Of a DNA stretch of 33,950 nucleotides, positions 1-33,950 are shown piece after piece (the first letter of the stretch is position 1; each line of letters opens with the position of its first letter). The stretch covers positions 1 to 33,950 of the forward strand of contig JAPWVB010000003.1 in assembly GCA_028275205.1 (NCBI GenBank), given 5' to 3'. The position numbers were made by a program, and so were the translations under genes. A model generated the notes under the pieces. It saw only the letters and a list, made by a program, of their open reading frames with translations, did no database searches and had not been told where the DNA came from. The stretch is from Candidatus Acetothermia bacterium (GTDB lineage Bacteria; Bipolaricaulota; Bipolaricaulia; RBG-16-55-9; DRXL01).

Positions 1-1
1 G

Positions 2-3000
2 GTGACGCTCACCGGGCCTGCGGGGCCGTATCTCATTGGAGCACCAGTCACGCTGACGGCCACGGGCAATCCCGGGAGCTCCTCAGGCCTGTGGACCTAT
101 AGCTTCAGCGCTAGCCCAGCTTGCGGGACCTTCAACCCTGCTACGATTGGGCCGACCGATCAAAAGACCGTCACGACAGAGTTCACCCCGACAGTGGAGA
201 CGCCCAGCTGCACGCTCGAGGTGACGCTGACGACTGCCTCGGGCAGGACGGCCAAGGCGTCTATCACCCGCGCCATCCAGGGTGCTAAGATCATTATCAT
301 TAAGGACGCTGTCCCCGATGACCCGCAGGACTTCTCGTTCTCGAGCACGGGTGGTTTGGTCCCGGCGACCTTCACCCTCGATGATGATGGTGATCCGACA
401 TGGCCCAATACCCAGACCTTCACAGGCCTGGCCCCTGGGACGTACACCGTGACCGAAGCTGATCCCTCGCCTGGGTTCTTGCTCACAGCGATCACCTGTA
501 CTACAGGTGGCAGCGGCGACGTCCCCTCCCGCACCGCGACCATCACCTTAGCTCCGGGAGCTACGGTCACTTGTACGTTTGTCAACACTAAGCAGCTAGG
601 CACGATCGTGATCAACAAGGCGGCTGTGGGCGGGGATGATACGTTCAATTACACCGCCAGCGGCACCGGCCTGCCCGCTACCTTCCAGATCACAACTTCT
701 GGTGGCAGCGGTAGCCAGACATTTGCCAACTTGGCAGGCGGTTCCTACACCGTGACAGAACAGACCCCGCCAACAGGCTGGGATTTCACGAGCCTAGTCT
801 GCACCGACCCTGACGGCGGCACCACAGTCGTCGGCCAGACCGCCAATATTGACCTCGATCCGGGCGAAACAGTCACTTGTACTTACACCAATACCAAGCG
901 CGGCACGATCGTGATCAACAAGGCGGCTGTGGGCGGGGATGATACGTTCAATTACACCACCAGCGGCACCGGCGGCTTGCCCGGCTCTTTCTCGATCACC
1001 ACTGCGAGCGGCTCCGGTTCCCAGACCTTCACTAATATCATCCCTGGCAGCCACACCGTCACCGAGGGCACTCCGCCAACAGGCTGGAGCTTCACGAGCT
1101 TAGTCTGCACCGACCCTGACGGCGGCACCACGGTCGTCGGCCAGACCGCCAATATTGACCTCGACCCCGGCGAAACGGTCACCTGCACCTACACTAACAC
1201 TTTCACACCGCCGGCCCAGCCACAGTGTCCGGCCAATCTCATTGCCGAGAGCGAGCCCAATAACGACAATGCAAGCGCGCAGCCCCTCAACCTCGCGCCC
1301 GGCCAAGGGACGGCCATCGTCAGCGGCGGCATCACGCCCGCGGGCGATCTGGACTACTATCAAATCACTGTCACTGAACCGTCCCTGGTCTTCGCGTACG
1401 TGCGCACCAATATAGCCACGACGAACACAGACTCGACTCTCTTCATCGGCGTGAGCCCGGTCACCACGGGGAGCAGCTGCACCGGAACCGGCTTCACTGA
1501 GTGCGACGACGACGACGGCGGCCAAGGTGGAATAAGCTCGTCCATCGCTGGTCTTAACTTAGCTGCCGGCACCTATAACATCTTGGTGAAGCAGTACAGC
1601 AATACTGGCGCCCCTGGCAGTGGCTCTACTATGACTCCGTACCGGCTCTACGTCGCCGTGGTGCCGACGTCTGCTGTCATCACCGAGAGCGAGCCCAACG
1701 ACACTCCGGCCACTGGGCAGCTTATCAACACCTGTCCGGCGGTCATCTCTGGCACGGGCGGCGGCGTAGGAGGCAGTGACTACTATCGCTTCCTCGTCCC
1801 CGGCGGAAACACTGTCTTGTGGGCCAGCGCTTTGCAACCCAACCCCGGAGAATGGAACTCTCGGCTCGAGCTCTGGAGAGTCTCTACGAACGTCAAGATC
1901 CCGTTCGTCGGAGCCGCGGGCTTGCCGAACTGTGACTCCGCGGGTACCGGCACGGCGACCAATCCCGCGTCAGAATCGTGCTCGAAGCACTACGAGTATG
2001 ACTCTGCCGACACTTGGCCGAACACACCTGAGGACTACGCGGTCAACATCCGACGGAACGCCGATCCCGACACCGGCACCGGCGGGACATACAACCTGCT
2101 GATTGTTGTGATGACCGACATCGGCTCGCCACCGCCACCGCCACCTGCGAACCTGCCGGCGGTCTTCGCGTACGCGAAGCGTGGTGCCACAAATAACGAC
2201 ACCGTGATGCGTCTGAGGACGACAACGTCTGGCGTGCCGGTCTACTCGAGCTGTGCCGCGGCCACACCACCGGACATCGAGTGCGATGACGACGCCGGAC
2301 ATGGCTATACGACGCCGCCAGACGTGGTCTACCCGCCCACGGGCGGTGGCGGTGGGCTCAACTCGGCGATCGCTGGGCATCCGTTTGGGAACATCGGCGA
2401 GCTGATCTTCATCCAGGGCTATGGCTCGACGACTACAGTCGGTCCGTTCGACCTCTACATCCACGTCCCCGACGGCTCGCTGGGCCAGCTCACGGAGATG
2501 AACGACGCCACCAACGGCACGATCGCCGGCGCTGAGAGCGTCCCGGCGCTGCCGGCCTGCACGCAAGTCTACAGCGAGGCAACCGGCAACCAGAGGCCAG
2601 GCTTCGGCGCGGGCGGCTCGGACAACGTCCCTGTGCCTTCTCCTTCCGCGGGCTGGACGATGGACGGCAGCTTCAGCAGCGACACCGACGTGGATTACTT
2701 CGGGCCGATTGCCATCGGGGCGACGGAGCGCGTCTTCATTGCCATTGACGGCAGCCTCAACTACGGAGGCGCGCCCCACGACCATGATGGCTACAACGCG
2801 GATATCTCGTTCAGCTTGCGTACGTCAGGTGATGCGGTCATCATCACCATTGACGGTGAAAGCGGCACCAGCCAGGGTGCTCTGGCCGAGGTCTTCAGTG
2901 GGACGCCCGGCGCGTTCCCTCTACCTGACGGGGTCTTCTACATCCGCGTGGCAGCCAAGTCGGGTGATGCCTTCAAGGGCTATCGGCTGACGGCCTGCAA

Positions 3001-3007
3001 GTTCTGA
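2..3007 (+). CDS. Secreted/surface repeat protein (5' partial): tandem SpaA/prealbumin-like beta domains followed by pre-peptidase C-terminal (PPC)-like domains
   Basis: Long ORF open to the window edge. Three TIVINKAAVGGDDTFNYT...TVTE..PPTGW...VTCTYTNT modules, then ESEPNN/ESEPND...DYYxxxV and DVDYFGPIAI PPC-like motifs and a PPPPPP linker. Confidence 0.75.
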   Translation: MTLTGPAGPYLIGAPVTLTATGNPGSSSGLWTYSFSASPACGTFNPATIGPTDQKTVTTEFTPTVETPSCTLEVTLTTASGRTAKASITRAIQGAKIIIIKDAVPDDPQDFSFSSTGGLVPATFTLDDDGDPTWPNTQTFTGLAPGTYTVTEADPSPGFLLTAITCTTGGSGDVPSRTATITLAPGATVTCTFVNTKQLGTIVINKAAVGGDDTFNYTASGTGLPATFQITTSGGSGSQTFANLAGGSYTVTEQTPPTGWDFTSLVCTDPDGGTTVVGQTANIDLDPGETVTCTYTNTKRGTIVINKAAVGGDDTFNYTTSGTGGLPGSFSITTASGSGSQTFTNIIPGSHTVTEGTPPTGWSFTSLVCTDPDGGTTVVGQTANIDLDPGETVTCTYTNTFTPPAQPQCPANLIAESEPNNDNASAQPLNLAPGQGTAIVSGGITPAGDLDYYQITVTEPSLVFAYVRTNIATTNTDSTLFIGVSPVTTGSSCTGTGFTECDDDDGGQGGISSSIAGLNLAAGTYNILVKQYSNTGAPGSGSTMTPYRLYVAVVPTSAVITESEPNDTPATGQLINTCPAVISGTGGGVGGSDYYRFLVPGGNTVLWASALQPNPGEWNSRLELWRVSTNVKIPFVGAAGLPNCDSAGTGTATNPASESCSKHYEYDSADTWPNTPEDYAVNIRRNADPDTGTGGTYNLLIVVMTDIGSPPPPPPANLPAVFAYAKRGATNNDTVMRLRTTTSGVPVYSSCAAATPPDIECDDDAGHGYTTPPDVVYPPTGGGGGLNSAIAGHPFGNIGELIFIQGYGSTTTVGPFDLYIHVPDGSLGQLTEMNDATNGTIAGAESVPALPACTQVYSEATGNQRPGFGAGGSDNVPVPSPSAGWTMDGSFSSDTDVDYFGPIAIGATERVFIAIDGSLNYGGAPHDHDGYNADISFSLRTSGDAVIITIDGESGTSQGALAEVFSGTPGAFPLPDGVFYIRVAAKSGDAFKGYRLTACKF

Positions 3008-3067
3008 AGGATGTGTCGAGGGGGTACAGCACGCTGTGCCCCGTGGAAACGAACGAGCGGACTTGGC

Positions 3068-3097
3068 GGGGCCTGCCCGCGAGCACGGGCAGGCCCC
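3068..3097 (+). terminator. Rho-independent-like terminator after the repeat protein
   Basis: Perfect 12-bp stem GGGGCCTGCCCG/CGGGCAGGCCCC with a 6-nt loop, followed by the T-rich stretch TTCCTGTTCTGTGCTGTT. Confidence 0.75.
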
Positions 3098-3144
3098 TTC
3101 CTGTTCTGTGCTGTTCCGTGCCTGCCGTGATTCAAAGAATGGGC

Positions 3145-3173
3145 TTGACAGAAAAGAGGGTAAGGTCTATAAT
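3145..3173 (+). promoter_or_regulatory. Consensus sigma70-type promoter upstream of the subtilase gene
   Basis: TTGACA (3145-3150), 17-nt spacer, TATAAT (3168-3173). Confidence 0.85.
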
Positions 3174-3206
3174 CGCGCTATGCATCCTCCATAACCGTAC
3201 CGAGGT

Positions 3207-5021
3207 ATGGTGATGAAAATGAGACCCCTGCGATGGCTCATAGCTGGGATAGCCCTTGGGGCTGTGCTCGTTCGATTCAGTTCTGCCCAGCCCTCCTCCC
3301 CCGTTGATCCTGAGGTGCTTCAGGAGATTCAAGCGAATGGCTCCACTCGCGTCATCGTCACCCTGACGGACACCTCAGCTTTGCGGGTCCAGCAGATCGC
3401 TCAGAGGATCGAGGGCGTCCTGCGCGAGCTGACCCCACAAGATTTTCAGCTCTCGCGGCGATTTCAGTCTATCGCGGCCTTTGCCGGGGTCGTGACCGCT
3501 ACAGGGATCGCGAAACTAGAGCGCCATCCGGACGTCATGCGCGTCCAGCTCGATCTTGTGCTCCGCGCGATCTCTCCCCAGCCCCGCCTCCAGCCTCACC
3601 TCAGCGAGAGCGTCCCCTTGATCCAAGCGAACAGCGTGCATAGCTTGGGCATTCGAGGGAATGGGGTACGCATCGCCATCATAGACACGGGCATTGATAC
3701 AGACCACCCCGACTTCAGCACCGCTGCGCCTGGGGATCGCATCGTCGCACAGAATTGCTTCCTCAGCGGGGCAAGCTGCCCTTCCCCGCCCAACGTCGCC
3801 GAGGACGGCAACGGCCACGGGACGCACGTGTCGGGGATCGCCGCTTCCGACGGCTCGGTCTCTCCCGTCGGCGTTGCCCCTCAGGCCCAGCTCGTCGCAA
3901 TCAAAGTGCTGCGCGATAATGGCAGTGGCTATCTCTCCGATACCGTTGCGGCCCTCGACTGGATCTATACGCACAACGCTTCGCTCAACGTGAAGGTTGT
4001 CAACATGAGCCTGGGGAGCCTCGATCTCTACACGCCTCCGTGCGATACGGCCTACCCTGCTATGACCACAGCGATCAACAACCTACGCAATATCGGCGTG
4101 ATCAGCTTTGCGGCCTCGGGCAACAACGCCAACGCCACGCAGATGTCGCTGCCGGCGTGCATCAGCACTGTTGTTTCGGTAGGGGCAGTCTACGATGCGA
4201 ACGTCGGGTCCATCAGCTGGGGAAACCCCCAAGTCTGCAGGGATTTGACAACTGCGGCAGATCAAGTCGCGTGCATCACCAACGGTGTGCCCGATCTGCA
4301 GGCCCCCGGCGCCTTGATCACTTCTTCGTTCATAGGGGGTGGAACGGCTACCCTTGGTGGCACGTCAATGGCCTCACCCCATGCGGCAGGCACCGCAGCC
4401 CTGCTCATCCAAGCGAAGCCCTCGATCACGCCGACGGAGATCGAGACCGTCTTACAGACGACCGGGGTTCCTGTGACCGATCCCAAGAACGGGCAGACGC
4501 GCCCTAGGATCAATGCGTTTGCTGCTGTCTCGGCAGTCCTCTCGTGCACAGCTACAGGAGCAATCTTCCGCATCGAGCGCGCCACGGGGAACGTTTGTAC
4601 TGATGGCTCGTTCTTTAGTGGCAACGCCGACGTCGCCGAGTATATCCTAGCTTCGGAGCCCTTAGAGCCAGGGGATGTCGTCGAGCTCGATCCCCACAAT
4701 CCCAAGCACTACCGCAAGGCGCGAGAGCCCTACAGCCCCTGGGTCGCGGGAGTGATATCGACGCAACCGGGGGTCGTCCTAGGTGCTCGTGGTCACTACG
4801 TGGGAGAGCGCGCTCTCTTGGCGCTCCTTGGTCGTGTGCCGGTCAAAGCGACGACGGAGAACGGCCCGATCCGACCGGGGGATCTGCTCACGAGCGCTTC
4901 GAAGCCCGGCTACGCTATGCGCTGCGTTGACGTCACTCAATGTGAGGGTGCGATCATCGGCAAAGCCCTCGAAGCGTTCGATGAGGGCGAAGGGGCCATC
5001 CTCATGCTCGTGATGCGCTAA
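3207..5021 (+). CDS. Secreted subtilisin-like serine protease (S8) with an additional C-terminal domain
   Basis: Signal-peptide-like N-terminus, I9-like propeptide, catalytic motifs IAIIDTGID, GNGHGTHVSGIA and GGTSMASPHAAGTAALL. C-terminal region DVAEYI..LEPGDVVELDP...VAGVISTQPGVVLG...GRVPVK...NGPIRPGDLLT. Confidence 0.93.
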   Translation: MVMKMRPLRWLIAGIALGAVLVRFSSAQPSSPVDPEVLQEIQANGSTRVIVTLTDTSALRVQQIAQRIEGVLRELTPQDFQLSRRFQSIAAFAGVVTATGIAKLERHPDVMRVQLDLVLRAISPQPRLQPHLSESVPLIQANSVHSLGIRGNGVRIAIIDTGIDTDHPDFSTAAPGDRIVAQNCFLSGASCPSPPNVAEDGNGHGTHVSGIAASDGSVSPVGVAPQAQLVAIKVLRDNGSGYLSDTVAALDWIYTHNASLNVKVVNMSLGSLDLYTPPCDTAYPAMTTAINNLRNIGVISFAASGNNANATQMSLPACISTVVSVGAVYDANVGSISWGNPQVCRDLTTAADQVACITNGVPDLQAPGALITSSFIGGGTATLGGTSMASPHAAGTAALLIQAKPSITPTEIETVLQTTGVPVTDPKNGQTRPRINAFAAVSAVLSCTATGAIFRIERATGNVCTDGSFFSGNADVAEYILASEPLEPGDVVELDPHNPKHYRKAREPYSPWVAGVISTQPGVVLGARGHYVGERALLALLGRVPVKATTENGPIRPGDLLTSASKPGYAMRCVDVTQCEGAIIGKALEAFDEGEGAILMLVMR

Positions 5022-5025
5022 CAGT

Positions 5026-6246
5026 ATGCAACGCTATGACGTGATCGTCGTGGGCGCCGGGCCGGCAGGCGCGACGGCCGCCTATAGCGCCGCGCGGCAC
5101 GGCGCCAAGGTGCTCTTGCTCGAAGAGCACACCCAAATCGGCCGCCCGATTCAGTGTACCGGGCTGCTAAGTCTTCGGGGCTGGTGGCTCGCCCGTGCTT
5201 CAGATTCGATCATTGTCCGAGCGATCACGGGCGTGCACGTGCACTCTCCCGACGGCTCAGTCTACGAGCTAGGCGGCGACCGCGTCCGCGCCTACGTCAT
5301 TGACCGAGATAGATTCGATCAGCACTTAGTGGAGCGCGCGGCACGCTCCGGAGTGGCCGTTCGGGTTGGGACGCGCGCCGTCGAGCTTGGCCCCTACGAG
5401 CACGGCACCCGCGTCCTGCTCACACAGACTCCCGCAGGCGCCCGCGAGAAGCTTCACGCTTCCGTCATCATCGGGGCCGATGGGCCTCACAGTCTCTTAG
5501 CTCAGCAAGCGGGTCTGCCCCGCCCACAGAAGATGCTGTTGGGGCTGCAAGCCCTCATCGAGCATCACGCGCAGAGCTCAGATTTTGTCGAGGTCTTCTT
5601 CGGACGACGCTTTGCGGCCAATGGCTTCGCCTGGTCCGTCCCCGCTGCCGAGGGCACCGCGCGCGTGGGACTTCTTACAGAAAGATTTCGCGAGGCCAAG
5701 CCGTGCTTTGAGCGCCTGCGCGCAGAGTGCCATAGCTCTGGGAGGATCCTCTCGTACCAGTCGGGGATGATCCCCATCGGCCCAGCGCGACGCACCGTCG
5801 CCGACGGGTTTTTGATCGTTGGCGACGCTGCCGGACAAGCCAAGCCCACCAGCGGCGGGGGAATCTATACGGGGATGCTCTGCGGCAGAATCGCTGGAGA
5901 AGTGGCCGCGCGCTGCGCCCTTGTGGGGAAGACCACAGCGCGATTCTTGAGAGAATACGAGCGGCGCTGGCGCGCCAAGCTCGACCGCGAACTCTCGCTG
6001 GGCATGAGAGCTCATCACATCTTGACGCAGCTTGACGATGCTGCCATTGCTGCGGGGCTCAAGCTCTTAGCTCTGCCCCAGCTGCGCAAGCTGATCGAGC
6101 GCTTTGGAGATATAGACTATCCGAGCAAGATCGCGCGCGAGCTCTTCCGACGCCCTCGACTGTGGAACGCGGTCTGGCCCGTCGTTCCCGCGGGGCTGGC
6201 TCAGTACGTCAAGAGCGTCTATCGGGCAACGATGGCGAGAATGTGA
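5026..6246 (+). CDS. FAD-dependent oxidoreductase, geranylgeranyl reductase family
   Basis: N-terminal dinucleotide-binding motif DVIVVGAGPAGATAAYSAARHGAKVLLLEE; Q-C-T-G motif (RPIQCTGLLS); GDAAGQAKPTSGGGIYTGM motif typical of GGR-family flavoproteins. Confidence 0.85.
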   Translation: MQRYDVIVVGAGPAGATAAYSAARHGAKVLLLEEHTQIGRPIQCTGLLSLRGWWLARASDSIIVRAITGVHVHSPDGSVYELGGDRVRAYVIDRDRFDQHLVERAARSGVAVRVGTRAVELGPYEHGTRVLLTQTPAGAREKLHASVIIGADGPHSLLAQQAGLPRPQKMLLGLQALIEHHAQSSDFVEVFFGRRFAANGFAWSVPAAEGTARVGLLTERFREAKPCFERLRAECHSSGRILSYQSGMIPIGPARRTVADGFLIVGDAAGQAKPTSGGGIYTGMLCGRIAGEVAARCALVGKTTARFLREYERRWRAKLDRELSLGMRAHHILTQLDDAAIAAGLKLLALPQLRKLIERFGDIDYPSKIARELFRRPRLWNAVWPVVPAGLAQYVKSVYRATMARM

Positions 6247-6257
6247 TATACTCATTT

Positions 6258-6357
6258 GACCCCTCCCCGGCACAGAGAGGGGAGACCTCACCCGTTCCCT
6301 CTCCGTTTACGGAGAGGGTCAGGGAGAGGTAGGGAAGGGGGCTAGGGGGTTAGGTCA
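6258..6357. repeat. Intergenic palindromic, G-tract-rich repeat (copy 1)
   Basis: CCCTCTCCG/CGGAGAGGG inverted repeat with flanking ACCTCACCC/GGGAGAGGT, ending GGGGGCTAGGGGGTTAGGTC. The tail is shared with the copy near 9320-9358. Confidence 0.6.
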
Positions 6358-6390
6358 TTGAGAGCTTCCAGACAAGGGGGAACAGACTCT

Positions 6391-7080
6391 ATGCATGAGA
6401 TCTCTTCGTGGACGCTTGTTGAGCGCGAGCAGAAGAGCTTGGAGATCTTACGTCAAGCGCTCGCGGAGTTTGGGACGGAGATGGCCATAGCCTTCACCGG
6501 CGGGAAGGACTCGTTAGTGGCGCTCGATCTGGTGCGGCGAGCGGGCAATGGGCGCGTCCCTATCCCCGTCTTGCACATCGACACGACTGTAGACTTCCCC
6601 GAGGTCTACGAGTACCGCGACAGATTGGCGCGCGCGTGGGGCTTCCAGCTCATTATATATCAGAACCGCGAAGCCCTCGCCGAAGCCCCGCCCGTCAGCG
6701 ATCCCCATTTCTGTCTCTTCTGCACCAAGCGCCTCAAGACGGAGGCGCTCAACCAAGCTATCCAGAAATATAGATGGCGCGCGCTCATCACGGGCGTGCG
6801 CTGGGATGAGCACCACGCTCGATCCCAAGAGACGTATTTCTCCCCGCGGCCCGATCACGTGCGGGTACACCCCATTCTGCACTTCCGCGAGCGCGACGTC
6901 TGGGAGTATATTAAGAAATACCAGTTGCCCTACTGCCCGCTCTACGACAAGGGCTATCGCAGCTTGGGATGTGTGCCGTGCACCAAGCCCGTTACTGATA
7001 GAAGTGTGCCGGAGCGGGCCGGTCGCGGCACCGACAAAGAGGGGCTGATGGAACGCCTGCGGGCGCTGGGGTATTTTTGA
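6391..7080 (+). CDS. Phosphoadenosine phosphosulfate reductase / CysD-like N-type ATP pyrophosphatase family protein
   Basis: PP-loop variant AFTGGKDSLVALDL, FCLFCTKRLKTEAL, SLGCVPCTKPV, DKEGLMERLRALGYF. Start moved from TTG 6358 to ATG 6391, just past the repeat. Confidence 0.82.
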   Translation: MHEISSWTLVEREQKSLEILRQALAEFGTEMAIAFTGGKDSLVALDLVRRAGNGRVPIPVLHIDTTVDFPEVYEYRDRLARAWGFQLIIYQNREALAEAPPVSDPHFCLFCTKRLKTEALNQAIQKYRWRALITGVRWDEHHARSQETYFSPRPDHVRVHPILHFRERDVWEYIKKYQLPYCPLYDKGYRSLGCVPCTKPVTDRSVPERAGRGTDKEGLMERLRALGYF

Positions 7081-7082
7081 AT

Positions 7083-7180
7083 CACGGAAAGCACGGGATG
7101 CAGCCACGGAAGGCACGGAAAGCTTCTAAGACCCCTAAGCGAAGCTCTCTCTTCCCCGCAAGGGGAGGGGGCTTAGACGC
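7083..7180. repeat. CACGGAA-type direct repeat plus palindromic G-rich repeat (copy 2)
   Basis: CACGGAAAGCACGG...CCACGGAAGGCACGGAAAG, followed by CTAAGCGAAGCTCTCTCTTCCCCGCAAGGGGAGGGGGCTTAG. Confidence 0.5.
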
Positions 7181-7193
7181 CGCACGCGCGCTC

Positions 7194-9311
7194 ATGAAGC
7201 GCGCTACGGCGCGCGTGCGATCCGTGTCGCTTTCCAGACTGCGCTTCTGGTTCTTAGTGACCATCGTCTTCGCCATCCCCATCGTGATCTATCTGCCCAA
7301 CACCGAGTACGGCTACACCAAGAGCACTCTCTTCTATCTTGGCGTCTCGCTCTTGCTCGCTCTCTGGGCGGTCGAGCTGTTCTTTCGTTCACAGATAGAG
7401 ATCAGCGTGACGCGGCTGGCGTGGCCGGCGCTGGGGGTGCTGGGCGCGGCCGCGCTCTCGCTCGTCAACGCCGAAAATCTCGCGCTCAGTCTGATAAGCT
7501 TCGTCGGGCTCATCTATTTTGGGCTGCTGGGCTTGCTCATCGTCAACACGATCGAGAGCGAGCGCGATATGAAGATTCTGCTGAGCGCGCTCTTGCTGTC
7601 AGCAAGCATCGCTTCAGTCTATGGGCTCTTGCAGTATTACGGGAAGGTGCCGGGGCCGCCAGGGTTTTTAGGAGGCAGCTTGGCGATGATCTCCACGTTT
7701 GGGAATCCCAATTATCTTGCGGGGTTTCTCGCGCATCTCCTTGTGCCGGGGATCGCCCTCTCGGTGATGATTGAGAATCGCTGGGCGCGCTTGGCGCTCT
7801 TAATAGTCTTAATCGCGATGACCGCGGCGCTCGTGGCGGCCAATTCTGTTGGGGCGTATCTTGCGGTGCTCTTTTCTGTGATCTTCTTCTTCGGTGGGAT
7901 GATGATCTTTCGGCTCAGATCGGCGATAGCGGGCCAGCGCCGCTGGGTCTTGGCTGTAGTGATTCTCTTGGCCATAACGGTGTGGCTGCAATCGCCCCCG
8001 GGGCCGCTCAACGCGCTCTTAGGCCGCGCCGCGACTCTTGAGCCGACGCCCATCGAGCGGGTCGTTCAGTTCTTCCAGCGCCTGTGGGAGGAGAACTCTG
8101 GGATTGCACGCAGCTGGAACTGGTGGATTGCCTACGAGATGCTCAAAGCGCACCCATTTGTCGGGGTGGGCCTGGGAGATTACAAAGTCGAGTTCTTAGA
8201 GTATAAAGCGCGCTTCAAAGAGACCCCGCTGGGGCAGCACTATAATTTCTATCTGCCCCGCGCAATCCAAGCGCATAACGACTACGTACAGCTCATTGCA
8301 GAGCTAGGGCTGATCGGGCTTTTAGCCATTGGGTTTTTTGCGGGGACGCTGATACGAAGCGCACATGCTTTTGTGCGTTCGTCGGCGAGTCCGCAGGCTC
8401 GCCTGTGGGTCGTAGCCCTCTCAGCGGGGATCGTCGCTTTTCTGATAGATGCTTCAGTGAGCTTTCCGTTGCACTTGCCAGCGTCGGAGCTCAACCTTGT
8501 GCTCTTTATCAGTTTGCTGTGCGCGCGCTCGCTGCTTGGCCCTGAGCCGACGGTGACGCTGCGATCGTCGGCCAAGATCACAGTTGGCGCGACAATGCTC
8601 GCTCTTGCGCTTGTCGTCTGCTTTTTTGCGTATCGCGACTGGCAGGCCGACATCGCCCTCGACGAGGGAGAGGCTGAGATGAATAGCTTTCGCTACGAGA
8701 CGGCGCGCATCGCTCTGGAGCGCAGCGTTGCTTTGGGGATCGCCCCAGGGAAGGCGTTTTACTATCTTGGGGTTGTCTACACTGAGCGCGGGGAGCTGCA
8801 GCGCGCCCGCGACTACTTTGAGCGATCTCTGAAGACTTACCCCACGGAGAACGCGTACATTCAGCTAGCTGATCTTTCTCTACGCTTGGGAGAACCTCAG
8901 CGCGCGCAAGAGCATCTCAAGACGCTCTTGCGGCTCGATCCGGAGCCCACTCTGCGCCTGGAAGCTGAGTTTATGCAGCGGGTGCTCGTGCCCCTCTCGC
9001 AAGGGGATCGCACTCTTGCGTGGGCGGAGCTAGCCAAATTCTTACAAGAGCATCCCGACTATCCCAGGGGATATCTGGCGCTTGGGATGCTGCATCTTGA
9101 GCGCGGCGAACGAGAGGCAGCCCGCGCGGAGTTCGAGCGCGGGCTCGCTGTCATCGCCCAGCTCAAGCAGAAGATTCTTCAGCGCTTGGATCAGATTCAG
9201 CGCAGTCGGCGGCTGGCTGACCCTGACGAGCTCACTCAGCTGCGAGCTCGCGCCGCGGCGCTCGCTCAGATGGAGGGCCAGCTCAAAGAGCTGATCGCGC
9301 AGCTGCGCTGA
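7194..9311 (+). CDS. O-antigen ligase/polymerase (Wzy_C-like) membrane protein with C-terminal TPR repeats
   Basis: Multiple hydrophobic segments, NWWIAYEMLKAHPFVGVGLGDYK and AHNDYVQLIAELGLIGL motifs, then TPR-like YYLGVVYTERGELQRARDYFERSL. Start moved from 7077 to ATG 7194 because the upstream codons fall in repeat DNA. Confidence 0.8.
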   Translation: MKRATARVRSVSLSRLRFWFLVTIVFAIPIVIYLPNTEYGYTKSTLFYLGVSLLLALWAVELFFRSQIEISVTRLAWPALGVLGAAALSLVNAENLALSLISFVGLIYFGLLGLLIVNTIESERDMKILLSALLLSASIASVYGLLQYYGKVPGPPGFLGGSLAMISTFGNPNYLAGFLAHLLVPGIALSVMIENRWARLALLIVLIAMTAALVAANSVGAYLAVLFSVIFFFGGMMIFRLRSAIAGQRRWVLAVVILLAITVWLQSPPGPLNALLGRAATLEPTPIERVVQFFQRLWEENSGIARSWNWWIAYEMLKAHPFVGVGLGDYKVEFLEYKARFKETPLGQHYNFYLPRAIQAHNDYVQLIAELGLIGLLAIGFFAGTLIRSAHAFVRSSASPQARLWVVALSAGIVAFLIDASVSFPLHLPASELNLVLFISLLCARSLLGPEPTVTLRSSAKITVGATMLALALVVCFFAYRDWQADIALDEGEAEMNSFRYETARIALERSVALGIAPGKAFYYLGVVYTERGELQRARDYFERSLKTYPTENAYIQLADLSLRLGEPQRAQEHLKTLLRLDPEPTLRLEAEFMQRVLVPLSQGDRTLAWAELAKFLQEHPDYPRGYLALGMLHLERGEREAARAEFERGLAVIAQLKQKILQRLDQIQRSRRLADPDELTQLRARAAALAQMEGQLKELIAQLR

Positions 9312-9319
9312 GACACTTA

Positions 9320-9358
9320 TCCCTCCCCGCGTCGGGGAGGGGGCGGGGGGTTAGGTCC
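9320..9358. repeat. Intergenic palindromic G-rich repeat (copy 3)
   Basis: CCCTCCCCG-CGT-CGGGGAGGG hairpin followed by GGCGGGGGGTTAGGTC; same tail as copy 1. Confidence 0.6.
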
Positions 9359-9366
9359 GAGAAAGC

Positions 9367-9395
9367 TTGCTCATGAGACTCATCTTGCTTAGAAT
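9367..9395 (+). promoter_or_regulatory. Sigma70-type promoter upstream of secA
   Basis: TTGCTC (9367-9372), 17-nt spacer, TAGAAT (9390-9395), 21 nt before ATG 9417. Confidence 0.65.
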
Positions 9396-9416
9396 AGAGT
9401 TCGGGGTGTTGCGAAG

Positions 9417-12008
9417 ATGGAATTTCTCAAGCGCGCCGTAGATTGGATCTTCGGAGAGACCAACGAACAGCAGCTTAGAAAGCTTCAGCCAATTGTGGAT
9501 GAGATCAATAGACTTGAGCCCGAAATCCAAAAGCTCTCCGACGATCAATTGCGAGCGAAGACCGATGAATTTAAAGACAGACTCGCCCACGGCGAGACGC
9601 TCGATAACATCTTGCCGGAGGCGTTCGCGGTGGTGCGCGAGACCGCGCGGCGCACCATCGGCCTGCGCCCCTTCGACGTCCAACTGATCGGCGGCATCGT
9701 CATCCACCAAGGCAAGATCGCTGAGATGAAGACCGGCGAGGGCAAGACCCTCGTCGCCACCATGCCCGCCTACCTCAATGCCCTCGTCGGAAAAGTCCAT
9801 ATCGTCACCGTCAATGATTACTTGGCCAAGCGCGACCGCGAATGGATGGGCCCGATCTACGAAGCGTTGGGGCTCAAAGTCGGGCTGCTGCAAGAGACCA
9901 GCACCCCCGAAGAGCGCAAGCACGCCTATCAGTGCGATATCATCTACGGGACGAACGCCCAGTTCGGCTTCGATTATCTTCGAGATAATCTCGTGATCTC
10001 CTGGGAGCAGCGGGTCCAGACGGGACTCGATTTTGCGATCGTTGATGAGATCGATAATATTTTGATTGACGAGGCGCGCACACCGTTGATTATCTCCGGC
10101 AGCACCTCGGAGACGATCAAGCTCTATAAGAAGTTTGCCGCGATCGCTCCGCGCTTCCAGAAGGGCGTCGACTTCGAGATCGACGAGAAGACCCGTCGCG
10201 TCCACCTCACCCCCGAAGCTGGGGTCAAAAAAGCCGAAGAGATCTTGAAGATCGACAATCTCTACGCCCCCGAACATGTCGACCTATTAAAACATTTGGA
10301 GACAGCCCTGCGCGCCTTGCATCTCTACAAGAGAGAGCGCGACTATATCGTCAAGGACGGGCGCGTCATCATTGTGGATGAATTCACCGGGCGGCTCATG
10401 CCCGACCGCCGCTGGAGCGATGGGCTTCACCAAGCGATCGAAGCCAAAGAAGGACTGGAGATCCGCAAAGAGCAGCAAACACTCGCTACTATCACCCTTC
10501 AGCACTACTTCAAACTGTATAAGAAATTGGCGGGCATGACCGGCACGGCCAAGACTGAAGAAGAAGAGTTTCAGCAGATCTATGGGCTGAGCGTCGTGGT
10601 CATCCCCACCCACAAGCCTATGATCCGCCAGGATCTCCCTGATAGACTCTTCACTACAGAGAAAGCCAAGTTCAATGCGATCGTCGAAGAGATCTCTCGA
10701 CTGCACGAGCTGGGCCGCCCGGTGCTCATCGGCACGACTTCGATTGAGAAATCTGAGTATCTGAGCACGCTGCTCAGCCGTCGCGGCCTGCCCCATAATG
10801 TGCTCAACGCCAAGTACCACGAGCGCGAAGCAGAGATCATCAAAGACGCGGGACAGAAGGGCGCGATTACGGTCGCCACGAACATGGCCGGGCGCGGCGT
10901 GGACATCAAGCTGGGTCCGGGAGTCGCTGAGCTGGGCGGGCTGCACATCATCGGAGCACAGCGCCACGAGAGCCGCCGCATTGACGATCAACTCCGCGGG
11001 CGCGCCGGCCGCCAAGGCGATCCCGGCAGCTCCCAATTCTACGTCTCCCTCGAAGATGATTTGATCAGACTCTTTGGTGACAGTAAGCTGCTCTCGTTCG
11101 TGAAGAAGGGCATGACCGAAGGCGAAGCCCTCGAACACCCCATGCTCACGAGAGCGATCCGCAACGCGCAAAAGCGCGTAGAAGTCTATTACTTCGGTAT
11201 CCGGAAGCGCTTGCTCGAGTATGATCTGGTCATGGCACGCCAACGCGAGGCAATATACAGCCTGCGGGAGAGGTTCTTGCTCGGCGGACAGCGCAGCCCC
11301 GAAGAGAGCGCTCAAGATTTAGATAATTATCTCACGGCCGTGCTCGAGGGATACACCGATACTCTGATAGCGCGCTATCTCTCCGGGACAGAGCGCGATG
11401 AAGAAGCGCTGCAGAAGGAGCTTTTGACCTTCCAGAACGCTCCGCTGGACTTCACGGTCGCGGGGCTCTCCCCCGACGTCGCGCGCACGAAAATCTTCGA
11501 TTTTCTGCTCAAGAACTATCACGCCCAGGCCGCGCGGCTTGGCGGAGCTTTTCCGCATCTGGCCCGCTATATGATCTTGAACCTCATTGATGAGAACTGG
11601 CGCCAGCACCTCTTCGCGCTCGACGAGCTCCAGGACGTGATCGGCTGGCGCGCCTATGCCGGCCGCGATCCATTAATAGAATTCAAGCGCGAATCTTTTG
11701 AGCTCTTCCAAGAGCTTCTCGGGCGCATCGAAGAGCAGATTATTAACTATCTGATTAAGCCCCAACTGAAGATCGTTGCGGCCCAGCCGGGACGGCCCGC
11801 CCATATCGAACGCGTCGAATCCCTACGCTATCGCCACGACGAGATCACAGCAACCGCGGGGAACTCCCCATCAGAGAAGCCCAAGGCCCAGCCGCGCCGT
11901 GCCTCCCAGAAGGTGGGGCGCAACGACCCCTGCCCCTGCGGCTCGGGCAAGAAATATAAACACTGCTGCATGAAGAAAGAGCCTACATCTGGATCCCAAA
12001 GCCCGTGA
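9417..12008 (+). CDS. secA: Preprotein translocase ATPase subunit SecA
   Basis: MKTGEGKTLVATMPAYLNAL, VDEIDNILIDEARTPLIISG, MAGRGVDIKLG, RGRAGRQGDPGSSQFYVSLEDDL, C-terminal SEC-C zinc motif NDPCPCGSGKKYKHCC. Confidence 0.98.
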   Translation: MEFLKRAVDWIFGETNEQQLRKLQPIVDEINRLEPEIQKLSDDQLRAKTDEFKDRLAHGETLDNILPEAFAVVRETARRTIGLRPFDVQLIGGIVIHQGKIAEMKTGEGKTLVATMPAYLNALVGKVHIVTVNDYLAKRDREWMGPIYEALGLKVGLLQETSTPEERKHAYQCDIIYGTNAQFGFDYLRDNLVISWEQRVQTGLDFAIVDEIDNILIDEARTPLIISGSTSETIKLYKKFAAIAPRFQKGVDFEIDEKTRRVHLTPEAGVKKAEEILKIDNLYAPEHVDLLKHLETALRALHLYKRERDYIVKDGRVIIVDEFTGRLMPDRRWSDGLHQAIEAKEGLEIRKEQQTLATITLQHYFKLYKKLAGMTGTAKTEEEEFQQIYGLSVVVIPTHKPMIRQDLPDRLFTTEKAKFNAIVEEISRLHELGRPVLIGTTSIEKSEYLSTLLSRRGLPHNVLNAKYHEREAEIIKDAGQKGAITVATNMAGRGVDIKLGPGVAELGGLHIIGAQRHESRRIDDQLRGRAGRQGDPGSSQFYVSLEDDLIRLFGDSKLLSFVKKGMTEGEALEHPMLTRAIRNAQKRVEVYYFGIRKRLLEYDLVMARQREAIYSLRERFLLGGQRSPEESAQDLDNYLTAVLEGYTDTLIARYLSGTERDEEALQKELLTFQNAPLDFTVAGLSPDVARTKIFDFLLKNYHAQAARLGGAFPHLARYMILNLIDENWRQHLFALDELQDVIGWRAYAGRDPLIEFKRESFELFQELLGRIEEQIINYLIKPQLKIVAAQPGRPAHIERVESLRYRHDEITATAGNSPSEKPKAQPRRASQKVGRNDPCPCGSGKKYKHCCMKKEPTSGSQSP

Positions 12009-12258
12009 ACTCGTCGAGGTAGTCCGACCAGATCACTTCCATCTGCTCGATCTGCCCGGGGCCTTCCCTCTTGAGGATCTCTAAGAGCTTCTCGATCTGC
12101 TCGCGCTCGCCCTCGATCTCCGCGCGCACGCTGCCGTCCCGGAGATTCTGCACATATCCCGACAGCCCTAGCGGCCGCGCCTTGCGCACTGTAAAATTCC
12201 GAAACCCTACACCCTGCACTTCCCCCGTTATCCGCACGATCGCTCGCGCCTTGGCCAT
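11983..12258 (-). CDS. acyP: Acylphosphatase
   Basis: Acylphosphatase motifs GEVQGVGFRNFTVRKARPLGLSGYVQNLRDGSVRAEIEGE. The 3' end overlaps the secA 3' end by 26 nt. Confidence 0.93.
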   Translation of the reverse strand: MAKARAIVRITGEVQGVGFRNFTVRKARPLGLSGYVQNLRDGSVRAEIEGEREQIEKLLEILKREGPGQIEQMEVIWSDYLDEFTGFGIQM

Positions 12259-12261
12259 AGT

Positions 12262-13806
12262 CTACTTCGCAGTCTCTACGAACTTGGTCTCCCGAATCAC
12301 ATGGACCTTGATCTCCCCAGGGTACTGCATCTTCTCTTCGATGCACCGCGCAATATCGTAGGAGAGCTTCGCTGCCATGTCGTCGTCGACTTCGTCAGGC
12401 CGGACCATGACGCGTACCTCGCGGCCCGCCTGGATCGCATAAGCCTCCTCAACACCAGGGAAGCTGTGACAGATCTCCTCGAGCGCCTGAAGTCGCTGCA
12501 CATAGGCCTCGAAGGTCTCCTGACGTGCCCCAGGGCGCGCTGCCGAGAGGGCATCAGCCGTCTGGACGATCACTGCTAAGAGTGTACGCGCCTCGACGTC
12601 TTCATTATGGGCCGCGATCGCATGGACGACCTCTTCGGGCTCCCCGTAGCGCCGCGCCATCTCCGCGCTGATCAGCGCGTGCGAGCCTTCCACTTTGTGA
12701 TCGACGACCTTGCCAATATCGTGCAGCAGCCCGGCGCGCTTGGCCAGCTTCTGCATATTCGTATCTAATCCAAGCTCCGCGGCCAACGCCCCAGCTAGAT
12801 ACGCAACTTCTATGCCATGTCTCAACTGATTCTGCCCATAGCTTGTCCGGAAGCTCAACCGCCCCACAAGCTCTACCAAGGCCGGATGCATATTGTCGAG
12901 CCCCAGCTCAAAGAGAGCCTTCTGGCCCTCCTCTTTGATGCGCTGCGCAATGCGCTCTTTCGCTTTATCTACTTGCTTTTTGATTTGGGCCGGGTGAATG
13001 CGCCCATCTTCTAAGAGCTTCTCCATAGCCAGCCGCGCGATCTCCCGGCGCACCGGATGGAAACAACTGAGCGAGATCGCATCCGGGGTGTCGTCCACCA
13101 GGACCTCGACGCCGGTGAGGGCCTCAAACGCTCGAATATTGCGGCCCTCCTTGCCGATCACCCGCCCTTTGTACTCTTCGTTGGGCAGCGGCACATGGCT
13201 CATGGTGGACGATTCGACCTCCTCGGCGGCGTAGCGCTGGATGACAGTGGCGATGATCTTGCGCGCCTCACGCTCGGCTTCCGCTTCGGCACGCTCCTTG
13301 ATCTGTCGAATCTTCTTGGCGAAGAAGCGCTCGGCTTCTTCTTCGACTTGTTGGATGAGCAGCTCTTTCACTTGCTCCGCCGAAAGCCCGGAGAGCTCTT
13401 CTAAGCGCTTGCGCTCCCCGGCAAGGAGCGCTTCGCCCTGGGCGATGAGCTCGCTCAATCGTTGGAGATCATCCTTGAGCGACTTCTCCGCGCGCAGCAG
13501 CTCGACGCCCTTCTGCTCTAAACGCTCTTCTTTCTTGAGCAGGCGCGCTTCGAGTCGTTCGAACTTCTCTTCCTGGCGCTTGAGGCGCCGCTCCAGCTCC
13601 TCCTCACGGACCTTGAGGGCCTTCTCGACCTCGGCGAGCTTGGCCGCCTTGAGGGCTTCGGCCTCGTGGCGCGCCGCTTCTAGGATCTCTTCCGCACGCT
13701 GGTGGGTGCGCGTAAACTCCCGCCGCATCTGCCAGCGCCCCACCACCCATCCCAAAGCTACTGACAATATTGCTAATCCTAACGAAAGCGCAATAGCCAT
13801 CGTCAT
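12262..13806 (-). CDS. rny: Ribonuclease Y
   Basis: N-terminal TM helix, long coiled coil, KH domain (GRVIGKEGRNIRAFEALTGVEVLVDDTPDAI), HD motif (AGLLHDIGKVVDHKVEGSHALI), PGVEEAYAIQAGREVRVMV. Confidence 0.97.
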   Translation of the reverse strand: MTMAIALSLGLAILSVALGWVVGRWQMRREFTRTHQRAEEILEAARHEAEALKAAKLAEVEKALKVREEELERRLKRQEEKFERLEARLLKKEERLEQKGVELLRAEKSLKDDLQRLSELIAQGEALLAGERKRLEELSGLSAEQVKELLIQQVEEEAERFFAKKIRQIKERAEAEAEREARKIIATVIQRYAAEEVESSTMSHVPLPNEEYKGRVIGKEGRNIRAFEALTGVEVLVDDTPDAISLSCFHPVRREIARLAMEKLLEDGRIHPAQIKKQVDKAKERIAQRIKEEGQKALFELGLDNMHPALVELVGRLSFRTSYGQNQLRHGIEVAYLAGALAAELGLDTNMQKLAKRAGLLHDIGKVVDHKVEGSHALISAEMARRYGEPEEVVHAIAAHNEDVEARTLLAVIVQTADALSAARPGARQETFEAYVQRLQALEEICHSFPGVEEAYAIQAGREVRVMVRPDEVDDDMAAKLSYDIARCIEEKMQYPGEIKVHVIRETKFVETAK

Positions 13807-13932
13807 ACGAACGCCACCTCTTCACTGCGGAGAAATAGAAGCACAGCGCAAGGAGCGCAGCAATCCCATACAGTCCTACCATACTCATTGGCCTCCTGTG
13901 CGCGTGGGGCATAGAGTGCCCACTTCGCTGCT

Positions 13933-13961
13933 ATTATAGCTGGGAAGGCGAGGAGAATCAA
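13933..13961 (-). promoter_or_regulatory. Sigma70-type promoter for rny-acyP on the minus strand
   Basis: Minus-strand TTGATT (13956-13961), 17-nt spacer, TATAAT (13933-13938). Confidence 0.72.
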
Positions 13962-16771
13962 CAGCTGCGACGACGCAAAAAGGAGAGCAACGCCGGAAGA
14001 AAAGTCAGGGTAAAGAGCGTGGTAAACCCGACGCCGTAGAGCGCCGACTGCCCGAAGGCCCGCAGCCCTGGAGTAGCCGCAAAGAGCAAGCTCCCGAAAC
14101 TGACCATCGTCGTCAGGGCCGACCCCAGAATGGGCAGAGCGGTCTTGCGCCAGGCAAGCTCAACGTCGCGGTCCTCAAGAAAGCTGTGCAACAGATAGAC
14201 AGCATAGTCCACGCCATTGCCGATCAAAAGCGACGAGATGAGAATATTCGCGAAATTGAAGTTGAGCCCCGACAGCCGCATCGCTCCTAGCATCCACAAG
14301 AATCCCAACCCTACAGGAATAATCCCCACTGGCGCCCACCGCCATCCGAGCCCAATTCCCAAGATCGCTAAGATAATAAGAGTAGCGAACACGGTTGAGA
14401 TCTGAAAGTCTTTCTTCATCTTGCGCTCCAGATGATCTTGTATCATGCGATAACCAAGGAAATCGTGGCTGAATGACTCTACCGCTGCGATAAATTCCCG
14501 ATAGCGCCGCGGGTCGTTGAGGGTCTCGCGGTTGATGTGTGCATAGATGACGAACTCGCGCTCTTCGGTGACGAAGCGCTCTTGGAGATCTTTGGGGAGG
14601 GCCGCAAGCAGCCCTTGGACTTGCTGGAGCTCAGTGATCTTCTGGAGCAAGGCGCTGACGCGGCGGTTCAGTTCTGCAAGACGTTCGCGGAGCTCCCCCA
14701 GGCGCGCTTGCATCACTTCCAGGCTTTGGATGCTCGCTTCTATGCCCTCAAGCTGAAGGATCTGCTGCTGGATTTCGGGGGCGACGGTCTCGGTCCCAGC
14801 CCCGGTGAGGGCTATTTGGTCGAGAATGCGCGTCAAATTGCTCTTGAGCCGAGCCAGCTGGACAGCAAGATCTTGGAGTTGTTGGAGCTCCCTTTCGTAG
14901 CTCTCGATTTGGGATGAGGCGCGTGCAAGATCGCGCTCGAGATTGAGGGAAAATCTTTGCTGGCTCTCTGCCGATTCCGAGGGAAGGAAGAACATCAGCA
15001 GCGACCAGACGACGTTCACATGGCCTTGGGCGCGGAGCTCCTCCAGCCCAGCGTTGATCTGGCGCAGCTCGTCTAACGTTGGGGCGAAGAACAAGAAGTA
15101 CTCGGCCAAGCCCGAAGTCCCTACGTCGAAGTCTTGGCGCTCTATCTGTTGCATGAGCTTGGTAGGGAGGTCTTTGGGGGTCAGCTCTTCGTCGGCAAAG
15201 CGGAATTGTACGTGCGGGGCTTCATTCAACATCACGAGACTCCCCACGACCACAAGGAGCACGATAGGCCAGCGCGCCCAGCGCCAGAAAGTACTAGGCT
15301 GTGGGGCTTGAGGGGGAGAGGGCTGAGGGCGCGCGAGCCGCAAGCGCCGCCGCAACATAATATGCGAAACGATAATGAGCGCCGGAAGAATGAGCAGCGT
15401 TGCCATCAGTGCCACCAGCACCCCAACCCCAGCGATGATCCCCATCTCATAGAGTCCTGGGGAACTTGCGACCATCAAGCTAAAGAGCACTAATGCTGTC
15501 GCCAGCGATGCTGTGATCAGGGCGGAGCCCTTGGAGAGGATGGCGGACTTGAGGGCCACTTCCACGCGATGCCCAGCGCGGCGCTCCGCAAGGAAATGCG
15601 CGAGAAAGTTGATCCCATAATCGATCCCCAGCCCCAAGATCAGCGGGGGAAGGAACGACGTCACCAAGTTCAGCCCGTTGGTGGCAAACTTCGCCCACGC
15701 GAGGGTGATTATTAAAGCGAGAAAGAGCACAATAAGCGCCAAGATGGGGTAGAAGAACTGTCGGAGAATGAGAACGATCACGACGGTGACGCCGACAGCA
15801 GAGATGATCGTGGTATTGCGCATGTCGACGTTAAGCTGATAATTGATCTCCGCAGCGATGGCGTAGGGGCCTGTCAGACCCCATCTGATCCCTTGAGCTT
15901 CTAGGTGGAGCTCTTGAAGGTTCTTCTGGACAGTGCGAGTGACGGCGCGATTATACTCCAAGCCACGTTGGGAGCTATAGCGCGGGCGCACCCGCACCAG
16001 CAGCTTGGTACCGTCACGGGAGAGATAGAGCTCTTGGGGCCATGTCAGGAGCTTGTCAATCGTCTCGCTTATCTCGGTGATAGTTTGCAGAAGATCCGCG
16101 ACCAAGCGATCGGCATTCTGAATCAATCCTGGGGCGTGATCGAACTCGTCCTTGACGCGGGCGTTGAGAGCTTTCAGCTCATCAAAGCGCTTGAAGAGCT
16201 CCAGGGGATTGAGAGCTAATCTTCTCCAATCCAGCTCCCCAAGAAAGATGCGCTCAAGCTCTGTATTAATTTGGGCATAGATGGCGATGAGCTCGCGCAC
16301 CCCTGGCATGGGCGTCTGGGACTGCCCCACAGGGACGAGTCCGCGCAGGCGCTCTTGATACTCTCGGAGCTTCAGTAGGATCTCGTCGTACATGGAGAGC
16401 AATTCCGTGCTGCGGCGCGTCTGGATATCCTTGGTGAAGCTCACCGAGACGAACTCCGGGTCTTGGAGAAGACGCTCTTGGATCTGAATGGCTGCGGCTT
16501 GGAGGCGCTGGGCATCGCGCGGGGAGCCTTCGGGATCTTGCAACATTAAGATAATATCGAGGGCGTCGCTCTTGGTGATGATCTCCTCGCGCTCTTGGAA
16601 CTTGGTGAGCAGGGGGTCACCGGGGGGAAGGAGATCTAAGAACGAGCTGCGCATGGGGAGGGTGAGAATATAGCTGAGGGCGGCACCGCTTAAGAGAGCC
16701 GAGAGAAGCAGCACTACCCAGGCCCGAGCTCGTACAAGCCGATAGACCCCATGTAACAACGCAGCGCGCAT
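13958..16771 (-). CDS. RND superfamily exporter (MMPL-type, SSD-like)
   Basis: Two repeated TM blocks; GLGIDYGINFLAHFLAERRAG and IGNGVDYAVYLLHSFLEDRDVELAWRKTALPILGSALTTMVSFGSLLFA; long periplasmic coiled-coil loops. Confidence 0.88.
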   Translation of the reverse strand: MRAALLHGVYRLVRARAWVVLLLSALLSGAALSYILTLPMRSSFLDLLPPGDPLLTKFQEREEIITKSDALDIILMLQDPEGSPRDAQRLQAAAIQIQERLLQDPEFVSVSFTKDIQTRRSTELLSMYDEILLKLREYQERLRGLVPVGQSQTPMPGVRELIAIYAQINTELERIFLGELDWRRLALNPLELFKRFDELKALNARVKDEFDHAPGLIQNADRLVADLLQTITEISETIDKLLTWPQELYLSRDGTKLLVRVRPRYSSQRGLEYNRAVTRTVQKNLQELHLEAQGIRWGLTGPYAIAAEINYQLNVDMRNTTIISAVGVTVVIVLILRQFFYPILALIVLFLALIITLAWAKFATNGLNLVTSFLPPLILGLGIDYGINFLAHFLAERRAGHRVEVALKSAILSKGSALITASLATALVLFSLMVASSPGLYEMGIIAGVGVLVALMATLLILPALIIVSHIMLRRRLRLARPQPSPPQAPQPSTFWRWARWPIVLLVVVGSLVMLNEAPHVQFRFADEELTPKDLPTKLMQQIERQDFDVGTSGLAEYFLFFAPTLDELRQINAGLEELRAQGHVNVVWSLLMFFLPSESAESQQRFSLNLERDLARASSQIESYERELQQLQDLAVQLARLKSNLTRILDQIALTGAGTETVAPEIQQQILQLEGIEASIQSLEVMQARLGELRERLAELNRRVSALLQKITELQQVQGLLAALPKDLQERFVTEEREFVIYAHINRETLNDPRRYREFIAAVESFSHDFLGYRMIQDHLERKMKKDFQISTVFATLIILAILGIGLGWRWAPVGIIPVGLGFLWMLGAMRLSGLNFNFANILISSLLIGNGVDYAVYLLHSFLEDRDVELAWRKTALPILGSALTTMVSFGSLLFAATPGLRAFGQSALYGVGFTTLFTLTFLPALLSFLRRRSC

Positions 16772-16774
16772 AGA

Positions 16775-17734
16775 TTATTGGGGTGCAGTCTTCTTGAGCT
16801 CTTGGGGGCTGGTAACGTCGATCTTATATCCTGTGAGTTTAGCAGTTAGGCGGACGTTCTGGCCGCCCTTGCCAATAGCTAACGATAACTCTGCATCGGG
16901 GACGAGCACCCGGGCTTCTCTCTTGGCTTCGTCGAGGTCGATCTGTAAAACTCTAGCTGGCTCCAAGCTGCTTTTAATCAGCTCGCGCACGTCGGAGCTC
17001 CAGCGAATAATATCTATCTTCTCCCCGCCGAGCTCGCGCACGATCTCTCTGATGCGACTGCCCCCAGCACCGACACATGTTCCTACAGGGTCGAGCTCCG
17101 CCACAAGCGATCGCACAGCGACCTTGGTGCGCACCCCCGGCTCGCGCGCGATCGCCTCGATGCGAATGAGCCCTTGCTCGAGCTCCGGCACCTGTAGCTC
17201 TAACATCTTTTGGACAAACTCCTTGGCCGCGCGCGACAAGATAATCCTTGGATCCCCCTGGGTGCGCTCCACGCGCATCAAATATGCTTTAATCACGGCC
17301 CCCACGCGATAGCGCTCCCCGGGGATCCGTTCGGATTCGGGCAGGAGGGCTTCCGCTTGCCCGAGATTCACCCAGACGTCAGCCCCGGCAAAGCGGTGGA
17401 CATGCCCGCTGATAATAGAGCCCACGCGGCTCTGATAGCGCTCTAAGATCTTCTGGCGACGCTTGGCGATGATCTCGCTTTTGATAGTCTCTTCGGCTTT
17501 GCGGGTGGCAATGCGGCCAAAATCTGTGAGCTTAATATCTTTGGCTTGGCCGTCCACAATGACGTGAATATCTCCGGAGGTGCGATCGATGGCGATCTCG
17601 ATGTTGGCCGCCGGGCCAAATTGCTCGATATACGCGACGCGCAACCCCTTCTTGACCGCTTCATAAAGATCTTCGCGCTCGAGCCCCTCTTCCTTGGCCA
17701 TCTCCTCGAGCGCCTCGAGAAACTCAATATTCAC
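16775..17734 (-). CDS. nusA: Transcription termination/antitermination factor NusA
   Basis: NusA N-terminal domain, S1 domain (GSIISGHVHRF), KH domains (DPVGTCVGAGGSRIREIVRELGGEKIDIIRWS; LSLAIGKGGQNVRLTAKLTGYKIDV). Confidence 0.96.
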   Translation of the reverse strand: MNIEFLEALEEMAKEEGLEREDLYEAVKKGLRVAYIEQFGPAANIEIAIDRTSGDIHVIVDGQAKDIKLTDFGRIATRKAEETIKSEIIAKRRQKILERYQSRVGSIISGHVHRFAGADVWVNLGQAEALLPESERIPGERYRVGAVIKAYLMRVERTQGDPRIILSRAAKEFVQKMLELQVPELEQGLIRIEAIAREPGVRTKVAVRSLVAELDPVGTCVGAGGSRIREIVRELGGEKIDIIRWSSDVRELIKSSLEPARVLQIDLDEAKREARVLVPDAELSLAIGKGGQNVRLTAKLTGYKIDVTSPQELKKTAPQ

Positions 17735-17772
17735 ACGCGATCACCATATTAAGAGTGAAGTCAAGCGATCTG

Positions 17773-18234
17773 TTAAAGAAACCGGCTCTCGACGACCTGG
17801 GCCGAGCGCACGGCCGCAAACGGGATGGGCACGTGGGCCCCAGAGGCGTCTTCGAGCCAGAGCTCCTCATCGGAGAGCCCTTGCAGCCAGCCCACAAGAA
17901 CTGTCGGTCCTTCTGCGGATTGCAAGCGCACTTCGATGGGCTTGCCCACAGCAAGCTCATAGTGCCTTCGGGTGTATAAGGGCCGATCCATCCCCGGCGA
18001 GGAGACCTCAAGCTCATAGCTGTGCTCGATGAGCGCATCGAGGGGCTCTTCCAGGGCGCGGCTAACGCGCTCGCAATCATCAATTGTGACCCCGCCATCA
18101 CGCTCAATATATACTGTCACCTGCCAGCGCGGCCCCGAGGTCCTCACCTCAAGCCAATAGAGCTCTACTCCCTGCTCCAGGGCAATCTGCTCCGCGATAG
18201 CCTGCACGGCCCCTTCCAACTGAGAATTCATCAC
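17773..18234 (-). CDS. rimP: Ribosome maturation factor RimP
   Basis: GVTIDDCERVSRALEEPLD, YELEVSSPGMDRPL motifs; immediately upstream of nusA (classic rimP-nusA synteny). Confidence 0.93.
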   Translation of the reverse strand: MMNSQLEGAVQAIAEQIALEQGVELYWLEVRTSGPRWQVTVYIERDGGVTIDDCERVSRALEEPLDALIEHSYELEVSSPGMDRPLYTRRHYELAVGKPIEVRLQSAEGPTVLVGWLQGLSDEELWLEDASGAHVPIPFAAVRSAQVVESRFL

Positions 18235-18240
18235 AGTTTG

Positions 18241-18269
18241 ATTATACTCCTAAGGCTTTTTCAGTGCAA
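18241..18269 (-). promoter_or_regulatory. Sigma70-type promoter of the rimP-nusA-RND operon (near-leaderless)
   Basis: Minus-strand TTGCAC (18264-18269), 17-nt spacer, TATAAT (18241-18246); start codons GTG 18234 and ATG 18231 lie 6 and 9 nt past the -10 box. Confidence 0.72.
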
Positions 18270-18312
18270 TGGGGTTGCCGCACTGAGGAGAGCAGGGTAC
18301 CCTAGAGGGAGT

Positions 18313-19401
18313 ATGCGTCGAGTCTTGAGTGTCTCTGAGGGCGAAGCGGGCTCTCGGCTTGACCAATGGCTCTTAGCGCGCTTGAGCGAGCCCACACTGA
18401 CGCGCTCGCGCTTGCAAAAGCTCATACAATCTGGGGCAGTGCAGCTCAATGGCCAGCCCGCTCGAGCGGGGCTGCGCCTGCGCCCACACGATATCGTCAT
18501 CATCGAGCTTCCTGAGGACGCCCCAGAAGAAACCCTCGAACCTGAGCCCTTCACCCTGCCCATACTCTACGAAGACGAGCATATCATCGCGATTGACAAG
18601 CCCGCGGGCATGGTCGTTTACCCCGCGGCAGGACACCCGCGCGGCACGGTGCTTAATCAGCTCATCAGTCATTGTGCTCTGGCGAGCTTCGGGGCGCCCG
18701 CTCGCCCCGGGGTCGTCCATCGCTTGGACGAGGGGACAAGTGGAGTCTTAGTACTTGCTAAGACTGACTTAGCGTATCTGAAGCTCGTCGAGCAGTTCAA
18801 GAATCGCCAGATCGAGAAGATCTATCTCGCTGTAGTACACGGGCGCATCGCCGAAGACGAAGGGCGGATCGAAGGCCCCATCGGGCGCGACCCCGCGCAC
18901 CGCCAACGCATGAGGATAGTCGCTGCGGGAAAGCCGGCGATCACGGAGTTCCGCGTGCTCAAAAGATTCGACGAAGTGACAGTGCTTGAGGTGCGCCCGC
19001 TGACGGGGAGAACTCATCAGATTCGGGTGCACTTGAGCGCGATTGGGCACCCGGTCGTGGGTGACGATCTGTATGGGCCAGGCTTCGCCTGGCCAGACTT
19101 CGTCTGGACTGTGCGCCTTCGCCGGCCAATGGCCGGCGAAGCTGTACGGTCCAGGCGAAGCCTGGGGCTCCATGCGTGGCATATGAAGCTCGCGCACCCG
19201 ATCACGGGAGAGCGCCTAGAGCTTGTGGCTCCCATCCCTGTGGAGTTTCTCCCACTGCTGCAGGGCTATGACGATATACTCACCAAGAGCAGCGTAGGAG
19301 AGCGCGATGCCCCCATAGAGCACAAAGAGAGCGATACGGGAGAGAACCGGGAAGATGGGCTCGAGCAGGAGCCCCACCAGCCCCACGGAGAGCATCGTTG
19401 A
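18313..19401 (+). CDS. rluD: RluA/RluD-family 23S rRNA pseudouridine synthase
   Basis: S4-like N-terminus, IIAIDKPAGMVVYPAAGHPRGT, VHRLDEGTSGVLVLAKT, RPLTGRTHQIRVHLSAIGHPVVGDDLYG. Start moved from 18022 to ATG 18313. Exact paralog (RluA/C/D) not resolved. Confidence 0.92.
   Translation: MRRVLSVSEGEAGSRLDQWLLARLSEPTLTRSRLQKLIQSGAVQLNGQPARAGLRLRPHDIVIIELPEDAPEETLEPEPFTLPILYEDEHIIAIDKPAGMVVYPAAGHPRGTVLNQLISHCALASFGAPARPGVVHRLDEGTSGVLVLAKTDLAYLKLVEQFKNRQIEKIYLAVVHGRIAEDEGRIEGPIGRDPAHRQRMRIVAAGKPAITEFRVLKRFDEVTVLEVRPLTGRTHQIRVHLSAIGHPVVGDDLYGPGFAWPDFVWTVRLRRPMAGEAVRSRRSLGLHAWHMKLAHPITGERLELVAPIPVEFLPLLQGYDDILTKSSVGERDAPIEHKESDTGENREDGLEQEPHQPHGEHR
19078..19165. repeat. Composite palindromic element inside the pseudouridine synthase gene
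   Basis: 15-bp inverted repeats CCAGGCTTCGCCTGG (19078-19092) and CCAGGCGAAGCCTGG (19151-19165) enclosing CCAGACTTCGTCTGG (19093-19107) and CTTCGCCGGCC-AAT-GGCCGGCGAAG (19117-19141). Confidence 0.85.
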
Positions 19402-19785
19402 GGAAGCTTTCCCCAAGGCGCGCGCCTCGATGACGAGCCATCGAGAACTCTGCCAGCGCAGCCACAGAGCTCCCAAGACTAACACGATGGGAGGCACAGC
19501 AAACGCTATCAAGGCCCACCACGGAAGACGCCCCTCAACAGTAAGAGCGACAAAGAGACTGAGAAAGAGCATCTTGTCGGCTACGGGGTCTAGGAGCTTT
19601 CCTAGGGCAGTGATCTGGCGCTGGGAGCGCGCCAGCGCTCCATCAACGAGATCACTCGCCAGCACCAGGGCGAGCACGGTGTAAAAGAGCCACAACGGGC
19701 CCCAGAAGAAGAGCAGTATCAAGATGGGGATAGCGAGAATTCGTGAGAGTGTAATAGCGTTGGGCAGGGCCAAGACGTCCTTCAT
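19216..19785 (-). CDS. pgsA: CDP-diacylglycerol--glycerol-3-phosphate 3-phosphatidyltransferase
   Basis: CDP-alcohol phosphatidyltransferase signature (D-L-V-D-G-A-x8-G-x3-D-x3-D): SDLVDGALARSQRQITALGKLLDPVADK; MKDVLALPNAITLSRILAIP start. Confidence 0.93.
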   Translation of the reverse strand: MKDVLALPNAITLSRILAIPILILLFFWGPLWLFYTVLALVLASDLVDGALARSQRQITALGKLLDPVADKMLFLSLFVALTVEGRLPWWALIAFAVPPIVLVLGALWLRWQSSRWLVIEARALGKASSTMLSVGLVGLLLEPIFPVLSRIALFVLYGGIALSYAALGEYIVIALQQWEKLHRDGSHKL

Positions 19786-20348
19786 AGTCCCAACTGCGGT
19801 GCGATCCCCTGCATAGCTTTGATCACTATATCTATATGTTCGTCAAGAGGAACGCCCAGTTCTTGGGCCCCTTGCTCGATCTCTTCGCGGTTGACCCCGC
19901 GCGCGAACGCCTTGTCTTTCCATTTCTTCTTGACGGCCTCGACGGTCACCTCGGCTAAGCTCTTGGTGGGGCGCACCAACGCCGTAGCCACGATCAGCCC
20001 CGTTAGCTCATCGCACGCAAAGAGCGCCTTGGCCATGAGCGACGTGCGCGGGATGCCCGTGTATGAAGCGTGCCCTAAGATCGCTTGGCAGATCTCTTCA
20101 GCGACGCCGCGCTCCCGCAAGATCTGCACCCCAACCGTGGGATGCCCTTGGGTCGGGTGACGCTCATGGTTGGGATACCTTTCGTAGTCGAAGTCATGAA
20201 GCAACCCCGCCAGGCCCCAGCTCTCCTCATCTTGGCCGAACTTCCGTGCATAAGCTCGCATCGCGGCTTCGACCGCGAGCATGTGCTTGATGAGATTCTG
20301 ATTCTTCGTGTACTCGTGCACCAATGCTAATGCTTCTTCGCGCGTCAT
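19782..20348 (-). CDS. HD-domain (HDIG-like) phosphohydrolase family protein
   Basis: LAGLLHDFDYERYPNHERHP, HASYTGIPRTSLMAKALFACDELTGLIVATALVRP; 4-nt overlap with the pgsA start. Confidence 0.87.
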   Translation of the reverse strand: MTREEALALVHEYTKNQNLIKHMLAVEAAMRAYARKFGQDEESWGLAGLLHDFDYERYPNHERHPTQGHPTVGVQILRERGVAEEICQAILGHASYTGIPRTSLMAKALFACDELTGLIVATALVRPTKSLAEVTVEAVKKKWKDKAFARGVNREEIEQGAQELGVPLDEHIDIVIKAMQGIAPQLGL

Positions 20349-20396
20349 GACTCCCCCTTCTCTCCGCGAAAGCGTTACGTCATTCTACGCGACCGC

Positions 20397-21395
20397 TCAA
20401 GCTTTGTCGAACAGTCCCAACTGATGGGCCTTGTGGGAGGATTGGCGCTTGAGCGCCTGGGCGGCTTGGTGGCTGGCGTTGTGAGCATGCTGAATCGGCT
20501 CTGGTAAGAGATTCTTCAACGTCAGTTGAGTCAGCTCAATAGCAGTCTCTAGATCTATGCGATGCCCCGGCGAGACGAAGAATGGCTCAGACGAATCTGC
20601 AGGTTTGATTGCAGCCCCCGCGCGCTGGCCCCCAACGCGAATGTAACAGATCTCGCCGGGCGCTAAGCTCCGAAGATCTCTCTCAGGCTCGCCGTGTAAG
20701 AGCGATTTCGTGATCCCGATCGTGGGGATATCAAGCATCACGCCCAACTGAGAGGCGATGCCCGCTTGGCGATGATGGAGCGTCCCCGTGCCATCCACAA
20801 AAGTGATATCGGCGAGGGCGTTCTGTTCTTTGAGCTTTTGGAGTAAGGCGAGCATCACCGGCAGCTCGCGGAATGCCAAATAGCTGGGGATATACGGGAA
20901 GCGCACCTCTTGTGTGAGCGTGTGCGTCTCGATGAGGGTTAAGCTCGGCAGCTCCAAGCGCACATACGCTGCGACGCCTTGGGTTCCTACGTATGAGAGA
21001 TCCACCCCGCCCGCGGTGCGATAGTCCGATCTATCAGGGACGAGGCGCATCTGCGCTCGGATGGCGTTTTGGATCTCTTGGAGTTTCTGGAGGGGTTTTT
21101 CGCTGCGGAAATCGCGAAAGAGAAATTTTGTCAGCGAGAGCACGCGGCCGCCTTTGACGGGGACGCCCTCAGCTTGAAGGAGCTGAGCTTGTTCTTCCGT
21201 GACTGTGCCATCGAAGCTCACGACGCGATGGCTGGGGCAGTCTCTCTTATGCTGAGCCAAGATCGAGCCCACGGCGCGCGCGGCGATGGGATCGCCAAGC
21301 GCGAGGGCGATCTCGCGGAACGTCGCGACTTTGCCCTGAGGAATCTGAGCGACCAGCTCGAGAGTAATCTTTTCGATGTCGGGCAGGGCGAGCAT
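20397..21395 (-). CDS. Fusion protein: alkyltransferase-like (AGT/ATL) DNA-binding domain + endonuclease V
   Basis: N-terminus IPQGKVATFREIALALGDPIAARAVGSILAQHKRDCPSHRVVSFDGTV (AGT/ATL fold). C-terminus TAGGVDLSY, FPYIPSYLAFRELP, FVDGTGTLHHRQAGIASQLGV, VSPGHRIDLETAI (EndoV motifs). Confidence 0.92.
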   Translation of the reverse strand: MLALPDIEKITLELVAQIPQGKVATFREIALALGDPIAARAVGSILAQHKRDCPSHRVVSFDGTVTEEQAQLLQAEGVPVKGGRVLSLTKFLFRDFRSEKPLQKLQEIQNAIRAQMRLVPDRSDYRTAGGVDLSYVGTQGVAAYVRLELPSLTLIETHTLTQEVRFPYIPSYLAFRELPVMLALLQKLKEQNALADITFVDGTGTLHHRQAGIASQLGVMLDIPTIGITKSLLHGEPERDLRSLAPGEICYIRVGGQRAGAAIKPADSSEPFFVSPGHRIDLETAIELTQLTLKNLLPEPIQHAHNASHQAAQALKRQSSHKAHQLGLFDKA

Positions 21396-21419
21396 AGACC
21401 ATCTCCCATGCCCATCATA

Positions 21420-21677
21420 TCACTTGGAGTACTCCTTCACCAGCAGGGCGATGGCCTCGCGCATCAGTTCAGATTTATTAGCTTTGCGCCCGGTGCGCTT
21501 GCGGATTTGCAACTGAAGCTCCTCCAGGGCGATAATATCATCTGGGGTCAGGTAGAACGTCGCTTTCACCAGCCCTGGTGCGGACTCTTCGGGATCTTTG
21601 GGCGTGGGCTTGTAAAAATCCTTCATGATCTCGCTTTCGGCAAGCGGATCATGTGCGATAGAGCGACGCGGCTTCAT
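21420..21677 (-). CDS. Small putative ribbon-helix-helix DNA-binding protein, probable ParA partner
   Basis: VKATFYLTPDDIIALEELQLQIRKRTGRKANKSELMREAIALLVKEY (RHH-like beta-alpha-alpha); ATG overlaps the parA stop by 4 nt. Confidence 0.65.
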   Translation of the reverse strand: MKPRRSIAHDPLAESEIMKDFYKPTPKDPEESAPGLVKATFYLTPDDIIALEELQLQIRKRTGRKANKSELMREAIALLVKEYSK

Positions 21678-22465
21678 CGAGCGATCACCTGCGCTTCTTG
21701 AGCGCGATGGCCATTAGAGCTTGGAGTTCCCTCAAGAACACGCTCAGCTAATCTTTTGTAATCTTGGGCGCCGTAGGAAGTGGGATCGTACTCGAAGATC
21801 GTCTGGTGGTGGCTGGCGGCTTCAGCCAGGCGCACGTTGGCGCGGATGGGCTCGGTGACTTTGGCGCCAAAGTGCAGTTCTAATCTCTCTAAGACTTCGC
21901 GGCTCTTGCGGTTGCGCCCGTCGTAGAACGTGGGGATGACCAGCGACACCTCGATGGGGTGTTCTAAGATCTCGCGGACCATCTTGAGGTTCTCTAAGAT
22001 CTGCTTGACGCCCACGAGCGCTAAATAGTCCATGCTCACGGGGATGAACGCTTCGTCGGCGTAGACGATAGCGTTCTGATTTAAGAGATTTAAGCTGGGC
22101 GGGCAATCCAAGAGCACAAAATCATAGCCGGAGAGCTTGGCGAGCTTGCGGCTGAGGACGCGCTCGCGCCCCGGAAGCCCCGTCAGAATCAATTCGGCCT
22201 GGGCGGCGGTCTTCGTGCTTGGGAGAATATCTATATGCTCGCGCACCGAGAGAATACACTCGTGGGGCGTGGTCATCTCATCGACGAGCAAGTGATAGAG
22301 CGACTTCTGGGGGACGACGTCGAACCACGTAGCTACGTTGCCTTGGGGGTCCATGTCAATTAAGAGAACTCTCTGATTGTAGAGGGCCAAGGCCGCTGCG
22401 AGATTGACGGCGGTTGTGGTCTTGGCCGTGCCCCCTTTCTGATTGATGATCGCGATCTTGCGCAT
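21674..22465 (-). CDS. parA: ParA/Soj-family partition ATPase
   Basis: Deviant Walker A IINQKGGTAKTTTAVNLAAALA, LLIDMDPQGN, FVLLDCPPSL. Start moved from 22546 to 22465 (MRKIAIINQKGG). Confidence 0.92.
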   Translation of the reverse strand: MRKIAIINQKGGTAKTTTAVNLAAALALYNQRVLLIDMDPQGNVATWFDVVPQKSLYHLLVDEMTTPHECILSVREHIDILPSTKTAAQAELILTGLPGRERVLSRKLAKLSGYDFVLLDCPPSLNLLNQNAIVYADEAFIPVSMDYLALVGVKQILENLKMVREILEHPIEVSLVIPTFYDGRNRKSREVLERLELHFGAKVTEPIRANVRLAEAASHHQTIFEYDPTSYGAQDYKRLAERVLEGTPSSNGHRAQEAQVIAR

Positions 22466-22482
22466 CCTCTCACCTCGTTCGG

Positions 22483-22530
22483 ATTGTGATGGCATGCCAG
22501 CACAATGGCTTAGCGCCATTGTGCCACAAG
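22483..22530. promoter_or_regulatory. Cluster of ATTGTG/CACAAT half-sites including a 10-bp inverted repeat (putative operator/partition site)
   Basis: ATTGTG 22483-22488, CACAAT 22501-22506, ATTGTG 22518-22523, CACAAg 22525-22530; GCACAATGGC-ttagc-GCCATTGTGC hairpin 22500-22524, just upstream of parA. Confidence 0.55.
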
Positions 22531-22538
22531 AAAGAGAG

Positions 22539-22574
22539 CCTCCCAAGGACAGCTGTCCCTTGAGGATGGGGAGG
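22539..22574 (-). terminator. Candidate terminator/attenuator hairpin between larC and parA
   Basis: Minus strand: CCTCCCC...AAGGGACAGCTGTCCTTGGGAGG followed by CTCTCTTTCTTG, immediately after the larC stop. Confidence 0.5.
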
Positions 22575-22578
22575 ACGC

Positions 22579-23748
22579 TCAGGCTGAACGACTTGCAGCT
22601 TCGGTCGCCGCACGGTAGATCTCTTTTAACGCGACGCCCCGCTCTTCCGCAAGCCTCTTGCAGTCCTCATACTCCGGCGCAATATTGATAATCTCAGAGC
22701 CCAGCATCCCCAGCTTCACCCGAACTTGCCCATACGGCGTCTGAACTTCTATAATTTTTCGGGCGAGCTTCTTGCGCTTCACTGAATAATAGATCGCCCC
22801 CAGCGTCGTCGTCTCGCGAAAGAGTATCTCGCAGAGCTTGTCCACTACCGCAGCATCGCAGAGCACGCGCACGAGCAGCCCAGGACGCCCCTTCTTCATC
22901 AAAATAGTGTGGGCGCTGACGCTCTTGGCCCCATGATCAAAGAGCTTCTGCTGCACATAGGGGAAGAGCTCCGGGTTCATGTCGTCAATCTCTGTTTCGA
23001 TGACGACGGTCTCGTCTTGTTCGAAATCTGTGACGCTCTCGCCAACGAGAACTCTCAGCACGTTAGGCTGCGGGAGGTCTTTCGTGCCCGCGCCATAGCC
23101 GATCTGGTGCCAGCGCGCTGGCGGCATGGCAAACTCCGGGGAGAGATATTTCAGAAGCGCCGCGCCGGTGGGCGTGGTCAGTTCTGTCTCGATCCCCGAC
23201 GAATAGACCGGAAAATCTTTGAGAAGCTCAAGCGTCGCCGGCGCGGGCACGGGGAGTCTGCCATGTGCCGTCTCGATCATACCGGACCCGAGATTAATCT
23301 TAGACGCGTACCATTGGTCAATCTGTAACGACTCTATCGCGACGGCAGCCCCGACGATGTCGCATATCGAATCGAGGGCGCCCAGCTCGTGGAAGTGCAC
23401 GTCATCTATAGCAATGCTGTGAATCTTCGCTTCGGCTTGGGCGAGAGCGCTGAAGATCGCGATGGCTCGCGCCTTCTCGGCAGGCGTCAATGAGCTCTTC
23501 TCAACCAGCGTGCGAATCTCCGACCAGTGCCGATGCGCATGAGAGTGGAAATCTGACTCAAAGCGCAGGTGGGTGGCAGCGATGCCCTGGCGCATCACGC
23601 GTTCGGTGCGCACCGAGATTGGGCCTAGGCCAAGCTGCGAGAGCTTCTCGCTCAAGAGCTGAGCTGTAATGAGCTGGGCGTCTATGAGCGCCGCGAGGAA
23701 CATATCTCCGGCGATGCCGGAGAAGCAGTCTAAGTATGCGATCTTCAT
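22579..23748 (-). CDS. larC: Nickel-pincer cofactor biosynthesis protein LarC (nickel insertion)
   Basis: MKIAYLDCFSGIAGDMFLAALIDA; FHELGALDSICDIVGAAVAIESL; ELTTPTGAALLKYL; ETEIDDMNPELFPYV; ETTTLGAIYYSVKRKKL. A single uninterrupted ORF. Confidence 0.95.
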   Translation of the reverse strand: MKIAYLDCFSGIAGDMFLAALIDAQLITAQLLSEKLSQLGLGPISVRTERVMRQGIAATHLRFESDFHSHAHRHWSEIRTLVEKSSLTPAEKARAIAIFSALAQAEAKIHSIAIDDVHFHELGALDSICDIVGAAVAIESLQIDQWYASKINLGSGMIETAHGRLPVPAPATLELLKDFPVYSSGIETELTTPTGAALLKYLSPEFAMPPARWHQIGYGAGTKDLPQPNVLRVLVGESVTDFEQDETVVIETEIDDMNPELFPYVQQKLFDHGAKSVSAHTILMKKGRPGLLVRVLCDAAVVDKLCEILFRETTTLGAIYYSVKRKKLARKIIEVQTPYGQVRVKLGMLGSEIINIAPEYEDCKRLAEERGVALKEIYRAATEAASRSA

Positions 23749-25205
23749 GGTTCGTTGATCTTCGTCGCCAGCACGGCTGCGCCGAAGCCGTTATCTATAT
23801 TGACCACAGCCACCCCCGGCGCGCAACTGTTAAGCATCGTGAGCAGCGCCGAAAGCCCGCCAAAGCTCGCCCCGTACCCCACGCCCGTAGGCACAGCAAT
23901 GATGGGTTTATCCACAAGCCCTGCGACGACGCTGGGCAGCACCCCGTCCATCCCCGCCACTACGATCAGCACGCGCGCGGCGTTGAGACGCTCCCGATGC
24001 GCGAGAACTCTGTGCATCCACGCGACTCCGACGTCATAGAGTCGCTCTGTCGGGTTCCCAAGATACTGCGCCGTCACGGCGGCTTCTTCAGCAACGGGGA
24101 TATCTGAAGTTCCGGCGGTGACGACGAGCACGGTGCCACCCTGTGGAGCCTTGGGAGCTCCAAGGGTCAGCAGTCGCGCTTGCTCGTGATAGATCACTTC
24201 AGGGAGCAGCTCTTGCACAGCGCGGGCTTGCTCTGGGGTGGCGCGCGTTGCTAAGACGGGCTCGGTCTTCTTGCGCAGCTCGCTCATGATAGCTGCGATC
24301 TGTTCTGAAGTTTTCCCCGGACAAAAGACGGCCTCAGCGACCCCACAGCGTCCCTCGCGCTCGAGGTCGGGACGAGCGAAAGGGTCTGAGGGCGCGGGGC
24401 TGTGGTCCTTGAGGGCTTCGTTCATGCTGCCGCTGCGATAGCCCATAAGATCGAGCGTCACGTAGCGGAAGCCGAGCTTCTTCAGATGAGTAGCCACAGG
24501 GTCGCGATGCGCTAGCACTGTGGGCATCTCCTCTGGGGGCACTTCAATGCGTGCCATGCCCTCATGATGGCGCACGCGCACTTGGCTCAGCCCCAACCCG
24601 AAGAGAAACTCCTCGGCGTGCTCGATCTGTCTGAGCTTTTCAGGGGTGATCGTACTGCCGTAGGGCAGGCGCGAAGCTAAGCACGCCATCGCAGGCTTCT
24701 CAGCAGTAGGGAGCCCAAGCATCCGCGCGATCTCGCGAATTTCGGGCTTAGTCAGCCCAATCTCCAAGAGCGGGCTGCAAACAGTATATTCTTTGAGGGC
24801 ACGCATACCGGGCCGAAAGTCTTGGGTGTCCGAAGCGTTGGTGCCGTCGAGCACATGGGCAAAGCCGCGCGCGCGAGCTAGCTCGGTGAGCTTGCTGAAG
24901 AGCTCTTGCTTACAGTGAAAACAGCGCGTTGGGGGGTTGTTGACATAGCGCGGGTCGTCCAGCTCGCGCGTGAAGATGATCTCGTGAGGGACGCCAAGCT
25001 GTTGCGCGAGCTTCTGCGCGGCTTCAAGCTCGCGCTGGGCGTAGACGGGCGAGTGCGCCGTCACCGCGAGCACACGATCCCCTAGTTCTTGCTTAGCGAT
25101 AGCTAAGACGACCGAGCTGTCTACTCCCCCCGAGAACGCGACAATAGCACTACCGTAGCTTCGTATCAAGGCTCTCAAAGCCGTCAGTTTCTCTTGCAGG
25201 GTCAT
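23745..25205 (-). CDS. LarE::LarB fusion (ATP-dependent sacrificial sulfur transferase + pyridinium-3,5-biscarboxylic acid mononucleotide synthase)
   Basis: LarE half: AIVAFSGGVDSSVVLAIAKQ, RCFHCKQELFSKL, KPAMACLASRLPYG. LarB half: VLVVTAGTSDIPVAEEAAVTA, DVGVAWMHRVL, VVAGMDGVLPSVVAGLV, PTGVGYGASFGGLSALLTMLNSCAPGVAVVNIDNGFGAA. Start moved from 25289 to ATG 25205. Confidence 0.94.
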   Translation of the reverse strand: MTLQEKLTALRALIRSYGSAIVAFSGGVDSSVVLAIAKQELGDRVLAVTAHSPVYAQRELEAAQKLAQQLGVPHEIIFTRELDDPRYVNNPPTRCFHCKQELFSKLTELARARGFAHVLDGTNASDTQDFRPGMRALKEYTVCSPLLEIGLTKPEIREIARMLGLPTAEKPAMACLASRLPYGSTITPEKLRQIEHAEEFLFGLGLSQVRVRHHEGMARIEVPPEEMPTVLAHRDPVATHLKKLGFRYVTLDLMGYRSGSMNEALKDHSPAPSDPFARPDLEREGRCGVAEAVFCPGKTSEQIAAIMSELRKKTEPVLATRATPEQARAVQELLPEVIYHEQARLLTLGAPKAPQGGTVLVVTAGTSDIPVAEEAAVTAQYLGNPTERLYDVGVAWMHRVLAHRERLNAARVLIVVAGMDGVLPSVVAGLVDKPIIAVPTGVGYGASFGGLSALLTMLNSCAPGVAVVNIDNGFGAAVLATKINEP

Positions 25206-25226
25206 ACTGCAACTGTAGCGAGTTGG

Positions 25227-25255
25227 TTGCGGGTGCGCAACCCCAAAACTATAAT
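25227..25255 (+). promoter_or_regulatory. Candidate plus-strand promoter in the larEB / small-ORF intergenic region
   Basis: TTGCGG (25227-25232), 17-nt spacer, TATAAT (25250-25255). An overlapping minus-strand TATAGT faces larEB; GGTTGCG/CGCAACC inverted repeat at 25225-25242. Confidence 0.5.
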
Positions 25256-25266
25256 GAGGCAGCGCT

Positions 25267-25519
25267 ATGGCTGAACCCCAAGGGATCACAGCGGAGCTCT
25301 ATCGCGCCATTGTCACTATAGTAGAGGACATCGCGCGCGTCGTGCTGCCGGGGTATCTGAAACAACGCTATGTGGGGTCACAGTAGAGCGATTAGAACGC
25401 CGCATCTTCTCTGTGGATGGGCAACGGTTCGATGTCGATCTGTATGCCGAAGTTGCTGCGTATCAGCCCACTATGGAAGCGACGGCGCCGCGTCGCCGCC
25501 GTCGCACAAAAAGAGTATA
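25267..25519 (+). pseudogene. Short ORF interrupted by an apparent -1 frame change at a GGGG run; unknown function
   Basis: ATG 25267: MAEPQGITAELYRAIVTIVEDIARVVLPGYLKQRYVGSQ-stop(25386). The alternative frame from 25377 continues VTVERLERRIFSVDGQRFDVDLYAEVAAYQPTMEATAPRRRRRTKRV-stop. Confidence 0.35.
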
Positions 25520-25543
25520 ATTGATGAGAAGGGGGGATGACTG

Positions 25544-26431
25544 ATGGAACGGCTGACTGGGACATTCAAAGTGAAGTCTGGGCTCGCGGAGATGCTCAAG
25601 GGCGGCGTGATCATGGACGTGGTCAACGCCGAGCAAGCGAAGATCGCGGAGAAGGCCGGCGCGGTCGCGGTGATGGCGCTGGAGCGCGTGCCCGCTGATA
25701 TTCGTGCCGCTGGGGGCGTGGCCCGCATGGCCGACCCCAAGAAGATCAAAGAGATCATGGACGCGGTCACGATCCCCGTCATGGCCAAGTGCAGAATCGG
25801 GCACTTCGTCGAAGCGCAGATCCTCGAAGCTCTCGGGGTAGACTACATTGACGAGTCGGAGGTGCTCACGCCCGCCGACCCTGAACATCACATAGACAAG
25901 TGGCAATTCAAAGTGCCGTTCGTCTGTGGGGCGCGCGATCTCCCCGAAGCGTGTCGCAGAATCGCTGAAGGCGCGGCAATGATCCGGACGAAGGGCGAAG
26001 CCGGCACCGGCGACGTCATCGAAGCTGTCCGCCATATGCGCTTGATGAACAAACAGATTCGCATCGTGCGCCAGGCCTCCGACGAGGAGCTGGTCGCGCT
26101 GGGCAAGGAGTGGGGCGCGCCCGTCGAGGTCTTGAGACTGATCAAAGAGCTCGGGCGACTGCCCGTGGTGAACTTCGCCGCCGGTGGGATCGCCACGCCC
26201 GCGGATGCCGCCTTGATGATGCAGCTTGGCTGCGATGGCATCTTTGTAGGGTCTGGGATCTTCAAGTCAGAGAATCCCGAAAAGCGCGCGCGGGCCATTG
26301 TCCTCGCTACGACGTACTATAACGATCCCAAAGTTCTAGCGGAGATCTCCGAAGACCTTGGGGAGCCGATGCCCAGCATCAGTGCCGCGCGTCTCCCAGA
26401 GCGAGAGCTTTTGCAAGTGCGTGGGAATTGA
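25544..26431 (+). CDS. pdxS: Pyridoxal 5'-phosphate synthase lyase subunit PdxS
   Basis: [111 protein letters not shown]. Confidence 0.98.
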
Positions 26432-26435
26432 AACT

Positions 26436-27005
26436 ATGCGCATTGGGGTGCTTGGGCTCCAAGGCGACTTTCGCGAGCATCTTGCGGTATTGCGCTCGCT
26501 GGGCGTGGATGCCCGGGACGTGCGCACCAGGGCGCAGCTCGATGAGATCGAGGGCTTGATCATTCCCGGCGGCGAGAGCACGACCATGGCGTATCTGTTA
26601 GAGAAGATGGGGATGCTCTCGGTCTTGCGCGAGCGCGGCGAGCAGGGCTTTCCCATCTACGGCACGTGCGCGGGAATGATTCTCCTTGCGCGCGAGCTCA
26701 ATGACGCTTATCCGGAGCATCGCCTCGCGCTGATGGATATCGCCGTGAAGCGCAATGCCTACGGGCGGCAGCTCGACAGCTTTGAGGCCGATATACATAT
26801 CAAAGATATTGGGAAGTTTCACGCGATCTTCATTCGGGCTCCCAAGATCGTGCGGGTGGGGCCGGGCGTCGAGATCTTAGCGGAGCACGACGGCGCCCCG
26901 GTGCTCGTAAGACAAAAAAATCTCTTGGCAAGCAGCTTCCATCCGGAGCTTACGGGTGATTCTAGGGTGCACGAGTATTTTCTGAAGATGGTCACGAAGG
27001 GGTAA
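26436..27005 (+). CDS. pdxT: Pyridoxal 5'-phosphate synthase glutaminase subunit PdxT
   Basis: MRIGVLGLQGDFREHLAVL; LIIPGGESTTM; PIYGTCAGMILLAREL; SFHPELTGDSRVHEYF. Start moved from 26358 to ATG 26436. Confidence 0.97.
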   Translation: MRIGVLGLQGDFREHLAVLRSLGVDARDVRTRAQLDEIEGLIIPGGESTTMAYLLEKMGMLSVLRERGEQGFPIYGTCAGMILLARELNDAYPEHRLALMDIAVKRNAYGRQLDSFEADIHIKDIGKFHAIFIRAPKIVRVGPGVEILAEHDGAPVLVRQKNLLASSFHPELTGDSRVHEYFLKMVTKG

Positions 27006-27008
27006 CCT

Positions 27009-27617
27009 ATGGCTCACACCGAAGCGCCCGCGAAGAAGATGACGTATGAGGAGTTTTTAGCGTGGTGCGATGAAGACACGTGGGCGGAATGGGTGGACGG
27101 GGAGGTCATCATGGTTTCACCGGCGTCATTACCGCATCAAGAGATCAAGAGATTGCTTGTCACAATATTACAGACTTATGTGGAGCAACACGACCTGGGA
27201 GAAGTGATTGATGCTCCATTTCAGATGCGCTTAGCCGAGCTGCAGCGTGGGCGAGAGCCGGACGTGCTCTTCGTGGCCAAAGAGCATCTAGATAGACTGA
27301 GAGAGACATATTTAGACGGCCCGGCGGACGTCGTGATCGAGATCGTCTCGCCGGAGAGCGGCCCGCGCGACCGCGGCGAAAAGTATTATGAGTACGAAGC
27401 CGCTGGCGTTCGCGAATACTGGCTCATTGATCCTGAGCGCCAGCACGCCGAGTTCTATCGCCTCAACAAACAGCACAGATACGACTTGATCTCCCCCGAT
27501 GATCAGGGCATCTATCGTTCCCACGTGATTCCCGGGTTTTGGCTGAAGGTAGGGTGGCTGTGGCAGCGTCCCCTGCCCCGTGTGCTCGACGTGCTCAAAG
27601 AGCTCAAGCTCATCTAA
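27009..27617 (+). CDS. Uma2 family (DUF820) PD-(D/E)XK nuclease-like protein
   Basis: MTYEEFLAWCDEDTWAEWVDGEVIMVSPAS; REPDVLFVAKEHLDRL; PADVVIEIVSPESGPRDRGEKYYEYEAAGVREYWLIDPERQ. Confidence 0.9.
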   Translation: MAHTEAPAKKMTYEEFLAWCDEDTWAEWVDGEVIMVSPASLPHQEIKRLLVTILQTYVEQHDLGEVIDAPFQMRLAELQRGREPDVLFVAKEHLDRLRETYLDGPADVVIEIVSPESGPRDRGEKYYEYEAAGVREYWLIDPERQHAEFYRLNKQHRYDLISPDDQGIYRSHVIPGFWLKVGWLWQRPLPRVLDVLKELKLI

Positions 27618-27638
27618 AAAAATTATAAGGAGGTTCCC

Positions 27639-28631
27639 ATGATTCGCGTCGCGTTAAACGGCTTCGGGCGCACCGCGCGCACGTTCTTTCGGATCGTCCA
27701 CAAAGATCCCCAGATCGAGATCGTGGCGATCAATGTGCGATCGCAGACCCCAGAGCAAGCCGCGTATCTCTGTAAGTACGACTCCGTCTACGGGCGCTTC
27801 GACGGTGAGGTGAGCTTCGGCGAAGATTATATAGTCGTCAACGGCAAAAAGATTCAGCTCTTTCAAATCGAAGATCCCGCGAAGCTCCCCTGGGGAGAAC
27901 TCAAAGTAGACGTCGTCGTCGAGGCCACTGGCGTCTTCCGCGATGCCCAAAAAGCGAGCAAGCACCTGCAAGCGGGAGCGAAGAAAGTTTTAATCACCGC
28001 CCCGGCCAAGGGCGACATCCCCACAATCGTCTGGGGGGTCAACGAGAAGATCTACGATAAAGCCAAGCACGCTATCGTTTCCGCAGCGTCGTGCACGACT
28101 AATTGTCTTGCCCCGATCGCGTACATTCTGCACAAAGAATTTAAGATCAAGAAGGGCTTGATGACCACGGTGCACGCCTACACCGCAAGCCAAAACTTGG
28201 TAGACGGCAGCAACAAAGATATGGTCGAGGGCCGCGCCGCGGCGATCAATATCATTCCGACGACGACGGGGGCTGCCAGTGCCATTGGGCTGGTCATCCC
28301 CGAACTCAACGGAAAACTCGACGGCATGGCCTTCCGCGTCCCCGTAGCGACAGGCTCGGTGACTGATCTCGTCGCGGAGTTAGAGAAGACCGTCACCGTG
28401 GAGCAGCTCAACGAGACGTTCACCCGCTATGCCCACGGCTCGATGAAGCACATCTTGGCGGTCTCGCAGTGGCCACTCGTGTCGAGCGATTGCATCGGCG
28501 ACCCGCACTCGGCGATCGTTGATCTCAGCTCAACGAAAGTCATTGAGAAGAGCTTGGTCAAGGTCGTGGCGTTCTACGACAACGAGTGGGGCTACTCCGC
28601 GCGGCTGGCTGATCTCGTCAAATATCTATGA
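27639..28631 (+). CDS. gap: Type I glyceraldehyde-3-phosphate dehydrogenase
   Basis: VALNGFGRTARTFFR, active site SAASCTTNCLAP, INIIPTTTGAASAIGLVIPELNGKLDGMAFRVPV, YDNEWGYSARLADL; SD AAGGAGG upstream. Confidence 0.97.
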   Translation: MIRVALNGFGRTARTFFRIVHKDPQIEIVAINVRSQTPEQAAYLCKYDSVYGRFDGEVSFGEDYIVVNGKKIQLFQIEDPAKLPWGELKVDVVVEATGVFRDAQKASKHLQAGAKKVLITAPAKGDIPTIVWGVNEKIYDKAKHAIVSAASCTTNCLAPIAYILHKEFKIKKGLMTTVHAYTASQNLVDGSNKDMVEGRAAAINIIPTTTGAASAIGLVIPELNGKLDGMAFRVPVATGSVTDLVAELEKTVTVEQLNETFTRYAHGSMKHILAVSQWPLVSSDCIGDPHSAIVDLSSTKVIEKSLVKVVAFYDNEWGYSARLADLVKYL

Positions 28632-29020
28632 TCGAGATTCTTATCAAGGCGCATTCGGGGTTGCGCTGGGTGGTGCTCGCGTTGATTCTTCTAGGGATCG
28701 CGCGGGCGGCGTGGGGCTGGCTCGGCTCGCCCTCGTATGCGAAGTTTGATCGCATGTGGGGAGTTCTCTCGAGCGGCCTGATGGACCTGCAGATTCTCTT
28801 GGGTGTTATTATTTTCTTTCTGTTGGACCCCGAAGTGCGCCCCAGTTTGTGGCACCCCGCGCTGATGCTCACTGCAGCTGTGAGCGTCCATCTGGGGACG
28901 GTCTTCGCCCGACGCTTGAAAGAAGACCGTCGCAAGCACTATGCGCATCTCTTGGCGTATCTTGTCGGTTTGCTCTTCGTTCTCTTGGGGGTCTATGCGG
29001 TGCGTGGCTCGCTCTTCTAG
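28628..29020 (+). CDS. Small polytopic membrane protein of unknown function
   Basis: About 4 hydrophobic helices, ATG overlaps the gap stop; repeated His positions (KAHSGLRW, LWHPALML, SVHLG). Confidence 0.7.
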   Translation: MIEILIKAHSGLRWVVLALILLGIARAAWGWLGSPSYAKFDRMWGVLSSGLMDLQILLGVIIFFLLDPEVRPSLWHPALMLTAAVSVHLGTVFARRLKEDRRKHYAHLLAYLVGLLFVLLGVYAVRGSLF

Positions 29021-29028
29021 GAGGTCTT

Positions 29029-29799
29029 ATGAGCGCGCTCCGGGAGAGAGTTTTCTACGCCGTGCTCGATCTGTTCTATCCGCCTCATTGCGCTGTGTGT
29101 TCTACCCCCTTCAGCGAGGGCGAGCGCGCGTTTCTCTGCGCAGACTGTGATGGCAAGATCGAGCGCATAGATCAGCGTCACGTCTGCCGCTGCGGCTGCC
29201 CTCTCCCTGAAGGGCTCGATCTCTGCCCGTGGTGCGCTGCAGAGAGCGAGAGAGTCTTTGAGCAGATACGCTCATTCGGGTGGTACGAAGAGCGCGAAGA
29301 CCCCGATCACGTGCTGAGCACGCTCATAAAAACTTTTAAGTATGGTGGCGAGCGGGCGCTCGCCCCACTGTTAGCACAATATCTCGATGAAGCCGGACGG
29401 CCGCTGCGCCCTCAGATTGAGCAGATCACGTTTGTCCCCATGCGCCCCAAAGCTGAGCGCGAGCGCGGGTTCAATCAAGCCGAGCTCTTAGCGCGCGAGC
29501 TAGGCAAGCTTTGGGGGATTCCCGTGGTGCGCGCCCTAGAAAAAATCAAAGACACTCAACCTCAAGCGAGCCTCTCCCACCACGAGGCGCGTCGAGAGAA
29601 CATCCGCGGGGCCTTCCGACTTGCAAAATTTACCCCGTGCGCTAGTATTCTCATAGTAGACGACGTCTATACTACTGGGGCGACGCTCACTGAGTGCGCA
29701 CGCCTCTTGAAGGAGAGTGGGATTTCGCAGCTCTACGGGCTCACGGTGGCGCGAGCCACCCAAAAAATATATGAAGATCCAAAGCATCGTGCTCAGTGA
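29029..29799 (+). CDS. ComF family amidophosphoribosyltransferase-like protein
   Basis: N-terminal zinc-finger cysteines (CAVC..CADC..CRCGC..CPWC), PMRPKAERERGFNQAELLAREL, ASILIVDDVYTTGATLTECARLL. Start moved from 28756 to ATG 29029 (SD GGAGG). Confidence 0.92.
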   Translation: MSALRERVFYAVLDLFYPPHCAVCSTPFSEGERAFLCADCDGKIERIDQRHVCRCGCPLPEGLDLCPWCAAESERVFEQIRSFGWYEEREDPDHVLSTLIKTFKYGGERALAPLLAQYLDEAGRPLRPQIEQITFVPMRPKAERERGFNQAELLARELGKLWGIPVVRALEKIKDTQPQASLSHHEARRENIRGAFRLAKFTPCASILIVDDVYTTGATLTECARLLKESGISQLYGLTVARATQKIYEDPKHRAQ

Positions 29800-30379
29800 A
29801 TATCAGTCGAACTGTTACATCGTCACCGTCGGTGACGTGGGGGTAGTCATTGACCCCGGCGAGGAGAGCCCTGAGCTGTTGGAGCTGATCGGAGACACGA
29901 AGATTCTCTATATTCTGAACACGCACTGCCATCCAGATCACATTGGAGGGGATGAGTTCCTGCGTCGGCGCCTGGGCGCAAAGCTGCTCTTCCATCCCGA
30001 CGATCGTCCCATATTCGATTACTTTATGGCTAAGAGGGTCGAGCCCGACGGGTATCTTTACGATGGGCAGACCCTCGCGCTCAACGGGGTGCTCTTGGAA
30101 GTCTTGCACACGCCGGGGCACTCGCCGGGGAGCGTCGTCTTCAAGATCGAAAGCGAAAAGATTCTCTTCACGGGGGATTTGCTCTTTGCCGGGAGCATTG
30201 GGCGTACTGACTTCCCCGGCAGCGATCCCCAGCAGATGGTCCGCTCGCTCAAGAGAATCTTAGCACTCCCTGGGGATTACACGATCTACTCCGGACATGG
30301 CCCGGTAACAAAGCTCTCCGTCGAACGCTGGACGAACCCGTTCTTGCAAGATTTAGAGAGCCTCGTAGGAGGGTTGTGA
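29771..30379 (+). CDS. MBL-fold metallo-hydrolase (glyoxalase II-like)
   Basis: ILNTHCHPDHIGGDEFL, LHTPGHSPGSVVFKI, LFTGDLLFAGSIGRTDFPGSD, YSGHGPVT; starts at ATG 29771 inside the comF 3' end. Confidence 0.92.
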   Translation: MKIQSIVLSEYQSNCYIVTVGDVGVVIDPGEESPELLELIGDTKILYILNTHCHPDHIGGDEFLRRRLGAKLLFHPDDRPIFDYFMAKRVEPDGYLYDGQTLALNGVLLEVLHTPGHSPGSVVFKIESEKILFTGDLLFAGSIGRTDFPGSDPQQMVRSLKRILALPGDYTIYSGHGPVTKLSVERWTNPFLQDLESLVGGL

Positions 30380-32076
30380 TGGCCAGCCGCGATGAGATCG
30401 AGCTCATCCGTGAGCGCGCCGACATGCTGGAGATCGTGTCGCGCTATGTCACCCTCAAGAAAGCCGGAAAGAACTATATTGGCTCATGCCCGTTTCACCA
30501 AGATAAGACGCCCAGCTTCACCGTCAACCCCGACAAAAAGCTCTTTCACTGCTTTGGCTGCAACGAGGGCGGCGATCTCTTTCAGTTCTTGATGAAGATC
30601 GAGCGCATTGACTTTGCTGAAGCCCTGGCGCGATTAGCCGCCCAAACGGGCGTCCCCATCCGGCGCGAGCGGGCCTCGCCGCTGCAAAAGCTCAAGGAGC
30701 TCAACGAGCGCATCTGCCTCTATTTTCAGACAAACTTAGTAAGCCCTGCGGGCCAGAAGGCGCGCGAGTATCTGAGGCAGCGCGGCTTCTCCAAAGAGAT
30801 CACGGAAAAATTCAGATTGGGCTACGCCCTGCCCCGCTGGGACGATCTTGTCAAAAAATTCCCTGGGAACGCGGAGGCGCTGGAGACGCTGGGCTTAGCA
30901 TTGCGCAGCAAGGACGGGTCGCTCTACGATCGCTTCCGAGATCGTCTCATCTTTCCCATCTGGTCTGCTGGGGGCGAGATCATCGGCTTTGCCGGACGAA
31001 CCCTCAGCGACGAGGAGCCAAAATATCTGAATATCTCAAACACGCCGCTCTTTGAGAAGGGCTCGGTGCTCTACGGGCTGAACTTCGCGCGCGGTGCCGC
31101 TGCTGCCTCGGAGACGCTCATCATCGTCGAGGGCTACACCGACGTGATGAGCGCGCATCAAGCGGGGATCGAGAACGTCGTCGCGGGGATGGGCACGGCG
31201 CTCACCCAAGCCCAAGCCCAGCTGGTGAAGCGCTATGCCACGCGCGTGATCTTGGCGTACGACCGGGATGCCGCAGGGCGAGCCGCAACTTTGCGGGGCA
31301 TGGCCAACTTGCGCAACGCGGGGCTCGACGTCGCGGTCGCTCTGCTGCCCCTAGAGCACGACCCCGATAGCTTCGTGCGCGCCTATGGGCGCGAGGCGTT
31401 GGCCCGGCTTCTTCAGCAAGCCATCCCGTTCCATCAGTTCTATTTACAGAGTCTCTTAGAAGATCACCCGCCGACGACGGTGGCCAGTAAAGAAAAGATC
31501 CTACAGAATGTGAGGGAATTCTTGCCCACGCTGGTCAGTGGAGCCCTACGTTATGAGATCATCCGGGAACTCGGACGGGTGCTCAACTTACCGGAAGAAG
31601 AGGTCGCACGGGCCGTGAAAGTCGGCAAAAGAGCGGGTATAATGGCGACGCCTGACACAGGGGAATCTACTTGGGGACCGGAAGAGCATGTGCTCTACTT
31701 GGTGCTCCAAGGGGATCTCCCCTTAGGCCAGGTGCGCCAGGAACTGGACATTCGGGACTTTACGCGGTATCCTGAGATCGCTGGGGCGCTGTGGGAGCTG
31801 AGCGACCCATGGACGGTCACGCAGTTGCTCGACCGGTTGTCGGTGGAGGACCAAGCCATAGTGCGGCGGTTGCTGCTCAGCCCGCCACCATGGCGCGAGA
31901 GCGATCGAGTGAAGGTTCTCAAAGATGCCCTGGCACGGATGCGCCGGGCGCAAGTTGAGAAGCGGTTGGCGCGGTTGCGCGAGGAGGTGCAAGCAGCCGA
32001 GCAAGCCGGGGATCGCGAGCGGGTGTGGCAGCTCCAAGAGGAGCTCGTGCAACTTCTCCACGGGGGAAGGAGGTAG
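30379..32076 (+). CDS. dnaG: DNA primase DnaG
   Basis: CHC2 zinc motif [34 protein letters not shown]; toprim segment [43 protein letters not shown]. Confidence 0.97.
31615..31643 (+). promoter_or_regulatory. Candidate internal promoter in dnaG, upstream of rpoD
   Basis: GTGAAA (31615-31620), 17-nt spacer, perfect TATAAT (31638-31643) inside the dnaG reading frame. Confidence 0.35.
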
Positions 32077-32077
32077 T

Positions 32078-33085
32078 GTGAGCACCAGAGGGTTGGAGCA
32101 GGACTTCGGGTCCAACGGCATGCCGGACGACGCAACTATCTACGACATCCCCGAGCTTACTGAAGAGGAGCTCGAGGAGCAGCTCGAGGAGGAGGTCGAC
32201 GAAGAACTCGAGGAAGAGGGCGAGGTTCTTGAAGGGGAGGCCGATCACGATCCGGTCAAGATGTATCTCCAAGAGATTGGGCGGGTCAGCTTGCTCTCCC
32301 GAGAGCAAGAGATCGAGCTTGCCAGCCGGGTCGTCGCCGGGGAGAAGTGGGCTCGCGATCAGCTGATCGTCGCCAATTTGCGCCTGGTGGTCTCCATCGC
32401 CAAACGATACATGGGCCGTGGGCTCTCATTCTTAGATCTCATCCAAGAAGGCAACCTGGGGCTGATGCGCGCGGTGGAGAAGTTCGATCATACCAAGGGC
32501 TATAAATTCAGCACGTATGCGACATGGTGGATCCGCCAGGCGATCACGCGCGCCATCGCCGATCAATCGCGGACGATTCGCATTCCCGTGCACATGATCG
32601 AGACGGTGCGCGAGTTGCAACGCCTCAAGAAGGAGCACCTTCAGGAGCACGGGTCGGCCCCAGACTTGGAGGCGCTCTCGACGGAACTGGGCATCCCCCA
32701 AGAGAAGATCAAACAAGTCGAAAATGTCTCCCCGTATACAACATCACTAGAGCGCCCCATCGGCGAGGATGAAGAAGATACTCTTGGGGATTTCATCGAA
32801 GACAAGGATGCGCCCTCGCCGACCAAAGAGACCTATCGTATGTTCTTGGTCGAAGAGCTCGATAAGGCACTCAACCAGCTGACCGACCGGGAGAAAGAGA
32901 TCTTAAAGTTGCGCTATGGGCTCGAAGACGGGCATCCGCGCACCCTGAAAGATGTCGCGCGGGTCTTCAATATCACGCGCGAGCGGGTGCGCCAGATCGA
33001 GATCAAAGCGCTGGAGAAGCTCAAGCACCCAACACGCAAAGAGGAACTCCAAAAGTTCCGGCAGCTCTTGCTCAGTGAAGAGTGA
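32078..33085 (+). CDS. rpoD: Primary RNA polymerase sigma factor RpoD/SigA
   Basis: [93 protein letters not shown] 32078 chosen (1 nt after the dnaG stop); upstream extension from 31925 rejected. Confidence 0.96.
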
Positions 33086-33950
33086 GCAACCTCTCTTGAT
33101 CTTGGGGCCGACGGCCACGGGCAAGTCCGAGCTGGCCGTAGCTATCGCGGAGCATCTTGATGGCGAGATCATCTCTGCCGACGCCCGCGCCATCTATAGA
33201 GAGCTCAATATTGGCACAGCAAAGCCCCCTCCGCACTTGCGCGCCCGAGTTCCGCACCATCTCATAGATCTTCTCGATCCTACCGAGCACTATGATGTGA
33301 TGCGCTTTCGCCAGGATGTGCTGAAAGCCCTCGAAGAGATTCGCGCCCGAGGGAGGCTGCCCATCGTTGTGGGCGGGAGCACGCTCTATATCTCGGCGCT
33401 GACGGGAACGTTCTTCGCCGGCCCCAAGGCCGATCCCCAAATCCGTCAGCGCCTCGAAGCTCAGCCCCAAGAGCACTTACGAAAGCGTTTGGAAGAGATC
33501 GACCCCGAAGCCGCACAGCGCATTCACCCTAACGACAAAGTCCGCACCGTGCGCGCGTTAGAAGTCTACGAGCTCACGGGGCTGCCCATCTCCCGCTGGC
33601 ACAAAGAGTCGAAAGTCCCGTTCCCGTATAAATTTACAAAGATCGGGCTCACGCTCAATAGAAAAATTCTCTACGAGCGCATCAACGCGCGCGTCGAGCA
33701 GATGCTCGCAGCTGGGCTCTTAGAAGAAGCCAAAGCTTTGAAAGCTAAGCTCACCCCGGAGATGCCCGCTTACAGAACTATTGGGTACGAAGAGCTCTTT
33801 CAGTATCTTGACGGCAAGATCTCTTACGACGAAGCTGTGAGACTCATAAAGAAGCACACCCGCGAGTACGCCAAGAGACAGATCATCTATTTCAAGCGCG
33901 AGCCCGATGTCCACTGGATTGACGTGACGGGGAAGCTCCTCGAAGAGATT
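33075..33950 (+). CDS. miaA: tRNA dimethylallyltransferase MiaA (3' partial)
   Basis: Own translation from GTG 33075, open to the window end: (M)[50 protein letters not shown]...[22 protein letters not shown]...[17 protein letters not shown]. Absent from the supplied ORF list. Confidence 0.95.

Follow-up and report, generated by a model that had tools for sequence, protein, structure and literature searches.

Why should an endonuclease V (EndoV) carry, in the same polypeptide, an AGT-like domain that has lost its alkyl-acceptor cysteine? The question is raised by a gene on the minus strand of the window, i.e. the whole stretch of 33,950 nucleotides analysed here, which derives from a draft genome of the phylum Bipolaricaulota that is 61% complete. 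AGT folds whose acceptor is dead are believed to mark alkyl damage so that other pathways can deal with it. The answer that we regard as probable is that the protein combines an active EndoV with an arm of AGT/ATL fold, which reads DNA and transfers no alkyl group, and with a tether to the sliding clamp. Its basis is the architecture of the open reading frame (ORF), the loss of the acceptor, the residues of the EndoV half, purifying selection on the AGT-like domain, a motif match in the C-terminal tail and the separate AGT genes of related genomes.

The fusion gene and its neighbours

The ORF at positions 20397-21395 (minus strand, as are all features of this gene given below) was uninterrupted from ATG to stop and encodes 332 amino acids; the sequence GGGAG was seen 5′ of the ATG. 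The earlier note had read it as an AGT-like domain joined to EndoV, and Pfam confirmed this reading, placing DNA_binding_1 (PF01035, E 1.4e-14) on residues 11-78 (21162..21365) and Endonuclease_5 (PF04493, E 4e-53) on residues 113-305 (20481..21059), both in one frame and well over the Pfam cut-offs. The combination of an AGT C-terminal domain and EndoV in a single ORF is that of the AGTendoV/ATL-EndoV fusions. In phmmer searches against solved structures the first half matched Atl1, Vibrio ATL, Ada and human AGT, and the second half matched T. maritima EndoV (E 3e-35). A frameshift joining two separate genes was excluded, as nine genomes of the genera g1 and g3 agreed with the window, and the fusion was present as one ORF in 57 Bipolaricaulota genomes. 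A scan of genome contigs with the single fusion protein returned close relatives only, the nearest named ones being Candidatus Bipolaricaulota MAGs, and tblastn of plasmid and phage records yielded no such fusion from outside Bipolaricaulota. The AlphaFold model of the fusion (pLDDT 94, pTM 0.88) was confident everywhere but in the C-terminal tail.

The EndoV half is complete, and the catalytic-region motifs recognised earlier proved to be part of a full set. Asp132 (21000..21002) aligned with catalytic D43 of the T. maritima enzyme, Glu177 (20865..20867), within the wedge segment PYIPSYLAFRE, with E89, and Asp201 (20793..20795), within VDGTGTLHHRQ, with D110; equivalents of D43, Y80, R88, E89, D110, H116 and K139 were found in all 57 fusions. 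With the full model, Foldseek retrieved the EndoV fold (E 4e-24 to 3hd0; TM 0.90 by target length). T. maritima EndoV (2w35, 3hd0), with which the fusion shares 35% identity and all catalytic residues, differs in being a stand-alone enzyme without an AGT-like arm.

The fusion gene is set among housekeeping genes. Directly downstream, after a gap of 48 nt, lies a gene for an HD/HDIG-domain protein (19782..20348, minus strand); upstream, across a gap of 24 nt, lies one for a small ribbon-helix-helix-like protein (21420..21677, minus strand), and next to it one for ParA (21674-22546, minus strand), both probable operon partners in the window's clade. Genes for LarE-LarB, LarC, ParA, the ribbon-helix-helix-like protein, the HD-domain protein and a PgsA-like protein share the strand of the fusion, with overlaps or short gaps, and this arrangement therefore makes it likely that the fusion gene and its neighbours form an operon. 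The HD/HDIG gene was located directly 3′ of the fusion in every locus read from families f1, f2 and f4 (62-94% identity); the loci checked from families f3, f5, f7 and f8 showed none next to the fusion. The HD/HDIG protein was better conserved than the fusion. Its nearest solved relatives, with weak scores, were YqeK-like nucleotide phosphatases, and it may, as a guess, clean the nucleotide pool.

Several observations concern other genes. The LarE-LarB ORF (23745-25289, minus strand) joins two nickel-pincer cofactor enzymes, LarE (residues 33-290) and LarB (308-513); LarC adjoins it, and the ORF was kept in loci L033 and L035. A large surface-type protein with near-identical repeats (GTIVINKAAVGGDDTFNY...) is encoded at the edge of the window (2-3007, plus strand). 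In locus L032 of a related MAG, a PurH-like sequence was in frame with the C-terminal half of ParA at NAIVYA (324-3065), which looks like an assembly chimera, and a DnaB-like helicase (5002-7641) contained an apparent intein, a long insert that starts with CVTGDTQVIDG and ends with VHN-S.

The alkyl-acceptor position

The acceptor motif CPSHRVV (residues 53-59; 21219..21239) begins with the codons TGC CCC AGC CAT CGC (C-P-S-H-R), and Ser55 (21231-21233) stands at the alkyl-acceptor position. In the phmmer alignment the motif fell on PWHRV of Atl1, on PCHRV of Ada and on PSHRV of 1t38, the human Cys-to-Ser crystal construct, with Ser55 at the position of Cys145 of human AGT and Trp56 of Atl1. 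Both codons and alignment therefore bear out the serine described in the earlier note. A base-call error was rejected, because all nine sampled genomes of the two nearest genera (g1 and g3) carry Ser. The protein has neither the acceptor Cys in PCHRV that marks an AGT (Ser in 9/9 of the clade) nor the Trp that most ATLs have at this position. After the acceptor, four of these nine genomes have His and the other five have Tyr.

A profile search of 100 Bipolaricaulota genomes, followed by ORF reading, was used to survey the acceptor in fused homologs and gave 57 fused proteins. Their acceptor column held Val (26), Cys (14), Ser (11), Ala (3), Leu (1), Ile (1) and Gly (1), so that the acceptor Cys was absent from 43 of the 57; Trp occurred in none of them. 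Since 12 of the 14 Cys-bearing fusions had lost the following His, PCHR was kept in only 2/57. Families f2 and f4 mostly showed PCYKV and family f8 showed PCWRV or PCWKV, while the motif of family f7 was P-[V, rarely A/L/I/G/S]-HRVV. A tree built from the EndoV part, in which many branches were weakly supported, required a minimum of 3 changes for Cys versus not-Cys and of 10 for the acceptor residue itself. Loss of the Cys-His pair is thus the rule in Bipolaricaulota fusions and Ser is one local form: the claim of a serine variant held for the window's clade, but Ser is one of several substitutions, and Val is the commonest in the phylum. The range of Cys, Ser, Val, Ala, Leu, Ile and Gly across the fused phylum amounts to a natural mutagenesis series for an AGT fold without transfer. 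In family f6 no fusion was found, and only three genomes gave an EndoV match (G036, G043 and G087; loci L087, L088 and L089), with no AGT-like domain in the match.

Fold, pocket and conservation of the AGT-like domain

When the AGT-like part of the predicted model was searched alone with Foldseek, DNA-bound Atl1 (TM 0.84), Vibrio ATL (0.82) and Atl1 (0.81) were retrieved, and true AGTs all ranked below Atl1 and Vibrio ATL (TM 0.58-0.72 by query length). The predicted fold is in this respect nearer to ATL than to AGT, and the domain resembles ATLs in its AGT C-terminal fold and in having neither the acceptor Cys nor the N-terminal domain. Arg40 (21276..21278) aligned with the Arg finger (R128 of human AGT, R39 of Atl1), which was kept in 9/9 of the window's clade and in all 24 homologs outside f7. 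It was lost in 11 of 33 proteins of the f7 clade, and these losses suggest that the f7 arm may do without base flipping. The triad Glu (Glu76, equivalent to Glu172) was kept throughout the window's clade (9/9). Phe26 (21318..21320) occupies the position of the conserved base-flipping Tyr with which the helix-turn-helix begins (Tyr114, Tyr25 or, in StoMGMT, Tyr91), and Phe was found there in all nine genomes. Trp56, Pro50 and Arg69 of Atl1, named as its lesion contacts in the relevant passages of PMC10779285, aligned with Ser55, a gap and Glu68 of the fusion, and the pocket-loop stretch of the window's clade was 7-8 residues shorter than in most other fusions. Because its pocket residues differ in this way, with Phe for Tyr and without equivalents of the three Atl1 contacts, the domain, judged by its alignment, fits the canonical pattern of neither AGT nor ATL.

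These features bear on a reading in which the arm senses O6-alkylguanine as a genuine ATL would and EndoV incises beside the alkylated base, a one-protein shortcut for the route that ATL takes via nucleotide excision repair. We hold this to be possible, though rather unlikely. The ATL-like sensor tethered to EndoV had been put forward in the earlier note, and of that proposal the fusion, the missing Cys, the intact EndoV and the ATL-like fold stood, whereas the reading of O6-alkylguanine was not established. The ranking of the ATLs before all AGTs in the predicted model would speak for such a sensor, and an archaeal ATL-EndoV fusion with this proposed role is on record in passages of PMC10779285. 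An analogy is also offered by the laboratory mutant Y91F/C120S of StoMGMT, which carries the same two substitutions as the fusion (Y91 corresponding to F26 and C120 to S55, according to the matched ranges, query 15-80 to chain 80-150, and the PCHRV motif): the mutant keeps its structure and still admits O6-methyl-deoxyguanosine to its pocket, but weakly and with ambiguous density for the base (PMC8647212). The lack of equivalents of Trp56, Pro50 and Arg69, the Phe at the flipping position and the shortened pocket loop argue against the sensor. Moreover, the acceptor residue has changed at least 10 times on the tree, a free drift that a tuned lesion pocket would not be expected to show, and EndoV nicking at O6-alkylguanine is a proposal only.

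The authors of the StoMGMT study propose that the Tyr shields the reactive Cys from oxidation (PMC8647212). Among the homologs, the Tyr was kept in all 14 that bear Cys and lost in 15 of the 43 that do not (Fisher p 0.012); coupled loss of Cys and protective Tyr was nevertheless discarded, as the tree gives just 2-3 independent contrasts and the comparison is therefore no test. By analogy, the StoMGMT mutant would fit an order in which Cys was lost first and Tyr was then dispensable.

The AGT-like domain might instead be a vestige in the course of being lost, the protein being simply an EndoV, and losses of the acceptor, the His and the Tyr do occur in places, as does that of the Arg finger in f7. 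However, in the nine nearest genomes the domain was more constrained than EndoV, both in pN/pS (0.13 vs 0.19; the ratios are rough at a mean dS near 1, but their direction is clear) and in mean dN (0.071 vs 0.122), and its amino-acid identity was higher (0.88 vs 0.82). It was also kept in all fused homologs, with P19, T25, L33, G34 and D35 among its invariant residues. Purifying selection on the AGT-like domain is at least as strong as that on EndoV; the dead domain is therefore in use and no relic, and a vestige, weakened by the selection test, is improbable.

That the fusion is still an alkyltransferase, with Cys53 or Ser55 as acceptor, is very improbable: Cys53, which the earlier note had correctly placed two residues before Ser55, is kept in 8/9 nearest genomes, as is the Glu172 equivalent in the clade, but it is Ser in the ninth (G007), which weakens the case for a shifted acceptor, the His partner is Tyr in 5/9, a Ser acceptor is the standard dead mutant for substrate trapping (1t38, 7csm), and canonical AGTs are encoded elsewhere in related genomes.

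A second AGT gene was present in 8 of the 10 genomes of the window's family. Seven of these genes were fully readable and encode PCHRV together with the N-terminal part, and the eighth (G001) was cut by a contig end; AGTs with PCHRV and an N-terminal part were also found in genomes further out. The two family genomes without a second AGT were the window's own, whose completeness is given above, and G009 (75% complete). UvrB was matched in all 10 family genomes, and the usual partner pathway of ATLs is therefore also available. Two genomes of the same order, G012 (L101) and G013 (L098), encode a canonical AGT, a free-standing ATL with PWHRV and the EndoV fusion together.

The C-terminal motif, proposed function and known systems

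A feature beyond those of the earlier note is the sequence QLGLF at residues 325-329 (20409..20423), a candidate beta-clamp-binding peptide. It matches QLxLF, the best form of the DnaN-binding consensus Q-phi-x-[LM]-[FL] or Q-phi-x-[LM]-x-[FL] (PMC11139829), and sits after a variable linker in the low-confidence tail of the model, an exposed position as in a client of the clamp. Fusions of families f1, f2 and f4 end in QLGLF-DKA, QLSLF-DKS, QKELF-DKA, QMALDL, QMELGL, QKALNF or QQSLDL, and the preceding linker varies among them in length and sequence. The seven-residue motif stretch was more conserved (79% identity) than the linker (56%). Tallied over the related genomes, 17/17 of these fusions matched the relaxed and 13/17 the strict pattern, compared with 2% and 0.5%, respectively, of shuffled tails; the window's own ORFs served as a second background, and no other ORF of at least 150 codons in the window had the motif at its C-terminus. 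None of the 34 fusions of f7 and f8 had it either. Since it is short and absent from these families, the motif is a lineage add-on outside the core design. The families that carry it are those with the linked HD/HDIG gene. DnaN is encoded in the genome, and the tail, judged by its sequence, is most likely a docking peptide for this sliding clamp; the motif directly predicts that EndoV is recruited to replication. A precedent among deamination nucleases is EndoQ, whose C-terminal PCNA box binds PCNA at 55 nM and which is stimulated by PCNA (PMC4858679). A word search of a beta-clamp review (PMC11139829) returned neither "endonuclease" nor "Ogt".

In the reading preferred here, EndoV would be active and tethered to the clamp, with an arm that does not transfer alkyl groups. 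This arm would bind DNA by gripping the minor groove via its helix-turn-helix and the Arg finger, and would help the enzyme to scan damaged DNA or to keep hold of it. The nuclease domain would nick at a deaminated base of the hypoxanthine class, the clamp peptide may keep the enzyme close to replication or repair synthesis, and direct reversal of O6-alkylguanine would be left to the separate canonical AGT. In a bolder version for families f1, f2 and f4, which we consider unlikely, the enzyme would be tethered to the replication clamp, its dead AGT fold would recognise O6-alkylguanine or other damaged bases and pass them to EndoV within the one polypeptide, and the HD hydrolase encoded next to it would keep the nucleotide pool clean. 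If true, a single bacterial protein would lead from alkyl or deamination damage to incision of the strand at the fork.

The idea of an ATL-EndoV is already in the literature, from archaea: according to passages of PMC10779285, a Ferroplasma AGT-EndoV fusion has both activities, and archaeal ATL-EndoV fusions are mentioned in which EndoV is suggested to take XPG's part. What appears to be new, within the literature searched, is the spread of the fusion through a bacterial phylum, the variety of the acceptor, including Cys without His, the evidence of selection on a dead domain and the C-terminal clamp motif. AGTendoV of Ferroplasma acidarmanus (Kanugula et al. 2005, as described in parts of PMC10779285 and PMC7690668) likewise joins the C-terminal half of AGT to EndoV without the AGT N-terminal domain. 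By that description, the Ferroplasma protein transfers alkyl groups, whereas here the acceptor is Ser and the flipping Tyr is Phe; the shortened pocket loop, the C-terminal clamp motif and the bacterial host are further differences. The archaeal ATL-EndoV fusions (Tubbs et al. 2009, as cited in PMC10779285) have a Cys-less AGT-like domain and EndoV in common with the present protein; ATLs mostly carry Trp at the acceptor, in contrast to the Ser of the window's clade, and the review's passages on these fusions make no mention of a clamp motif or an HD neighbour. ATLs themselves (S. pombe Atl1, E. coli ATL, Vibrio 2kif) are nearest in predicted fold and share the Arg finger and the absence of both N-terminal domain and acceptor Cys, but the fusion differs in its Atl1 contact positions, in Phe for Tyr25 and in the attached nuclease. 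EndoQ of Thermococcales (PMC4858679), a nuclease of deamination repair, binds its clamp through a peptide at the very C-terminus, where the fusion has its candidate motif; the two nucleases are unrelated, and EndoQ uses archaeal PCNA, whereas the candidate partner here is bacterial DnaN.
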